Source: Methylobacterium haplocladii
GTDB lineage: Bacteria; Pseudomonadota; Alphaproteobacteria; Rhizobiales; Beijerinckiaceae
DNA length: 64,000 bases
Assembly: GCF_007992175.1 (NCBI RefSeq)
Contig: NZ_BJZT01000014.1
Location: forward strand, 1 to 64,000
Direction of reading: 5' to 3'
The notes below the pieces were generated by a model. The model made no database searches and was not told the origin of the DNA. It was given only the letters and a program-made list of their open reading frames with translations. The translations under genes were made by a program, and so were the position numbers. Numbering within the stretch: the stretch's first letter is position 1; the number at the start of each line of letters is the position of its first letter. Positions 1-64,000 of the stretch are shown in pieces.

Positions 1-89
1 AGCTAGGTACGAGCTTTCGATAGGTTGTCCATCCGGTCTGAACCGAGGACGCTGGAGTTGCGACGCTTCAGCCTTCCCGGAGAGACTGG

Positions 90-380
90 ATGAACATCCA
101 TCAGAATGCGCGACTGTCGCCGTCCGGTCGAGAGCGGTTGGTGCGGCTGGCGAGGAGCGGGCTCACTCCCAGAACGGTGGCCGAGACGATGGGCGTGTGC
201 GCCAAGACGGTGCGCAAGTGGATGGCTCGCTTCGCGGCCGAAGGCGTGGCCGGACCGCAGGATCGCTCGTCGCGGCCCCACTGCCTGCATCGGCCGACCC
301 CGGCAGAGACACAGGCGGCGATCGCGCGCCTGCGCCGCCAGCGCCTGCTGCACTGGCCCAGACGTGATAGTGAGTGCTGA
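90..380 (+). pseudogene. IS481-type transposase, N-terminal stump
   Basis: The 96-codon frame starts like IS481-family transposases: an N-terminal block with NARLSP, then a helix-turn-helix with GLTPRTVAETMGV and VRKWMARF, then the DRSSRPH segment. The family protein is about 300 residues or more with a DDE catalytic domain; here the frame stops right after the HTH and linker (RLRRQRLL), so the catalytic domain is missing. The coding frame of the downstream hybrid kinase is open through the same DNA in another frame, so the insertion was truncated right at the kinase. I see no clear terminal inverted repeat in the 89 bases upstream. Family call from motif recognition; no activity is expected. 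Confidence 0.7.
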
Positions 381-3300
381 CAATGATGGGCTGGCCTATT
401 TGCAGCGATCGAGCGACGCTTTGGCGCGGGTGGACGTGGCTGGCGAGAGCGTATTGAAGTTCAGGAACGAAGACCTGGTCGACGCTGCTGCGCTGTTTGC
501 AGGCCTCGGCGAAGTCCGTTCGCTTGCGCGCAATGTCGATTGGTCGACAACCCCCCTGGGGCCGACGGCAGGTTGGTCGCCAGCGCTCCGGATCATGGTG
601 CGGTCGATCTTCGACTCGCCGTTCCCGATCTGCCTCTGGTCAGGCCCGCATTACGCCCTGATCTACAACGACCCCTACCGCAGGATCCTGGCTGCCAAGC
701 ACCCTGCAGCTCTCGGGCAACCCGGCTCCAGCGTCTGGGCCGAAATCTGGGACGAGCTTCAACCTCAGTTCGACGGCGTTCGCGCGGGTGGCGCGCCAGT
801 CTCCTTCGAGGACGCTCCGTTCGTCATGGCGCGGCTCGACGGCGGCGGCACGGAGACTGCCTGGTTCAACTATTCGCTGTCCGCCCTGCGCGACGAAGAC
901 GGCAGCGTCGCTGCGGTTCTCAACATCACGCCCGAAACGACGGCACGCGTCGTTCTCGAGCGCCGTCTGACCGAGGAGCAGACGGCGCTGGCGATGAGCG
1001 AAGAACGCCTTCGCCTCGCCGTCGACAATGCGGATGTCGGCCTTTGGGACGTTGACGTGGTCGAGGATCGCTTGTCCTGGTCTACCCGCACCAAGGCGAT
1101 GTTCGGCATTTCCGCCGAGGTCCCGGTGAGCATGGACGACTTCTACGCCGGGCTTCATCCCGACGATCGCGAAGCGACCACGGCGGCCTATCTCGGCGCG
1201 GCCGATCCGGACCGTCGCGCTCTCTACGATGTCGAATATCGGACGATCGGCAAAGAGGACGGTATCGAGCGCTGGGTGGCCGCCAAGGGTCGTGGCGTGT
1301 TCGACGCAACCGGGCGCTGCCTGCGGGTCACGGGAACGACGCTGGAGATCACGACGCGAAAGGCTGCGGAGATCCGGCGCAGCGTCCTCGTCGATCTGAC
1401 CCAGGCCATCCGCGACCTGAATGAACCGGCCGACATCGCCCATGCCACCGCCGAAATTCTCGGCCGCACGCTGGGCAGCAGCCGGGTGGGATACGCCGCC
1501 ATCGATCACGACGCCGAGACGCTTCACGTCGACCGGGATTGGACGGCACCAGGCGTGGAGACGCTTGCGGGCGTGCTGTCGCTGCGGGACTACGGCTCCT
1601 TCGTCGACAACCTGAAACGCGGCGAATTCATCGTCATCGACGACGTCCGCGCCGATCCGCGAACCGCCGGGCCGGCAGCCGACGCGCTCGAAGGCAAGGG
1701 CAGCCGGGCTTTCGTGAATATGCCGGTCCTCGAGCAGGGACGGCTCGTCGCCGTGTTCTTCGTCAACCACGGCCGGAAACGGAACTGGAGCGAGGGCGAC
1801 CTCACGCTGATCCGGGACGTCGCAGACCGCACGCGGAATGCCGTCGAGCGCGCGCGCGGAGAGCATGCTTTGCGCGAGAGCGAGGCGCAGTTGCGCGAAC
1901 TGAACGAAACCCTGGAGGCTCAAGTCGCGGCGCGCTCGGCGGAACGTGATCGCTTGTGGAACCTCTCCCAGGACATGCTGGCGCGGGCCGACTACACCGG
2001 CATGATGTCGGCGGTCAGTCCGGCCTGGACGCGGGTGCTCGGCTGGACCGAGCGCGAGTTGCTTTCGCGGGGCTACGCGACCTTCATGCATCCCGACGAT
2101 GAGCCTCCGACGCTCAAAGCGATCGGGCGCATGGCGGAAACCGGTCGGCCCACCCGCTTCGAGAACCGCATCGGCACCAGCGACGGCGACTGGAAATCCA
2201 TCGAGTGGACCGTCGCCCCGGAGCGGGACGGCGTGAACTTCATCGCCGTCGGACGCGACCTGAGCGCGGCCAAGGCGCGCGAGGCGGAGCTCGCGACGGC
2301 GCAGGAGGCGTTGCGGCAATCGCAGAAGATGGAGGCCGTGGGCCAGTTGACCGGCGGCCTCGCGCACGACTTCAACAACCTGCTCGCGGGCATCTCCGGC
2401 TCCCTGGAGCTGATGCAGACGCGGATGAGCCAGGGGCGGCTCAACGACGTGGACCGCTACATGGCGGCCGCGCAGGGGGCCGCGAAGCGCGCCGCGGCCT
2501 TGACCCATCGCCTGCTGGCCTTTTCGCGGCGGCAGACCCTCGACCCTCGACCGACCGACGCGAACCGGCTGGTCACGGGCATGCAGGAGCTGGTGCAGCG
2601 CACGGTCGGCCCGCAGATCACCATCGAGGTCGTCGGGGCGTCGGGTGCCTGGCCGGCCCTGGTCGATCCCTCTCAGCTCGAGAACGCCCTGCTCAATCTG
2701 TGCATCAACGCCCGCGACGCTATGCCGGACGGCGGCCAGATCACCATCGAGACCGCCAACAAGTGGCTCGACGAACGGGCGGGCCGCCAGCAGGACGTGC
2801 CGGAAGGGCAATACCTGACCCTGAGCGTCACCGACACCGGCACGGGCATGCCGCCGGAGGTGATCGAGCGGGTGTTCGAGCCGTTCTTCACCACCAAGCC
2901 GCTCGGCGAAGGCACGGGCCTCGGCCTGTCGATGATCTACGGGTTCGCCCAGCAATCCGGCGGACAGGTGCGGATCTACTCGGAGGTCGGCAAGGGAACG
3001 ACGGTCTCGATCTATCTGCCGCGCCACGACGGCGAGCTCGACGCGGAAGAGATCCACGCCGCGCCCGCAGCGCTGCCGCGTTCCGAGCAGGGCGAGACCG
3101 TCCTGGTCGTAGACGACGAGCCCACCGTGCGCATGCTGGTCACCGACATCCTCGAGGATCTCGGCTACACCGCCATCGAGGCGGCCGACAGCGCCGCGGG
3201 CCTGAAGGTGCTTCAGTCCGACGTGCGCATCGATCTTCTCGTGACCGATGTCGGGCTGCCCGGCGGCATGAACGGCCGTCAGATGGCGGATGCCGCGCGC

Positions 3301-3489
3301 GTCTCCCGGCCGGATCTCCTGGTGCTGTTCATCACGGGCTATGCCGAGAATGCCGTGCTCGGGAACGGCCATCTCGCACCGGGCATGGCGGTTATGACTA
3401 AGCCGTTCGCGGTCGAGGCGATGGCAGCCCGTATCCGCTCAATGATCGAGGCGTCTCGGGTCGAGCCGCTCAGGCGGCGAAGGGTGTAG
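370..3489 (+). CDS. Hybrid sensor histidine kinase (PAS-PAS-GAF-PAS-HisKA-HATPase-REC)
   Basis: Cytosolic hybrid kinase of about 1039 residues if GTG 370 is used. The frame is open further upstream through the transposase stump, and GTG 430/436 are equally possible; no good ribosome site separates them. Order: a PAS-like sensor (DWSTTPLGP and FPICLWSGPHYALIYND), a second PAS (LAVDNADVGLWDVD), a GAF domain (about 340-490), a third PAS (about 525-640), then HisKA with phospho-acceptor His near residue 666 (GLAHDFNNL), HATPase (NARDAMPDGG, GTGLGLSM) and a C-terminal receiver with Asp near 960 (LLVTDVGLPGG). No transmembrane segment is seen, so the signal is probably cytoplasmic. The GAF-to-receiver part is closely similar to the next kinase. 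Substrate and partner are unknown. Confidence 0.85.
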   Translation: MSADNDGLAYLQRSSDALARVDVAGESVLKFRNEDLVDAAALFAGLGEVRSLARNVDWSTTPLGPTAGWSPALRIMVRSIFDSPFPICLWSGPHYALIYNDPYRRILAAKHPAALGQPGSSVWAEIWDELQPQFDGVRAGGAPVSFEDAPFVMARLDGGGTETAWFNYSLSALRDEDGSVAAVLNITPETTARVVLERRLTEEQTALAMSEERLRLAVDNADVGLWDVDVVEDRLSWSTRTKAMFGISAEVPVSMDDFYAGLHPDDREATTAAYLGAADPDRRALYDVEYRTIGKEDGIERWVAAKGRGVFDATGRCLRVTGTTLEITTRKAAEIRRSVLVDLTQAIRDLNEPADIAHATAEILGRTLGSSRVGYAAIDHDAETLHVDRDWTAPGVETLAGVLSLRDYGSFVDNLKRGEFIVIDDVRADPRTAGPAADALEGKGSRAFVNMPVLEQGRLVAVFFVNHGRKRNWSEGDLTLIRDVADRTRNAVERARGEHALRESEAQLRELNETLEAQVAARSAERDRLWNLSQDMLARADYTGMMSAVSPAWTRVLGWTERELLSRGYATFMHPDDEPPTLKAIGRMAETGRPTRFENRIGTSDGDWKSIEWTVAPERDGVNFIAVGRDLSAAKAREAELATAQEALRQSQKMEAVGQLTGGLAHDFNNLLAGISGSLELMQTRMSQGRLNDVDRYMAAAQGAAKRAAALTHRLLAFSRRQTLDPRPTDANRLVTGMQELVQRTVGPQITIEVVGASGAWPALVDPSQLENALLNLCINARDAMPDGGQITIETANKWLDERAGRQQDVPEGQYLTLSVTDTGTGMPPEVIERVFEPFFTTKPLGEGTGLGLSMIYGFAQQSGGQVRIYSEVGKGTTVSIYLPRHDGELDAEEIHAAPAALPRSEQGETVLVVDDEPTVRMLVTDILEDLGYTAIEAADSAAGLKVLQSDVRIDLLVTDVGLPGGMNGRQMADAARVSRPDLLVLFITGYAENAVLGNGHLAPGMAVMTKPFAVEAMAARIRSMIEASRVEPLRRRRV

Positions 3490-3748
3490 TTGCCTCGGGC
3501 ATGCGCATCACTGCGTGCGATAAATTTTCGGCCGCCTCACCGGATGAATGACTGAGACGGGTACCAAGCGGAATGTCCGCTTTTGGCCTCGGATCCACCT
3601 TCCGCTCCCCACCCCCGGCAGCCCTTCCGACAACGACCCTTAGCTGGCTTTGAGAATGTCCGCATTGGGATAGCGCTCAGGTCTGTGTGGGACGGATCGG
3701 AGTTGACAACCTTTGACAGCGGTCGTGCTGCATGACACGGCTCGAACG

Positions 3749-3940
3749 ATGTCGAACACGCCGACCCGCAACATCGCCCTGACGCTCGAGCTCGAGGCCT
3801 ACATCAAGGCACAGGTGGCGAGCGGCCACTACGGCAATGCCAGCGAGGTCGTTCGCGCCGGCTTGCGGCTTCTCATCGAGCGCGACCAGGCCGTTTCCCG
3901 CCCGCGCATCATGGACAACCACGAGCGTCCGACCCGATGA
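3749..3940 (+). CDS. ParD-like ribbon-helix-helix antitoxin, no toxin partner
   Basis: 63 residues from ATG 3749. The body reads like ParD antitoxins: an N-terminal beta strand (TRNIALTLELE) and the helices ending GHYGNASEVVRAGLRLLIERD. ParD proteins are about 80-90 residues, and here the C-terminal toxin-binding tail is short and ends in an unrelated basic stretch (NHERPTR). No ParE-like gene follows. Its TGA overlaps the ATG of the next kinase by four bases (ATGA), so the two are probably translationally coupled. It may be a degraded antitoxin or an RHH regulator recruited to the kinase gene. The frame could also start at 3713, but family length favours 3749. Confidence 0.7.
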   Translation: MSNTPTRNIALTLELEAYIKAQVASGHYGNASEVVRAGLRLLIERDQAVSRPRIMDNHERPTR

Positions 3941-6900
3941 GCACGGGCGCGTCTGACATGCCCATGCCCCACGACTTGCAGTCCGACATCAGTGCCATCG
4001 AGAGCATCGAGGCGGTCCCGTCGATCCTGGAGGTCGTCTGCCGGACTACTGGTATGGGGTTCGCTGCGGTCGCCCGCGTGACCGAGGACCGCTGGGTTGC
4101 CTGTGCCGTCAAGGACGACATCGCCTTCGGTTTGAAGCCGGGCGGCGAGTTGAAGGTCGAGACCACCATCTGCCGCGAGGTCCGGCAGGACAGCGCCGTG
4201 GTCGTCATCGACCACGCGTCCATAAACGAGGCCTATCGCACGAACCCGACACCGGTCCTGTACGGCTTCGAGAGCTACGTTTCGATGCCCATCGTCCTGT
4301 CGGACGGGACGTTCTTCGGCACGCTCTGCGCCATCGACCCCCGGCCGGCACGGGTGAACACGCCCGAGACGCTCGGCATGTTCAAGATGTTCGCGGAGAT
4401 AATCGCCTTTCACCTCGACGCGCACCGGCGCATCAGGCTCAGCACCGAGGAGCGTGACCGCTTCCGCGAACTCTTCGCCCAGTCGCCGACATTCATGACA
4501 GTCCTGCGCGGCAGGGAGCACCGGTTCGAACTGGCCAATCCAGGCTACATGAAGCTCATCGGCCACCGGGACGTTCTCGGCCGAACCGTCGCCGAAGCTC
4601 TGCCCGACGCGGTCGAGCAAGGCTTCCTGACCATCCTGGACGGCGTCTACGACAGCGGCGAGGCGCAGACGATCTACGGCATCCGCTACGCCGTGCAGGC
4701 CGTGGCAGGCGGGCCCTATGACGAGCGCTTCGTCGATGTCGTCTATCAACCGATCAGAGATCTGAACGGCGCGGTCAACGGCATCTTCATCGAGGGCTCG
4801 GACGTCACCGACCGCGTGAAGGCCGAGAGACGTCGTTCGGCCCTGGCGCAGCTCACGGAGCGGCTGAGCGAGCTCTCGGGCACGGACGAGATCGCGTTCG
4901 CATCGTCGCAGATCCTCGGCGAGACACTCGTCGTCAGCCGGGTCGGTTACGGCACCATCGACCACGACGCCGAGACGCTCCATGTCGAGCGGGACTGGAA
5001 CGCGCCAGGTGTCGAGACGCTCGCAGGTGATCTGCCACTGCGCGCCTACGGGTCGTTCGTCGACAGCATGAAACGCGGCGAACTCATCAGCATCGCCGAT
5101 GTCGCACTGGACGAGCGAACGGCGGAGGCGGTGGCCGCCATCACGGCCCTGAGCGCCCAGGCCTTCGTGAACGTGCCGGTGATCGAGCGTGGCCGGCTCG
5201 TGGCCATGCTGTACGTCAACCATGCCGAGGTGAGGGCTTGGCCGGCGGAAGATCTCGCCTTCATCCGAGAGGTTGCAGCCCGGACGCGTGTGGCCGTCGA
5301 GCGGAGCCGCAACGAGGCGGACTTGCGCGATCTCAACACCGATCTCGAGCGCAAGGTCGCCGAACGCTCACGCGAGCGGACGCTGACCTGGCAGGTCAGC
5401 CCCGACCTGATGTCTATCATCGCGTCAAACGGGGTCTTCGAGGCGACGAACCCAGCCTGGACCGCGACCCTCGGCTGGAGCGCGGATGAGCTGCGCACCC
5501 AATACGAGGATCTCGTTCATCCGGAGGACCGCGCACCGAGCGCAGCCATCTTCGTAGAAGCCTTGCGCGGCGCGCCGGTGTTGAACTTCGAGAACCGCTA
5601 TCGCCACAAGGATGGGGATTACCGCTGGTTGTCCTGGGTCGCGGTTGCAGAAAACGGCAAGCTGTTCTGCAGCGCGCGGGACATCACCGAGCAGAAGAAG
5701 CGTGCCGAAGCGCTGCATCTCTACGAAAACATCATCGAGTCGGGTGCCTCGCCGATTTGCGCGTTCGACACCGATTACCGCCTGATCGCCTTCAACAAGG
5801 CCCACAGCGACGAGTTCTTCCGTATCTCTGCTTATCGCGTGCGGATCGGGGATGTCTTCCCCGACCTATTCCCTCCCGATCAGGCCCCGGTCATGCGTGG
5901 CCTCATGTCCCGAGCCTTGCTGGGTGAGACCTTCGATGTCGTCGAGGAGTTCGGCGATCCCGACATCGCCAAGCCCTACTGGGAGGTCTTCTACAGCCCG
6001 CTCAGGGATGCGGATGGACGGATCGTCGGCGCTTTCCATTTCGCCCAGGACATCACCGATCGGGTGCGGACGCAGGCCGACTTGGAGACGGCGCAGGAAG
6101 CTCTACGCCAGTCGCAGAAGATGGAGGCCGTGGGTCAGTTGACCGGCGGCCTCGCTCACGACTTCAACAACCTGCTCGCCGGCATCTCGGGTTCGCTGGA
6201 ATTGATGCAGACTCGGATGCAGCAGGGTCGGTTGACGGATGTCGATCGCTACATGACGGCAGCCCAGGGTGCTGCGAAACGCGCCGCCGCCCTGACGCAC
6301 CGCCTCCTCGCCTTCTCCCGCCGCCAGACCCTCGATCCGAAGCCGACAGACGTGAACCGACTTGTCTCCGGCATGCATGAGTTGATCCAGCGCACAGTCG
6401 GGCCGGCCATCCCTGTCGAGGTGGTCGGGGCGTCCGGGGTCTGGCCGGCGCTGGTCGATGCATCCCAGCTCGAGAATGCCCTTCTCAACCTCTGCATCAA
6501 CGCGCGCGATGCCATGCCCGACGGCGGGCGCATCACCATTGAGACAGCGAACAAGTGGCTCGACGAACGCGCTGCCCGTCAGCAGGACATACCGGAGGGA
6601 CAGTACCTGACCTTGAGCGTGACGGATACCGGCACCGGCATGTCGCCGGAGGTGATCGCGCGGGTGTTCGAGCCGTTCTTCACCACCAAGCCGCTCGGCG
6701 AGGGCACGGGCCTGGGTTTGAGCATGATCTACGGCTTCGCCCAGCAGTCCGGCGGACAGGTGCGGATCTATTCGGAGATCGAAAAAGGCACGACTGTTTC
6801 GATCTACCTGCCGCGCCACTACGGGGAGATCGATGCGGACGACAGCCACGTCGTACTCGCGACGCTTCCGCGCTCCGAGCAGGGTGAGACGGTGCTGATC

Positions 6901-7266
6901 GTCGATGATGAGCCCACCGTGCGCATGCTCGTCACCGACATCCTGGAGGACCTCGGCTACACCGCGATCGAGGCGGGCGACAGCGTCGCGGGTCTCAAGG
7001 TTCTGCAGTCGGACGTGCGCATCGACCTGCTGGTGACCGACGTGGGCCTCCCCGGCGGCATGAACGGCCGGCAGATGGCGGACGCCGCGCGGGTTTCGCG
7101 GCCGGACCTCAAGGTCTTGTTCATCACCGGCTACGCGGAGAACTCGGTCCTCGGCAACGGACACCTCGCCCCCGGCATGGCCGTCATGACAAAGCCGTTC
7201 GCAGTCGAGACGATGGGTGCCCGTATCCGCTCGCTGATCGAGGCATCACGCGCCGCGCCCGCATAG
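3937..7266 (+). CDS. Hybrid sensor histidine kinase (GAF-PAS-GAF-PAS-PAS-HisKA-HATPase-REC)
   Basis: 1109 residues. An N-terminal GAF (about 15-165; YVSMPIVLSDGTFFGTLCAID), a PAS (about 180-285), a second GAF (about 300-455), two PAS domains (about 490-715), then HisKA with His near 741 (GLAHDFNNL), HATPase (GTGLGLSM) and a receiver with Asp near 1035 (LLVTDVGLPGG). From the second GAF onward it is a close paralogue of the preceding kinase, with identical stretches around the His box; the sensor front ends differ. The ATG overlaps the stop of the ParD-like gene, and ATG 3958 is an alternative start. No membrane segment. The receiver suggests a phosphorelay through an Hpt protein or internal regulation; none is encoded nearby. 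Confidence 0.9.
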   Translation: MSTGASDMPMPHDLQSDISAIESIEAVPSILEVVCRTTGMGFAAVARVTEDRWVACAVKDDIAFGLKPGGELKVETTICREVRQDSAVVVIDHASINEAYRTNPTPVLYGFESYVSMPIVLSDGTFFGTLCAIDPRPARVNTPETLGMFKMFAEIIAFHLDAHRRIRLSTEERDRFRELFAQSPTFMTVLRGREHRFELANPGYMKLIGHRDVLGRTVAEALPDAVEQGFLTILDGVYDSGEAQTIYGIRYAVQAVAGGPYDERFVDVVYQPIRDLNGAVNGIFIEGSDVTDRVKAERRRSALAQLTERLSELSGTDEIAFASSQILGETLVVSRVGYGTIDHDAETLHVERDWNAPGVETLAGDLPLRAYGSFVDSMKRGELISIADVALDERTAEAVAAITALSAQAFVNVPVIERGRLVAMLYVNHAEVRAWPAEDLAFIREVAARTRVAVERSRNEADLRDLNTDLERKVAERSRERTLTWQVSPDLMSIIASNGVFEATNPAWTATLGWSADELRTQYEDLVHPEDRAPSAAIFVEALRGAPVLNFENRYRHKDGDYRWLSWVAVAENGKLFCSARDITEQKKRAEALHLYENIIESGASPICAFDTDYRLIAFNKAHSDEFFRISAYRVRIGDVFPDLFPPDQAPVMRGLMSRALLGETFDVVEEFGDPDIAKPYWEVFYSPLRDADGRIVGAFHFAQDITDRVRTQADLETAQEALRQSQKMEAVGQLTGGLAHDFNNLLAGISGSLELMQTRMQQGRLTDVDRYMTAAQGAAKRAAALTHRLLAFSRRQTLDPKPTDVNRLVSGMHELIQRTVGPAIPVEVVGASGVWPALVDASQLENALLNLCINARDAMPDGGRITIETANKWLDERAARQQDIPEGQYLTLSVTDTGTGMSPEVIARVFEPFFTTKPLGEGTGLGLSMIYGFAQQSGGQVRIYSEIEKGTTVSIYLPRHYGEIDADDSHVVLATLPRSEQGETVLIVDDEPTVRMLVTDILEDLGYTAIEAGDSVAGLKVLQSDVRIDLLVTDVGLPGGMNGRQMADAARVSRPDLKVLFITGYAENSVLGNGHLAPGMAVMTKPFAVETMGARIRSLIEASRAAPA

Positions 7267-7871
7267 CCCAGCGAGGCTCCGGGAAATATTACCGGTGAAC
7301 ATCTGCTTTCGAGAACCAATACGGCTGACCGGTACGATGGGGTTGGGTCGGAGCCACAAAGTCCGCTCCAGGACGAAGAATCTAGGTCTGTTCTCCACCC
7401 ATCTCTGTCAACACCTTGCCGGCGCCTATGTCTGCTTCGGTGCAGGTCGTCGGCCGGCTCGGATGACCGATATGGGCGCGACGCGGCCTGCCGGATCTGG
7501 CCGAAGCTGACGGGCCGCTTCAAGGCACGCAGAAAGAGGGAACAGACGTCGAGACAACGGTTGGTGTCGAGAACCTTCCTTCCATCGCGAGATCCGCTCT
7601 CAGGCTACGTCGCCCGACCCACAACGCACGATACCGCTTCGCCAATTACGCGGAGTTGACCGAGCCTTTTGCAGCCGCACCACGCCTTCGAACTCCGCGG
7701 GGATCCCATCCGCGTCGTAGCCGGTCGCGAGCACGAATGGGATGCTGCTGTCCTGCAGGTTCGCCGCCGCTTCGCACGCGACAACTGACATTCTTCTCGC
7801 TTGACGGCGCCAACGATCGGCCCAGACTTCCTCCCTGTATCAAGAATAATTCCGATCGGACGGAGGAGAGC
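7267..7871. other. Intergenic region of about 600 bp with a gene remnant
   Basis: Between the second kinase and the molybdenum hydroxylase genes. Apart from the response-regulator remnant listed separately I find no convincing gene: the short open frames here have no family features. GGAGGA just before 7872 is the ribosome site of the next gene. Confidence 0.5.
7600..7791 (-). pseudogene. Receiver-domain (CheY-like) response regulator, C-terminal remnant
   Basis: On the minus strand the frame reads IPFVLATGYDADGIPAEFEG followed by VVRLQK. That is the beta4-beta5 end of the short stand-alone receivers common in Rhizobiales, where the conserved Lys is followed by PF and a final helix. After the Lys the frame goes wrong; an adjacent frame recovers a helix-like LAKRYRALW, so at least one frameshift is present. 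The N-terminal half with the phospho-acceptor Asp is absent. It lies just downstream of two hybrid kinases and may be the relic of a partner regulator. Confidence 0.5.
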
Positions 7872-8342
7872 ATGGGCCAATCGCATTCTATGACCATCAA
7901 CGGCCGCTCGCTCGACGTGCGCCTGGACGATCCCGACACACCGCTTCTCTACGTGCTGCGCAACGAAGTCGGTCTACGCGGGCCGCGCTTCGGCTGCGGG
8001 CTCGGGCAGTGCGGCGCCTGCACGGTCCATGTCGACGGTCAGATCGTGCGCTCCTGTGTGACGCCACTCTCGTCGCTGAAGCCCGAGTCGAAGATCGTCA
8101 CCCTCGAAGGCCTCGGCACGCCGGAGGCTCCGCATCCCGTCCAGGCGGCCTTCGTCGAAGAGCAGGCGGCCCAGTGCGGCTACTGTATCAACGGCATGAT
8201 CATGACCTCTGCGGCTTTCCTCAACGACAAGCCGAAGCCGAGCGAGGCCGAGATCCGCCAGGCGCTCGCCGGCAATCTCTGTCGATGTGGCACCCACGCC
8301 CGGATCGTGCGCGCCGTCCAGCGCGCCGCGACCAGCCTTTGA
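7872..8342 (+). CDS. (2Fe-2S)-binding subunit of an isoquinoline-1-oxidoreductase-type molybdenum hydroxylase
   Basis: 156 residues from ATG 7872, preceded by GGAGGA. It carries the two [2Fe-2S] modules of xanthine dehydrogenase-family small subunits: plant-ferredoxin-type Cys42, Cys47, Cys50 and Cys62 (CGLGQCGAC), then the four-helix module with Cys102, Cys105, Cys137 and Cys139 (CGYC, CRC). It passes electrons from the molybdenum centre of the large subunit, whose gene begins 13 bases downstream. Length is normal. The oxidised substrate (N-heterocycle, nicotinate-like or aldehyde) cannot be read from the sequence. No FAD subunit or cytochrome c gene is adjacent, so the electron acceptor is unknown. 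Confidence 0.92.
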   Translation: MGQSHSMTINGRSLDVRLDDPDTPLLYVLRNEVGLRGPRFGCGLGQCGACTVHVDGQIVRSCVTPLSSLKPESKIVTLEGLGTPEAPHPVQAAFVEEQAAQCGYCINGMIMTSAAFLNDKPKPSEAEIRQALAGNLCRCGTHARIVRAVQRAATSL

Positions 8343-8355
8343 GCGGGAGGGGTTC

Positions 8356-10569
8356 ATGCCAACCACCCAGCTCTCCCGCCGCCACGTCCTGCAGGGCGGC
8401 GCCATCATCGTCGGCTTCTCGCTGAGCCGCTCCCTGCCTACTGTCGCCGCCTCCGGTACCGCGCCCTCGAAGGCGGTCGCCCTCGACGAGGTCGACAGCT
8501 ACCTCGCCCTGGAGCGCGACGGCTCGGCCATCGTCTATTCCGGCAAGGTCGATCTCGGCACCGGGGTCCAGACCGCTCTGACCCAGATGGCGGCCGACGA
8601 GCTCGACCTGCCACTCTCCCGGGTGAGGGTCATCCAGGGCGACACGGCTCTGACCCCGGACCAGGGGCCGACCTATGGCAGCCTGTCGATTCAGAATGGT
8701 GGCACGCAGATCCGCGCCGCCGCTGCGACCGCCCGGCGTAAGCTCGTCCAGCTCGCCTCGGAGCGGCTCGGCACACCGGCCGATGCCCTCGTTACCCGGG
8801 ATGGCCGTGTGACCCCGGCCGCAGGAGGCGAAGGGATCGCCTATGCCGATCTTCTGAAAGACGGCCACTTCTCGCTGAAGCTCGACAAGGACGCGCCAAG
8901 CAAGAATCCCGACGCCTTCAGCTTCGTCGGTAAGTCGGTGGCGCGGCTCGACATCCCGGCCAAGATTTACGCCAGCTCCACCTACATGCAGGACGTGAAG
9001 CTACCCGGCATGCTGCATGGCCGCGTCATCCGGCCGCCGGCCATCGAGGCACGGCTGACAGCTGTCGATGAGGCCTCGGTCGCCGGCATGCCGGGTCTGG
9101 TGAAGGTGGTGCGCGAGGGCGACTTTCTGGGCGTCGTCGCCACGAGCGAGTGGACCGCGATCAAGGCCGCGGAAAAACTCTCGGCGACCTGGTCCAAAGC
9201 CGAGACGCTGCCAGAGCAGAGCCGGCTCTGGGAGCATGTCCGCGCGACGCCGGTGGTGAAGGAGGACGTCACCTCAAACGTCGGCGATGCGGACGCGGCG
9301 ATGTCCAAGGCTGCGCGGACCTTGAAGGCGACCTACGACTTCGCGATCCACACCCATGGCTCCATCGGCCCGTCCTGCGCGGTAGCCGAGCCCGAGGGCG
9401 ACGCGCTGACGGTGTGGACCGCTTCGCAGATGACGCACGCCCTGCGTACGCAGCTCTCGGCGATGTTCTCGCTGCCGCCCGATAAGGTGCGCTGCATCTA
9501 TGTCGAGGGCTCGGGATGCTACGGCCGTAATGGCCATGAGGATGCCGCGGCAGACGCCGCCATCCTCGCCCGCGCTGTCGGCAAACCGGTGCGGGTGCAG
9601 TGGTCGCGGGCCGACGAGCACGGGTGGGACCCTAAGGGACCGCCTACTTTGATCGATCTGTCCGCTGGTCTGGACGACAATGGCGCGGTGACCGCCTGGT
9701 CCTCGCAGTTCCATATCCCCGTGGGAGCAGCCGGCAGCGTTCCGCTGGTGGCGGCGACGCTCGCCGGTCTGCCGCACGAGACCGCTCTGGCTCCGGGCAA
9801 CATCGTCCACAACTCGGCGATCCCCTACGGCTTCCCGAACGTGAAGACCGTCTGCCGTCGCCTCGCCACGACGCCCTTGCGCCCGTCCTGGATCCGCACG
9901 CCGGGACGCATGCAGAACACCTTCGCGAACGAGGCCTTCTTCGATGAATGCGCGGCGGCAGCCGGGGTCGATCCGCTCGACTATCGTCTACGCTCGTTGG
10001 CCGACGCGCGCGGGACCGAGGTCCTCAGGCGTGTCGCCGCCCTGGCGAAATGGGAGAGCCGGCCATCGCCCAAAGGCGATGCGAAGGATCAGGGCGACGT
10101 CCAGACCGGCCGCGGTCTGTCCTACGTGAAGTACGAGCTCTACCGGACCTATGTCGCCGCCGTGGCCGAGGTCGAAGTCGAGCGCCGCACCGGGATGATC
10201 CGCGCCAAACGGGTCTTCGTGGTCCAAGATTGCGGGCAGATCATCAACCCGGACGGGGTGCGCAATCAGATCGAGGGCAACGTCATCCAGACCGTGAGCC
10301 GCGTGCTCAAGGAGGAGGTGATGTTCGACCGATCGCGTGTGACGAGCACCGATTGGGCGAGCTATCCGATCTTGACCTTCCCCGAGGTGCCCGAGATCGT
10401 GATGGAGTTGATCGACCGCCCCCGCGACAAACCCTGGGGTGCAGGAGAGCCCTCGGCGGCCGTGATCCCGGCAGCGATCTCGAACGCAGTGTTCGACGCA
10501 ATCGGCCTGCGCCTGCGCTCGGTGCCGTTCACCCCGGAGAAGGTGAAGACGGCGCTCCAGCGGACTTAA
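8356..10569 (+). CDS. Molybdopterin-binding large subunit, IorB-type, Tat-exported
   Basis: 737 residues from ATG 8356, with GGGAGGGG just upstream. The N-terminus has a twin-arginine signal (LSRRHVLQGG, then a hydrophobic run), so the pair is probably folded with cofactor and exported to the periplasm. The body follows the IorB/aldehyde-dehydrogenase large-subunit fold: GVQTALTQMAADEL near the front, the ARLTAVDEASVAGMPGLVKVV segment, GRNGHEDAAADA in the cofactor region, and a C-terminal GAGEPSAAVIPAAISNAVFDA typical of the family. It forms the catalytic partner of the preceding 2Fe-2S subunit. Length matches the two-subunit (not fused) class. Substrate unknown. Confidence 0.9.
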   Translation: MPTTQLSRRHVLQGGAIIVGFSLSRSLPTVAASGTAPSKAVALDEVDSYLALERDGSAIVYSGKVDLGTGVQTALTQMAADELDLPLSRVRVIQGDTALTPDQGPTYGSLSIQNGGTQIRAAAATARRKLVQLASERLGTPADALVTRDGRVTPAAGGEGIAYADLLKDGHFSLKLDKDAPSKNPDAFSFVGKSVARLDIPAKIYASSTYMQDVKLPGMLHGRVIRPPAIEARLTAVDEASVAGMPGLVKVVREGDFLGVVATSEWTAIKAAEKLSATWSKAETLPEQSRLWEHVRATPVVKEDVTSNVGDADAAMSKAARTLKATYDFAIHTHGSIGPSCAVAEPEGDALTVWTASQMTHALRTQLSAMFSLPPDKVRCIYVEGSGCYGRNGHEDAAADAAILARAVGKPVRVQWSRADEHGWDPKGPPTLIDLSAGLDDNGAVTAWSSQFHIPVGAAGSVPLVAATLAGLPHETALAPGNIVHNSAIPYGFPNVKTVCRRLATTPLRPSWIRTPGRMQNTFANEAFFDECAAAAGVDPLDYRLRSLADARGTEVLRRVAALAKWESRPSPKGDAKDQGDVQTGRGLSYVKYELYRTYVAAVAEVEVERRTGMIRAKRVFVVQDCGQIINPDGVRNQIEGNVIQTVSRVLKEEVMFDRSRVTSTDWASYPILTFPEVPEIVMELIDRPRDKPWGAGEPSAAVIPAAISNAVFDAIGLRLRSVPFTPEKVKTALQRT

Positions 10570-11280
10570 GAGGGCGCCTCACGCTGATGCCAACTTCCTA
10601 GGCGTGCCGATCAACAGTGTCGCGAGCGGCGATGAACCCAGTACCGCGGAAATCCTGTCATCGCATTGGCACGTCCGGTTCGATGCGGTGCTGGGGCGTG
10701 ACCGAACGGCTGCCGTTACAGACCCTCGGAAGGTCCGCTTCCAGCTATCTTGAGCACGAGGACCTACGACTGGGTCGGGTGGTTTTCGGCTGGTCTGCTT
10801 TTGGCGAGTGCGGCCCCATAGACGGACATCATCGTCAGCAAAACCGAGCGATGCTGCCGCTGGTCGCACCGCATCTGCTCGTTGACCGTGTTCCCGACGT
10901 TTGGGCGACGTCGAGGACGGAGCGTTCGATCACCCGCCGGCCAAGATACGGGCCTCGTCCGGATCGGTCGTTGCGAGGCTCTCCTTGACCTCCGTTCTAC
11001 CGGCACTGCTTCGAACTGGCGATGCGTGAGTAAGATTGGCCGATCCAGGAAAAACCGGCTCGTCGGGTTAGGATCGGACATGCTGACGTATTGAGGCACC
11101 GACATCTTTCACCCAGTGAGAGCAGCTGATTTGACGATGCACTCAAAAGAAACAGATAGTTCGTCAAGCCTATCGTTCTTATTGCCTTAGAGACTGGTAT
11201 ACGATGGGGCGAAATATTCTATCTGACGAATAAAAACGTATGCAATTGCAACACACTCGCTTATGTGAGTGAGCGGATAT
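10570..11280. other. Intergenic region of about 710 bp, no supported gene
   Basis: Base composition drops from GC-rich to AT-rich toward 11.1 kb, marking the edge of the accessory patch that carries the methyltransferase. Short open frames on both strands (10617-10988 plus, 10764-11105 minus) show no family motif and arginine/proline-heavy composition typical of chance frames. I see no clear terminator or promoter. Confidence 0.5.
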
Positions 11281-12138
11281 CTATTTTGTTGCAATCATAT
11301 TGATCCCGAGGGCGTTTCGAATTCTAGGGTTAGACCGAAGGGAGGCGCGGGTTGTAGTTTGAGCTATCTTGAAAGCGATCTCTATAGTCTGCGCGACGTA
11401 AAAGGGGAGAACGCGGTATCCACCTTTCCGGACCAACAGCGGGGTAGCAGACCGAAAACCAGCGCTACGCAAGAGCGAAGCAAGAGAAGAAAAAGAATGT
11501 TCTTTTAAATGAAATCCAGTCGCAACATAGTCGAAGTACTTGGATACATCGTGTGGCCCAGAAGTTACGTTAGGTGTAATACAGAAGTATTTGCCACCTT
11601 TTCTAAGAACGCGGATGATTTCGCGTAGTTGCTCCTCGGCATCATCAGGATGCAAATGCTCCACCAATTGATTGCTGTAGACAAAGTCGACACTGCCGTC
11701 CGGCATGTCGATGGTGGTCCCATTGGTCAGAAGAAATTGGACGTTTGCCGGCGCCTGCTGCGGCTGAAACAGCGCATCTGACACGTCGATGGCCGTGACT
11801 GATCGGCAGTGAGGTGCCATTTCAATGGCAAGTCTGGCGTCGCCGGCACCGATCTCGATCAGATCAGCGTCGGGCTTGATCAATTTTTTCAGTAATGCGG
11901 CTTGTTTTGAAATGTAGCCGTGATCCAGATAGTTGTTGTTGTGCTGAGGATGATGAGGCAGTTGCTGAAACAGGGTATCGTATGCCTCGCGATAAAATCT
12001 ACGTCTATCTTCTTTGCTGGAAATCTTGAGTCTTTTTGCCAAATTCTTTTCTAAAGAATAATGTTCGATGATTTGATCGATTGTACGAGGATCGTGCGCA
12101 GATTTAGCAACGCGCTCGAAATCAGGCCTCGGCTGCAT
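11281..12138 (-). CDS. Class I SAM-dependent methyltransferase, low-GC
   Basis: 285 residues from ATG 12138, preceded on its strand by AGGAGCGG. The Rossmann methyltransferase core is clear: motif I LIEIGAGDARLAIEM, an acidic end of strand 2 (VTAIDVSD), motif near FVYSNQLVEHLHPDDAEE, and the post-core VLRKGGKYFCITPN. The 'EHL' plus 'RVLRKGG' pattern is that of Methyltransf_11/25-type enzymes acting on small molecules or glycans; the substrate cannot be read. Codon use and GC are clearly lower than in neighbouring genes, and the gene is flanked by AT-rich non-coding DNA and a recombinase relic, so recent horizontal arrival is likely. No partner gene of a glycan or natural-product cluster is adjacent. 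Confidence 0.88.
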   Translation of the reverse strand: MQPRPDFERVAKSAHDPRTIDQIIEHYSLEKNLAKRLKISSKEDRRRFYREAYDTLFQQLPHHPQHNNNYLDHGYISKQAALLKKLIKPDADLIEIGAGDARLAIEMAPHCRSVTAIDVSDALFQPQQAPANVQFLLTNGTTIDMPDGSVDFVYSNQLVEHLHPDDAEEQLREIIRVLRKGGKYFCITPNVTSGPHDVSKYFDYVATGFHLKEHSFSSLASLLRSAGFRSATPLLVRKGGYRVLPFYVAQTIEIAFKIAQTTTRASLRSNPRIRNALGINMIATK

Positions 12139-12771
12139 GCTCCGCTCCTATTTTCTGAAAGCACCTATAAATCTTAGACTGGCTCGAATGACCTAATGGC
12201 CTTTTGAAGACCTGCAAAATCGATCCAAACCACTGCGCCAGCCCTGTCTTCCGGCGCTCGATTTAGTTCCGTGAGGTTTGAGTGGCAGCTTTCGCCGACC
12301 CATGGCGATACTAATTTAGCTGATTACAATGTCCACTCCTTATCGCGATCGGTCGTGCCCCTTTAGCTGCGGCGGCGTCATACATGTCGGCGGCCGTAGT
12401 TAAATCGGGCCGCCGAAAACTAGACCGGTGCCTGAACCAATCCAGCCTCTCGACTCAATGCAAGGTTGTGTGTGCCGAACCAGATACTCGTTAACGAGTT
12501 TCTTCCCAATCGAAGCAACACTGACGCCATCATCAACAGCAAATTGCTTTAGCTTCATCATAATATCGTCACGCGGCTACAACATATAGGGTGGTAATTC
12601 AATATATTTCTCGCAAATATAAATTAATGACAATTTTATGTATCTTATCTAAAATATCCGACCAGACTAAAACATTAATAGATTTTGATTTTGTATTTTA
12701 GAGTGATAAAAATAGGTCCAGCAGCGATGACGTCACTGTTCATTGGAGTTGGCATGACCGCTCTCCGCTGG
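12139..12771. other. AT-rich non-coding stretch beside the methyltransferase
   Basis: Strongly AT-rich from about 12560 to 12720, unlike the rest of the window. It holds one short minus-strand frame (listed separately) and one GTCCACT at about 12332, the same heptamer that recurs at 29.3-29.8 kb; a single copy is not significant. No terminator recognised. Confidence 0.4.
12400..12561 (-). CDS. Possible 53-residue protein of unknown function
   Basis: A minus-strand frame from ATG 12561 to TAA 12400. It has balanced composition with hydrophobic, acidic and basic residues alternating (MMKLKQFAVDDGVSVASIG, then KKLVNEYLVRHTQ), unlike the Arg/Pro-rich shadow frames around it. A second ATG lies directly downstream of the first. 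No recognisable domain and no clear ribosome site. It could be the N-terminal fragment of a lost gene in this low-GC patch. Confidence 0.25.
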   Translation of the reverse strand: MMKLKQFAVDDGVSVASIGKKLVNEYLVRHTQPCIESRGWIGSGTGLVFGGPI

Positions 12772-12965
12772 TCATCCGCTCGCACCCAACAGCCGGTAGA
12801 CCAACGCCCTGGACACGTTCAGTTCCCGCCCGATAGCCATGCCTCCCATCCCTAAGGGCGCCAAGTCCCTGAACCCGGTCCGCATCGATGGACGGCTTAC
12901 GGCCCTTGTAGACGCCAGACGATTTTGCCTTGGCAATACCCTCAAGCTGCCGGCCTTATCGGACG
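12772..12965 (-). pseudogene. Serine recombinase (resolvase/invertase) C-terminal relic, frameshifted
   Basis: On the minus strand one frame reads QLEGIAKAKSSGVYKGRKPS followed by IDADRV. This is the conserved junction between catalytic and DNA-binding parts of Tn3/Hin-type resolvases. After roughly 25 codons the match moves to the other frame, LGMGGMAIGRELNVSRALVY ending RLLGASG-stop, which is the C-terminal helix-turn-helix. One frameshift separates them, and the N-terminal catalytic domain with its active Ser is missing. The relic lies directly upstream of the P450 gene and borders the low-GC patch, consistent with a decayed transposon. Confidence 0.75.
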
Positions 12966-13028
12966 GCCGACTTAAACGCAGCCGTACGGCCGATTTACAG
13001 CGGCTCACCCGGCGCGCATCACTCCGTC

Positions 13029-14405
13029 ATGATCGGAGGCGCGACATCCACTTTCCCGCCGGCGCCGCTCTTGGTGCCCCCGGTGCCGGCGCCACCCGAG
13101 CGCGACCTGCCGCTGATGCGGTTCATTGCGACGGTCGGAACGAACGGCATAGGAATCTGGCCGCGGCAGGCCTACGAGACGCCGGTGCAGCGGCGGACCC
13201 TGCTCGGGCGGCCGCGGATCACGGTGAGCGATCCGGAGGCGGTTCGCCGGGTGCTGGTCGAGAACGCCGAGAACTACGTCCGCACGGCGATCTCGATTCG
13301 GATGCTGCGCCCCGTGCTCGGCGACGGCCTGCTCATCAGCGAGGGTGCCGCCTGGCGCCATCAGCGGCGCACCCTGGCGCCCGCCTTCACGCCGCGGGCC
13401 GTCGAGATGCTGGCGCCTCACATTCTCGCCGCGACCGACGTGGCGATCCGCACGCTGGAGGGGGAGCAAGGCGACGTCGACCTGTTTGGTCACCTGCAAC
13501 GGCTCGCCCTGGAGATCGCGGGGCGCACGATGTTCTCGGTCGGCATGACGCGGCACGGTGCCGGCCTGCGCGCGCTGGTCGAGGAGTATCAGCGCCGCCT
13601 CGGCCGGCCGCAATTGCTCGACTTTTTGCTGCCGCTCGGCTGGCCGAGTCCGCACGACATCGCCCGAGCCCGATTTCGACGGCGCTGGACGGCCACGCTC
13701 GACGGCATCATCGCCGACCGCGGCAGTGGGCGCACCGGCGCGGCGCAGGACCTGCTCGATCTGCTGGGAGAGGCTCGCGATCCGGAGACGGGCCGTGCGT
13801 TCGCGCCGGAGGAACTGCGCGATCAGGTGGCGACACTGATCCTCGCCGGGCACGAGACCACGGCGCTGACGCTGCTCTGGGCCTGTACGTTGCTGGCGCA
13901 AGCGCCCGCCATCCAGGAGGCCCTGTCCGAGGAAGCGCTCAACGATCCCGGAATGGGCGATCTCATGAAGCGATTGCCGCTGACCCGGGCGGTGGTGGAC
14001 GAGACGCTGCGGCTCTATCCACCGGCCTTCGTCATGGCCCGGCTGTCGCGCGGCGCGGATACGCTCGCCGGCCACGACATCGCCGCTGGCACGATCGTGA
14101 TCATCGCGCCCTGGCTGCTGCATCGTCACCGTCTGCTCTGGCGGGCGCCGGACGCGTTCGATCCGTCGCGGTTCCTGCCCGGCGCAGAGGCCATCCCGCG
14201 CTTCGCCTATCTGCCCTTCGGCGCGGGGCCGCGGGTCTGCATCGGCGCGCAATTCGCGCTGACGGAGGCGGTGCTGGCGCTCTCCCGCCTCGTTGCCCGA
14301 TTCCGCCTCGCGCTTGCGGGCGACAGGCCCGTCCTGCCGGCGCCGGTCGTGACCCTGCAGCCCGACCATGCCCCGGCTTTCCGGCTGACGCTTCGCGGCG
14401 GCTGA
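13029..14405 (+). CDS. Cytochrome P450
   Basis: 458 residues from ATG 13029; an upstream extension to 12930 is open but overlaps the resolvase relic and is not P450-like. All signature elements are present: the I-helix oxygen-activation motif LILAGHETTAL, the K-helix ExxR (DETLRLYPP), and the haem loop FGAGPRVCIGAQFAL with thiolate Cys404. No N-terminal membrane anchor, so it is a soluble bacterial enzyme needing a separate ferredoxin and reductase, none of which is adjacent. The overall pattern (APAFTPR, the ExxR context) resembles CYP4/CYP102-like fatty-acid hydroxylases in the wider sense; substrate not determinable. It stands alone between the accessory patch and the min operon. Confidence 0.93.
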   Translation: MIGGATSTFPPAPLLVPPVPAPPERDLPLMRFIATVGTNGIGIWPRQAYETPVQRRTLLGRPRITVSDPEAVRRVLVENAENYVRTAISIRMLRPVLGDGLLISEGAAWRHQRRTLAPAFTPRAVEMLAPHILAATDVAIRTLEGEQGDVDLFGHLQRLALEIAGRTMFSVGMTRHGAGLRALVEEYQRRLGRPQLLDFLLPLGWPSPHDIARARFRRRWTATLDGIIADRGSGRTGAAQDLLDLLGEARDPETGRAFAPEELRDQVATLILAGHETTALTLLWACTLLAQAPAIQEALSEEALNDPGMGDLMKRLPLTRAVVDETLRLYPPAFVMARLSRGADTLAGHDIAAGTIVIIAPWLLHRHRLLWRAPDAFDPSRFLPGAEAIPRFAYLPFGAGPRVCIGAQFALTEAVLALSRLVARFRLALAGDRPVLPAPVVTLQPDHAPAFRLTLRGG

Positions 14406-14609
14406 TCGTACGGGGACGTCACGGCAGGGGAGGGAGGGCGACGATCCCACCCTCCGCCGCATCCCGGGATGCCGTAGCGAAAGCGGAGGCCTCGAAAGAG
14501 CCCTCCAGATCCCTCGCGGTTCCTGGAGCGCTCCGTCGAGGCCACTGGCGTGTCACCGCGGGATGACGGCGATGGGTGGGACGTCCGGATGGATTTTCCG
14601 GAAACGGTG

Positions 14610-14879
14610 TCAGGCGCTGGCCCGCATCGGCGTGGCGTCCACGGGGATCTCGATGTCCACGCCCAGCGTCGAGACGCCCTTGCCGCGCTCCAGCTTGATC
14701 TGGACCTTGTCGGCATCGACCTTCACGTGCTTGGCGATGACGGCCAGGATCTCTTCGCGCAGCGTGATCACCAGGTCGGGGCGGCCGTTTTCGGACCGCT
14801 CGTGCGCGATGATGAGCTGTAGGCGCTCGCGGGCGGTGTTGGCCGAACCGCGGGGCTTGAGGAAAGTGAGAACGCTCAT
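14610..14879 (-). CDS. minE: Cell division topological specificity factor MinE
   Basis: 89 residues, the usual MinE length. The N-terminal part (MSVLTFLKPRGSANTARERL) holds the membrane and MinD-interacting region, followed by LQLIIAHERS and the dimerising topological-specificity domain (REEILAVIAKHV, VQIKLERGKGVSTLGVDIEIP). MinE displaces MinD from the membrane to drive pole-to-pole oscillation so that MinC stays away from midcell. It is last in minC-minD-minE and its ATG overlaps the minD stop by four bases. Confidence 0.97.
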   Translation of the reverse strand: MSVLTFLKPRGSANTARERLQLIIAHERSENGRPDLVITLREEILAVIAKHVKVDADKVQIKLERGKGVSTLGVDIEIPVDATPMRASA

Positions 14880-15691
14880 GCTGCCCTCCGTGTGAACAGC
14901 TTGTTGATCAGGGACTTGCGGTCGGACGGGATCGCCATCGCAACGGTTTCACCCTTCAGGCGGCGTACGGCGTCGATATAGGCGCGGGACGGGGCGCAGA
15001 GCGGGTTGTTGAGGGTCACCGGGCAGCCGACGTTCGAGGCGCGCAGCACTTCGAGGCTCTCGGGAATGATGGCGAGCAGCGGGATCGAGAGGATCTCGAG
15101 CACGTCGTCGACCTTGAGCATGTCGCCGCGATCGGCCCGGGCGGGGTCGAAACGGGTGAGGATCAGATGCTTCTCGATCTGCTCGCCCTTTTCGGCGCGC
15201 ACGGTCTTGGAATCGAGGAGGCCGATGATCCGGTCGGAGTCACGCACCGAGGAGACCTCGGGGTTGGTGACGACCACCGCGACGTCGGCGTGGCGCATGG
15301 CGAGCTGGGCGCCGCGCTCGATGCCGGCGGGGCTGTCGCAGACGACCCAGTCGAACTTTTCGCGGAGTTCGGCGATGACGCGCTCGACGCCGGCATCGGT
15401 CAGGGCGTCCTTGTCGCGGGTCTGCGAGGCCGGCAGCAGCGAGAGGTTCTCGAGCCGCTTGTCGCGGATCAGCGCCTGGTTGAGCTTGGCGTCGCCGTTG
15501 GTGACGTTGATGAGGTCGTAGACCACCCGGCGCTCGGCGCCCATGATCAGGTCGAGGTTGCGCAGGCCGACGTCGAAGTCGACGACGCAGACCTTCTCGC
15601 CGGCCTGGGCCAGCGCTGCGCCGAGGGCGGCCGTGGTCGTCGTCTTGCCGACGCCGCCCTTGCCGGATGTCACACAGAGAACCTTGGCCAT
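14876..15691 (-). CDS. minD: Septum site-determining ATPase MinD
   Basis: 271 residues from ATG 15691; the frame stays open upstream to about 16159, but the family N-terminus MAKVLCVTSGKGGVGKTTTT fixes the start. It has the deviant Walker A (KGGVGKT), a switch region with VCDSPAGIERGAQLAM, and the C-terminal amphipathic membrane-targeting helix (SLINKLFTRRAA). In its ATP-bound form it binds the inner membrane and recruits MinC, and MinE stimulates its hydrolysis. Middle gene of the min operon. Confidence 0.97.
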   Translation of the reverse strand: MAKVLCVTSGKGGVGKTTTTAALGAALAQAGEKVCVVDFDVGLRNLDLIMGAERRVVYDLINVTNGDAKLNQALIRDKRLENLSLLPASQTRDKDALTDAGVERVIAELREKFDWVVCDSPAGIERGAQLAMRHADVAVVVTNPEVSSVRDSDRIIGLLDSKTVRAEKGEQIEKHLILTRFDPARADRGDMLKVDDVLEILSIPLLAIIPESLEVLRASNVGCPVTLNNPLCAPSRAYIDAVRRLKGETVAMAIPSDRKSLINKLFTRRAA

Positions 15692-15738
15692 CTCATCGTT
15701 TCCCTTGAAGCCAAATCGTGGTTGTCGAAGCGTGCCGC

Positions 15739-16464
15739 TCAGGCGAGGGCCGCAAACTTGATCGCGCCGCCGTCGAGCCAGATCTGGACAGCCTGGCCGC
15801 GCAGGTGGCTGCCCATGTCCTCGGCCGTGCGGACGAGGCGGTCGATGCCGAGGAGCTCCGGCTCGAACTTCCGGCAGTAGATTCTTGCGCGCGGGTTCTT
15901 CGCGGCGCCGGCGATTACCCGGCCGCGCAGCGCGCCGTAGACGTGGACGGAGCCGCCCGCGAGGATCTCGGCGCCCGAGGAAACCGAGCCCATCACGGTC
16001 ACGTCGCCGTCGGGATGGCAAATGCTTTGGCCGGAGCGCACCGAACCCTCGATGGTCAGCGAGGTCACGGGAGGCTTTTCCGGTTCGATCGCGACCTCCA
16101 CGCCCTCGGCCGTCGGACGGCCGCCGGCAAGGAAGGGCGGAAGCCCGACCGAAGCGCAAGCCGCGCCCTCGATGCCGAGGATGCGGATGCTGCGGCTCGA
16201 CAGCTCGGCGACGAGCCCTTCGAGCGCGGGGGCCTCGGGGGCGAGGGCCGCCACGTCGAGGATCACGCCCTTGCCGGCGAACAGGGTGGGCGCGCGCTTC
16301 AGCGCGGCGTCGAGGAGGGCGAGCCAGTCGCCGACTGGGGCCTGGGGCGCCAGGGCGAGGGCGCGAAAGACGCGGCCGCGACAGGCGAAGACGGGGAATG
16401 TGGGAGCAGGGCTTGTCACGGGCGTGAACGTTTCCTTACCGACCCCCCCATTCAGGGTCGGCAT
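15739..16464 (-). CDS. minC: Septum site-determining protein MinC
   Basis: 241 residues from ATG 16464. The weak N-terminal domain (FRALALAPQAPVGDWLALLD) is that which inhibits FtsZ; the C-terminal beta-helix is well conserved (VRSGQSICHPDGDVTVMGSV, SSGAEILAGGSVHVYGALRG, RARIYCRKFEPELLGI), giving dimerisation and MinD binding. First gene of minCDE, with a 47-base gap to minD. The N-terminal domain is poorly conserved, as usual in Alphaproteobacteria. Confidence 0.95.
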   Translation of the reverse strand: MPTLNGGVGKETFTPVTSPAPTFPVFACRGRVFRALALAPQAPVGDWLALLDAALKRAPTLFAGKGVILDVAALAPEAPALEGLVAELSSRSIRILGIEGAACASVGLPPFLAGGRPTAEGVEVAIEPEKPPVTSLTIEGSVRSGQSICHPDGDVTVMGSVSSGAEILAGGSVHVYGALRGRVIAGAAKNPRARIYCRKFEPELLGIDRLVRTAEDMGSHLRGQAVQIWLDGGAIKFAALA

Positions 16465-16976
16465 GGTTACCGTGCGGTTAATTTTGCCGGACGCTCGGCA
16501 AGTTTTGCCGGGTGGCGGTAGTAGGGTAGGTCGCTAGGCTCAAGAATTGTCTTAGCAAAAACAAACACTTGAATTTGATTTTGGGCAAGATCCGTTCGTT
16601 AAGGATTTTTCGCGCCGCATGCGGGGATCAATCGATCCTGTGATCGGACGAATCAGGAAACTGCCGGGTCGGGCTGGATCTGACGCGCTTTCGACGATCC
16701 TATTTCGGCGCCCAAACAGGATCGGTTTGTTCCGGCGTGCGGAGAAAGGCGCGTTGCCGGTCATGCGGGTCGAAGCAATCTTCCGCGTGCGAAACGCGAC
16801 GGCGCGCGCGAGCGACCAAAGTATCGTGCGCTTGTCCGACGCGTCAGCGAACGTCTATCTCTCGACAGATCCGGTCGTTCCGCAGCAGGCGTCAGCATTG
16901 TCGCAGGCTAGCCATTCGGGCGGAACATCTGTCCCTGGTTGCTGATTGCTCCCGCGAAACAACGTGGAGGAACTCC
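16465..16976. other. Divergent intergenic region of about 510 bp upstream of minC
   Basis: Between minC (minus) and the small exported protein (plus). It is somewhat AT-richer around 16545-16620 and must hold both promoters. A plus frame from 16619 to 16945 has no family features and is probably chance. No box pair is convincing enough to list. Confidence 0.4.
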
Positions 16977-17363
16977 GTGAAAAAAATCATGATCAGCGCC
17001 AACATTTTCGCCGCTGCCCTGCTGACTGCCTCGGCTGCCTTTGCCGCCCCTTGCACCACGGCCGTGAAAGGCAAGAGCCCCGAGCAGACCACGAACGCGA
17101 AGAGCTCCGACACCGACACGTCCAGCAAGAACACCGCCGGCGGCGCGCAGCCCGCTTCGCCGGGTACGGTCGGTGCGATGAACAACGCGGGCGCGAACCA
17201 AGCGACCCAGACCGCCGACAAGGGTGGCGAGAAGAGCGACAAGGCCGAGGCCGGCTCGAAGAACCTCGCCGGCGGCAATCAGCCTGCCTCGCCGGGCACG
17301 GTCGGCGCCATGAACGACACCGGCGCCACCCAGCACGCCGGCCACAAGGGCGACGATTGCTGA
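16977..17363 (+). CDS. Small exported low-complexity protein with a duplicated block
   Basis: 128 residues starting at GTG 16977; GGAGG at 16966-16970 with six-base spacing decides for this start over longer frames. A classical Sec signal peptide comes first (VKKIMISANIFAAALLTASA then AFA-AP). The mature part is polar and disordered, rich in Thr, Ser, Lys, Asp and Gly. It repeats the block AGGxQPASPGTVGAMN followed by A/DxGA, once near residues 58-75 and again near 99-116. Cys residues sit at the mature N-terminus and the very C-terminus. Comparable small periplasmic proteins are known as uncharacterised in Methylobacterium. A strong terminator follows. Function unknown. Confidence 0.8.
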   Translation: MKKIMISANIFAAALLTASAAFAAPCTTAVKGKSPEQTTNAKSSDTDTSSKNTAGGAQPASPGTVGAMNNAGANQATQTADKGGEKSDKAEAGSKNLAGGNQPASPGTVGAMNDTGATQHAGHKGDDC

Positions 17364-17393
17364 TCGGGTCCAAGCCGCCTGCAGATTCGACTC

Positions 17394-17420
17394 GTCCGGC
17401 GTACGCCGGACGGGTTTTTT
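17394..17420 (+). terminator. Rho-independent terminator of the small exported protein gene
   Basis: A perfect 18-base palindrome GTCCGGCGTACGCCGGAC at 17394-17411 is followed by GGG and six T. It lies 30 bases after the stop codon, in plus orientation, and insulates the tRNA gene that follows. Confidence 0.9.
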
Positions 17421-17496
17421 CATGGGACCTTCGCGTTCGTCGCTGCTTGCCCAGGGGGCGGCAAAATCGTACGTCCCACTCAGCGCGTGAGCGTGT

Positions 17497-17573
<77 letters not shown>

Positions 17574-17601
17574 TTCGTTTTTTCGTGGAGCTTCGTGACG
17601 G

Positions 17602-17913
17602 ATGTCGAGCGCCCGCATCTTCCGCCCCTCGAAGGATGCCTCACAATCGGGGATGGCGCGCACCAAGCAGTGGCTTCTCGAATTCGACCGGACCAGCGCC
17701 CGCGAGGCCGATCCGCTCATGGGCTGGACCTCGTCGTCCGACATGCTCCAGCAGGTCCGGCTGGAATTCGATACCGCGGAGGAGGCCGTGGCCTACGCCG
17801 AGCGCGAGGGCATAGCCTACCGGATCGAGACGCCGCGGCCGCAGACCGTGCGCAAGGGCCTGTCCTACTCCGACAACTTCAAGTTCAATCGCACGGCGCC
17901 CTGGACGCATTGA
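17602..17913 (+). CDS. NDUFS4-like NADH dehydrogenase (complex I) accessory subunit
   Basis: 103 residues. The protein matches the ETC complex I conserved region (18 kDa / NDUFS4 family): ARIFRPSK at the start, WLLEFDRTSAREADPLMGWT in the middle, then LEFDTAEEAVAYAEREGIAY and a C-terminal SYSDNFKFNRTAPWTH. This accessory subunit, shared by mitochondria and Alphaproteobacteria, binds at the peripheral arm of complex I near the NADH-oxidising module. As usual in Rhizobiales it lies away from the nuo operon. It starts 28 bases after tRNA-Pro. Confidence 0.95.
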   Translation: MSSARIFRPSKDASQSGMARTKQWLLEFDRTSAREADPLMGWTSSSDMLQQVRLEFDTAEEAVAYAEREGIAYRIETPRPQTVRKGLSYSDNFKFNRTAPWTH

Positions 17914-17920
17914 CGGCACG

Positions 17921-18988
17921 TCAGAACGCGTAGCGCACCGTACAATACGGCATCCGCTCCGCCAGCAACGCCTTGAAGCGGCCGAGCCATTGGCCCTTCC
18001 AGCCGGTTCGATAGCGCAGGTTGTCGCCGCCGCCCTCGGAGCGCTTGGCCTCCTGGATGTCGGGCCGCCAGAGCAGGTCTTCGGCCTTGGGGTGCCAGCC
18101 GAGATTGACCGCGTGCAGCCCCGCATTGTGGGTCAGCAGGATGATCTCGCATTTGAGCTGCGCTTTGGCTGCGTCCGAGAGCGTGTCGTCGATCTCGTCG
18201 AACAGCGCCCGCCAATCCGCCTCCCAGCCCTCGTAGAGGATCACCGGCGAGAAATTGACGTGGACCTCGTAGCCGGCGCGCAGAAAATCGTCGATCGCGG
18301 CGATACGCTCGGCCATCGGGCTGGTCCGCACGTCGACGATCTTGGCGATGCGCGCGGGCATCAGCGAGAACCGGACGCGCGTCTTGCCCTGCGGGTCGTA
18401 GGCGAGGAGATCCGGGTTGACCGCCTTCGTCGCGAACGAACCCTTGGCGTTCGGGATGGTGCGAAACAGCGCCACGAGATCGCGGACCGTGTCGCAGAGC
18501 ATGGCGTCCACCGAGAGATCGCCGTTCTCGCCGAGATCGTAGACCCAGAGTGACGGGTCGACCTGATCGGGCTCGGGCAACGGCCCCTGCTTTTCCGCGT
18601 GGCGCCGGATCGCCGCGCCGACCGCCTCGGTGTTGACGAAGAGCGAGATCGGGTTCGCGAACCCCTTGCGGCGCGGCACGTAGCAATAGGCACAGGCCAT
18701 GGCGCAGCCGTTCGAGGTCGAGGGCGCGATGAAGTGGGCGCTGCGTCCGTTCGGACGCATGGCGAGCCCCTTCTTCACGCCGAGCACCAGCGTCGAACGC
18801 TTGATCCGCAGCCAGTCCTCGACGGAGCCCTCGTTGCCGTGCAGCGAAGGAATGTTCCAGTGCGAGGGCACTTCGATCCGCTCGGCGTCCGGAAATCGAT
18901 CGAGAATCTCCCGCCCCCGCGGAAACGCGGCGACGCCGGGCTCGTGGAAGATTGTCTGGATGCCGATGAGATCGCGTTGCGGAGCCAT
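17921..18988 (-). CDS. Spore-photoproduct-lyase-like radical SAM protein
   Basis: 355 residues from ATG 18988. It carries the radical SAM cluster motif of the SplB family, Cys95-x3-Cys99-x2-Cys102 (SNGCAMACAYCYVPR), followed by a TIM-barrel body (LWVYDLGENGDLSVDAMLCD, RVRFSLMPARIAKIVDVRTS, VHVNFSPVILYEGWEADW). SplB repairs the 5-thyminyl-dihydrothymine lesion in spores, but members of this family are also found in non-sporulating Alphaproteobacteria, where the lesion or substrate is not established. Convergent with the NDUFS4-like gene (7-base gap). Whether it retains the SplB catalytic Cys cannot be judged without an alignment. Confidence 0.9.
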   Translation of the reverse strand: MAPQRDLIGIQTIFHEPGVAAFPRGREILDRFPDAERIEVPSHWNIPSLHGNEGSVEDWLRIKRSTLVLGVKKGLAMRPNGRSAHFIAPSTSNGCAMACAYCYVPRRKGFANPISLFVNTEAVGAAIRRHAEKQGPLPEPDQVDPSLWVYDLGENGDLSVDAMLCDTVRDLVALFRTIPNAKGSFATKAVNPDLLAYDPQGKTRVRFSLMPARIAKIVDVRTSPMAERIAAIDDFLRAGYEVHVNFSPVILYEGWEADWRALFDEIDDTLSDAAKAQLKCEIILLTHNAGLHAVNLGWHPKAEDLLWRPDIQEAKRSEGGGDNLRYRTGWKGQWLGRFKALLAERMPYCTVRYAF

Positions 18989-18999
18989 GCGGCGGACCG

Positions 19000-19845
19000 T
19001 CAGAGCCGCGCCAGCAGCTCCGCCTTCTTACCTGAAAACTCCTCGTCGGTGAGGATGCCCTTGCGGTGCAGTTCGGCCAGCCGTTCCAGGGTCGAGATCA
19101 CGTCCGTTTGCGGATGGGCCGCAGCCGCGGGAGTTGCGTCAGGCCTGGGAGGCTCGGCCGGCCGGACCGGCATCGGAGTCTCCCCGTGCCTCGGACTTGG
19201 CGCGTGGGCCTGACGCGAGTCGGAGGCCGGGGCCGGGGAGGGCGCGTGCTCGGTACGGTCAGTCACGCTCGCCTGCGACGGGCTCTGCTCCTCTCCCACC
19301 GGCGTCAGGTCGTCGAGCGAAATGACCCCATGCGGTCCGCTGAACCGAAAGCTCGACGTGCCGGATTGCTGCTGCGAAGCGCCGGTGATGACGTGCTCGC
19401 CCGTGTCGTAGAGCGCGACCCGACCGTCGGTCTCGACGGCGAGCCGGCGGCTCTCGGGAAACCAGGCGTAGCGCGTGGCGTTCTGCGAGCCGACGCTCGA
19501 CGCCCGGCCAAGGCCCTCGGGCCACCAGTTGCCGGAGGAGCCGCTCGACGACTGGCTCATCGAAAAGCTCTGCGACCGGCGCGGTGCCAGATCCGGCAGC
19601 GCGGCGGAGAGGTCTTCGCAGAGCGCGGTCACGCGGGCCTTCAGACCGTGATCGTTCATGCGACCGACCATGACCATGCCGCCGGAGAACCACTGGCCCA
19701 TCCCGCCGAATTCGGGATGGTCGAACTGAGCCATTCGGCCGCCGCCCGAATCGAGCGCCCGAAGCATGTGCCGCACCGCTTCGGGGCTGACGCCGTGCTT
19801 TTCGGACAGCGCCTGCAAGCGCGCGATGGTGTCGTCGGTCATCAT
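19000..19845 (-). CDS. SHOCT-domain protein
   Basis: 281 residues; ATG 19845 and ATG 19842 are adjacent. The N-terminus has a short helical hairpin (TDDTIARLQALSEKHGVSPE), then a region able to form a beta-rich domain (WWPEGLGRASSVGSQN, YAWFPESRRLAVETDGRVAL YDTGEH-like). A long Ser/Pro/Ala-rich linker (about 200-240) leads to a C-terminal SHOCT motif (LERLAELHRKGILTDEEFSG, KKAELLARL). SHOCT domains are short C-terminal oligomerisation or binding segments on proteins of many kinds. No signal peptide. Lies 11 bases upstream of the SplB-like gene on the same strand, so probably co-transcribed. Role unknown. Confidence 0.75.
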   Translation of the reverse strand: MMTDDTIARLQALSEKHGVSPEAVRHMLRALDSGGGRMAQFDHPEFGGMGQWFSGGMVMVGRMNDHGLKARVTALCEDLSAALPDLAPRRSQSFSMSQSSSGSSGNWWPEGLGRASSVGSQNATRYAWFPESRRLAVETDGRVALYDTGEHVITGASQQQSGTSSFRFSGPHGVISLDDLTPVGEEQSPSQASVTDRTEHAPSPAPASDSRQAHAPSPRHGETPMPVRPAEPPRPDATPAAAAHPQTDVISTLERLAELHRKGILTDEEFSGKKAELLARL

Positions 19846-19930
19846 GGGTCCGGCCGGCTGCGGTGCTGCAGCTCTAACCGCAACGGGCCAGGACTTCCAC
19901 GGATCCTGTCGTGATCCGACTGCGGGATAT

Positions 19931-20761
19931 TTACGCCCGGCTCTGCGCCAGTTCGATCAGCCGCCGCGCCAGGGCGATCTGCCCGGCGGGCGCCACAGGC
20001 GCCTCGCGATCGACCGGATGCCAGGCGCCGTCGCGCCAGCTCATCGTCAGCGCCTCGACCACGGGGACGAGAGGTACCGGGCGCTTGGCGAAATGCGCGC
20101 GCCGGATCGTCTCCGGCATGGAGCGCCATGCCGCATCGGCCTGGGCGAGGCGGTCGCGCTCCCGGAGCGTCGCGAGGGATTGGCCGTTCTCGTCCCAAGC
20201 CTCGATCCGACACATCGCCGAGCCGATCTTGTCGGTCCAGCGGAAGGCGGTCCCGACACCCTGGGCGTAGCCGGCGCGGACCAGCGCCCGCATCGCAGCC
20301 TCATAGGCCGTCGGCGGCGTGAAGGGCGTGCGCTCCGATGGCAGGCGGTCGTGGCAGCAGGCGAGCGTCAGGAACGCGGACAGCACGGCCTCGAGCCGTG
20401 CGCCGTCGATGACGGCGGATGCCAGCGCCCCCGGCATGGCCTCGGAATCCATCGTCAGCGCGTGCCGGCAATACCAGGTCTCGTCCGGCTTGTCGGCGCG
20501 CGGCACGGGGGCGGCGAGGCCGAGGTCCTTCAAGACCCGCGTCGCCTCCTCGAAGGCCGGCTCGGATTCGTGGTAATAGGTCGCGCCGTGGGCGCCGGGA
20601 CCGGCCTCCCGGTCCGATCGGGTCAGATGGCACGCGATGGCTGCCGCCAACTCCCCGCACAGACGCCCCTGCGCGCTCCCCAACGCAACAACCGCCACCA
20701 CGTCGAACTCCGGCTTTCCGAACGCAACCCGGCGGGACCATACCGGCTCGAAGTGAATCAA
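19931..20761 (-). CDS. Conserved-looking hypothetical protein
   Basis: 276 residues if TTG 20761 is the start; an in-frame stop lies just upstream and the next candidates are GTG codons about 20 residues in. Composition is that of a globular, mixed alpha/beta cytosolic protein (WYCRHALTMDSEAMPGALAS, FRWTDKIGSAMCRIEAWDEN, LTMSWRDGAWHPVDRE). No signal peptide or membrane segment. I do not recognise a family. It is on the same strand as the SHOCT and SplB-like genes with an 85-base gap, and ends the cluster. Confidence 0.6.
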   Translation of the reverse strand: MIHFEPVWSRRVAFGKPEFDVVAVVALGSAQGRLCGELAAAIACHLTRSDREAGPGAHGATYYHESEPAFEEATRVLKDLGLAAPVPRADKPDETWYCRHALTMDSEAMPGALASAVIDGARLEAVLSAFLTLACCHDRLPSERTPFTPPTAYEAAMRALVRAGYAQGVGTAFRWTDKIGSAMCRIEAWDENGQSLATLRERDRLAQADAAWRSMPETIRRAHFAKRPVPLVPVVEALTMSWRDGAWHPVDREAPVAPAGQIALARRLIELAQSRA

Positions 20762-20957
20762 CGCTTAGGCCAGCCGTGCTCGCCCACGCGTGGAAAAGAC
20801 GTGCCGGCGCGGCAGCTTGCCGCGCTGCAGCGAATTTTGTCCCGTCAACCCGTTCGGCCGAAGCATATTTTCGCGCTGCGGCGGAGCTTCACCGGAACGT
20901 GAGCGTTCCCACCTCAAATCCGGCTGCCGCTGCGCGGCGGCCGCCAGTGGAGACACC

Positions 20958-23237
20958 ATGGCCGAAGCCAAGAACACCCAGTCCGACGGACCTGCGAAGC
21001 CGCGCGTCGTGCGTTCGCGCATCCGGGAGGGCTCGCCCCATCCGCGCGGCGCGAATTGGGACGGGCTCGGCGTGAACTTCGCCGTCTTCTCGGCCCATGC
21101 CACCAAGGTCGAGCTCTGCCTGTTCGACGATGCCGGCGAGAAGGAAATCGAGCGGATCGTCCTGCCCGAATACACGGACGAGGTCTGGCACGGCTATTTG
21201 CCCGACGCGCGCCCGGGCACGATCTACGGCTACCGGGTGCATGGCCCCTACGAGCCGAAGACCGGCCACCGCTTCAACCACAACAAGCTGCTGATCGACC
21301 CCTACGCCAAGGGTCTCGTCGGCTCCATCACCTGGAATCCGGCCCTGTTCGGCTATCAGATGGAGACCGGCGACGACCTGACCTTCGATGACCGCGACAG
21401 CGGCCCCTACACCCGGCGCTGCCAAGTGATCGATCCGGCCTTCACTTGGGGCCGCGACGTGAAGCCGAACGTGCCGTGGGAGAAGACGATCTTCTACGAG
21501 ACGCACGTCAAGGGATTCACCAAGCTGCACCCGTCGGTGCCCGAGAAGATCCGCGGCACCTATGCCGGCCTCGGTACACCGGCCGTGCTCGATTACATCA
21601 AAAGCCTCGGCGTCACCTCGGTGGAGCTGCTGCCGGTCCACGCCTTCGTGCAGGACGACTACCTGCAGGAGAAAGGGCTCACGAACTACTGGGGCTACAA
21701 CACCATCTCGTTCTTCACCCCCGCACGCCGTTACGCGGCGGTGCCGGATTTCGCCTTCTCCGAGTTCAAGGAGATGGTCGCCCGGATGCATGGCGCCGGC
21801 CTCGAGGTGATCCTCGACGTCGTCTACAATCACACCGCCGAAGGCAACGAGAAGGGTCCGACGCTGTCCTTCAAGGGCATCGACAACGCTTCGTATTACC
21901 GGCTGATGCCGAAGGAGCCGCGCTACTACATCAACGACACCGGCACGGGTAACACCTTCAACCTGTCGCATCCGCGCGTATTGCAGCTCGTCACCGACAG
22001 CCTGCGCTACTGGGCGACCGAGATGCGCGTCGACGGCTTCCGGTTCGACCTCGCGACGATTTTGGGCCGCGAGCCCTACGGCTTCGACGAAGGCGGCGGC
22101 TTTCTCGACACCTGCCGGCAGGACCCGGTGCTGAACTCGGTGAAACTCATCGCCGAGCCGTGGGATTGTGGTCCCGGCGGCTATCAGGTCGGCGGCTTCC
22201 CGCCCGGTTGGGCCGAGTGGAACGACCGTTTTCGCGATGATGTCCGTGGCTACTGGAAGGGCGACGCGGGCCTCCTGCCGTCGCTCGCCGCGCGCATCAC
22301 CGGCTCGGCCGACAAGTTCAACAAGCGCGGCCGCCGGCCCTGGGCGTCTGTGAACTTCATCTCGGCCCATGACGGCTTCACGCTCGCCGACACGGTCTCG
22401 TACAACGAGAAGCACAACGAGGCGAACGGCGAGGGAAACCGCGACGGTCACGGCCACAACCTCTCCTATAATTTCGGCGTCGAGGGCCCCACCGACGATC
22501 CCGAGATCAAGGCCACGCGCCTGCGCCAGATGCGCAACATGCTGGCGACGCTGTTCCTCTCCAAGGGCACGCCGATGCTGCTCGCCGGCGACGAGTTCGC
22601 CCGGACGCAGAAGGGCAACAACAACGCCTATTGCCAGGACAACGAGGTTTCCTGGATGGATTGGGAGGCGATCGGGGCGGACGAGCGCGATCTCGCCGAG
22701 TTCACGCAGCGCCTGATCCTGCTGCGCAACGCCCTGCCGATGCTCTCGCGCGGCCGCTTCGTCACGGGCGCCTTCGACGAGGAGTTCGGTGTCAAGGACG
22801 TCACATGGCTGACGCCGGCCGGTACGGAGATGACACCGGAGAACTGGAACGACGGCAACTCGCGCTCGCTCGCCGTGCTGCTCGACGGGCGTGCACAGGC
22901 CTCGGGCATCCACCGCCGCGGCGGCGACGCCACCCTGCTGCTGTTCTACAATTCCTATCACGACGTGGTCGACTTCACCCTGCCGGAGACGGCGGGCGGC
23001 GTCGCCTGGACGCGCATCCTCGACACCAACCTGCCCGACAGCCAGGAACTCGCGAGCTTCGGCATCGGCGACCGCTACACGGTCACCGGCCGCTCGATGC
23101 TGATGTTCGTCCTCAAGCCCGAGGAAGCCCCCGGACCAGAGACCTCCGAGATGGAACGCTCGTACCAGCACGTGATGCAGGCTTTCGAGCGGGCCCACGT
23201 CGAGCACGTGAGCTTCGGGCTCGACGGGGAGGCGTGA
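20958..23237 (+). CDS. glgX: Glycogen debranching enzyme GlgX
   Basis: 759 residues from ATG 20958; the open frame continues to 20790 without family similarity. It belongs to the GH13 isoamylase type: an N-terminal CBM48-like beta domain (SPHPRGANWDGLGVNFAVFS, VWHGYLPDARPGTIYGYRVH), then the catalytic barrel. The catalytic triad is in place: nucleophile Asp364 (DGFRFDLA), general acid Glu400 (LIAEPWD) and Asp472 (SAHDGFTLAD). GlgX removes short alpha-1,6 branches left by phosphorylase during glycogen breakdown. It is monocistronic here; the other glg genes are not in the window. Confidence 0.96.
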   Translation: MAEAKNTQSDGPAKPRVVRSRIREGSPHPRGANWDGLGVNFAVFSAHATKVELCLFDDAGEKEIERIVLPEYTDEVWHGYLPDARPGTIYGYRVHGPYEPKTGHRFNHNKLLIDPYAKGLVGSITWNPALFGYQMETGDDLTFDDRDSGPYTRRCQVIDPAFTWGRDVKPNVPWEKTIFYETHVKGFTKLHPSVPEKIRGTYAGLGTPAVLDYIKSLGVTSVELLPVHAFVQDDYLQEKGLTNYWGYNTISFFTPARRYAAVPDFAFSEFKEMVARMHGAGLEVILDVVYNHTAEGNEKGPTLSFKGIDNASYYRLMPKEPRYYINDTGTGNTFNLSHPRVLQLVTDSLRYWATEMRVDGFRFDLATILGREPYGFDEGGGFLDTCRQDPVLNSVKLIAEPWDCGPGGYQVGGFPPGWAEWNDRFRDDVRGYWKGDAGLLPSLAARITGSADKFNKRGRRPWASVNFISAHDGFTLADTVSYNEKHNEANGEGNRDGHGHNLSYNFGVEGPTDDPEIKATRLRQMRNMLATLFLSKGTPMLLAGDEFARTQKGNNNAYCQDNEVSWMDWEAIGADERDLAEFTQRLILLRNALPMLSRGRFVTGAFDEEFGVKDVTWLTPAGTEMTPENWNDGNSRSLAVLLDGRAQASGIHRRGGDATLLLFYNSYHDVVDFTLPETAGGVAWTRILDTNLPDSQELASFGIGDRYTVTGRSMLMFVLKPEEAPGPETSEMERSYQHVMQAFERAHVEHVSFGLDGEA

Positions 23238-23247
23238 GCAGCCCGTC

Positions 23248-23332
23248 CCTGCGAACGCAGCGCAGCAACCCAGAGCCATTTCGCTACGGCGATTATGCAG
23301 CTTCGGGTTGCTCCGCTTTCGACTCGCAATGA
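23248..23332. repeat. Intergenic palindromic repeat (BIME-like), copy 1
   Basis: An imperfect inverted repeat after glgX: the left arm with GCGCAGCAACCC and the right arm with GGGTTGCTCCGC, the outer right end reading GACTCGCAATGA. The same core (GCAACCC/GGGTTGC style with CTCGCAATGA outside) recurs as a longer, better preserved copy at 57408-57498. Probably a non-coding transcribed hairpin repeat of the genome. Confidence 0.6.
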
Positions 23333-23469
23333 AGAGTAGGACCGGCGGACCCAACCTGATCGACATCTCGGACAGATGATCGACAGGCCATCGCGTTCAG
23401 ACTAACTTTTCCCATTGCGCCGGCAGGGCTGAGAAAAGGCTCGCTCTCTCCGGAGGGGAGGGAAAGCCT

Positions 23470-25083
<1,614 letters not shown>

Positions 25084-25107
25084 GCCGCATCACCGACGGA
25101 GGAAGCC

Positions 25108-25419
25108 ATGCCGCGCGGCGACAAGTCGAAATACACCGACAAGCAGGTCCGCAAGGCCGAGGCGATCACCGAATCCTACGAGAACCGCGGCGTGCCCGAA
25201 GACGAAGCCAAGGCTCGCGCCTGGGCCACGGTCAATAAGGACGACGGCGGCGGCAAGCATCCGGGCGGTTCGGGCCGGGGCAAGTCGACCGACCACCCCG
25301 CTGCGCACAAGGGCGGCCGCAAGGGCGGCGCGGCATCGTCCTCTCGGACGGCGGAAGAACGCTCGGCTTCGGCGAAGAAGGCGGCGGCGACACGCAAGCG
25401 GAATGCGGCGGCAACGTAA
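25108..25419 (+). CDS. Small basic Lys/Gly-rich protein (annotated in relatives as plasmid-stabilisation-like)
   Basis: 103 residues from ATG 25108, with GGAGGAAG nine bases upstream. The front part (RGDKSKYTDKQVRKAEAITE, SYENRGVPEDEAKARAWATV) is a conserved helical segment found in small Rhizobiales proteins often labelled plasmid stabilisation protein. The rest is disordered and basic (KGGRKGGAASSSR, AKKAAATRKRNAAAT), like a histone-H1-like nucleic-acid-binding tail. No evidence for a toxin-antitoxin role in the sequence. Follows the LOV kinase by 24 bases and may be co-transcribed. Confidence 0.75.
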   Translation: MPRGDKSKYTDKQVRKAEAITESYENRGVPEDEAKARAWATVNKDDGGGKHPGGSGRGKSTDHPAAHKGGRKGGAASSSRTAEERSASAKKAAATRKRNAAAT

Positions 25420-25580
25420 TGGTCGGCCCGATCATTCGGGTTCCAATCGATCCGCATCGGGCGATGCAGGCGCTCTCTCCTCCCTTGGGGGAGGGGAGAA
25501 ACTGAACGTCCCGATCGGATCAATCGGAAGCGATCTCGATAATTCTCGGACCCACCGCCGCCGCCACTGCCCGACGGCGC

Positions 25581-28331
25581 TCAAGCCGGCTCGCTACCGC
25601 CTTCGTCTGCGACGTCCACCTCCATGCCATCCTCCCCCTCGATGTGCTCGACGGAGACGACGCGTTCGGCCTTGTCGGTGTTGAACACCTTCACGCCCTT
25701 CGATGCGCGGCTCACGATACGGATGCCGTCGACAGGCACGCGAATGAGCTGACCCGCATTCGTAACCAGCATGATCTGGTCCGATTCCTCGGCCGGGAAC
25801 GAGGCGACCAGATCGCCGATCGGCGCTTTTTGATCGACCGCTTTCAGGCCCTTACCGCCGCGTCCGGATATTCTGTAGTCGTAGGACGAGGTGCGCTTGC
25901 CGAAGCCGCGTTCGGAAATCGTCAGCACGTACTGCTCCGCTGCGCTCATCTCCGTGTAGCGCTCGGCCGAGATGGCGGCATCAGCCACCTCGTCCTCAGC
26001 ATCTCCGGCTTCGGGCTCTCCCGGCTCGCCGATCACGGCGCGCCGCATCTTGAGATAGCCGCCGCGCTCCTCTGGCGATGCCGGGAAATCGTTGAGGATC
26101 GCCATGGAGATCACCGCATCCCCGGCCCCGAGCGTGATGCCCCTGACACCGGTCGAGTCGCGGCCCTTGAAGACGCGCACGTCCTCGACAGGGAAGCGGA
26201 TGCATTGACCCTTGGCCGTCGTGAGCAGCACGTTCTGCTCGGCCTTGCAGATCTCGACATGGACGATGTGGTCGCCCTCATCGAGCTTCATGGCGATCTT
26301 GCCGTTGCGATTCACGGTCGTGAAGTCGGAGAGCTTGTTGCGCCGGACGCCGCCCGAGGCTGTCGCAAACATCACGTCGTAATCGTCCCAGGTGGTCTCG
26401 TCCTCCGGCAGCGGCATGATCGTGGTGATGCGCTCGCCTTCCTTCTGCAGCTGCAGGATGTTGACGAGGGCCTTGCCCTTGGCGTTCGGCGCGGCAACCG
26501 GCAGGCGCCAGACCTTCTCCTTGTAGGCCTGGCCCTGGTCGGAGAAGAACAGCACCGGGGTGTGGGTGTTGGCCACGAACAGCCGGGTGACGAAATCCTC
26601 GTCGCGGGTCGACATGCCGGTGCGGCCCTTGCCGCCGCGGCGCTGGGCCCGATAGGTCGAGAGCGGCACGCGCTTGACGTAGCCGGCATGGGACACGGTG
26701 ACGACCATGTCCTCGCGCTGGATCAGGTCCTCGTCGTCGACGTTCGAATCGTAGTCGAGGATGACGGTCTTGCGCGGGGTGGCGAAGGCTTCCTTGACCT
26801 CTGCCAGCTCCGTCTTGACGATCGCCTGGATGCGGGCGCGGGAGCGCAGGATGTCGAGGTAGTCGGCGATTTCTTCCGCGAGCTTCTTCAGCTCGTCGCC
26901 GATCTCGTCGCGGCCCAGAGCCGTGAGGCGCTGCAGGCGCAGATCGAGGATGGCGCGGGCCTGCACCTCGGAGAGCCGGTAGCTGCCGTCCTCCTTCACG
27001 CGGTGGCGCGGATCGTCCACGAGCGCGATCAGCGGCGCGATGTCGAAGGCCGGCCAATCGCGGCCCATCAGGGCCTCCCGGGCGGTGTTCGGATCCGGCG
27101 AGGTCCGGATGAGGCGGATGACCTCGTCGATGTTGGCGACCGCGATGGCGAGACCGCACAGGACGTGGGCACGCTCGCGCGCCTTGTTCAGAAGGAACTT
27201 CGTCCGCCTGGAAACGACCTCCTCGCGGAAGTCGATGAAGGCCGTGAGCAGGTCCTTCAGGTTCATCAGCTCGGGGCGGCCGCCGTTGAGCGCGACCATG
27301 TTGGCGCCGAACGAGCTCTGCAGCGGCGTGAACCGGTAGAGCTGGTTCAGCACCACCTCGGCCATCGCGTCGCGCTTGATCTCGACGACGATCCGCATGC
27401 CGTCGCGGTCGGATTCGTCGCGCAGATCCGAGATGCCCTCGATCCGCTTCTCCTTCACCAGCTCGGCGATCTTCTCGATCAGCGTCGCCTTGTTCACCTG
27501 ATACGGGATCTCGGTGAAGATCAGCGCCTCGCGCTCCTTGCGCAGCTCCTCGATCTGCGACTTCGCCCGCATGATGATCGAGCCGCGGCCCGTGGCGTAG
27601 GCCTGCCGCGTGCCGGCGCGGCCGAGGATCGAGCCGCCGGTGGGGAAGTCGGGGCCGGGCACGATCTCGGTCAGCGCCTCGATCGTCATGCCCGGATCGT
27701 CCATCAGGGCGAAGCAGGCGTCGATCAGCTCGCCGAGATTGTGCGGCGGGATGTTCGTCGCCATGCCGACCGCGATGCCGCCGGCGCCGTTGACGAGGAG
27801 GTTCGGGAAGCGCGCCGGAAGAACCGTCGGCTCCTCGCGGGTGTCGTCGTAGTTCGCCTGGAAATTGACGGTGTTCTTGTCGATGTCCGCGAGCAGCGAC
27901 ATGGCGGGCTTCGCCAGCCGCGATTCGGTGTAGCGCATCGCCGCCGGCGGATCGCCGTCGACCGACCCGAAATTGCCCTGCCCGTCGATGAGCATCAGGC
28001 GCATCGAGAACTCTTGGGCCATGCGGACCAAGGCGTCGTAGATCGATTGGTCGCCGTGCGGATGGTACTGACCGATCACGTCGCCGACGATGCGGGCCGA
28101 CTTCACGTAGCGCCGCTCGGGGAGGAAGCCGCTCTCGTAGGCCGAGTAGAGGATGCGCCGGTGCACCGGCTTGAGGCCGTCGCGCGCATCGGGCAGGGCC
28201 CGGCTCACGATCACGCTCATGGCGTAATCGAGATAGGAGCGGCGCATCTCGTCGGTGATCGAGACCGGCTTGATGTCGTTGGCCGGCGGCGTCGGAGGAT
28301 CGCCCGCGCCGGACTTGTCGTTGTCTGCCAA
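25581..28331 (-). CDS. gyrA: DNA gyrase subunit A
   Basis: 916 residues. The start given is TTG 28331, as no ATG or GTG exists upstream in frame before the family N-terminus. The winged-helix and tower of type IIA topoisomerases are present with catalytic Tyr134 ([10 protein letters not shown]). The C-terminal beta-pinwheel includes the GyrA box ([10 protein letters not shown]), needed for wrapping DNA. The quinolone-resistance region reads [10 protein letters not shown]: Gln95 stands where E. coli has Ser83, and Asp99 where E. coli has Asp87. A charged insert ([18 protein letters not shown]) sits within the C-terminal domain. GyrA introduces negative supercoils with GyrB. Divergent from ssb. 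Confidence 0.98.
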
Positions 28332-28724
28332 GCTCTTGTGTCCGTCTATCGAGATGTCCGCGTTCGGGGTGGCGGGGCAGGGGCCTCGGCCGTTCGATGT
28401 CGCGCCCTTGGAAGACGCTCGCGGAGCTTAGAGAAGACCGTGTGATTTCAAGTGGTTAATTAGTCATTTCGCGGACCCGGCGCAACCCGCGCGCACGGTA
28501 TCCGGGCACGGTTCGACAGCTAACAGGATCGCTCTGCGAAGACCATCGCCGACGGTGGATAGATCCGACGCTCCGCTTGCGGCGAATATCGAACAAATAT
28601 AGAACAAACGCCGGCTGTGGTTGACGGGTACAAACTCCCCGGCCGGGTTGCCGCGGCGCGTTCCGCCCGCCATGAGTCCGGCCGGGCGAACGGCCCTCGT
28701 GAGATCGAACGGTAGGAGAGAGGC
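28332..28724. other. Divergent gyrA-ssb intergenic region (393 bp)
   Basis: It holds a LexA box (listed) about 120 bases before ssb. No convincing sigma-70 box pair is listed. A ribosome-site-like GGTAGGAG precedes ssb. Confidence 0.5.
28591..28605 (+). promoter_or_regulatory. LexA (SOS) box upstream of ssb
   Basis: GAAC-AAATATA-GAAC, an exact match to the alphaproteobacterial LexA direct repeat GTTC-N7-GTTC read on the opposite strand. It lies 120 bases upstream of the ssb ATG and 260 bases upstream of the gyrA start, so SOS control of ssb is the simplest reading. Confidence 0.75.
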
Positions 28725-29303
28725 ATGGCGGGCAGCGTCAACAAGGTGATCCTGGTGGGCAATCTCGGGCGCGATCCCGAAACGCGCCGGCTGGCCTCGG
28801 GCGATCCGGTGGTGAACCTCCGGCTCGCCACCTCGGAATCCTGGAAAGACAAGGCGAGCGGCGAGCGCAAGGAGAAGACCGAGTGGCACTCGGTCGTGAT
28901 CTACAACGAGAACCTCGCCCGCGTGGCCGAGCAGTACCTGCGCAAGGGCTCGAAGGTGTACATCGAGGGCCAGCTCCAGACCCGCAAATGGACCGACCAG
29001 TCCGGCGTCGAGAAGTACACCACCGAGGTGGTGCTGCAGCGCTTCCGCGGTGAGATGACCCTCCTCGACGGTCGCGCCGGTGGCGGCGGCGACTTCGCCG
29101 GCAGCGACGACGACGGCGGCGGCCAGATCAGCCGCGGCGGCGATTATGGGGGTGGCGGCGGCGGCCGGAGCAGCGGCGGTGGCGGCGATTACGGCGGAGG
29201 CCGCTCCTCCGGCGGCGGCGACCGCAAGCCGGCTTCGGGTGGCGGCGGTGGATCTGGCGGTGGTCGCCCGAGCTACGATCTCGACGACGACATTCCGTTC
29301 TGA
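28725..29303 (+). CDS. ssb: Single-stranded DNA-binding protein
   Basis: 192 residues. The N-terminal OB fold is complete ([60 protein letters not shown]). A long Gly/Ser-rich linker follows and the C-terminus is the canonical acidic tip DDDIPF that docks repair and replication proteins. It binds ssDNA as a tetramer during replication, recombination and repair. Start supported by the family N-terminus [10 protein letters not shown]. Ends at a strong terminator; the mobile element begins right after. Confidence 0.97.
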
Positions 29304-29332
29304 ACCCCCGTCAAGAATTTTTGTCCACTCCA

Positions 29333-29759
29333 TCGGGATTTCTCAAAAGGGTCAGTGCTTTAGAGCTGACCCTTTTTCTTAGGTCGTCCACTATTTTCGT
29401 CAGGAAAACCCCAGTCTCGGTAAAACGTCCACTATCTTATCTAAGTATCGAATATCATTGTTTTTTCTATGGACGCTTAGGCTTCCTTTCGACGCCGGAT
29501 GCCTAGACGGCCTCACGGCCTCGGCCCGACCGGAGCGGATGCATTGCGGTCGACGAAATCCAGTCGCCGTGCGCATCGTCCACTGTCTCAGCCAAAGCAT
29601 TGCAGGAGTTGATCTTTTCATTCCTACGATGTCGAAGCTGCGCCCTCGGCGGATTGGGTTTCCCGACAAAGGAACGGAAGAGGCACGTCGTCCACTCCGT
29701 GGTGGTATTTCAATCAAATCAATAACTTGAAGACTGTTCTCCGATGGTTCGCGTCCACT
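29333..29759 (+). repeat. Six direct copies of (C)GTCCACT upstream of the recombinase trio
   Basis: GTCCACT starts at 29333, 29386, 29427, 29578, 29690 and 29753; five of six have a preceding C, and three continue with AT. All are in the same orientation and none reads AGTGGAC. In a 427-base stretch a given heptamer is expected by chance well under once. Spacing is irregular (53, 41, 151, 112, 63). The position, between a host gene end and three recombinase genes, suggests subterminal recombinase-binding sites. One near-match in opposite sense (AGTGGAA, 42645) lies near the proposed right end. Confidence 0.7.
29345..29380 (+). terminator. Rho-independent terminator of ssb
   Basis: The stem AAAGGGTCAG (29346-29355) pairs with CTGACCCTTT (29366-29375), with loop TGCTTTAGAG and a T-rich tail. 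It lies about 40 bases after the ssb stop. One GTCCACT lies before it and one directly after, so it sits inside the repeat field. Confidence 0.9.
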
Positions 29760-29825
29760 ATCGCGTGGTCTTGTCTTCGTTAACCGGCTCGCTCCAGTCT
29801 TGGGCGCGAAGACCGGACCGCACCG

Positions 29826-31067
29826 ATGACAAGCCCCCATCCAGAACCCCGGCCCTGGCGCCTCAAGACCCATACGATGCTGCCCGGCGAGCGGACCGTC
29901 ACCGTGGTCGACCGGAACGGGATGCCCGTTTGGTGGCCCAACCTCTTCCACGCCTACGAGCTGCGGAACGCCGGCCGTAGCTATGCGACCCAGAAGCGGA
30001 CGATGTCGGCCATCGTTGCCGCCTTCAACTGGGCAGAGGGCAGGGACATCGACATCGAGGCCAGGATCGCGAGCTTCGAGTACCTGGACTACGCGGATAC
30101 CAAGAGTCTGCAGGCCCTTCTGAAGCTCAACGTCGCCTCCGAAAGGAAGGGGAGCCGACGAGCGGTCGGAAACGGCTACTGGGACGCGCGCTGCCGCGGG
30201 GTGCGCGACTACGTCCGCTGGCGCGCCGGGGAAGCGATGCAGCGGCTGATGCGCCCGGAGGCGCCCGACGCTCCGGCCATGCTGTACCGGATGGCCGGCG
30301 ACGGGCTCGAACGGTTCGAGGAGACCCTGCTCTCCGGGATCGGCAACGACAACGAGACCGAGACGATGGGTCTCGACGAGTCCCAGCGGGCGTCGCTTCT
30401 GGAGGCGATCGTTCCGGGTAGTCCGACCAACCCGTTCGAAAAGCGCCACCAGTTCCGAAACTTCGCGCTGATCCTGTCCATCTACGAGATGGGGGCCCGC
30501 AACGGGGAGACTCTCGGCTTGAAGCGCGAGGACCTGCACCTGTACGGCGACGCGCCTTCCATCGAGATCCACCGGCGCCACAACGATCCCAAGGACCCGC
30601 GCAGCCGCCCACCGGCCACCAAGACCAAGGCTCGGCTTCTTCCGATCTCCGCCGCTCTCGCCGACGTCCTCGGTACGTGGCTGACGGACCACCGCAGCAA
30701 CGTCTCGGTCTACCCGAACGCGGGGCCTTGCCCTTACGTCTTCCTTTCGGAGCGCGGCAGGCCCATCGCCTCCAACACCGTCGAGAGGATCTTCGTCGCG
30801 CTACGCAAGGTCGAGGGCATCCCGCCCTGGCTCACTGCGCACAAGCTGCGCCACACCTTCAACGACCGCTTCTCGGAATTGATCGACACCCTGCCCGAGG
30901 ACGTGCTTCGCCCGGCCATCGAGGCACGCATGCGCAACTTCCTGAACGGATGGTCGCCGACCTCGGAGCAGGGCGAAAACTACAGGAGGCGGTTCGTCCG
31001 GACGAAAGCCCACGAACTCCTGTCGAAGCTCCAGAACCTCAGTGCCCTGGGAGCCGCACGCTCGTGA
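29826..31067 (+). CDS. Tyrosine recombinase, first of a trio
   Basis: 413 residues from ATG 29826. The N-terminal part (about 1-130) is a core-binding-type helical domain (YELRNAGRSYATQKRTMSAI). The catalytic domain has all expected residues: Arg225 (MGARNGETLGLKRED), a Lys in TKTKARLLPIS, the HxxR box His339-x2-Arg342 (AHKLRHTFND), Trp in FLNGWSP in place of the second His, and nucleophile Tyr386 (GENYRRRF). It should cut and rejoin DNA through a 3'-phosphotyrosine link. The stop overlaps the GTG of the second recombinase (GTGA). Gene composition matches the host better than the low-GC patch at 11 kb. Confidence 0.88.
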   Translation: MTSPHPEPRPWRLKTHTMLPGERTVTVVDRNGMPVWWPNLFHAYELRNAGRSYATQKRTMSAIVAAFNWAEGRDIDIEARIASFEYLDYADTKSLQALLKLNVASERKGSRRAVGNGYWDARCRGVRDYVRWRAGEAMQRLMRPEAPDAPAMLYRMAGDGLERFEETLLSGIGNDNETETMGLDESQRASLLEAIVPGSPTNPFEKRHQFRNFALILSIYEMGARNGETLGLKREDLHLYGDAPSIEIHRRHNDPKDPRSRPPATKTKARLLPISAALADVLGTWLTDHRSNVSVYPNAGPCPYVFLSERGRPIASNTVERIFVALRKVEGIPPWLTAHKLRHTFNDRFSELIDTLPEDVLRPAIEARMRNFLNGWSPTSEQGENYRRRFVRTKAHELLSKLQNLSALGAARS

Positions 31068-32659
31068 ACGCACCGCTTCTCGGACCTCCGAAACGCCACG
31101 TTCCGATCCTCGTGCCCGCACCCCGCGAGGCTATCGAGGGCGACTACTACGGCAAGAGGGTCGTCCTGGACGGCCCGGTCTGGCAGCTCAACGACTTCGT
31201 TCATCCGGAATACGCTCTCGACTGGGCTTCGCTCGGATTCACCCACCGCGGCCTCGTCGAAGCCACTGCCGACTTCTTCGTCGAGAGGATCCAGACGTCT
31301 TCGGCGAGCAACGTCGTGAACCACTTCAACGCTCTGAAGCGTGTGAAGAAGCTGCGATCGTTCCAGGCCTGGTCGGCACCGCTCATCGCCTGGAACCAGC
31401 CGGAGCTCAACCAGACGCTCTTCTATGAAGCGCGCGACCAGGCCGGGTTCAGCCGGGGCGAGCTCAGCCATGTGCAGAGGTGGTTCGGCTTCTGCGCGAG
31501 ACGCGATGGATCGGGCGTCAACCGGACCAGCGCCAGCATCCTCGAATCGATCTCGATCGGAGGGGAGCCGAAGGGCGTCGCCGTCCTGACCCTCGATCCC
31601 CAGGGCGGCCCGCTGGACGACGCCGAGACGACTGCCCTGCTGCAGGCGCTCGCCGCGGCATACGAGAAGGGCACGGTTCCGATCGCCGGCCTCGTCGCCG
31701 TTTGGCTCTGCGTCCTACTGGGTCCGAACCCGCGCATGCTGGCCATGATGCGCGACGAGGACTTCCGACGCGTCGATGGTCGGCATCCCGAGATTTCCGT
31801 CCCGAGGATCAAAGGCAAGGACGCTTCCGGCAGGACGCAGTTCAAGGTCCGCAAGCTCGACGAGCGCTTCGCCCGGATGGTCGAGGAGCTGATCGCCGCC
31901 AACGATGCGGCGCGGACCGGATCGGAATGGGAGAAGGACGGCTACGCCGCTGCCCTCTTCCCACGGCGGGAGCCGAACCCGCATCTCGCCGGTCGCCCTC
32001 AGCAGGCCTGGGCGATGCATCGCACGCCGCAGGAGATCAGTCTGCTCGTCGCGAGGACGGTGCGGTCGCTCGACGTCCGCTCTCCCCGAACCGGACAGAC
32101 CCTGAAGGCGAGCCCGCGACGCTTCCGCTACACCTTCGCCACCCGTCTCCTGCGCGAGGGTGCCTCGCCGCAGGTCGTCGGCGAGCTGCTCGACCACAAG
32201 GATCTCCAGACGATCCGCGCCTATCTCAACCTCCGCGGCGAGCTCGTGGAGAAGCTCGATGCCGCCATGGCCATGGAACTCGCGCCGATGGCCCAGGCCT
32301 TCCTGGGCACTCTGGTCGGCTCGGAAGGTGAGGCGGTCCGCGGTGGTACGCGTGCCAGCCGGATCTTCGGTTCGGATCCATCGACTGCGGACGGTCTCGG
32401 CACGTGCGGAAGCTTCTCCTTCTGCGGCCTCGCCGCTCCCCGAGCCTGCTACACCTGCGCACGTTTCCAGCCATGGCTCGACGGGCCGCACGTCCGGGTT
32501 CTCGACGAGCTTCTCAGGCAGCGCGAGGAGCGGCGTGCGCGCGGCCTGGACGGGCGCCTCATCACGATGACGGACAATACCATTCTCGCCGTGGCGGACG
32601 TGATCCACCGTTGCGAGAATGCGAAACTCGAGCGGGCCACGTCCGCGGGAGAAGCCTGA
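31064..32659 (+). CDS. Tyrosine recombinase, second of the trio, with H-to-R change and C-terminal Cys cluster
   Basis: 531 residues from GTG 31064, which overlaps the previous stop by four bases; the longer open frame upstream lies inside the first recombinase. Catalytic residues visible: Arg224 (LLGPNPRMLAMM), a Lys region around RIKGKD, then PRRFRYTFATRLL, where the HxxR His is replaced by Arg352 (Arg355 kept), His378 (LLDHKDLQTIRAYL) and Tyr387. After the catalytic domain comes a Cys cluster C-x5-C-x7-C-x2-C (CGSFSFC, ACYTC) likely to bind zinc, then a charged helix. Such extended recombinases occur in multi-recombinase elements. The altered box suggests either a variant active site or a DNA-binding helper role. 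Confidence 0.85.
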   Translation: MNAPLLGPPKRHVPILVPAPREAIEGDYYGKRVVLDGPVWQLNDFVHPEYALDWASLGFTHRGLVEATADFFVERIQTSSASNVVNHFNALKRVKKLRSFQAWSAPLIAWNQPELNQTLFYEARDQAGFSRGELSHVQRWFGFCARRDGSGVNRTSASILESISIGGEPKGVAVLTLDPQGGPLDDAETTALLQALAAAYEKGTVPIAGLVAVWLCVLLGPNPRMLAMMRDEDFRRVDGRHPEISVPRIKGKDASGRTQFKVRKLDERFARMVEELIAANDAARTGSEWEKDGYAAALFPRREPNPHLAGRPQQAWAMHRTPQEISLLVARTVRSLDVRSPRTGQTLKASPRRFRYTFATRLLREGASPQVVGELLDHKDLQTIRAYLNLRGELVEKLDAAMAMELAPMAQAFLGTLVGSEGEAVRGGTRASRIFGSDPSTADGLGTCGSFSFCGLAAPRACYTCARFQPWLDGPHVRVLDELLRQREERRARGLDGRLITMTDNTILAVADVIHRCENAKLERATSAGEA

Positions 32660-34671
32660 TGTCGCGTCCCGGACGAAGTCGGCGCGTCTCGCGCATCCGT
32701 AGCAGCGTGACCGCGACCCTCGGGGCCACGCCGAGGCAGAACTACGAGAGCTTCGTGGAGCACGGACGGCTTTCGTCCGCGTTCGGCGAGATCGTGTTCG
32801 ACGATCACATCTGGCGGGTCGCGTCGAACACGAATCACCCCAACGGGCCTCCCGAGGGCAAGCTCTCCTTCACGGTGAAGTCGACCACGGACGATCCGGC
32901 CGCGCCGGCGATGGCGAAGAAATTCGCCGATTTCATCAAGAGCGTCGTCCGCCTCGACCAGGCCAGAAAACAGAGCCACATCGCCACCCACAACGACACG
33001 ATCGCGGTTGCACGCCTTCTCCACGCGGTTTCGGCCGACATCGCCCATGATCCCTGCCTCTTCTCCACGTCGACGTTCAGACGAGCGGAGCAACTGGCGA
33101 AGACCGGCAGGATGATGTCGCGTTCGCCCTACAACGTAGGCCGCATCCTGCAGAAGCTCGGCAAGATCCTGACAGATGCCGGCATCACACCTCACCGCAT
33201 CGATTACCGGAACACCACGCCGAGACCGTCCGAACGGCGTCCGGGTGCGGGAGAAGAGGATCCGCGCATGCCCGACGAGGCTGCCCTCGCAGCCTTGGCC
33301 CGCGCGTCTCAGCTGGTGTCGGCGCCTCCCGATGTTCTCCGGATGCGGATCGTCGAGCTTCTGTCCTGCGCGGCCTGGCGGATCAACGACATCCTGAGAC
33401 TGCCGGTCGATTGCGAGGTCTTCGAGCCCGCGACGAGAAATGGGCGCCCCCTGCTCGACGCGGAAGGCAGGCAGATCCTGCGATACGGCATCCGCTACCT
33501 CGGATCGAAGGGGTTCGTGGGTGACGTGAAATGGATCCCGACGGCGATGGTGGACGTCGCTCGTCGCGCCATCGGGCAGATCCGGGAACTGACGGCCGAA
33601 GCCCGTAGGACCGCCGAATGGATGGAGAGGCATCCGGGCCGAGCTTGGCTGGCCGACCCCTTCAAGCTGGCGTCGCCCGATCGCATCCTGACGGGCGAAG
33701 AATTAGTTCGAGCGCTCCAGCTGAACGCGGCGACGGGCGTGGGAGCCTACGCGAGGACCAACCACATTCCGCTATCGTCCTGCTCGACGGCGCACATCTG
33801 GCGCTACCGCGTGGGAGACGTCGAACGGGCGCTTCTAGGACGGCACAAGGCGATCCAGGGCAAAGCGGCCCTGAAGCGATCCGAGTATCTGCTGCTCATC
33901 CAGCGGAACTTCCTGAATGCACAACGCGGCATCTGTCCCTCCGTGATCGACATCGTCCAGGACCATCACGTGCGGGACTTTCTGAAGAGCCGCGGCAATT
34001 GCCTGTCGATCTTCGAACGCTTCGATCTTCGGGATTCCGATGGAAGGCCCTACGCGCTTCTGACCCACCAGATCCGGCACTTCCTCAACACGATCGCGGC
34101 CGAGGGCGGCCTCGGCGAGGTGGAGCGCGCCACGTGGTCGGGCCGGTCCGATATCCGGTCCAACGATGTCTACGACCACGAGTCGGCAAGCCAGCTCGCG
34201 GATAAGGCCAGGGCACTCCTGGAGACGGGTAGGATGCACGGACACGTCGCGGATACCTACCGACGCATGGCCCCGGTGGATCGGAAGGCCTTCTCGCTCG
34301 TCCAGCTGGCGACGGTGCACACGACGGATATCGGGATGTGCACGCACGATTGGGGTACGGCCCCATGCCCACACCACGGCGCGTGCGCCGACTGCCGCGA
34401 CTGCGCAGTCGTCAAGGGCGATCCCGTCCACCGAGCCCGCATCGAGCTGCTCCTGGCGGAGGAGGAGACCACGCTGGCCCGCGCGCTCGTCGAGATCGGG
34501 AAGGAGACCTACGGGGCCAGCAACTACGTCGAGCATCACCGCCGCATGGTCGGCGGCTACAGGCGAATGCTGGCCATCCACGACGACCCCGACATCGAGG
34601 ATGGCGACGTGGTGCAGATGGAGCCCGAGCCGGAGCGCCGCGGTCTGCTGGAGGATGCGCAGCTGGTCTGA
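32659..34671 (+). CDS. Large tyrosine recombinase, third of the trio, with C-terminal Cys/His cluster
   Basis: 670 residues from ATG 32659; the junction with the previous gene is TGATG. Catalytic residues: Arg241 (CAAWRINDILRLP), Lys291 (FVGDVKWIPT), His470-x2-Arg473-His474 (THQIRHFLNT), Trp493 (ATWSGRSD) and Tyr505 (NDVYDHES). The first 230 residues form a large N-terminal domain of unknown fold. After the catalytic part comes a Cys/His-rich segment (MCTHDWGTAPCPHHGACADC, then RDCAVV) likely to bind zinc, then a helical tail. Its size is near that of TnpB of Tn554-like transposons. Together the three genes form one translationally coupled unit. Confidence 0.85.
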   Translation: MSRPGRSRRVSRIRSSVTATLGATPRQNYESFVEHGRLSSAFGEIVFDDHIWRVASNTNHPNGPPEGKLSFTVKSTTDDPAAPAMAKKFADFIKSVVRLDQARKQSHIATHNDTIAVARLLHAVSADIAHDPCLFSTSTFRRAEQLAKTGRMMSRSPYNVGRILQKLGKILTDAGITPHRIDYRNTTPRPSERRPGAGEEDPRMPDEAALAALARASQLVSAPPDVLRMRIVELLSCAAWRINDILRLPVDCEVFEPATRNGRPLLDAEGRQILRYGIRYLGSKGFVGDVKWIPTAMVDVARRAIGQIRELTAEARRTAEWMERHPGRAWLADPFKLASPDRILTGEELVRALQLNAATGVGAYARTNHIPLSSCSTAHIWRYRVGDVERALLGRHKAIQGKAALKRSEYLLLIQRNFLNAQRGICPSVIDIVQDHHVRDFLKSRGNCLSIFERFDLRDSDGRPYALLTHQIRHFLNTIAAEGGLGEVERATWSGRSDIRSNDVYDHESASQLADKARALLETGRMHGHVADTYRRMAPVDRKAFSLVQLATVHTTDIGMCTHDWGTAPCPHHGACADCRDCAVVKGDPVHRARIELLLAEEETTLARALVEIGKETYGASNYVEHHRRMVGGYRRMLAIHDDPDIEDGDVVQMEPEPERRGLLEDAQLV

Positions 34672-34720
34672 GGTCGGCCGGCCGATTGCGATTTGCGCCT
34701 TCCCGCATCAGGCTGAGGTT

Positions 34721-35530
34721 ATGCCTGCCGCAACTTCCCCGCTCGGATGGCCCTCGAAGTTCCGGGATACAGATGCCTGCTACTTCCATCCGGAACCGAC
34801 CGAAGAGGTCGCGGCATGGTGGAACCGCCGATTCTATGCGACGTCGGGCATCTTCCCGGAAGATTTCGTAGCATCGCTGACCGCCGGTACTCCCGGTCGG
34901 ACGAGCGGCTGGTTCCGTCATATCGATCCCATCGCCGAGTCTTTCGAGTTCGACATGACGGGGGTGGCGGCCGACAAGACCACGATCTTCTTCAAGCACA
35001 AGCGTTTCGAGATCGCATCGGGTCGCGTAGGTGATGGCGAGACGAGGGTTTGGCCGGACTGGCAGGAGAAGGGCATCGGAACCCAGCTGATGTCCAACCT
35101 CGTAGAGCTCGCCCGACGCATCGAGCTGGACCGCATCGAGATCGAGGCGCAGGACATCGGACGCTATGCATGGCTGCCGCTCGGATTTCTTCCCGAGAGA
35201 ACGGCATGGACTGATCGGATCGTGCCGCCGGCGCGGCGCAGATTGGCCCTGGCACGGATGGCTGGCCATATCGAGGAAGACGCATACCGGCACGCGATGC
35301 TGACGTTGGAGGACACCGATGCCCGCGCGATCCGCCGACTGATGGAACTGCGGCAGCTCGTTCCCGGCATCGCGCGCGATGGATCTGCGGTCGATGTTCC
35401 GCTGTTCAAGGCACTCATGCTACAAGCAGGTACCGACTGGTTCGGATCCTTCAATCTGAGGGATCGTGACTCGTTGGCGCTTTTCGAAGCCTGGAAGGCC
35501 GGCCACGATGCGCGACATCGACCGAAATGA
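34721..35530 (+). CDS. GNAT-like acetyltransferase, element cargo
   Basis: 269 residues from ATG 34721; the frame is open upstream but inside the third recombinase. A GNAT core is suggested by the motif A pattern WQEKGIGTQLMSNLVELARR (Q-x2-G-x-G), followed by the LDRIEIEAQDIGRYAWLPLG-F segment that resembles motif B of N-acetyltransferases. About 100 residues precede and 90 follow the core, with no known domain (the tail includes LMELRQLVPGIARDGSAVDV). It could modify a toxin, an antibiotic or a protein; no target can be named. It lies 49 bases after the recombinase trio and overlaps the next small gene by 23 bases. Confidence 0.65.
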   Translation: MPAATSPLGWPSKFRDTDACYFHPEPTEEVAAWWNRRFYATSGIFPEDFVASLTAGTPGRTSGWFRHIDPIAESFEFDMTGVAADKTTIFFKHKRFEIASGRVGDGETRVWPDWQEKGIGTQLMSNLVELARRIELDRIEIEAQDIGRYAWLPLGFLPERTAWTDRIVPPARRRLALARMAGHIEEDAYRHAMLTLEDTDARAIRRLMELRQLVPGIARDGSAVDVPLFKALMLQAGTDWFGSFNLRDRDSLALFEAWKAGHDARHRPK

Positions 35531-35714
35531 CAGGTCCGGACAGGACGTGCCGGACTACGATGCGCTTCAGGACCCTGCATATCTGCGTGTCCTGCGCGAC
35601 GTAAACGGCAGGTACGCTCGTCTGAAGAGGATCGAGCCGATGCCGGTCTTCATGGGCACGGCGGACGGTCCGGCGTCGCGCGTTGCCGAGCGCGTGCCGC
35701 TGAAGACGGCTTGA
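35508..35714 (+). CDS. Small protein of unknown function overlapping the GNAT-like gene
   Basis: 68 residues from ATG 35508, overlapping the previous gene by 23 bases in another frame. Sequence MRDIDRNDRSGQDVPDYDAL, then QDPAYLRVLRDVNGRYARLK and a neutral tail. Composition is charged and protein-like rather than the Arg/Pro pattern of shadow frames. No domain recognised. Probably co-expressed with the GNAT-like protein. Confidence 0.5.
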   Translation: MRDIDRNDRSGQDVPDYDALQDPAYLRVLRDVNGRYARLKRIEPMPVFMGTADGPASRVAERVPLKTA

Positions 35715-35793
35715 TCGCGTCCTCGATCACGAAGGCCCTTGCGAATCGGTTTTACCATAAATAACCTGACCACGGATTTGATGTGGTGAGGTC

Positions 35794-36801
35794 ATGAGCG
35801 GCTTGGATCCGTTCGACGTGGACGAGGAAGAGACCCTCGAGAAACTCGAGCGGCTCTGGGCCGCCTTCGAGGCGGCCTCGTCCGAGGCCTCCCGATACGC
35901 CGGTAGCCTGGGTTGGAAGACGAATTCCGGCCAGGAGTACCTGACCCACACGGTCAACCTCCGCTACGAGGGCAATCGCCAACGCACCCGCTCGCTCGGC
36001 CCGCGCTCGAAGGAAACCGAGCGCCGGAAGTCCGAGTTCGACACCGGCCGCGAGCAGGCGAGGGCGGAGCTCGATAGAATACAAGCCCGTCTGGATACGC
36101 ACGCACGCGTCCTCAAGGCTCTTCGGATCGGTCGCGTTCATGCCGTTACGGCGCGCTTCCTCCGCGAGCTGCGCGGCGAGGGCTTCGGAGCCGAACACTT
36201 TAGGATCGGCGGCGCTGCGGCCCTGTCGGCCTACGAGGTCAGGTCCCGGGTCCGGATGCCGATCGCCGAGGAAGGCGATGCGGATTTCGACCTGTTGCCG
36301 ACCGAGCTCTTCGTCCGGGACCGGCAGCTTTTCGAAGCGATCGCGTCCCGCAAGATCTTCGGGCCCGTCGAGGTCGACGGCGATCGCATGGCGCTTGGCC
36401 GCGGCGTGCTCTTTCGTCTGCTTTCCAGCGACACGGCGGACGAGTGGACCCGCTCGCTGTGTCGCGCCCGAGCCGCCGATGAGGAAATCGAGGCCATGCG
36501 ATGGGCTTTCGAGGTGCCTGCCGGCCTGCCGATGGTCGCCGCGGGCGTCGACGGCACTCCGGCGCCGATCCCGGCACTCGATCCCAGGGCGTTCGCGATC
36601 CTCGCCTTGGTCGAGGTCCGCTACTTCGCGGGCCGATCCGGAGCGGTACGGCTCGCGGCACAAGCCGCGGCGGCGGCCGGCATCGCGGCCGAGGTCGCTC
36701 CCGAACCGTTCGAGCGCGGCCATCTCGCGCTCTTTCCGGAAATTGCCGGCGCCATCGAAGGAGGCGGCCATGACGACGACCGAAACATGATGCGCCCGTA
36801 G
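35794..36801 (+). CDS. GSU2403-type nucleotidyltransferase-fold protein
   Basis: 335 residues from ATG 35794. The N-terminal helical region has the family pattern GSLGWKTNSGQEYLTHTVN, RTRSLGPRSKETERRKSEF, a coiled helix, and RALRIGRV-like ALRIGRVHAVTARFLREL. The nucleotidyltransferase core follows: FRIGGAAALSAYEV, then an acidic DADFDLLP that can supply the metal-binding carboxylates, then VDGTPAPIPALDPRAFAILAL. Known of the family: a polymerase-beta-like transferase fold whose substrates are largely uncharacterised. A partner of similar fold lies at 41.7 kb. A role in defence or toxicity is inference from context only. Confidence 0.75.
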   Translation: MSGLDPFDVDEEETLEKLERLWAAFEAASSEASRYAGSLGWKTNSGQEYLTHTVNLRYEGNRQRTRSLGPRSKETERRKSEFDTGREQARAELDRIQARLDTHARVLKALRIGRVHAVTARFLRELRGEGFGAEHFRIGGAAALSAYEVRSRVRMPIAEEGDADFDLLPTELFVRDRQLFEAIASRKIFGPVEVDGDRMALGRGVLFRLLSSDTADEWTRSLCRARAADEEIEAMRWAFEVPAGLPMVAAGVDGTPAPIPALDPRAFAILALVEVRYFAGRSGAVRLAAQAAAAAGIAAEVAPEPFERGHLALFPEIAGAIEGGGHDDDRNMMRP

Positions 36802-36849
36802 CGGGCGCGATCCACCCATCCCGAAGCCCTGTTTCGAAGGAACGACGCC

Positions 36850-37479
36850 ATGCAGACGCAGGCGGCGAAGGAACGGTTGCGCCCACGTGCACCCTTTCGA
36901 AATAAGGAATGGCCGAGGTTGATCCCCTATGCCGGGAGCACTCCTCACATGCGTCGCAAGGCGGTCTCTCCCGAGACCTCGAAGGTACGTCCGAAGAAGC
37001 GCCGTCAGCTGACGTCCGAAATCCGTCATTGGTTCGCCGCCGAGATCGCCGTTTGGCCGCACGACCCGCAGCTTCCCCTGACCTGGGAGAATCTCGTCGC
37101 GAAGGGCGCGGCCCTGCACCGGTGGACGTGGAGCAGGAGCGGTCTCTCCCGCTGCCCGGAGATCGCCGCCGCCTTCGGGAAGCGGAGCGGCGAGCTCGCA
37201 GCCGGCCGGGACCGAACGCCGAAGAATCCCGCCCGTGCGGACGAGGTGCGCACCCGGGCGAGGCTGTTGGCCCAGATCGCCCAGCTGAAGGCCGAGAACG
37301 AGAAGCTCCTCCGTCAGTTCCGAACGTGGCAGAAGAACGCCCACGCCAGGAACATCACGGTCGACGATCTGAACGAGCCTTGGGACGAAGTCGACCGGGG
37401 GCAGACGGATCTCGGACTGCGTGCGAAGAAGGGGCTGTCCCTGCCGCAGCACGTGCCGTCCCGACCAAAGAAGCGATGA
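36850..37479 (+). CDS. Coiled-coil protein of unknown function, element-borne
   Basis: 209 residues from ATG 36850; ATG 36949 (MRRKAVSPETSK) is an alternative that removes a less protein-like front. A basic segment (VRPKKRRQLTSEIRHWFAAE) precedes a putative DNA-contacting helical part (LTWENLVAKGAALHRWTWSR, LSRCPEIAAAFGKRS) and a clear leucine-rich coiled coil (RARLLAQIAQLKAENEKLLR). The arrangement, HTH-like part then coiled coil, parallels that of the next gene. Its stop overlaps that gene's start (ATGA). Probably an accessory factor of the recombinases. Confidence 0.6.
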   Translation: MQTQAAKERLRPRAPFRNKEWPRLIPYAGSTPHMRRKAVSPETSKVRPKKRRQLTSEIRHWFAAEIAVWPHDPQLPLTWENLVAKGAALHRWTWSRSGLSRCPEIAAAFGKRSGELAAGRDRTPKNPARADEVRTRARLLAQIAQLKAENEKLLRQFRTWQKNAHARNITVDDLNEPWDEVDRGQTDLGLRAKKGLSLPQHVPSRPKKR

Positions 37480-37886
37480 CAGGTGAATCCGGACGCGAGA
37501 TCGGAGAGCGGAACGTTGCCGCCCTGCGCGCCTACCTCGACGGGCTGCAGGTCGCCGGCGAGCCGATCCCGGAGCGCAACGGCAGGCCGAACCTCTCGGC
37601 CATCGCGATCGCCTGCGGGTTCGACCGGCAGACCCTCTACAAGAACCAGGCGGCGAAGGTGCTGCTCGAGGAGGCCCTCGGCCGGCTGGGAACGGCGCTA
37701 CCGTCCGATCAGGCATCCGACGAGCCGGAGGCGAAGCCGAAGGCCGACCGCCGCGACCGGCGAATCCTGCAACTTGAGCAGCACAACGCGGCCCTGAGGG
37801 CCGAGGTGCGTGGTCTTCGGGAGCAGCTCGCGCGGTATCGGCACGTCGAAGAGGCCATGATCTCGGGGCGCGGCTTCAGGACTTGA
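37476..37886 (+). CDS. TnpC-like HTH plus coiled-coil accessory protein
   Basis: 136 residues from ATG 37476, overlapping the previous stop by four bases. The N-terminal half reads ERNVAALRAYLDGLQVAGEP, RPNLSAIAIACGFDRQTLYK, a helix-turn-helix, and the C-terminal half is a coiled coil (RRILQLEQHNAALRAEVRGL REQLARYR). Small HTH/coiled-coil proteins of this layout accompany tyrosine-recombinase transposons such as Tn554 (TnpC), where they affect efficiency and orientation. That is a resemblance in layout, not a proven homology. Convergent with the immunity gene after it. Confidence 0.6.
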   Translation: MTGESGREIGERNVAALRAYLDGLQVAGEPIPERNGRPNLSAIAIACGFDRQTLYKNQAAKVLLEEALGRLGTALPSDQASDEPEAKPKADRRDRRILQLEQHNAALRAEVRGLREQLARYRHVEEAMISGRGFRT

Positions 37887-37892
37887 CCACCT

Positions 37893-38378
37893 TCAAACGA
37901 GGTTCGGCATGGTGGCGGGGCGGCAGTCGTCTTCGAGAACGCCGGCGAGGAGCTTCTCGAACGACTGAGCCACTTCGACCACCGATCCTTGATCGTGGAT
38001 GCCGAAGCGCACGAGAACGACGGGCGGTTCATCCTTTCCAGGCGCGTAGTCGAGGGCGAAGGACCAGCCGTTGGCGCATTCCGATATGAAGACGAGACCT
38101 GGGAAGACGGCCCGATACTGATCGTTGGCCTCGTCGATCGTCCATCCGCCGTCTTCATTCTCGCCGAACGGGTAGAGCTGGCCGATGCCTATGACATCGT
38201 AGCCCGTCGAGAATCGGTCGTCGCGGAACGCCACGTTGTCGGGTTCGGGACACGCTCCGTCGTGCAGGGCCACGATGGCCTTGTAGGCCGGAGGGAAGAT
38301 AATTCCTCGCGACGTTTCGAAGGCGGCGAGCCGTTTCGGATCGACCGGCCTTCCGGATCTCCAGTTGGCGACGGGCAT
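37893..38378 (-). CDS. SMI1/KNR4-family immunity protein
   Basis: 161 residues from ATG 38378. Typical SMI1/KNR4 features: an early Pro-rich helix pair (FETSRGIIFPPAYKAIVALH, DGACPEPDN), the central LYPFGENEDGGWTIDEANDQ, then PGLVFISECANGWSFALDY and PPVVLVRFGIHDQ. Members are widespread immunity proteins for polymorphic nuclease toxins. It starts one base after the stop of the upstream toxin gene (TGACATG), so the two are an operon with the toxin first. It lacks a signal peptide, consistent with protecting the cytoplasm of the producer. Confidence 0.88.
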   Translation of the reverse strand: MPVANWRSGRPVDPKRLAAFETSRGIIFPPAYKAIVALHDGACPEPDNVAFRDDRFSTGYDVIGIGQLYPFGENEDGGWTIDEANDQYRAVFPGLVFISECANGWSFALDYAPGKDEPPVVLVRFGIHDQGSVVEVAQSFEKLLAGVLEDDCRPATMPNLV

Positions 38379-38379
38379 G

Positions 38380-39366
38380 TCAGGAACCGTTCTGATGGTA
38401 GCACTGGTTCATATACCAGCCGCCGACGTGGCGGACGCTCTTATGAACTTTCGTAGGCACCAGCTCCATGATGCCGGGATGCTGATGGTGGTGCCAGGTC
38501 AGACCTGAGATCCGGGCTCTGCCTGCATGGATGTCTTCCAGCTGCTTTGCCGTGAACTTTCCTAGCCAAGCACCTTCTTCAACGATTTGGCGTCGCAGTT
38601 CCCGGGTCGCCAAGATCATCTGATCGCCGTGACCGACGCCCTGGGCGAAGAAGGTGGACCGGTCCACCAGTTGAATCCTCACTAGCCTGACGTTCTCGAA
38701 AATCGGAAATCCTCGATTGTCGAACGGGATGCCGTTCACGACGAGCCCGCTCGGGCTGTCGAGAAATTTGGCGACGTTGGGCAGATTGCGTCCGGGAATC
38801 GTATTGGATTCGACCGGCAGGCGCTGCTTGAGCGGCTTCTCCATGCCCTCCGGGATATCATCCGACATCGATTGGTATCGGGACGAGAGGTCATTCCGAG
38901 TTCGAAAAGGGTCGTATGGCGACTGCCGATCGTAGCGAGCCTGCTCGCAGTCGTCCGGATCATTCGGATCGGGGGCGCCGGCTTCGGCGAGCTTTGCAAT
39001 GCGTTCGTCGAGCAGCCGGGCTTCGAGCCCGATCATGTTCGCGACTTGAACGGCGCGTGCGAAGAGCGAAGGGTCCTCCAGGATCCGTTTCGCCAGGGAA
39101 ATGTAGACGGCTCGAGGACCCAGGATCCGGTGGACAGCCAACAAACGGCTCAGGCCCGCTACGGCAGTCGGCCCAAGCTGGGCACTCCGCAGGGCGACGT
39201 TGGCTTCGACGAACGCGGTCCCGGCGACGACTGCCCAGTCTGCGGCTGCAGCTCCCGCTGCTAGTCCGACGACCTTGCGCGTGAACCACGCCTGGGAAGG
39301 CGAAGCCGATGACGTGAACAGAAGACAGGCGGCGAGAAATGCTGCTGCGAGCTTGCGGATCGACAT
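38380..39366 (-). CDS. Secreted polymorphic toxin with WHH-type HNH nuclease domain
   Basis: 328 residues from ATG 39366. A Sec signal peptide leads (MSIRKLAAAFLAACLLFTSS then ASPSQA-W). The middle part (about 35-250) has no known domain but includes hydrophobic helices (VVGLAAGAAAADWAVVAGTA) and an acidic linker. The C-terminus is a HNH/endonuclease VII-superfamily domain with the WHH signature: ARISGLTWHHHQHPGIMELV, PTKVHKSVRHVGG. This family cleaves nucleic acids and is a common C-terminal warhead of contact-dependent, T6SS and other polymorphic toxins. The immunity gene follows after one base. No delivery domain (PAAR, VgrG, LXG, TpsA) is seen, so the route out of the cell is unknown. Confidence 0.87.
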   Translation of the reverse strand: MSIRKLAAAFLAACLLFTSSASPSQAWFTRKVVGLAAGAAAADWAVVAGTAFVEANVALRSAQLGPTAVAGLSRLLAVHRILGPRAVYISLAKRILEDPSLFARAVQVANMIGLEARLLDERIAKLAEAGAPDPNDPDDCEQARYDRQSPYDPFRTRNDLSSRYQSMSDDIPEGMEKPLKQRLPVESNTIPGRNLPNVAKFLDSPSGLVVNGIPFDNRGFPIFENVRLVRIQLVDRSTFFAQGVGHGDQMILATRELRRQIVEEGAWLGKFTAKQLEDIHAGRARISGLTWHHHQHPGIMELVPTKVHKSVRHVGGWYMNQCYHQNGS

Positions 39367-39687
39367 GCGTGTTCCAAAAATACACGCGCAAGCTTAGCGA
39401 TGAGGTGTTCCTTCGAGCTTCACGGGGTCTCTACAATGCGACCGATCTCGATGCGAAATCCCATCCCAGTCCCTTGGTGGGATCGGAAGGAGACCGTCCC
39501 TCGGAGCCGACCTGAAGCCCGAAGACCGCCGCGCGCAGTGGAGGTGAAGGGGTCGCGTAGCGACGAAGCTTGCCCCTTCGCCGGAACGAGCACGGTGGTA
39601 TCGTGGCGCGGTCGGATCAGGGGCTCGTCCTCGCTGCTCCTACATTCTGCAGCAACCTGCTGCACGATCTCGAAACGGAGATGGAGG

Positions 39688-41658
39688 TTGGATCCGAGGC
39701 GCGATCATACGGCCCTCGCCCGCCACCTCGCCGAGGACCCCGCCTTCGTTGGGATCGGCTACGCGACGGCTGGGAAGCTCCAGGCCGCCCTGGGCGACGA
39801 TCTTCCACGTGCTCTCGCCGACGGCGACGTCGACGCGCTGGAGCCCGTCCTCGGGATCGAACGGGGTCTCGATCTCGTAGCGGCATGGCGCGATCAGCAG
39901 GCCGAGGGCGACGTCGTCGTCTGGCTCGCGGAGCACGGCTTCGATGGACGTCTGGCCCGCAAGGTCGTCGTCTTGTGGGGCGCCGAGGCTCCCGCCCGGC
40001 TCCGCGCGAATCCCTGGCTCATGATGGCGGTGGCGGACTTCGAGAAGGTCGATGCCGCGGCGCATCGGCTCGGCCTGCCTCTCGACGCCGACGACCGCGG
40101 CATCGCGGCTGTCGAAGCGGTCCTGTATCGCCGGCTCGACGAGCATCACACCTGGACCGCCGAAGCCGAGGTCGTCCGACTGGTCGGTCGGCTCCTGCGA
40201 TGTTCGGCGTCGCGCGCCGCCGAGGCCGTATCGAAGGCGGTCTCCCTCGGCGTCGCCGTTCGGACTGGCGACGGCCTGCAGCCGGCGGGCGCCGCCATGA
40301 TGGAGACCTACGTCGCCGGCGCGATCGCCCGGATGATCGAGGGGCAGGCGAGCGAGGACCTGATCGCCCGCGAGGTGACCTCGCAGGAGCTCGACGGTTG
40401 GCTGGACGAGGCCGCCGGCACCATCGGCGTCGAACTCGGCGGCGAGCAGCGGGACGCTGTCCATCTCGCCCTCAGACATCGGTTCGGCCTCGTCGTCGGA
40501 GGCGCCGGCGTCGGCAAGACCACCGTCCTCAAGGCGATCGTCGCCGCCAGCGAACGGTTCGGGCGCGCCGTCCACATGATGGCGCTCGCCGGCCGGGCCG
40601 CGTTGCGGATGACCGAGGCGACCGGGCGCAGGGCGTCAACGATCGCCTCGTTCCTGAAGGCCGTCGAGGCCAGGCAGGTCGCCGTCGGGCCCGAAGCCTT
40701 GGTCGTGGTCGACGAAAGCTCGATGCTCGACCTGCCGACGCTGTACCGGATCCTGCGGGTCATGCCCGCGAGCGGACGCCTTCTGCTGGTCGGCGACCAC
40801 GCGCAACTGCCACCCATCGGGTTCGGACTGACGCTACATGCGCTCGTCGGCATTCCTGCGATCCCGAAATCCGAGCTGCGCACGATCCGCCGGCAGACGG
40901 CGGCATCCGGAATTCCCGTGGTGGCCGCTGCCGTTCGCGAAGGGCGCCTGCCGCAGCTCGATCCCTTCTCTCGGGGCGCCGGCGGCCTGTCGATCGTCGA
41001 GTGCCGTCCCGAGGCGGTCGCCGATCGTCTGGTCGACGTCGTCGCCGATCTCGGCGGCCCCGCGAACGTCCGGATCCTCTCCGCCCTCAAGGCCGGCGCC
41101 AGCGGCACGTTCGCCATGAACGCCCACTTCCACCGGATCGTGCTGTCGGGATGTCCTCCTGGCGATCGCGGCCGCTTCGTCGCCGGCGAGCCGGTGGTCT
41201 TTCTCCGGAACGATTATCGGCGCGATCTGCGCAACGGCAGCCTGGGGATTGTGGCCTCGTTCGAAGCGGACGGCACCGTGGTCGCGGTCTTCGACGGCAA
41301 CGAGCAGCGGCTGTCCGGGCACGATCTCGTCGACCTCGACCACGCCTACGCGATCACCGTCCACAAGGCCCAGGGCTCTGCGTTCGGAACCGTCGCGCTC
41401 CCGATCGTCGCGTCCCGGCTCCTCGACCGGTCGCTGGTCTACACGGCGATCACGCGGGCCATCGACCGGGTCGTTCTCGTCGGAAGCCGGGACGTGCTAC
41501 GGTCCGCTGTGGAAAGAGCGCCGAGCTCGCTGCGCCGGGAAACCGGCCTGCTCGAAGCTTTCGTGGGTCTCCTCCAGAATCGATCGGAGGCCGTTCGAGG
41601 CGGGGAGTCCGGTCGTCGGAACCCTGGAACAGGGCGCGCTCATCGTCACCGCGGCTGA
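39688..41658 (+). CDS. RecD2-like superfamily 1B DNA helicase, element-borne
   Basis: 656 residues if TTG 39688 (GGAG seven bases upstream) is the start; the frame is open back to ATG 39400, but that front looks non-native. Helix-hairpin-helix-like repeats (DPAFVGIGYATAGKLQAALG, LARKVVVLWGAEAPARLRAN-PW) as in RecD2 come first. The helicase core follows: Walker A VVGGAGVGKTTVLKA, Walker B LVVVDESSMLDLP, then GDHAQLPPIG and ITVHKAQGSAFGTVAL with a final SLVYTAITRAIDRVVLVG. The N-terminal OB part of full RecD2 is missing, a truncation or a shorter subfamily. Divergent from the toxin gene; the next gene starts 34 bases after its stop. Confidence 0.82.
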   Translation: MDPRRDHTALARHLAEDPAFVGIGYATAGKLQAALGDDLPRALADGDVDALEPVLGIERGLDLVAAWRDQQAEGDVVVWLAEHGFDGRLARKVVVLWGAEAPARLRANPWLMMAVADFEKVDAAAHRLGLPLDADDRGIAAVEAVLYRRLDEHHTWTAEAEVVRLVGRLLRCSASRAAEAVSKAVSLGVAVRTGDGLQPAGAAMMETYVAGAIARMIEGQASEDLIAREVTSQELDGWLDEAAGTIGVELGGEQRDAVHLALRHRFGLVVGGAGVGKTTVLKAIVAASERFGRAVHMMALAGRAALRMTEATGRRASTIASFLKAVEARQVAVGPEALVVVDESSMLDLPTLYRILRVMPASGRLLLVGDHAQLPPIGFGLTLHALVGIPAIPKSELRTIRRQTAASGIPVVAAAVREGRLPQLDPFSRGAGGLSIVECRPEAVADRLVDVVADLGGPANVRILSALKAGASGTFAMNAHFHRIVLSGCPPGDRGRFVAGEPVVFLRNDYRRDLRNGSLGIVASFEADGTVVAVFDGNEQRLSGHDLVDLDHAYAITVHKAQGSAFGTVALPIVASRLLDRSLVYTAITRAIDRVVLVGSRDVLRSAVERAPSSLRRETGLLEAFVGLLQNRSEAVRGGESGRRNPGTGRAHRHRG

Positions 41659-41692
41659 TCGGCCTGTCCTGTTCGAACAATCGGCATCCGAC

Positions 41693-42595
41693 ATGATCGA
41701 ACCCTTCACCGACGAACAGATCGAATGCATCGACCGTCTCCAGGAGCTGTATGGCGCCTGGATCGAAGATGGTCGGATCAGGCGGTCGATCGCTGCCGAC
41801 CCGTCCATTGAGCCGGCGGTCCTGAACGATGTCGACGCCCGGCTTGCCGAGAGCCGGCCCAGAGTCCTGCAGGCTTCCAGGCTCTATCGGGATCTCAAGC
41901 TTCCCCGGTTTCCGTACGAAGTGACGGCCGTATTGAGGGAAGCCGACCGGAGGGACCTTCTCGGCTCCCGTCTCGTCATTGTCGGGCCCGAAGCCATGGC
42001 GGCCTACGCGCTCGAAGCGGGCGGACGCATCGTCGGGGATCCCACGGATCGCGGCGACGTCCGCATGGCATGGACCGCACGCGACGCCCCGGTCGATGCC
42101 GTTTGGGACATCTGCACGATGATGGATCCCGGCTGCCGCGTTGAAGGAGCACGTCCGTCGCGGGTGCGTTTTTCCCAAGGTGGTGCCACCGAAATCGTGG
42201 CGGCGCCGTCGCGGTCGGAAGGATTCCGTCCGACGGACCGGATCCGTCCGACGATCCTGCCGGACCAGGAATGGCTGCTGTCGGGCCGTCACGTCGACCA
42301 TGTCGTCTCGGACGAGGCAGGCCAGCCGGTGCGCATCGTCGCTCCCGATCCACGCCGGTTCGCGCTGCATCGCATGTGGCTGGGCTCGCGCAACCAGATC
42401 CACCTCGCATCGGATGACGGGAACCTGGACCTCGGGTCGGCACTCCTTTCGGCCGTCGCCGAGGCCATGCCCCGGTATCCCTTCGACGACGCGTTCGAAG
42501 GGACGTTGCCCGACGAATTGCGCGCGTTGCTGAACCGATCGGTCCCGACGCAACCGGCCGTCGCCTGGAGCATGTCGCCGACCTCGGCGGGTTGA
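41693..42595 (+). CDS. Nucleotidyltransferase-fold paralogue, active site degenerate
   Basis: 300 residues from ATG 41693; an earlier start is open but lies inside the helicase gene. The part FPYEVTAVLREADRRDLLGS, RLVIVGPEAMAAYALEAGG resembles the core entry of GSU2403-type proteins, and PVRIVAPDPRRFALHRMWLG resembles their C-terminal signature. Where the metal-binding acidic pair is expected the sequence reads RGDVRMAW, so a DxD is not obvious. It may be a non-catalytic partner or regulator. It starts 34 bases after the helicase gene, so probably one transcription unit. Function unknown. Confidence 0.65.
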   Translation: MIEPFTDEQIECIDRLQELYGAWIEDGRIRRSIAADPSIEPAVLNDVDARLAESRPRVLQASRLYRDLKLPRFPYEVTAVLREADRRDLLGSRLVIVGPEAMAAYALEAGGRIVGDPTDRGDVRMAWTARDAPVDAVWDICTMMDPGCRVEGARPSRVRFSQGGATEIVAAPSRSEGFRPTDRIRPTILPDQEWLLSGRHVDHVVSDEAGQPVRIVAPDPRRFALHRMWLGSRNQIHLASDDGNLDLGSALLSAVAEAMPRYPFDDAFEGTLPDELRALLNRSVPTQPAVAWSMSPTSAG

Positions 42596-42916
42596 CGATC
42601 ATGCTCAAACCACCGGATCGATGTGATCCCCGACGATGAACGCGAGTGGAAAGCCAGCCTTTTCTGTGGATCGTCGCGTCGGGCTCGTCGAGGTTGTCAG
42701 GAGCCGTGTCGGATGACCGCGTTTCACGGCAATCGACGATCGAAGCTTGTCCGAATTCGATTCAGCGAAGCACGGCAACGCACTGACACACACAGTCGAC
42801 ATGCGTACTGGGGTTTTTCGTTCTAGTCCGGTCTGGTAGCCATCTCCCGCCACGGGTTGCCGCCCGTGGCGGGGGGGCCTAAGAGCCCGGCCTCATCACA
42901 GGAACGGGAGACGAGG
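42596..42916. other. Non-coding right flank of the element, upstream of rph
   Basis: 321 bases without a supported gene. It holds AGTGGAA (42645) and a strong hairpin (listed) before rph. No direct repeat matching the left flank was found by eye, so the element boundary is not fixed. Confidence 0.4.
42846..42873. repeat. Perfect 11-bp stem hairpin upstream of rph
   Basis: CCCGCCACGGG (42846-42856) pairs with CCCGTGGCGGG (42863-42873) with a 6-base loop. There is no T tail on the plus strand, so it is not a standard terminator. It lies 44 bases before the rph start and may be a transcript-leader structure or the end of the mobile element. Confidence 0.55.
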
Positions 42917-43630
42917 ATGCGGCCTTCGAAGCGCGCTCCGGACGCGATGCGCAAGGTCACGCTCGAGCGGGCCGTCGCCCGCTATGCAGAGGGCTCCTGC
43001 CTCGTCACCTTCGGCGAGACCAAAGTGCTCTGCACCGCCTCGCTCGAAGAGCGCGGCCCACCCTGGCTGCGCGGCTCCGGCAAGGGCTGGGTCACCGCCG
43101 AATATTCCATGCTGCCGCGCGCCACGCACGAGCGCACCCGCCGCGAGGTGAATTCCGGCAAGCCGTCCGGCCGCACGCAGGAGATCCAGCGCCTGATCGG
43201 CCGCTCGCTGCGTGCCGTGACCAACCTCCCCGCGATCGGCGAGAAGCAGATCTCGATCGACTGCGACGTGCTGCAGGCCGACGGCGGTACGCGCACCGCC
43301 GCGATCACCGGCGCCTGGGTCGCCCTGCACGAGTGCTTCTCCTGGATGCGCGCCCGCTCGATCATCTCGGTCGACCCGCTGCGCGACCACATCGCCGCCG
43401 TCTCCTGCGGCATCTACAAGGGAACCCCGGTGCTCGACCTCGAATATGTCGAGGACTCGGCCGCCGACACCGATGCCAATTTTGTCATGACCGGCAAGGG
43501 CGGCATCGTCGAGGTGCAGGGCACCGCGGAACAGGAGCCCTTCTCCGAGGAGCAGTTCATCGAACTCCTGCGGCTCGCCCGCGGCGGGATCGCCGAGCTC
43601 GTCGCCCTCCAGAAGCAGACCATCGCGTGA
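42917..43630 (+). CDS. rph: Ribonuclease PH
   Basis: 237 residues from ATG 42917 (GGGAGACGAGG upstream); the open frame back to 42857 is not family-like. Phosphorolytic 3'-5' exoribonuclease that trims tRNA 3' ends. Family motifs: [19 protein letters not shown] at the start, [57 protein letters not shown], and [20 protein letters not shown]. It forms a hexamer. Its stop overlaps the GTG of rdgB by four bases, the usual rph-rdgB-hemW operon of Alphaproteobacteria. Confidence 0.97.
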
Positions 43631-44262
43631 GCACGCCGCGCCTCCTCACGGGCCGCGTCGTCATCGCGACCCACAATTCCGGCAAGCTCGTGGAGATGCG
43701 CGAGCTGCTCGCGCCCTTCGGCATCGAGGCGGTCTCGGCCGGCGAGCTGAACCTGCCCGAACCCGACGAACCCGGCACGATGTTCTCGGAGAACGCGGCC
43801 ATCAAGGCGCACGCCGCGGCTCAAGCCTCGAGCCTGCCGGCCTTCGCCGACGATTCCGGCCTGTGCGTCGAAGCGCTCGACGGTGCCCCGGGGATCTTCT
43901 CCGCCCGCTGGGCCGGCCCGGACAAGGATTTTTCGGGTGCGATGGCCCGGATCGCCGAGGAGGTCGCGAAGCGCGGCGCCCCCTCCACCCGCGCGCATTT
44001 CGTCTCTGCCCTCGTGCTGGCCTGGCCCGACGGCCACACCGAGCTGTTCGAGGGCCGGGTGCACGGCAACCTCGTGGCGCCGCGCGGCACCCTCGGCTTC
44101 GGCTACGATCCGCTGTTCCAGCCCGACGGGTTCGATCGCACCTTCGGCGAGATGTCGTCTCAGGAGAAGCACGGGGTGGATTGGCAGAGCGGGGCCGCGC
44201 TTTCGCACCGCGCCCGCGCCTTCGTGCTGCTCGCCGCTGCCTGCCTGCGCCGTCCGGCCTGA
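43627..44262 (+). CDS. rdgB: XTP/dITP diphosphatase (RdgB/HAM1)
   Basis: 211 residues from GTG 43627, coupled to rph. House-cleaning pyrophosphatase that hydrolyses dITP and XTP to keep inosine and xanthine out of DNA. Motifs: [19 protein letters not shown] (nucleotide binding), [42 protein letters not shown] (catalytic acid Asp pair), and [13 protein letters not shown] near the end. Length normal for the family. Confidence 0.96.
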
Positions 44263-44297
44263 TTGCGTCCGGCCGGCAGCGCGCGCATCTGACAGCC

Positions 44298-45476
44298 ATG
44301 TCCTTTGACGAAGCGCCGGACCACCCGACCCGCGATGCGGGCTTCGGCATCTACTTGCACTGGCCGTTCTGCGCCTCGAAGTGCCCCTATTGCGACTTCA
44401 ACAGCCATGTCCGCTACGCCCCCGTGGACGAAGCGCGCTTCCTCGCCGCGTTCGAGGCCGAGATCGCGCACACCGCCGCGCGCACGCCCGGCCGCACCGT
44501 CTCCAGCATCTTTTTGGGCGGCGGCACGCCTTCGCTGATGAAGCCCGAGACCGTTGCCGGCCTGCTTGATGCGGTCGCCGCCGCCTGGGGCACGACACCC
44601 GACGTCGAGATCACGCTGGAGGCCAACCCCACCAGCGTCGAGGCAGGCCGTTTCCGCGGTTATCGTGCGGCCGGCGTCAACCGCGTCTCGCTCGGCGTCC
44701 AGGCCCTGAACGATCCGGACCTCAAGGCGCTGGGCCGCCTGCACAGCGTCGCCGAGGCGCTCGCCGCGGTCGAAACGGCGGCCACCCATTTCGAACGCTT
44801 CTCCTTCGACCTGATCTACGCCCGGCCGAACCAGACGCCGAAGGCCTGGCGCGCCGAGCTGACCGAGGCGATCGCCCATGCGGCCGAGCACCTTTCGCTC
44901 TACCAGCTCACCATCGAACCCGGCACGCCCTTCTTCGGCCTCGCTCAGGCCGGCAGACTTGTGCCGCCGAACGACGACGCGTCGCGCGCCCTCTACGACG
45001 TGACGCAGGAGGTCTGCGACCGGGCCGGCCTCTCGGCCTACGAGATCTCGAATCATGCGCGCCCCGGCGCGCAGTCGCGCCACAACCTGCTCTACTGGCG
45101 TTACGGCGAATATGCCGGCATCGGCCCCGGCGCTCATGGCCGCCTCGTCCTGCCCGAGGGCCGCACCGGGACGGTGACGGAGAAGGCGCCGGAGGCGTGG
45201 CTCGCCCGCGTCGAGCGCGACGGCCACGGCATCGTCGAGACCGAGGCGCTCACGCCGGCCGCGCAAGGCGACGAGTTCCTGATGATGGGCCTGCGGCTCG
45301 CCGAGGGCATCGACCCGGTGCGGTACGCAGCGCTCAAGGCGAGGGCGCTCGATGCCGGACGGATCGACGCGTTGCTCGGCGACGGATTGATCGTGCGAAC
45401 GTCGGCGGGCCGTATCGCGGCGACTGCGCGGGGGGCGCCGGTGCTGAATGCGCTGGTGGCCGAGCTCGCGGGCTGA
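44298..45476 (+). CDS. hemW: Heme chaperone HemW (HemN-like radical SAM)
   Basis: 392 residues from ATG 44298; the frame runs back to 43863 within rdgB. The radical SAM cluster motif is CxxxCxxC in FCASKCPYCDFNSHV; other family blocks: SSIFLGGGTPSLM, EITLEANPTS, VNRVSLGVQALNDPDLKALG and FSFDLIYARPNQT. HemW binds haem and [4Fe-4S] and delivers haem to respiratory proteins; it is often misnamed coproporphyrinogen oxidase. The C-terminal HemN domain (YRYGEYAGIGPGAHGR-type, LYWRYGEYAGIGPGAHGRL) is complete. Third gene of the rph operon. Confidence 0.95.
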   Translation: MSFDEAPDHPTRDAGFGIYLHWPFCASKCPYCDFNSHVRYAPVDEARFLAAFEAEIAHTAARTPGRTVSSIFLGGGTPSLMKPETVAGLLDAVAAAWGTTPDVEITLEANPTSVEAGRFRGYRAAGVNRVSLGVQALNDPDLKALGRLHSVAEALAAVETAATHFERFSFDLIYARPNQTPKAWRAELTEAIAHAAEHLSLYQLTIEPGTPFFGLAQAGRLVPPNDDASRALYDVTQEVCDRAGLSAYEISNHARPGAQSRHNLLYWRYGEYAGIGPGAHGRLVLPEGRTGTVTEKAPEAWLARVERDGHGIVETEALTPAAQGDEFLMMGLRLAEGIDPVRYAALKARALDAGRIDALLGDGLIVRTSAGRIAATARGAPVLNALVAELAG

Positions 45477-45546
45477 GCGGCCTCATGCCGTTTCCGCTCG
45501 ACCCGTTCGGGATGCGCACCACCGGTGCGATCGACCGGAAACGGCG

Positions 45547-46764
45547 TCAGATTCCCGACGGACCCAGCGATTTCGGCGCCGGGCTCAGCACCGCCGCGGC
45601 ATTGCCCCGGATCTCGTAGACCGCGAGCGCCCGCTCGCTCGCCCCCTCCGGCTTGAACCGGAAGGTCCCGTCGATCCCCGTGAAGCCCGAGGGCACCGTC
45701 AGCGTCGTGTCGGTGAAGCGCTGGGTTCCGTATTGCCGGCTGAGCGCTGCGGCGAGCGACACCGCGTCGTAGCCGAGCGAGGCCACCCGAGGCGGGGTAG
45801 CGCCGAAGCGGGCCTGGTAGCGCTGCGAGAAGGAGGCGAAGCCCGCCGTGTCGGGGGCGGCGAACATCCCGCCCTGGAAGGCCGGCAGAGCCAGCACGCG
45901 CGGGTCGTTCCACAGCGCCGTGCCGACCGGCCGAACGCGCGAGGGCGAGAAGCCGGCCCTGGTCAGGGCGGCGCCCATGGTGACGAGGCCATCGACCGCG
46001 CCAGGAAGGAACAGCGCATCGGCCTGTGCGCCCGGCCCGGCGATCACGCCTTTCAGCCGCTCGACGGCGGCACCGGGATCGGCGGGGGCGTAGCGCTCGA
46101 TGCCGACGAGGCGGCCGCCCTTGCGCGCGACGGCTTCGCGGAACTGCGCCTCCACCGCGTTGCCGTAGGTGGTCTCGGGGATCAGCGCGGCGAAGGAGCG
46201 CCGCCCGCCGGCCGTGGCTTCGTCGACGACGCGGTCGACTTCGGATTGCGGCAGGAAGCTGATGAGGTAGACGCCGCGCGCCGCGACCGCCGCATCCGTC
46301 GAGAAGGCGATAACCGGCTTGCCGGCATTGCGCACCTGCGCGCCGACGGCGGCGACGTTCGCCGCGAAGAGCGGACCGAGCACCAGTTCCGCGCCTTCGG
46401 CCAACGCCGCCTGGGCCGCCTCGCGCGCGCCCTCGGGCGTCCCGCGATCGTCTTTCACGACGATGCTGAGATCGGGCTTCTGGAAGTCCTCGAAGGCGAG
46501 TTCGGCGGCGTTGCGCAAAGCCGTGCCGACGGCCGCGCCCTGGCCGGTCAGCGGCACGATCAGCGCGACCTTCACGCTGCCCGATCCGATCTGGTTCGCG
46601 CGCGGCGTTGCCGGATCGGCCGCGAGGGCCTCGGCCTGCGGAGCGATCGCCTCGGGGCGCGAGCGCGGCGCGTCGGTTCCGCCGACGCAGGCGGCGAGCG
46701 TCCAGGCGAACAGAGCCACGGCGGCACCATGCGCCCTGAAAAGCCCCGGGCGGCTACAGCTCAT
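45547..46764 (-). CDS. Penicillin-binding protein activator (LpoA-type periplasmic lipoprotein)
   Basis: 405 residues from ATG 46764; the frame continues upstream without similarity. The N-terminus is a lipoprotein signal with lipobox-like TLAAC-VGG (Cys about residue 26). The body is a periplasmic-binding-protein fold: SVKVALIVPLTGQGAAVGTA, NAAELAFEDFQKP, ELVLGPLFAANVAAVGAQ and VIAFSTDAAVAARGVYLISF. Proteins of this class activate class A PBPs from the outer membrane in Gammaproteobacteria; the function in Alphaproteobacteria is by analogy. It is convergent with hemW and divergent from rsmI. The PBP1A gene lies 1.8 kb away. Confidence 0.85.
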   Translation of the reverse strand: MSCSRPGLFRAHGAAVALFAWTLAACVGGTDAPRSRPEAIAPQAEALAADPATPRANQIGSGSVKVALIVPLTGQGAAVGTALRNAAELAFEDFQKPDLSIVVKDDRGTPEGAREAAQAALAEGAELVLGPLFAANVAAVGAQVRNAGKPVIAFSTDAAVAARGVYLISFLPQSEVDRVVDEATAGGRRSFAALIPETTYGNAVEAQFREAVARKGGRLVGIERYAPADPGAAVERLKGVIAGPGAQADALFLPGAVDGLVTMGAALTRAGFSPSRVRPVGTALWNDPRVLALPAFQGGMFAAPDTAGFASFSQRYQARFGATPPRVASLGYDAVSLAAALSRQYGTQRFTDTTLTVPSGFTGIDGTFRFKPEGASERALAVYEIRGNAAAVLSPAPKSLGPSGI

Positions 46765-46896
46765 CGAACGGCCTCCAGAATTTCCTCCCGCGCGGTTTGG
46801 ATCGCGGTACGATGTCGGTGCGCCTGCGAAAAGTAAATGCGAGGCGGGCGTTCGCAGCGGTCCGCAAGGCTGCGCGACCGTGGCATTGTCGTTCCC

Positions 46897-47883
46897 ATGA
46901 CACAGCGAATCGACAAGCGTGGGCAGAAGCCCGGCACGCGCACGCCGGTACCGGGCGGCGGCACCGACACCGCGCGCGAAAAAGCGCTGGGGACCTTCAC
47001 GGCCTTCGGCCTCGCCGCCGAGGCGGAGCCGCTGCCGGCCGGCCTCTACATCGTCGCGACGCCGATCGGGAACCTTCGCGACGTCACCTTCCGCGCGCTG
47101 GCGACGCTCGCCGCGGCGGATGCGGTGCTGGCCGAGGATACCCGCGTCACCCGAACGCTGATGATGCATTACGGGATCACGACGCCGCTCGTGGCCTATC
47201 ACGAGCATTCGAACGAGGCCGTGCGCGAGCGGATGATCCTGCGGATGCAGGGCGGCGAGACCCTGGCGCTGGTCTCGGACGCCGGCACGCCGCTGGTCTC
47301 CGACCCCGGTTACAAGCTCGTCGGTGCGGCCATCGCCGCCGGGATCGCCGTCACCCCGATCCCCGGGCCGTCCGCGGTGATGACCGCGATCGTCGCGGCG
47401 GGCCTGCCCACCGACCGCTTCTTCTTCGAAGGTTTCCTGCCGCAGAAGTCCGGTGCACGCCGCAACCGGCTGGAGGCGCTCGGAGCCATTCCGGGCACGT
47501 TGGTACTCTTCGAATCGCCCCACCGCCTGCCGGAGATGCTGGTGGACGCCGCCGCGATCCTCGGCGGCAGCCGCCCCGCGGCGGTCGCGCGCGAGCTGAC
47601 CAAGTTCTACGAAACGATCCGGCGCGGCAGCCTCGAGTTTCTCGCGGAAACGTTCGCCGAGGAGGGCGCGCCGAAGGGTGAGGTCGTGGTGGTGATCGGC
47701 ACGGCCGTCGAGAAGATCGCCGAAGACGCCGACGCGGATCTCGACGCGCGGATCGAGGCGGCGCTCGCCCGCCATTCGATCAAGGATGCGGCGGCCCTCG
47801 TCGCCGACGAGACCGGCCAGAAGAGGCGCGTGGTCTACGCCCGCGCGCTGGTGCTCGCGCGGCGCGACGATGACGGCGCCTGA
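46897..47883 (+). CDS. rsmI: 16S rRNA (cytidine(1402)-2'-O)-methyltransferase
   Basis: 328 residues from ATG 46897. TIM-like tetrapyrrole-methylase fold with [57 protein letters not shown] and [15 protein letters not shown]. It methylates the ribose of C1402 in the decoding centre. An N-terminal tail of about 45 residues precedes the core, as is common in Rhizobiales. It is coupled to the next gene, whose start lies 14 bases before its end. Confidence 0.96.
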
Positions 47884-48247
47884 AAGCCGCCGCCGCGCCA
47901 CCTACCGGCGCGGTCTCGACGGCGAGACCCTGGCGCTCCTCGCGCTGCTGCTGAAGGGCTATCGCCCGTTGGCCCGGCGCTACAGCGCGGCCGGCGGCGA
48001 GATCGATCTGATCGTCCGGCGCGGGCGCACTATCGTCTTCGTCGAGGTCAAGGCGCGGGCGGCGCTTGCCGATGCGCAGGGCGCGATCGATGCCCGAAAG
48101 CGCGCGCGGTTCTCGCGGGCGGTCAGGGTCTGGCTGTCGCGCAACGCGGTGCCATCCGATGCGACGCTGCGGGCGGATGCGGTCTTCGTGGCGCGGCGTA
48201 TCTGGCCGGTGCACCTCGTCGACGCGTTCGCGATCGAGGGCGGCTGA
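47870..48247 (+). CDS. YraN/UPF0102 family endonuclease-fold protein
   Basis: 125 residues from ATG 47870, overlapping rsmI by 14 bases in another frame. The PD-(D/E)xK-like core is visible: [32 protein letters not shown] and [11 protein letters not shown] (E-x-K), followed by [17 protein letters not shown]. The rsmI-yraN pairing is conserved widely, but the cellular function of YraN is not established. A nuclease role is inferred from the fold. Confidence 0.92.
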
Positions 48248-48370
48248 TCGGCCGCGGCTTGCGGGTATGGTCTGGCTCGCTGCCCGGCGCTTCGCAGAGG
48301 CGTCAGGGTTCGAGGCGGCCGACGGGAGGCGGAACCAGACCGTTTCAAGCTGATCCGTTTCGGGCTGAGC

Positions 48371-48575
48371 GCATTGCCTCGCCCCGCCTGCGGGGAGAGG
48401 GCCGCGACGACCTCGTCGTCGGCGCGGCGAGGCGGCAGCCGAAGGTGAGGGGACCGCACCGGATGAGACTCTTCCGCCGCCGCCCCCTCACCGTCGCTCC
48501 GGCTTCGCCTGCTTCCCGCATGGATGACGAGGTCCATGCGGGCCTCTTCCTGCATGCGGGGAGAGGGGAGCGCGC
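48371..48575. repeat. Intergenic repeat of about 200 bp, copy 1
   Basis: It starts with CCTCGCCCCGCCTGCGGGGA and ends with GCATGCGGGGAGAGG, so its ends form an inverted repeat around a GC-rich interior that itself contains CGAGGCGGCAGCCGAAGGTG. A second copy at 51251-51460 shares nearly the whole length by eye. It lies between yraN and the 3' end of the PBP1A gene, which are convergent. Confidence 0.8.
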
Positions 48576-48605
48576 CACGACCGATCGATCCAACCGGTAC
48601 CGCCC

Positions 48606-50798
48606 TCACTCGTCTCCGACGCCGAAGAGCTTCTCCAGGAAGTTGCGGTCGTCCTGGCTCTGGCGGCGGGCGCGCGGCGGCGGGCGCGTCGAGGCGGTCT
48701 GCTGCGGCTCGCCGATGATCTCGCCGATCGGGTTCGGCGCGGCCTGGGCCACCGCCGGTGCTTGACGGGCCTGCCAGCGGTTGAGGCCGGGCAGCGGTAC
48801 GGGCTTCTCGCCCTTCAGGGCGGTCGTCATGTAGGTCTTCCAGATCTCCAGGGGCAGGCTGCCGCCAGTGGCCTTCTTGGTCGACTCGCCGTCGTCGTTG
48901 CCGAGCCAGACGCCGGTGACGAGGGCGCCCGAGTAGCCGATCATCCAGGCGTCGCGATAATCCTGGCTGGTGCCGGTCTTGCCGGCGAGCTCCCAGCCGG
49001 GGATGTCGCCTTTCTTGGCGGTGCCGCTGACGAAGGTCTCGTGCATCATCGCGTTCATCATGCCGTCGGCGTCCGGCGACATCACCCGGCCGAGGCCGCC
49101 GGCGCCGCGCTTGTAGAGCACCTTGCCGTCCGCGCTCTTGATGCTGGCGATGACGTAGGGGATCACGCCGGTGCCGCCGTTGGCGAAGGCGCAATAGGCG
49201 CCGACCATCTCCATCGGCGTCACCTCCGAGGTGCCGAGCGCGATCGAGCCGTTGGCCTGGAGCGACGAGGAGATGCCGAGGCGCTGCGCGGTCTGAACGA
49301 CGGCTTTGGGGCCGACCTCCTGGCCGAGCCGCACGGCGACCGTGTTCAGCGATTGTGCCAGCGCGTCGCGGAGCGTCACGGGGCCCTTGTAGGCGTGCGT
49401 GTAGTTCTCTGGGCTCCAGTTGCCGATTTTTACCGGCGCGTCGTCGCGCACCGTATCCGGCGTCAGGCCGTGTTCGACGGCGGCGAGGTAGACGAACGGC
49501 TTGAACGAGGAGCCCGGCTGGCGCTTGGCCGTGGTCGCCCGGTTGAACTGGCTCTGCGCGTAGTCGCGGCCGCCGATGAGCGCGCGCACGGCGCCGTCCG
49601 GCTTCATCGAGACGAGCGCGCCCTGGCCGACGTTGAAGCGCACGCCCTTGGCGTTCAGCTCGTCGACGAGCGCCTTTTCCGCCGCGGCCTGCAGACCGGT
49701 ATCGACCGTGGTTGCCACGACGATGTCGGCCTCGAACTTCGGCAGGAAGTCGTCGAGCACGTCCATCACGAGATCGGCGACGTAGTTCGAGGAGCCGCCG
49801 CCACGCGACCCGTAGAGCCGGGCCGGCTGGGCGAGGGCGATCTTGGCGTCTGCCGGTTTCGCGAAGCCGAGTTCTTCCATCGCCGCGAGCACCTGGGCGC
49901 CCCGGGCCTGGGCCGCCTTGAGGTTGCGGTTCGGCGCGAGCCGCGAGGGCGCCTGGACGAGGCCGCCGAGCATCGCCGCCTCGGCCAGCGTCACGTTCTT
50001 GGCGGGCTTGCCGAAGTAGCGCTGGGCGGCCGCCTCGACGCCGTAGGCGCCGGCACCGAAATAGACGCGGTTGAGATACAGTTCGAGGATCTCGTCCTTC
50101 GAATACTTGTGCTCCAGCCACAGGGCCAGGATCGCTTCCTGGATCTTTCTGGACGCCGAGCGCTCGGGCGTCAGAAACAGGTTCTTGGCGAGCTGCTGCG
50201 TCAGGGTCGAGCCGCCTTGGCTGACGCCGCGGCGGGTCAGGTTCTGCACCACCGCACGGGCGATGCCGACGGGGTCGACGCCGAAATGGTCGTAGAAGCG
50301 CCGGTCCTCGATCGCCACGAAGGCGCGGGGCAGGTAGGGCGGCAATTCCTTGATCGAGACGACACGGCCGCCGGTCTCGCCGCGGTTGGCGAGCAGCGAG
50401 CCGTCGCTCGCGAGAATCGCGATGTTGGGCGGGCGCTTCGGAACGCTGAGCTGGTCGATCGGCGGCAGCTGCGAGGCGTGGTAGGCGACGAGCCCGGCGA
50501 CCCCGATCACCGCCCAGAGGCCGAGGACGATGCCGGTATAGACGAGCTTGCCCAGGATTGAGCCGCGCCGGCGCGATCGGGCCCGCGTCGCGCCGCCCTT
50601 GCCCCGGCCGCCGCCCGTGCCGCCGCCTTTGGACGGCTGCCGGCCGCCCCGCTCCGCCGAACCCGATCCGCGCTTTGCCACGCCGCCTCCCGCCCGGTCC
50701 GCCGCGGACACGCGAAGATCGGGCCCCCCCGCGGCGCGACCCTCGGGCGCGTCGAAGTTCGGCTCCTGCCTCGTCGTCCGACCGCGTCCGTTCGCCAT
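48606..50798 (-). CDS. mrcA: Class A penicillin-binding protein 1A
   Basis: 730 residues from ATG 50798. A disordered, basic cytoplasmic tail (about 1-80) precedes one transmembrane helix (LVYTGIVLGLWAVIGVAGLV). The GT51 transglycosylase domain follows (FVAIEDRRFYDHFGVDPVGI with the catalytic Glu, GGSTLTQQLAKNLFL), then the transpeptidase domain with the SxxK serine in QPGSSFKPFVYLA, the SxN region QSLNTVAVRLG and KTGTS (AGKTGTSQDYRD). It polymerises and cross-links murein in the periplasm. The C-terminal tail is Pro/Arg-rich. It lies between two copies of the 200-bp repeat. Confidence 0.97.
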   Translation of the reverse strand: MANGRGRTTRQEPNFDAPEGRAAGGPDLRVSAADRAGGGVAKRGSGSAERGGRQPSKGGGTGGGRGKGGATRARSRRRGSILGKLVYTGIVLGLWAVIGVAGLVAYHASQLPPIDQLSVPKRPPNIAILASDGSLLANRGETGGRVVSIKELPPYLPRAFVAIEDRRFYDHFGVDPVGIARAVVQNLTRRGVSQGGSTLTQQLAKNLFLTPERSASRKIQEAILALWLEHKYSKDEILELYLNRVYFGAGAYGVEAAAQRYFGKPAKNVTLAEAAMLGGLVQAPSRLAPNRNLKAAQARGAQVLAAMEELGFAKPADAKIALAQPARLYGSRGGGSSNYVADLVMDVLDDFLPKFEADIVVATTVDTGLQAAAEKALVDELNAKGVRFNVGQGALVSMKPDGAVRALIGGRDYAQSQFNRATTAKRQPGSSFKPFVYLAAVEHGLTPDTVRDDAPVKIGNWSPENYTHAYKGPVTLRDALAQSLNTVAVRLGQEVGPKAVVQTAQRLGISSSLQANGSIALGTSEVTPMEMVGAYCAFANGGTGVIPYVIASIKSADGKVLYKRGAGGLGRVMSPDADGMMNAMMHETFVSGTAKKGDIPGWELAGKTGTSQDYRDAWMIGYSGALVTGVWLGNDDGESTKKATGGSLPLEIWKTYMTTALKGEKPVPLPGLNRWQARQAPAVAQAAPNPIGEIIGEPQQTASTRPPPRARRQSQDDRNFLEKLFGVGDE

Positions 50799-51039
50799 GC
50801 GCCTGATCTGACCCGTCCCGCCCGGAGACCTGCGAGCGCAGGTCCGGTCGGGTCCGGTTCCGCACGGTAATTGCGGCGGGTTTAGGGAGCGTTAACCCTC
50901 GAAATGTGTTTGTGTAGCAATCACATAGACTTGCCGAGCGTCGAATCGGAGGGGTCCGGGTCGGGCCGGCCGCGCATTCCGGCCGCCCGGCTGGCGTGAG
51001 GCAGGCCGGACGGGCCGTGGGGTGACACGCTTATCTTGC

Positions 51040-51205
51040 TCGCGCAAGTTGTGACATGACAAGTCGATGACAAATCCTGGTCATCGGATGTTGCCGTGCC
51101 GCTACAGCTAGGTCGTGGCGAAGTGGTTAGAGGCTAGATCCGTTCTTACCTGAGACGAAGAACCACCTGAAAGCGCGTTTCTCCGACGAGAAGCGCGCTT
51201 TTTCT
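51040..51205 (+). ncRNA. Candidate small RNA with terminator hairpin
   Basis: A strong rho-independent terminator on the plus strand (51170-51205) has no gene upstream in its direction: the neighbours on both sides are on the minus strand. Just before it GTGGTT (51123-51128) can pair with AACCAC (51161-51166), giving a two-hairpin 3' end. Start unknown; 51040 is an arbitrary guess before a TGACA-rich stretch. No match to 6S, SRP or RNase P signatures seen. Confidence 0.35.
51170..51205 (+). terminator. Orphan rho-independent terminator
   Basis: AAAGCGCGTTTCTC (51170-51183) pairs with GAGAAGCGCGCTTT (51188-51201) with one G-U, loop CGAC, then a T-rich tail. On the minus strand there is no T tail, so it ends a plus-strand transcript. 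Confidence 0.8.
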
Positions 51206-51250
51206 TTGCCTTCTATGCCGGACGGTTTCCGGCCGATCGGTTCGGTGGTG

Positions 51251-51460
51251 CGCATCTCCTCGCCCCGCTTGCGGGGAGAGGGCCGCGGCGACTTTGTCGT
51301 CGGCGCGGCGAGGCGGCAGCCGAAGGTGAGGGGGCCGCACCGGATGAGGCTCTTCCTGCGCCACCCCCTCACCCTCGCTTCGGCTTCGCCTGCGCTTCCC
51401 TCATGGACGACGAGGTCCATGAGGGCCTCTCCCCGCATGCGGGGAGAGGAGGATGCGCAC
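51251..51460. repeat. Intergenic repeat of about 200 bp, copy 2
   Basis: Same element as at 48371-48575: CCTCGCCCCGCTTGCGGGGA at the left, GCATGCGGGGAGAGGA at the right, and the interior CGAGGCGGCAGCCGAAGGTG shared exactly. The orientation is the same, so the two are direct repeats with mrcA between them. Confidence 0.8.
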
Positions 51461-51541
51461 CACCGATCGAATCATCCGGGAATGGTATCAGGCGACGGCA
51501 CGACCGATGCCGGCGGATCGCCCCTCCTATCGCCCGCAGGT

Positions 51542-52729
51542 TCAGGCCGCGTCGCCGCTCCTCTCCGAAAGGAACGCATCCATCCGCTCCAGCGCCCGCG
51601 AAATGTTCTCGGCCGAGTTCGCATAGGACAGCCGGATGTAGCCCTCCGCGCACACGCCGAAATCCGGGCCGCCGATCACGGCGATGCCGGCCTCCTCCAG
51701 GAGCGCAGAAGCGAGCTTCTTCGCCTTCCAGCCGGTCTTCGAGACGTTTGGGAAGGCGTAGAAGGCGCCTTTCGGCGAGACGCAGGAGACGTTCGGCAGG
51801 GCGTTGAGGCCGTCGACCACGAGCTTACGGCGGCGGTCGAACTCTGCGACCATCTCGGCCACGCAATCCTGCGAGCCGTTGAGGGCGGCTACGCCCGCCC
51901 ATTGCGTCGCGGCGTTGACGCAGGAATGGGCGTTGACCGCGAGCTTGCGGGCCGCCTCGTAGAGCTTCTTCGGCCAGACGGACCAGCCGAGCCGCCAGCC
52001 GGTCATGGCGTAGGTCTTCGAGGCGCCGTCGAGATAGATCAGCCGGTCTCGGATTTCTTCGTATCTCAGCAGCGAGTGGTGCACCTCGCCATCGTAGGTC
52101 ATCGTCCCGTAGATCTCGTCGGACATCACCGCGAGGTCGGGATGCGCGGCGAGGCCCGCCACGAGCTTGTCGATCTCGGCCTTCGGCGTGACGCCGCCGG
52201 TGGGGTTGGCCGGCGAGTTGACGATCAGGAGCCGGGTCTTGCTCGTTATGAGCGACAGCGTCTCCTCCGCCGAGAAGGCGAAGCCGTTCTCCTCGCGGAT
52301 CGGCACCGGCACCGGCGTCGCGCCGGTGAACTCGATCATCGAGCGGTAGATCGGGAAGCCGGGGTCCGGATAGAGGATCTCGACGCCGGGCTCGCCGAAC
52401 ATCAGGATCGCCATGAACATGGTGACCTTGCCGCCCGGCATGATCATCACCGAGTCCGGCAGGACCGTCACCTGATGGCGGCGCCAGATGTCCCCGGCAA
52501 CGGCCTCGCGCAGGGGCAGGATGCCGACGGCGGGCGTGTAGCCGTGATGCCCATCGCGAAGAGCCTTGATGCCGGCCTCCACGATATGGGCCGGCGTCGG
52601 CATGTCGGGCTGGCCGATGCCGAGATTGACGATGTCGTGGCCGTCCGCGGCCAGCGCGTTGGCGCGCGCCAGGACGGCGAAGGCGTTCTCTTCACCGATG
52701 CGGTCGAAAGCGGGGACGACGTGGAGCAT
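51542..52729 (-). CDS. PLP-dependent class I/II aminotransferase (aspartate aminotransferase-like)
   Basis: 395 residues from ATG 52729. The fold-type I pattern is full: NLGIGQPDMPTP at the front, NSPANPTGGV, MSDEIYGTMTYDG and the PLP lysine in DGASKTYAMTGWRLGW, with a C-terminal YIRLSYANSAENISRALERM. Members transfer amino groups from aspartate, alanine or aromatic amino acids to 2-oxoglutarate; the exact substrate is not readable. The open frame continues upstream to 53017 without similarity. It ends 82 bases after the intergenic repeat and is followed upstream by a small membrane protein gene on the same strand. Confidence 0.93.
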   Translation of the reverse strand: MLHVVPAFDRIGEENAFAVLARANALAADGHDIVNLGIGQPDMPTPAHIVEAGIKALRDGHHGYTPAVGILPLREAVAGDIWRRHQVTVLPDSVMIMPGGKVTMFMAILMFGEPGVEILYPDPGFPIYRSMIEFTGATPVPVPIREENGFAFSAEETLSLITSKTRLLIVNSPANPTGGVTPKAEIDKLVAGLAAHPDLAVMSDEIYGTMTYDGEVHHSLLRYEEIRDRLIYLDGASKTYAMTGWRLGWSVWPKKLYEAARKLAVNAHSCVNAATQWAGVAALNGSQDCVAEMVAEFDRRRKLVVDGLNALPNVSCVSPKGAFYAFPNVSKTGWKAKKLASALLEEAGIAVIGGPDFGVCAEGYIRLSYANSAENISRALERMDAFLSERSGDAA

Positions 52730-52815
52730 GCGATCCTCGTTCGGTTGAGCCCGCTCGTCGAGCGTGGCCGAGGGGGCTTTGGCAAACCATCCCTCGACAA
52801 CGCGCGAGCAAGAAA

Positions 52816-53007
52816 TCAGCCGTTCGAGCGCTCGGCGAGCTTGCTCGCGGCGAACGAGATCGCGCCGCCGACGACGATGAGGATCACCGAGGTCTTCACG
52901 GCCGCGTAGAACAGGTCGGGCGAGATGCCGGTGTCGGTGTAGAGCACGAGGCCGATCGCGGTGAGCGGCAGCAGGAAGAGGATACCGAGCGGAACCAGCG
53001 GGTTCAT
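52816..53007 (-). CDS. Small membrane protein, two transmembrane helices
   Basis: 63 residues from ATG 53007. It consists of two hydrophobic helices (LVPLGILFLLPLTAIGLVLY and YAAVKTSVILIVVGGAISFA) joined by a short TDTGISPDLF loop and ends in SKLAERSNG. No family recognised. Its gap to the aminotransferase is 86 bases on the same strand. It may start at 53046, but ATG 53007 gives the cleaner membrane protein. Confidence 0.65.
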   Translation of the reverse strand: MNPLVPLGILFLLPLTAIGLVLYTDTGISPDLFYAAVKTSVILIVVGGAISFAASKLAERSNG

Positions 53008-53341
53008 GGACGAGCACTCACTTTGAGCGGGGCAGGAACCCCGCACGCTTGAAGACGTGCGCTCATAGCACCGCTTTCACCGCATGGGGACACCCCACCG
53101 GCCGATTTCGTCGGGGCTGCCTGTGCGGCGATACCGTTCTTTCCGGCATCGACCGAGGGCCGAGCCCGGGGCGTCTGGTAAGAACCGCGTTCCGCCCACG
53201 CCGTTCGTGCGATCTACCGCCTCATTCACGCAACATTCGGACTCGATGGCGGAGAAGGCCGCGATCGGCTGCCGTGCTCCATGGCAGCCGCGGCCTCGTT
53301 CGGACCGTCCTTCAAGTCCGCCACTCGTGTTTCGACCACCG

Positions 53342-55984
53342 ATGCCTCCAGTGATGCCGTCTCCCATCCCGACAACGGGCGAGCATGGTGCGACCGTCGT
53401 GCCGCCTGCGCGATCGGGCTGGCGCATGCTTGCCCGGGCTCTACCCCGCGCGGTCGGGCTCGGCCTGACGGTGCTCGCCGCTTTGGCGATCGAGCGCACG
53501 CTGCGCCACGTCTCGTTCGACTCGGTCGGGGCCGCCTATGCGCAGATCCCCGATGAAGCGCTGGCACTCGCGCTCCTGCTGACGGTCGTGAGCTTCGCGG
53601 CCATCGCGGTCTACGATCTCCTCGCGGTCGAGGCCGTCGCCCCGGGCAGGATCCCGCGCGTCACCGCCCTGGTGACGGGCGCCGGCGGCTATGCCGTGTC
53701 CAACACCCTCGGCTTTCCGTTGCTGACGCAGGGCGCCTTCCGGATGCGGGCCTACGCCGCGCATGCCGGCGGCTTGGCGGATGTCGGGCGCGTGCTCGGC
53801 GCCTCGTGGTTCGCGCTGCTGATGTCGCTCGTCACCATGACGGCGCTGGCGCTCGTCTGTGGACCGGAGCACTTTCACGGGCTCGGCGGCACCACGCCGC
53901 TCCACGCGACGCTGGCCGGAACCGCCGTGCTCGGCCTCGTCGCCGGCCTGCTGGTCTGGCTCGGTGCGACGCCGCGGGTGGTCCGCGTGCGCAGCTTCAG
54001 CCTTCGGCTGCCGACCTCGCGGTCGGCGCTCCTGCAGATCGCCGCCGGCATCGTCGACATCACCGCCGCCGCGGCCACGCTCTACGTGCTCCTGCCCGCC
54101 GACGCCCTGCCGGGCTTTCCGGCCTTCCTGCTCGCCTACATCGCCGCGACCCTCGTCGGGATCGCGAGCCACGCCCCCGGCGGCCTGGGTGCGTTCGAGG
54201 CGACGCTGCTGGCGAGCCTCGGGCTCGGTGCCCGGGCCGACGTGCTCGGCGCGCTGCTCGCCTACCGGGTGATCTACACGCTGTTGCCCTTCGGCGCGGC
54301 GCTCCTCGGCCTCGGCGCGGTCGAACTGCACCGCCGCCGGGCGGCGATCGCCCGCTCCCTGCGCTTCCTCGAGCCGATGGTGCCCGCGGCCTCCGCGGCC
54401 GTCGCCCTCTCCGGCGGGATCATGCTGCTCGCCTCCGGTGCGACGCGCGACCTCGCCTCGCGCATCGCCGTCCTGGCGGAGGTGGTGCCGACGCCCTTCG
54501 TCGAAGCCTCGCATTTCGCCTCCTGCCTCGTCGGGGTCGCGCTGCTGGTCATCGCCCGCGGGCTCTACCGGCGACTGGTGCGCGCCTGGAACGCGGCGCT
54601 GATGCTGCTCGTCCTCGGCGCCGGCTTCTCGCTCGGTAAGGGGCTCGATTGGGAGGAGGCGACGCTGCTCGGCGCGCTCGCCCTGTGCCTCGCCATGGTC
54701 CGGGGCTCGTTCTACCGCTGCCCGAAGGCCAACCCCTTCGCGGTGAGCAGGGTCTGGCTGCGCCGGGCCGGCCTCGGCCCGATGCTCGCAGCCGCCGGTA
54801 TCCTGACGACGGCCTCGGCGGGCCTCGGCTTCCTCGCCTTCAGGCACGGCGCCAGCGCCGACGCGCTGTGGTGGCAGATCTCGTGGGACGGCAGCGGGCC
54901 GGGGCTGGCGCGCGTCTCCTTCGCCTTCGTGGTTGGGCTCGCCGCCATCGGCTTCGACAGCGCCGTGAATCATCGCGGCCGCCGCCGCGCGGCCGAGCCG
55001 ACGATCCCGGCCGAGATTGCCGACATCGTCGGGGCCTCCACGAACGCTTCCGCCGCCATGGCGCTGCTGGGCGACAAGGAATTCCTGACCTCCGCCGAAG
55101 GCGTCGGCTTCGTGATGTATGCCCGCGCCGGCCGCAGCCTTGTGGCGCTCGGCGATCCGGTCGGCCCGACCCGGCTCCAGGCCGATCTCGCCTGGGCGTT
55201 CCGCGAGCTTGCCGACCGCGCCGCGGCGCGACCGGTCTTCTACGGCGTCGGCCCCGACAACCTCGCCCTGTTCCTCGACATGGGCCTCTCCGCGCTGAAG
55301 CTCGGCGAGGTCGCCCGCGTCCCGCTGGCCGACTTCTCGCTGAAGGGTCCGGCGCGGCACGACCTGCGCTATGGCCAGCGCCGTGCCGAGAAGGAGGGGC
55401 TGACCTTCGAGATCGTGCCGCGCGAGAAAGTGCGGCTCACGATGTACGAGCTGCGCCAGGTCTCGAACGCCTGGCTCGCGCACAAGCAGGGCGGCGAGAA
55501 GCGTTTCTCCATGGGGGCCTTCGACCCCGCCTATCTCGCCCGCTTCGACATCGCGGTGATGAAGAAGGAGGGCCGCATCGTCGCCTTCGCCAACCTGCTG
55601 CGCGGCGCCGACCGCAACGAGATCGCCATCGACCTGATCCGCTACGCCCCGGACGCCTCGAAGGTGATCATGGACGCGCTGTTCGCCAACCTGCTGCTGG
55701 CGGCGAAGGCCGAGGGCTATCGTTGGTTCAACCTCGGCGCGGCGCCACTCTCCGGCCTCGTCGACCGGCGGCTGGCCTCGCGCTGGAACCGCTTCGGCAC
55801 CTTCCTCTATCGCCGCGGCGCCGACCTCTACAGCTTCGACGGCCTGCGCAGCTTCAAGCAGAAGTTCGACCCGGTCTGGACGCCCTACTACCTGATCTGC
55901 CCCGGCGGCCTGCAGACGCCCAAGACCCTGCTCGACGTGACGACCCTGGTGAACGGCTCGCCGCTCGGCCTGATCCGGCGATGA
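53342..55984 (+). CDS. mprF: Bifunctional lysylphosphatidylglycerol flippase/synthetase (MprF/LpiA)
   Basis: 880 residues if ATG 53342 is the start; ATG 53246 and ATG 53354 are alternatives, and the longer frame to 53084 is not family-like. The N-terminal half is a polytopic flippase (about a dozen helices, e.g. LGLTVLAALAIERTL, ALALLLTVVSFAAIAVYDLL), with NTLGFPLLTQGAFRMRAYA. The C-terminal half is the cytosolic GNAT-like synthase (FVMYARAGRSLVALGDPVGP, NFLNLGAAPLSGL-type FNLGAAPLSGLVDRRLASRW). It adds lysine from Lys-tRNA to phosphatidylglycerol and flips the product, which raises resistance to cationic peptides and acid. Its stop overlaps the start of the acvB-like gene (ATGA). Confidence 0.94.
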   Translation: MPPVMPSPIPTTGEHGATVVPPARSGWRMLARALPRAVGLGLTVLAALAIERTLRHVSFDSVGAAYAQIPDEALALALLLTVVSFAAIAVYDLLAVEAVAPGRIPRVTALVTGAGGYAVSNTLGFPLLTQGAFRMRAYAAHAGGLADVGRVLGASWFALLMSLVTMTALALVCGPEHFHGLGGTTPLHATLAGTAVLGLVAGLLVWLGATPRVVRVRSFSLRLPTSRSALLQIAAGIVDITAAAATLYVLLPADALPGFPAFLLAYIAATLVGIASHAPGGLGAFEATLLASLGLGARADVLGALLAYRVIYTLLPFGAALLGLGAVELHRRRAAIARSLRFLEPMVPAASAAVALSGGIMLLASGATRDLASRIAVLAEVVPTPFVEASHFASCLVGVALLVIARGLYRRLVRAWNAALMLLVLGAGFSLGKGLDWEEATLLGALALCLAMVRGSFYRCPKANPFAVSRVWLRRAGLGPMLAAAGILTTASAGLGFLAFRHGASADALWWQISWDGSGPGLARVSFAFVVGLAAIGFDSAVNHRGRRRAAEPTIPAEIADIVGASTNASAAMALLGDKEFLTSAEGVGFVMYARAGRSLVALGDPVGPTRLQADLAWAFRELADRAAARPVFYGVGPDNLALFLDMGLSALKLGEVARVPLADFSLKGPARHDLRYGQRRAEKEGLTFEIVPREKVRLTMYELRQVSNAWLAHKQGGEKRFSMGAFDPAYLARFDIAVMKKEGRIVAFANLLRGADRNEIAIDLIRYAPDASKVIMDALFANLLLAAKAEGYRWFNLGAAPLSGLVDRRLASRWNRFGTFLYRRGADLYSFDGLRSFKQKFDPVWTPYYLICPGGLQTPKTLLDVTTLVNGSPLGLIRR

Positions 55985-57357
55985 GGCCCGGCCGCCGCCG
56001 CGTTCTGCTCGGCGGGGCGGCTGTTCTCGCGGCCGTCATCGGGGCCGGCCTGCTGCTTCCACACCCAAAAGCGCCGTCGCGCGTGCCCGAGCGGATCTCG
56101 TCCGCCCAGATCGAGGACGTGCTGGTGGAGCCTCCGGCCGGCACGCCGGTGGGCCTCGCCGCGATCGTCTCCGATGCCGGCGGGACGGGGCCTGCGGAGC
56201 ATGCGCTGGGAGACGCCCTGCGCGCGCGCGGCCTCATCGTGCTCCAGCTCGATTGGGCGCGATGGCGCGCCGCCCTCGACCGCGAGACCACGCCCTGCAT
56301 CCGGCCGATCGTCGATGTCGAGCTGCTGGCCAAGGAGGCGCAGCGAACGCTGAAGGGTCAGAGCTACCTGCGCCCTGTCCTCGTCGGCCGCGGCGAGGGC
56401 GGCACACTCGTCGAGGCGATCCTGTCGCGGGCGTTGCCGGCGACCCTCGGCGGCGGCGTCGCCCTCGATCCGGCGGTCGCGCTTCGCACCGTCCGCCCGC
56501 TCTGCGACGACGCCGCGCCGGTCGCCGCAGCGGTCTCCCTACCGGAGGGCGGCTTCGCCTACCCGCTGCCGGCGCGGAGTCAGGCTCAGCTGACAATCGT
56601 GAGCGCGGAGGCCGCGCCGGCCCCGCCCGAGCCTGCGCCCGGTGCCGGCCCCTTCGCGGTCGAGCGGCACGCAGAGCCGGATCCCGCCCGCCGTAGCGCC
56701 GCCGCACTCGACGCCGCAGCGGCGATCGCGGCGCAGGATGCCGGAACCGGCGGCCTGCCCCTGGTCGACCTGCCGGCTGTCGGCAGGACGCGCGCGGTCG
56801 CCCTGTTCGTCTCCGGCGACGGCGGATGGCGCGACATCGACAAGACCATCGGCGAGCGCTTGACGCGCGAGGGCATCCACGTCGTCGGCCTCGACGCCCT
56901 GCGCTACTACTGGACGGATCGCGACCCCAAGGCCGTCGCCGCCGACGTCGCCGCGATGCTGCAGGAGGCCGACCCCGGCAAGACGCTGCCGGTGATGGTG
57001 CTCGGCTACTCCTTCGGTGCCGACCTGTTTCCGTTCTCATGGCCGTACCTGCCGGCGTCGCTCCGCGACCGCATCCGGCTGATCGCCCTGCTGGCGCCGA
57101 GCCGCAGCACCGGGTTCAGCGTTTCGGTGAAGGGCTGGCTCGGCCTCGGCGGCGAGCACGCCGTGGTGCCGCAACTCGCGGCGCTCCCGGCCGATCGCGT
57201 GCTCTGCATCCACGGCTCGAAGGAAACGGACTCGCCCTGCCGCGACCCGAGCCTCGCCGCCACACGAAAGCTCCTCATCGACGGCGGCCACCACTTCGAC
57301 GGCGACTACCCGGCCATCGCCCGCCGCATCGTCGAGGCGGCCCGACTGCCGGAGTGA
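55981..57357 (+). CDS. acvB: AcvB/VirJ-family periplasmic protein, probable lysyl-PG hydrolase
   Basis: 458 residues from ATG 55981, overlapping mprF by four bases. An N-terminal signal/anchor (GRRRVLLGGAAVLAAVIGAG) exports it. The C-terminal half is the VirJ alpha/beta-hydrolase region: ALFVSGDGGWRDIDKTIGER, nucleophile Ser in LGYSFGADL (GxSxG), ALLAPSRSTGF and HGSKETDSPC. In Agrobacterium tumefaciens AcvB counters LpiA by degrading lysyl-phosphatidylglycerol, and the gene pair is conserved; the same role is the natural reading here. The N-terminal half (VGLAAIVSDAGGTGPAEHAL) is a second, more diverged copy of the same fold. Confidence 0.9.
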   Translation: MRPGRRRVLLGGAAVLAAVIGAGLLLPHPKAPSRVPERISSAQIEDVLVEPPAGTPVGLAAIVSDAGGTGPAEHALGDALRARGLIVLQLDWARWRAALDRETTPCIRPIVDVELLAKEAQRTLKGQSYLRPVLVGRGEGGTLVEAILSRALPATLGGGVALDPAVALRTVRPLCDDAAPVAAAVSLPEGGFAYPLPARSQAQLTIVSAEAAPAPPEPAPGAGPFAVERHAEPDPARRSAAALDAAAAIAAQDAGTGGLPLVDLPAVGRTRAVALFVSGDGGWRDIDKTIGERLTREGIHVVGLDALRYYWTDRDPKAVAADVAAMLQEADPGKTLPVMVLGYSFGADLFPFSWPYLPASLRDRIRLIALLAPSRSTGFSVSVKGWLGLGGEHAVVPQLAALPADRVLCIHGSKETDSPCRDPSLAATRKLLIDGGHHFDGDYPAIARRIVEAARLPE

Positions 57358-57625
57358 TCCCGGTTCCGGTCGATGCGTTCGGACCATCATCAGTCCAATG
57401 CCGAGCCGTCATTGCGAGCCGAAGGCGAAGCAATCCAGGGCCAACGCCCTGACGTCCGCGTGTTGGCCCTGGATCGCTTCGCTTCGCTCGCGATGACGAG
57501 GAGAATTTCGATCCAACCAACCCGAAACAGGATGCAGCGCCGCCGCGTCGGCCCTCGGACCGCTCGGCGGATCTTGAGCGTTGGCATCGCGACGCCCGGC
57601 TACGCCACAGACCGACGAGGACACG
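57358..57625. other. Intergenic region with a large palindromic repeat
   Basis: 268 bases between acvB and the phosphatase gene, mostly filled by the palindrome at 57408-57498. It may limit read-through between the two units. The short frames are not family-like. Confidence 0.5.
57408..57498. repeat. Intergenic palindromic repeat (BIME-like), copy 2
   Basis: Outer arms CGTCATTGCGAG and CTCGCGATGACG, then GCGAAGCAATCCAGGGCC on the left and GGCCCTGGATCGCTTCGC on the right, with a loop of about 20 bases. A nearly perfect inverted repeat of about 38 bp per arm, related to the copy at 23248-23332. Confidence 0.8.
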
Positions 57626-58093
57626 ATGACCGACCGCAAATCCGCCGTGCTGTTCGTCTGCCTCGGCAACATCTGTCGCTCGCCCCTGGCCGAGGCCGCC
57701 TTCCGTCAGGAGGCCGAGCGCGCCGGCCTCGACGTCACGGTGGACTCGGCTGGCACCGGCGCCTGGCATGTCGGCAATCCGCCGGACCGCCGCGCGCAGG
57801 CGGTGGCGCTCTGCAACGGCGTCGACATCTCCGGCTACGACGCGCGGCAGGTGAAGCCCGAGGACTTCGCCCGCTTCACCGACATCGTCGCCCTCGACCG
57901 CGACAACCTCGCGGTGCTGGAGCGGATGCGGCCGGAGGGCGGGGCCGCCCTGTCTCTCCTCCTCGACCACGTGCCGGGCCGCCGGGGCGAGGCCGTGGCC
58001 GACCCCTATTACGGCAGCGATGCCGGCTTCGACACGACCTGGGCCGACGTGACCGCAGGCGCCCGCGCCCTCGTCGCAGCATTGTCGCGGTGA
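57626..58093 (+). CDS. Low-molecular-weight protein tyrosine phosphatase
   Basis: 155 residues from ATG 57626. The P-loop CX5RS is in FVCLGNICRSPLAEAAF (Cys12, Arg18), the dyad acid in DPYYGSDAGFD, and the VDSAGTGAWHVG segment is typical. It hydrolyses phosphotyrosine, but some family members act as ribulosamine-5-phosphatases. It is coupled (GTGA overlap) to a fructosamine-kinase-family gene, and that pairing makes a deglycation role more likely than signalling. Confidence 0.94.
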   Translation: MTDRKSAVLFVCLGNICRSPLAEAAFRQEAERAGLDVTVDSAGTGAWHVGNPPDRRAQAVALCNGVDISGYDARQVKPEDFARFTDIVALDRDNLAVLERMRPEGGAALSLLLDHVPGRRGEAVADPYYGSDAGFDTTWADVTAGARALVAALSR

Positions 58094-58893
58094 GCGGTCT
58101 CGCCGGGCACGGCGCCACCCTCCTCGGCGGCCGCCTCGCGCGGGCCGAGGCCATCGGCGGCGGCGATCTGTCGTGCGTCGTGCGGGTCGTGCTCGAGGAC
58201 GGGCGCGAGGCGGTGGTGAAGGACGGGCCGGACCCGCCGGCCGAGGCCGCGATGCTGCGCGCGATCCGCGCCACCGGCACGCCCGCGCCGGAGGTTCTGG
58301 CCGCCGACGCCTCCGCCCTCGTCCTGGAGCGCCTGCCCGACAGCGGCCATCGCGGCGCCGACGCGGATCTCGGCCGTGCCGTCGCCCGGCTCCATGCCGC
58401 GACGGGCGAGCGCTACGGCTGGGCGCAGGACTTCGCCTTCGGCCGGGTCGCGATCAAAAACGGCTGGAGCGCGGACTGGCCCGCCTTCTGGGCCGAGCGC
58501 CGCCTGCTCTGCCACGTCCCGCATTGCGATCCCGCGCTCGGGCGGTGCGTCGAGTCCCTGGCCGCCTCCCTCTCCCGAAGACTGCCGGCGCGGCCGCGCC
58601 CGGCCCTGCTGCACGGCGACCTCTGGGGCGGAAACGTGCTGTGCCACGGCGCACGCGTCTCCGGCCTGATCGACCCGGCCTGCTATTACGGCCACGCCGA
58701 GGTCGACCTGGCCACGCTCGCCCTGTTCGGCCGCCCCGGCCCGGCCTTTCGCGAGGCCTACGGCCCGGCCGAACCGGGCTTTTCCGAGCGCGTGCCGCTC
58801 TACCAGCTCTGGCCGGCGCTCGTGCACCTGCGGCTGTTCGGTGCGGGCTATCGGGGGATGGTCGCGGGGTTGCTGGACGCAGTGGGTGCGTGA
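58090..58893 (+). CDS. Fructosamine/ketoamine 3-kinase family protein
   Basis: 267 residues from GTG 58090, overlapping the phosphatase stop by four bases. Kinase-like fold: EAVVKDGPDPPAEAAMLRAI (the ATP Lys), catalytic loop LLHGDLWGGNVL, and GLIDPACYYGHAEVDLATLA (metal-binding Asp). The FN3K family phosphorylates ketosamine adducts on proteins, destabilising them so that the amine is freed; bacterial members prefer ribulosamine or erythrulosamine. Length is normal for bacterial homologues. The coupled phosphatase supports a role in protein repair. Confidence 0.92.
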   Translation: MSGLAGHGATLLGGRLARAEAIGGGDLSCVVRVVLEDGREAVVKDGPDPPAEAAMLRAIRATGTPAPEVLAADASALVLERLPDSGHRGADADLGRAVARLHAATGERYGWAQDFAFGRVAIKNGWSADWPAFWAERRLLCHVPHCDPALGRCVESLAASLSRRLPARPRPALLHGDLWGGNVLCHGARVSGLIDPACYYGHAEVDLATLALFGRPGPAFREAYGPAEPGFSERVPLYQLWPALVHLRLFGAGYRGMVAGLLDAVGA

Positions 58894-59238
58894 GCTGGAG
58901 GGCTGGATCCGCGTCGCCGTCCGGCGTTGGATCTTTTTGAGTTTTGTCGAGGCTAGCCGGCCGCTTGCGATCCGACCGCGCTGCTCGCGAGCTTTCCGCG
59001 TCGTCTGAAACGCGGTCGTCCCTTCACGTGGATGTCGCCATGCGAGACTACCTTCGCTTGCCTTGCACGTTAGAGTAAGCGTTTCGACCTGAGTTACAGG
59101 TTCGCAGCGATCATTAGTCCCCTAGAAATCCTAATCCTTGAGCACATCAGGTAGTTTTTGTCCGCTAGACATTGCGGTATCACCGGGTGATAGGCGTCGC
59201 CGAAAGGTCGGTCCCACGGCCGTGCTTGCCTGTTATTC
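58894..59238. other. Intergenic region of about 345 bp, nothing recognised
   Basis: Between the FN3K-like gene and the 3' end of the TetR gene (convergent). No gene, terminator or repeat can be supported. A short plus frame (59172-59414) runs antisense into the TetR gene and is a shadow. Confidence 0.5.
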
Positions 59239-59832
59239 TCACGTCCTTGGCAATGACTGATGGCGATCCAGAAGATCGTTTGAAACGACGTCGAGGATTT
59301 CGTCTGACAGCTTTTCATCGGGCACGACGCGGGACAAGAGAACCGCCCCTACCATTTCAGCCAGTATCCGGATTGCAGTCGACCTCTTCTCCGTCGCATC
59401 GGCTTCTGGATTGATCGCTGTAAGTAGATCAAGATAATTCGAGACTATGTTTCCAAAAAACAATTTGAGTTCAGGGTTATCGCAACGTGCCGCATCAGCG
59501 GCCAATGCAGTCAGACTGCATCCCATTCCCGGGTCATCCCGATGATGGCTTGAAACATAATGTTTGACGAGCGCCTCGAAGGGTTCGCTGGCATCGGCTG
59601 CCAGTCGCTGCCGAATATCGGCGCTCGTCATGCCAAAGGCTCGTTTGACAGCCTCGACAACGAAGTCGTCCTTCGACTTGAACTGGCGATAGAAGCCACC
59701 GTGCGTGAGGCCTGACGCCTTCATGAGATCGGCGATGCCGATCCCGTCGATGCCGCGTTCCCGGAAGAGCTTCGCTGCGGTGTCGAGCACCCTGTTCCGG
59801 TTCTGCTCGACCTGCTCCCTGCTGATCTTCAC
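59239..59832 (-). CDS. TetR/AcrR-family transcriptional regulator
   Basis: 197 residues from GTG 59832, with AGGAG seven bases upstream on its strand. The N-terminal HTH is typical: VLDTAAKLFRERGIDGIGIA, DLMKASGLTHGGFYRQFKSK. The C-terminal ligand domain (CSLTALAADAARCDNPELKL, LAEMVGAVLLSRVVPDEKLS) is of the LfrR/NemR-like length. It is divergent from an SDR gene with 140 bases between starts that contain a perfect palindrome, so it most likely represses both itself and the SDR/hydrolase/YCII cluster, with an electrophile or a lipophilic compound as ligand (inference). Confidence 0.93.
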   Translation of the reverse strand: MKISREQVEQNRNRVLDTAAKLFRERGIDGIGIADLMKASGLTHGGFYRQFKSKDDFVVEAVKRAFGMTSADIRQRLAADASEPFEALVKHYVSSHHRDDPGMGCSLTALAADAARCDNPELKLFFGNIVSNYLDLLTAINPEADATEKRSTAIRILAEMVGAVLLSRVVPDEKLSDEILDVVSNDLLDRHQSLPRT

Positions 59833-59858
59833 GGGCGGCTCCTAATGATGACAACCGA

Positions 59859-59888
59859 CATATAACGATCCGTGCGGGGTTTGTCAGC
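59859..59888 (-). promoter_or_regulatory. Possible tetR promoter
   Basis: On the minus strand CTGACA (59888-59883) lies 18 bases before TATATG (59864-59859), about 27 bases before the GTG start. Matches to consensus are 5/6 and 4/6. TGATGAC-type half sites lie close by. Confidence 0.4.
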
Positions 59889-59910
59889 CGTCCGGCCGCG
59901 GGGCCGCGCT

Positions 59911-59939
59911 TGACAATGACGATCGTCATCAATAACTAA
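59911..59939 (+). promoter_or_regulatory. Promoter with embedded operator, SDR cluster
   Basis: TTGACA (59911-59916) and TAACTA (59934-59939) are 17 bases apart. The spacer contains the perfect 14-bp palindrome ATGACGATCGTCAT (59917-59930), a natural TetR operator. A bound repressor would block polymerase. The ATG at 59972 gives a leader of about 25 bases. Confidence 0.7.
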
Positions 59940-59971
59940 TGATGACGTTCATAATCATTGGGAGAGTGACC

Positions 59972-60805
59972 ATGACCGATACCCGGCCGAAATCCACACG
60001 CGACAGGGTCGCCCTCATAACGGGAGCGGCAAGCGGCATTGGCCTCGCCATAGGGGTCGCACTCGTACGCAAAGGCTTCCGGGTGTTCGGGACGAGCCGG
60101 CAGGCGCAGCCCGGCGAGGTGCGTCAGGGCATCCATATGCTGCGCTGCGACGTCATCGACGATACGTCCGTCACGCAAACGGTGGCGGAGGTGCTCAAGC
60201 TGACGGGCCGGATCGACGTCCTCGTCAACAACGCCGGCCGCAGTCTCATCGGTGGCGCCGAGGAATCGTCCCTGGGCCAGGCTCGGGATCTCTTCGACAT
60301 CAATGTGTTCGGCATCGTCCGGACAACCAATGCCGTCCTGCCGACCATGCGTTCTCAACGCAGCGGACGCATCATCAATATCAGTTCGGTGGCCGGCTTC
60401 CTGCCGGGTCCCTACACCGCGCTCTACAGCGCGACCAAGCACGCCGTCGAAGGCTATTCCGAGTCCCTCGATCACGAGCTGCGCAGTCTCGGAATTCGCG
60501 TCTCGCTGGTCGCCCCGGCCTTCACCCGGACCGACCTGGAAAACAATGCCGACAAGCCGGATCGGGTCCTGAGCGTCTACGACAAGGGTCGGCAGGCGAT
60601 GATCTCGACCTGGCAGACCGGCATCGCCGCGGGCGATCCCGTGGAAGCGGTGGCCGACCAGGTGGTTCTGGCTGCCACCGACTCGCAGCCGAACATCCGC
60701 TACATGCCCGGCAAGACGGCTGGCCGCCTCCACTTCATGCGGCGCTACGTGCCTGAAAAGGCTTTCGAAAAGAGCTTTCGCAAGCAGATGGGCGTGGCCG
60801 ACTGA
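59972..60805 (+). CDS. Short-chain dehydrogenase/reductase
   Basis: 277 residues from ATG 59972, with GGGAGAG upstream; an earlier ATG at 59942 region is open but too close to the promoter. Classical SDR: nucleotide motif VALITGAASGIGLAIG, DVLVNNAG, ISSVAGF with the catalytic Ser, and the active-site YSATKHAVE (Tyr-x3-Lys). A variant C-terminus (IRYMPGKTAGRLHFMRRYVP) fits the atypical SDRs with oxidoreductase names. Cofactor preference is not certain; the Arg in TSRQAQ after strand 2 hints at NADP. First gene of the TetR-controlled cluster. Confidence 0.93.
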   Translation: MTDTRPKSTRDRVALITGAASGIGLAIGVALVRKGFRVFGTSRQAQPGEVRQGIHMLRCDVIDDTSVTQTVAEVLKLTGRIDVLVNNAGRSLIGGAEESSLGQARDLFDINVFGIVRTTNAVLPTMRSQRSGRIINISSVAGFLPGPYTALYSATKHAVEGYSESLDHELRSLGIRVSLVAPAFTRTDLENNADKPDRVLSVYDKGRQAMISTWQTGIAAGDPVEAVADQVVLAATDSQPNIRYMPGKTAGRLHFMRRYVPEKAFEKSFRKQMGVAD

Positions 60806-60920
60806 CTGAGCTGGAGCAACCGCGGCACGGCTCGCACCAGGCGGGACAACGCGATCCCTCGCGCCATCCGGTGCCGAAGTCGATCGGCGAAACATCATTG
60901 GCAACAGAAGGACGAAAACG

Positions 60921-61907
60921 ATGTCACGGGACGAAATTCGCGCGAACGACATGGCCATTGCAGCGCCGGCACGTCGCAAGGCATTGATCGCGGGCGCGGC
61001 AACGCTTAGCGCCCTGGCGTTGCCGTCTGACGTGCTCGCGCAGGCCACGCGATCGGCAGCCGCGTCCGCCACCGCGGACACCCGCTTCGTCGAAGTCGGG
61101 GGGCGCAGGCTCGCCTATCGCTCGGTCGGCAAGGGCAAACCCATCGTACTGGCCCACCGCTTCCGCGGTGTCCTGGGGCTTTGGGACCCGGCCTTCATCG
61201 ACGCCTTGGCGGGGCAGGGCTTTCAGGTCGTCACCTTCGATCATTCGGGCTTCGGCCTCTCGACCGGCACGAAGTCGTACGACCCCGCATCCCTGGTGAA
61301 GGACACCAAGGATCTGGTGGACGCCCTCGGCCTCAAGGACGTCGTGATCGGCGGCTGGTCCTTCGGCGCGATCGTGGCGCAGATCTACGTGGCGATGCTC
61401 GGCCCCACCGTCAGCCACGCGGTCCTGATCGCCGGCACGCCGCCCGGCCTCCTCGTCAAGCCCGGGCAGCAGCGCTTCTACGACCTGGCCGCACAGGACG
61501 AAGCGACCCTGGAGCAATACACCGACATGTTCTTCGATCCCGACGACGCGGGCAGCCGCGCGGCTTCGAAACGCTCGTTCGACCGGATTTTTTCCAGTTC
61601 GAACAAGCGTAGCCCGGACATCCCGGCGGACTGGGCCATAGCACAGGCCCCGCGGACGCCACCGAACCCGGTATTTCCGTCCGAGGATGTGCTGAATGCG
61701 CTGCAACACACCAACGTCCCGATCATCCACCTCAACGGCGACCGCGACATCTCCTTCCCGGTCGAGAACTGGTACGCGTTGAACGGGAAGTTTCCGACGC
61801 TGCAGGTGGTCACCTATCCGCGCGCCGGTCACGCGGCGCACTTCCAATATCCCGATCTTGCTGCAGCAGACATCGCCGCGTTCGTTAAGAACACGAAGAA
61901 AGCTTGA
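60921..61907 (+). CDS. Alpha/beta hydrolase with N-terminal export signal
   Basis: 328 residues from ATG 60921. After a short leader the sequence ARRKALIAGAATLSALALPS then DVLAQA looks like a Tat-type (RR-K) signal with a cleavage site, so the enzyme is probably periplasmic. The hydrolase core has VLAHRFRGVLGLWDPAF, the nucleophile Ser in GGWSFGAIVAQ (GxSxG), the acid Asp in LNGDRDISFP and the His in PRAGHAAHFQYP. It resembles chloroperoxidase/epoxide-hydrolase-type esterases; substrate unknown. Second gene of the cluster, 115 bases after the SDR. Confidence 0.9.
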   Translation: MSRDEIRANDMAIAAPARRKALIAGAATLSALALPSDVLAQATRSAAASATADTRFVEVGGRRLAYRSVGKGKPIVLAHRFRGVLGLWDPAFIDALAGQGFQVVTFDHSGFGLSTGTKSYDPASLVKDTKDLVDALGLKDVVIGGWSFGAIVAQIYVAMLGPTVSHAVLIAGTPPGLLVKPGQQRFYDLAAQDEATLEQYTDMFFDPDDAGSRAASKRSFDRIFSSSNKRSPDIPADWAIAQAPRTPPNPVFPSEDVLNALQHTNVPIIHLNGDRDISFPVENWYALNGKFPTLQVVTYPRAGHAAHFQYPDLAAADIAAFVKNTKKA

Positions 61908-61986
61908 CGCCGGGTCGGCCACACAAGTGACGCCGCTCAGAGATGCAGAGCGGCGTCAGAGGATCCCACTTATCGAGGAAATTTTC

Positions 61987-62283
61987 GTGAAATACTACCT
62001 TTGCAAGTACATTCCGCCGCGTTCAGACTTCCTGCCGACCATGAGTACTCAAGAGAAAGGCTGGATGGCCGAACACGGCGCCTTCCTCGATGACCTGCTC
62101 GAACAGGGCACCATCGTTGCGCATGGCCCGGTCATGGACCCGAACGGCGGTTATGGTGTCTCGCTCTACCGCATCGCCGACGACCAAGACATCGAGGCGT
62201 TCACGTCGCGAGACCCCATCGTGAGGCATGGTGCCGGTCACTACGAGCATCATCCGATGCTGCATCTGAAGGCACGGGGTTGA
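61987..62283 (+). CDS. YCII-family protein
   Basis: 98 residues from GTG 61987, with GAGG 8 bases upstream. The YCII fold shows in YLCKYIPPRSDF, then AEHGAFLDDLLEQGTIVAHG and IADDQDIEAFTSRDP with GAGHYEHHPMLHLKARG at the end. Small dimeric ferredoxin-like alpha/beta proteins with a conserved His-Asp pair, often next to oxidoreductases or regulators; a catalytic or small-molecule-binding role is proposed for the family. Last gene of the SDR-hydrolase cluster. Confidence 0.88.
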   Translation: MKYYLCKYIPPRSDFLPTMSTQEKGWMAEHGAFLDDLLEQGTIVAHGPVMDPNGGYGVSLYRIADDQDIEAFTSRDPIVRHGAGHYEHHPMLHLKARG

Positions 62284-62810
62284 TGTCCGGCGAGCCATCG
62301 AACTGCTTGGTGGAAATTTCAGGAAATCAATAAAACCGCTAAATACACGCGGGGAAAGCTCATCGCTTTGTCGCACTTAAAAAACGCAACGCGAAAGCTG
62401 CCTACCGTGTGAAATTATTCCATCAGATTTTTCGTCATGCAGATTTTTATATTCTAGCCGTCGACTAAAATTTATGAATAAAAACTTGGAGAAGCTCAAA
62501 CTATGTCACTCGAAATATAAAACCATAAATAGTTCTACATATTCTGGCATTGCTTGCCTCGTCCCGAACAGCCGCCGAAACCCGGTCGACCCGTTGGGCA
62601 ATGTGGTGAGGCCGCTCTCGACCAAGCTTACGAGAAGCGACCAGGTAGTCGAGCAGAGCTCTTACGTATATAGGAAAACTAGCACATCATCGGTATGCTG
62701 TCAATGAGTCTCGCGTGGAGGTCATTCGTTCCGAGCGAGGCCGTTCCGGAGCGTGGGACGGCCTGGGACGGGCGGGACATTCGTCCCGAACGTTCGGTAT
62801 TCCGTCCGCC
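62284..62810. other. Intergenic region of about 530 bp, AT-rich at its start
   Basis: From 62310 to about 62560 the base composition is AT-rich. A plus frame at 62474-62707 has Ser/Asn-rich, low-complexity composition without a ribosome site and is not supported. A short hairpin (GGGAC-loop-GTCCC, near 62775) lies beyond the kinase stop but has no T tail. Nothing else seen. Confidence 0.5.
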
Positions 62811-64000
62811 TCAGGCCGGGATCCGCACCGTCGCCCGCAGGCCTCCGAGGGGCGAATCGTGGAGCGAGACGTCGCCGCCGTGGGTCCGGGCGATGTCGCG
62901 GGCGATGGCGAGGCCGAGGCCGGAGCCGCCGGCATCCTGGCGGGCGTCGTCGAGGCGCACGAAGGGCTTGAACACCTCTTCGCGACTTTCGGGTGGGATA
63001 CCGGGGCCGTCGTCGTCGATGGAGACGAGGAAGGAGCGCCCCTCGAGGCGCCCGCCGATGGCGACGGTGTCGCCGTAGCGGGCGGCGTTGGCGGCGAGGT
63101 TGAACAGGCAGCGCCGAAAGGCATCGGGCCGTACCGTCACCAGGGGCCGCCCGTCGAGAGTCACGGCGTTCACATGCGCCCCGAGGCGCTCGATGTCGGT
63201 GCGCAGGTCTTCGAGCAGGGCGCGCATGTCGGTGGCGGCGGCGGTCTCGGCCGAGTCGCCACGGGCGAAGGCGAGGTAGCCCTCCAGCATCCGGCTCATC
63301 TCGTCGACGTCGCGGCGCAGGTCCTCAACGTCGGGGCTCTGCTCGACGAGGGCGAGGGAGAGCTTGAAGCGGGTGAGGATCGTGCGCAGGTCGTGGCTCA
63401 CGCCGTTGAGCATCGTCGTGCGCTGTTCCATGGCCCGCTCGATGCGCCGCTTCATCTCGATGAAGGCATGCCCCGCCTGCCGGACCTCGCGGGCGCCACG
63501 CGGCTTGAACTCGATCTCGCGGCCCTTGCCGAAACTCTCGGCCACCGCCGAGAGCCGCAGGATCGGCTTGATCTGGTTGCGGAGGAACAGGATCGCGACG
63601 CCGATCAGCACCATAGACGAGCCGCTCATCCAGAGCAGGAAGATATGCGAATTCGAGGCGTAGGCCTGGCTGCGCCGGGCCGTCACCCGAAGCACCCCGT
63701 CGGGGATCGCGACGCGGATCTCGATGAGGTTCGAGCGGCCCACCGTGTCGATCCAGAAGGGGCGGGCGATCTGCTTCTTGATCTCGTCGGAGAGCGCCTC
63801 GTCGAGGATCGAGAAGAACGGCCGCGGCCCCTGCGGCGGCAGCTTCGCCCCCTTCAGGATGTCGAGATCGAGGTTGAGGCGGTTGCCGGCGATGCGGGCC
63901 AGCGTCTCGGCGTCCTTGTCCTGGGGGTAGGTCTCGTAGATGTCGATCAGCGCGGCGATGTCGGCGGTGACCGCCGAGGACAGCCGCCGGGTCACGAGCT
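62811..64000 (-). CDS. EnvZ-like sensor histidine kinase, N-terminus outside the window
   Basis: At least 395 residues; the frame continues off the right edge, so the first transmembrane helix and part of the sensor are missing. Visible parts: the periplasmic domain (RRLSSAVTADIAALIDIYET), the second transmembrane helix (IFLLWMSGSSMVLIGVAILF), HAMP (RNQIKPILRLSAVAESFGKG), HisKA with His in NGVSHDLRTILTR, HATPase NAARYGDTVAIGG, DDGPGIPPESR and GGSGLGLAIARD. This is the EnvZ/OmpR-type sensor of Alphaproteobacteria. The response regulator would be expected upstream, beyond 64000. Confidence 0.9.
   Translation of the reverse strand, partial: LVTRRLSSAVTADIAALIDIYETYPQDKDAETLARIAGNRLNLDLDILKGAKLPPQGPRPFFSILDEALSDEIKKQIARPFWIDTVGRSNLIEIRVAIPDGVLRVTARRSQAYASNSHIFLLWMSGSSMVLIGVAILFLRNQIKPILRLSAVAESFGKGREIEFKPRGAREVRQAGHAFIEMKRRIERAMEQRTTMLNGVSHDLRTILTRFKLSLALVEQSPDVEDLRRDVDEMSRMLEGYLAFARGDSAETAAATDMRALLEDLRTDIERLGAHVNAVTLDGRPLVTVRPDAFRRCLFNLAANAARYGDTVAIGGRLEGRSFLVSIDDDGPGIPPESREEVFKPFVRLDDARQDAGGSGLGLAIARDIARTHGGDVSLHDSPLGGLRATVRIPA

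Follow-up and report, generated by a model that had tools for sequence, protein, structure and literature searches.

A class-I low-molecular-weight phosphatase gene overlapping a fructosamine-3-kinase-family gene in Methylobacterium: a probable two-gene deglycation operon

Tyrosine phosphatase is the common annotation for bacterial low-molecular-weight (LMW) phosphatases, and the pairing of one with a fructosamine-3-kinase (FN3K) homologue could help to tell whether these enzymes work in protein repair instead of signalling. Such a pair lies in the window, by which we mean the whole 64,000-nucleotide stretch of Methylobacterium haplocladii DNA analysed here. A sequence-only reading of the locus had called an LMW phosphatase gene and a fructosamine-kinase-family gene that share a GTGA overlap, and had assigned them to a single deglycation pathway rather than to phosphotyrosine signalling. 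Does the assignment hold? The two gene calls are correct to the base, with Pfam recognizing both products (Table 1). We consider the pair probably to be a two-gene operon for deglycation, that is, protein repair, on the combined grounds of gene identities, kept catalytic residues, overlap, conserved gene order and joint presence or absence.

Table 1 Features of the phosphatase–kinase locus (positions in the window)
Feature	Position	Strand	Details
Class-I LMW phosphatase gene	57626..58093	+	P0001, 155 aa; C12-x5-R18-S19 P-loop, general acid D126 in DPYYG
GTGA stop/start overlap (phosphatase TGA, kinase GTG)	58090..58093	+	4 nt common to both ORFs
Fructosamine-3-kinase-family gene (probable ribulosamine/erythrulosamine 3-kinase)	58090..58893	+	P0002, 267 aa, GTG start; K44, E52, D177, W179, N182, D195
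Weak terminator-like hairpin 3′ of the kinase gene	58911..58927	+	2 such sites in the scanned region versus 1.1 expected

The two gene products and their junction

The phosphatase, P0001, matches Pfam LMWPc with E = 5e-35 and carries the complete class-I LMW (PF01451) motifs, C12, N15, R18 and S19 together with DPYY at D126–Y129; it is a predicted member of the class-I LMW protein phosphatase family with its catalytic residues kept. The closest solved structures are LMW phosphatases, among them 5jnr and 2cwd, the latter ranking fourth by sequence. We take 2cwd to come from T. thermophilus, whose operon phosphatase reportedly dephosphorylates ribulosamine 5-phosphates.

The kinase, P0002, matches Pfam Fructosamin_kin (PF03881) with E = 3e-43 and 148.4 bits (curated cut-off 22.4) and, more weakly, APH (E = 4e-20, 73.0 bits); on sequence grounds it is a member of the fructosamine/ketosamine-3-kinase family. 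Its catalytic set is present (Table 1), with D177 and W179 lying in an HGDLW motif at residues 175–179. The Trp of this motif, described in passages of PMC11754801 as unique to FN3K kinases, is kept in 95 of 100 coupled kinase relatives (those with a phosphatase gene upstream) and in 112 of 114 uncoupled ones. The top solved relatives, 3f7w, 6oid and 9cx8, are all named fructosamine or ribulosamine 3-kinases, and P0002 is 68–74% identical to the kinases of named Methylobacterium/Methylorubrum relatives.

We compared P0002 with the substrate contacts of human FN3K, for which passages of PMC13223202 give I25, D217 and W219 alone as essential. Two of these three match, D217 and W219 corresponding to D177 and W179. 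Across the nine human contacts, mapped by motif with F252 and G152 unmapped, P0002 keeps the equivalents of D217, W219, H288 and F292 and differs at three positions (I25 to L27, N287 to V245 and H291 to L249). Leucine at the I25 position also occurs in 51 of the 100 coupled kinase relatives. In alignments, 6oid has leucine at the H291 position, and 3f7w has valine and leucine at the N287 and H291 positions, so V245 and L249 are shared with other members of the family.

The phosphatase ATG follows a GAGG stretch, and no Shine–Dalgarno-like sequence was found directly before the kinase GTG; we therefore infer that the kinase is likely to be translationally coupled to the phosphatase. All 17 loci found in the genus have a 4-nt overlap, either ATGA or GTGA. 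Of the 100 coupled loci, 65 offer a −4 overlap and three a −1 overlap, as counted by a script that chose an overlapping start whenever one was available and is thus biased towards overlaps. The phosphatase stop permits a −4 overlap in 78 loci, with about 26 expected at a random frame (a third, by our own estimate), so the overlap is commoner than chance would give. The hairpin beyond the kinase gene is not significant given the number of such sites expected (Table 1).

Upstream of the pair the window contains mprF-like and VirJ/AcvB-like genes, and downstream a TetR gene on the opposite strand. At 53084–57357 the MprF-type gene, with an LPG synthase C-terminal domain, overlaps the VirJ/AcvB-type gene, an arrangement that we take to resemble the lpiA–acvB pair of rhizobia. 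Between acvB and the phosphatase gene, at 57407–57498, lies a near-perfect palindrome of about 90 nt (RNA fold −70.5 kcal/mol, z −10); its arm motif has 66 copies in the genome and a reversed control has none, indicating a dispersed REP/MITE-like element. A larger conserved operon was not seen when the mprF, acvB, TetR, SDR and aminotransferase genes were used as queries against all loci then in the set, whose flanks are short. The AcvB neighbour was matched in one locus (L008) besides the window's own, and the SDR neighbour, from a very common family, gave weak matches (27–35%) in seven loci, of which L152 alone is coupled.

Distribution of the pair

Seventeen of the 59 species of the genus, M. 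haplocladii included, carry the kinase, and the phosphatase lies directly upstream in all 17. A class-I phosphatase (E < 1e-30) occurs in the same 17 species and in one more, G045, and 41 species have neither gene; Fisher's test on this joint presence and absence gives p = 6e-14, a value that ignores relatedness. The best LMWPc match in the other 41 is far weaker (E > 1e-17), and these matches were taken for putative arsenate-reductase-like proteins. The single member of the 59 with a phosphatase and without a detectable kinase is thus G045 (locus L111, contig C14): no kinase remnant was detected behind its lone phosphatase, and the next gene downstream looks, from its sequence, like one for a Clp-type protease. 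A methylotroph genus in which the single class-I LMW phosphatase occurs almost only with the kinase offers a tractable setting for asking whether such phosphatases act in repair or in signalling.

In the kinase tree all 25 rows from the genus group together (support 94), and in the phosphatase tree a single genus group is compatible and not rejected (AU p = 0.89; the tree constrained to one group is the better one). Within the genus the pair therefore seems to have been passed on as a unit, and the simplest reading is one origin there, with joint absence in its other species through loss or because the genes were never gained. Joint horizontal transfer within the genus was dropped as an explanation on these same groupings.

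The genus also bears on tyrosine signalling. Hits above the curated cut-off of TIGR01007, a bacterial tyrosine-kinase-like model, were found in one of the 18 phosphatase carriers and in five of the 41 species lacking the phosphatase; at E 1e-22, a threshold picked after seeing the data, the counts were 4 of 18 versus 28 of 41 (Fisher 0.0016, ignoring relatedness). Because the model also catches related P-loop ATPases, weak matches are not proof of a tyrosine kinase. In the genus the phosphatase tracks the FN3K homologue and not tyrosine-kinase-like genes. These counts, together with gene order and overlap conserved in many lineages, make it improbable that the phosphatase is an ordinary protein-tyrosine or phosphoprotein phosphatase, serving exopolysaccharide or signalling, that stands beside the kinase gene by accident. 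That alternative draws on the Pfam and PDB names, which say tyrosine phosphatase, and on catalytic residues that are those of the family: a residue comparison found none specific to the coupled phosphatases or cleanly splitting them from unlinked ones, so specialisation is not visible in the sequence.

Beyond the genus we examined several sets of kinase loci. In a draw of relatives, 19 of 30 loci were coupled: the 17 genus loci and two more, G086 and G088. The 30 loci come from 33 listed places; the match at L030 is weak, and the upstream DNA is shorter than 650 nt at L006 and L011. In a class draw of 385 genomes the phosphatase was upstream in 46 of 54 examined kinase loci. These 54 come from 55 strong kinase places, with G382 left out and places with E > 1e-6 outside the count; two are pieces of one genome, one of which (L183) has no upstream DNA, and two are genus members also counted there. 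Coupling is the usual state among the sampled alphaproteobacterial kinase loci. The sequence-only reading had named a pair that is not conserved as evidence against itself; the genus and class counts leave it standing on this point.

Among the best 80 of 95 named relatives of the window kinase, 32 loci were coupled and 48 uncoupled (L101 and L108 have less than 650 nt upstream). The coupled ones include three Candidatus Sumerlaeota loci and a Gammaproteobacteria-labelled MAG contig (L106), so coupling also occurs outside the class; the phosphatase of L106 groups with the Candidatus Sumerlaeota ones. Rhodobacterales-type loci are among the uncoupled. When 16 of the 48 uncoupled genomes were searched (15 Rhodobacterales-type by name and Marinicella sp. 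W31), all 16 were found to encode an unlinked phosphatase, 44–56% identical, one of them in a frame with an internal stop. In a phylum draw of 398 genomes none of the 30 best-scoring kinase loci was coupled, and 20 extra hand-picked loci yielded five coupled, all among the eight of the same class; outside the class none of 42 examined loci was coupled, all 42 with 650 nt or more of DNA ahead of the kinase match. The phosphatase came first in all 100 coupled loci, and at uncoupled loci no phosphatase was found downstream of the kinase or elsewhere in the flanking DNA examined. A Trueperaceae-labelled MAG contig (L050) carries a kinase 57% identical to that of the window and more like alphaproteobacterial ones; it is likely to be mis-binned or the product of a transfer.

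Conserved order, overlap and joint presence or absence indicate that the two genes belong to one functional unit. Together with the intact residues and the failure of the phosphatase to follow tyrosine-kinase-like genes in the genus, they support the core of the earlier assignment, one deglycation pathway and not phosphotyrosine signalling. Its further suggestion, that such damage could matter to methylotrophs handling formaldehyde, found no support. The host genus is methylotrophic, but 42 of its 59 members lack the kinase and many coupled relatives are found elsewhere, so that this rationale is not supported. We dropped the link to methylotrophy: coupled loci occur in Commensalibacter, Jiella and sphingomonads, none of which is known to us as methylotrophic. 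Formaldehyde, having no alpha-hydroxyl, cannot yield the ketosamine used by FN3K-type kinases.

Descent of the two genes and a YgfZ-like neighbour

We built a tree from 96 coupled and 20 uncoupled phosphatases, 116 in all, in which the window protein falls in a 51-row clade with an SH-aLRT support of 99. Coupled loci make up 49 of the 51 rows, the two uncoupled members being G045 (L111) and G085 (L181). Another 44 rows, all coupled, form a set with lower support (87). Over the whole tree the coupled/uncoupled label changes six times, versus a mean of 18.8 for shuffled labels. Distances in the phosphatase and kinase trees correlate over 96 loci (Spearman 0.86, with none of 999 permutations as high), which is expected from co-inheritance but also from plain common descent. 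The trees are quick searches, and the 116-row tree has two unreliable rows, L143 and L150; the paired trees cover 96 of the 100 coupled loci, with L143 and L150 left out by name and L098 and L159 by length.

A different neighbour recurs among the phosphatase-less loci. In 20 of the 48 such loci of the named set, all Rhodobacterales-type, the kinase is preceded at short distance by the end of a same-strand YgfZ/CAF17-like (COG0354) gene (L051, L052, L055, L057–L060, L062–L065, L067, L069–L071, L073, L074, L078, L080 and L083); in L082 such a gene lies about 1.1 kb from the kinase. Nine upstream proteins from this group were put to Pfam, and all nine were YgfZ-like. A functional link of glycation repair with iron–sulfur repair is possible. 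No paper joining YgfZ with fructosamine kinase was among the matches listed for open-licence PMC papers, and the word 'fructosamine' is absent from PMC3223725, on COG0354.

A wider proposal, which we put forward tentatively and lean slightly against, has two parts that stand together. In Alphaproteobacteria, dedicated 'tyrosine phosphatase' lineages would be ketosamine-phosphate phosphatases, inherited and lost with the kinase and without a role in tyrosine signalling, so that a large group would be misannotated; and the Rhodobacterales kinase would have switched partner to an iron–sulfur repair protein (YgfZ/COG0354), hinting that glycation repair protects iron–sulfur or folate enzymes.

A candidate pathway and its relation to known systems

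For the window proteins, every enzymatic step and the substrate are proposed from family biochemistry. Ketosamine phosphates would form on lysines from ribose 5-phosphate or erythrose 4-phosphate. The phosphatase, as product of the first gene, would strip the terminal phosphate (the 5-phosphate of ribose-5-phosphate adducts) to leave ribulosamine or erythrulosamine, the kinase would phosphorylate O3 of this product, and the resulting 3-phosphate would fall apart spontaneously, freeing the lysine. Ribose 5-phosphate adducts must lose their 5-phosphate before an FN3K-type kinase can act. Passages of PMC11754801 and PMC13223202 describe O3 phosphorylation of a ketosamine as giving an unstable product from which the amine is freed, and those of PMC11754801 give ribulosamine 3-phosphate a half-life of about 25 min, with spontaneous decay.

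Such decay of ketosamine 3-phosphates argues against a reversible switch, in which kinase and phosphatase would oppose each other on one target instead of forming a linear pathway, and we regard that arrangement as very improbable. Adjacent kinase and phosphatase genes can, as a matter of general knowledge, form switches, but characterised LMW phosphatases are said to lack ribulosamine 3-phosphatase activity.

The pair might instead act mainly on free small ketosamines or sugar-amine metabolites, salvaging or detoxifying compounds such as ribuloselysine or cadaverine adducts, and not on protein-bound lysines; derivatives of free lysine and of cadaverine are said to be the best substrates of bacterial homologues. 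Passages of PMC1821047 group the family with choline/aminoglycoside-type small-molecule kinases, and P0002 has its APH match. We nevertheless find this unlikely, as glycated protein is also a substrate of the characterised human members (passages of PMC13223202) and the nearest neighbours, considered for the window alone (mprF-like, AcvB-like and TetR genes), are not obvious transport or catabolism genes for such compounds. A deglycation operon remains our preferred reading; the sequences also supply counterpoints to it, namely the lack of a diagnostic phosphatase residue, L27, V245 and L249 in the kinase, the kinase-less G045 and the 48 of 80 named loci that are uncoupled.

Several known systems resemble the pair in part. 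Fortpied et al. reportedly identified human LMW-PTP-A as a protein-ribulosamine-5-phosphatase in 2007. The structure 5jnr, which we take to be this isoform A, aligns with P0001 over residues 6–149 and shares its family, CLGNICRSP loop, GNPPD segment and DPYYG motif; it differs in reading SGYEIGNPPD where P0001 has GAWHVGNPPD. We know of no operon context for the human enzyme. A repair role for LMW phosphatases has, to our knowledge, biochemical support, and we know of no genetic test. The best 30 kinase loci of the phylum draw, presumably YniA-type kinases of Gammaproteobacteria, belong to the same Pfam family as P0002 but score 369–410 bits against its 148, and none of them has the phosphatase upstream. 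Human FN3K, the FN3K-related protein (KT3K) and the plant ribulosamine 3-kinase 6oid share the HGDLW...N...DP catalytic core; human FN3K differs in having I25, N287 and H291 in place of L, V and L in P0002, and passages of PMC13223202 and PMC11754801 mention no phosphatase partner for these kinases.

No work on this phosphatase–kinase coupling was among the matches listed for open-licence PMC papers. Judged by its layout, with the phosphatase immediately upstream on the same strand and a 4-nt overlap, the window pair appears to be a member of a published operon type, and the idea itself is not new, having been proposed in 2007. In that year Gemayel et al. are said to have described operons of an FN3K homologue and an LMW-PTP in bacteria, with the pair in 11 genomes. 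The T. thermophilus and S. aureus phosphatases were reportedly active on ribulosamine 5-phosphates, and the same pathway was reportedly concluded for the bacterial pairs. The window pair shares with those operons a phosphatase gene immediately before the kinase gene on the same strand, the same two families and the same proposed pathway. It differs in coming from another lineage, one in which coupling is the rule in the class draw and the two genes are jointly present or absent within one genus. This analysis adds the extent of the alphaproteobacterial coupling, the joint presence and absence within a single genus, the conserved translational overlap and a phosphatase clade made up almost wholly of kinase neighbours.
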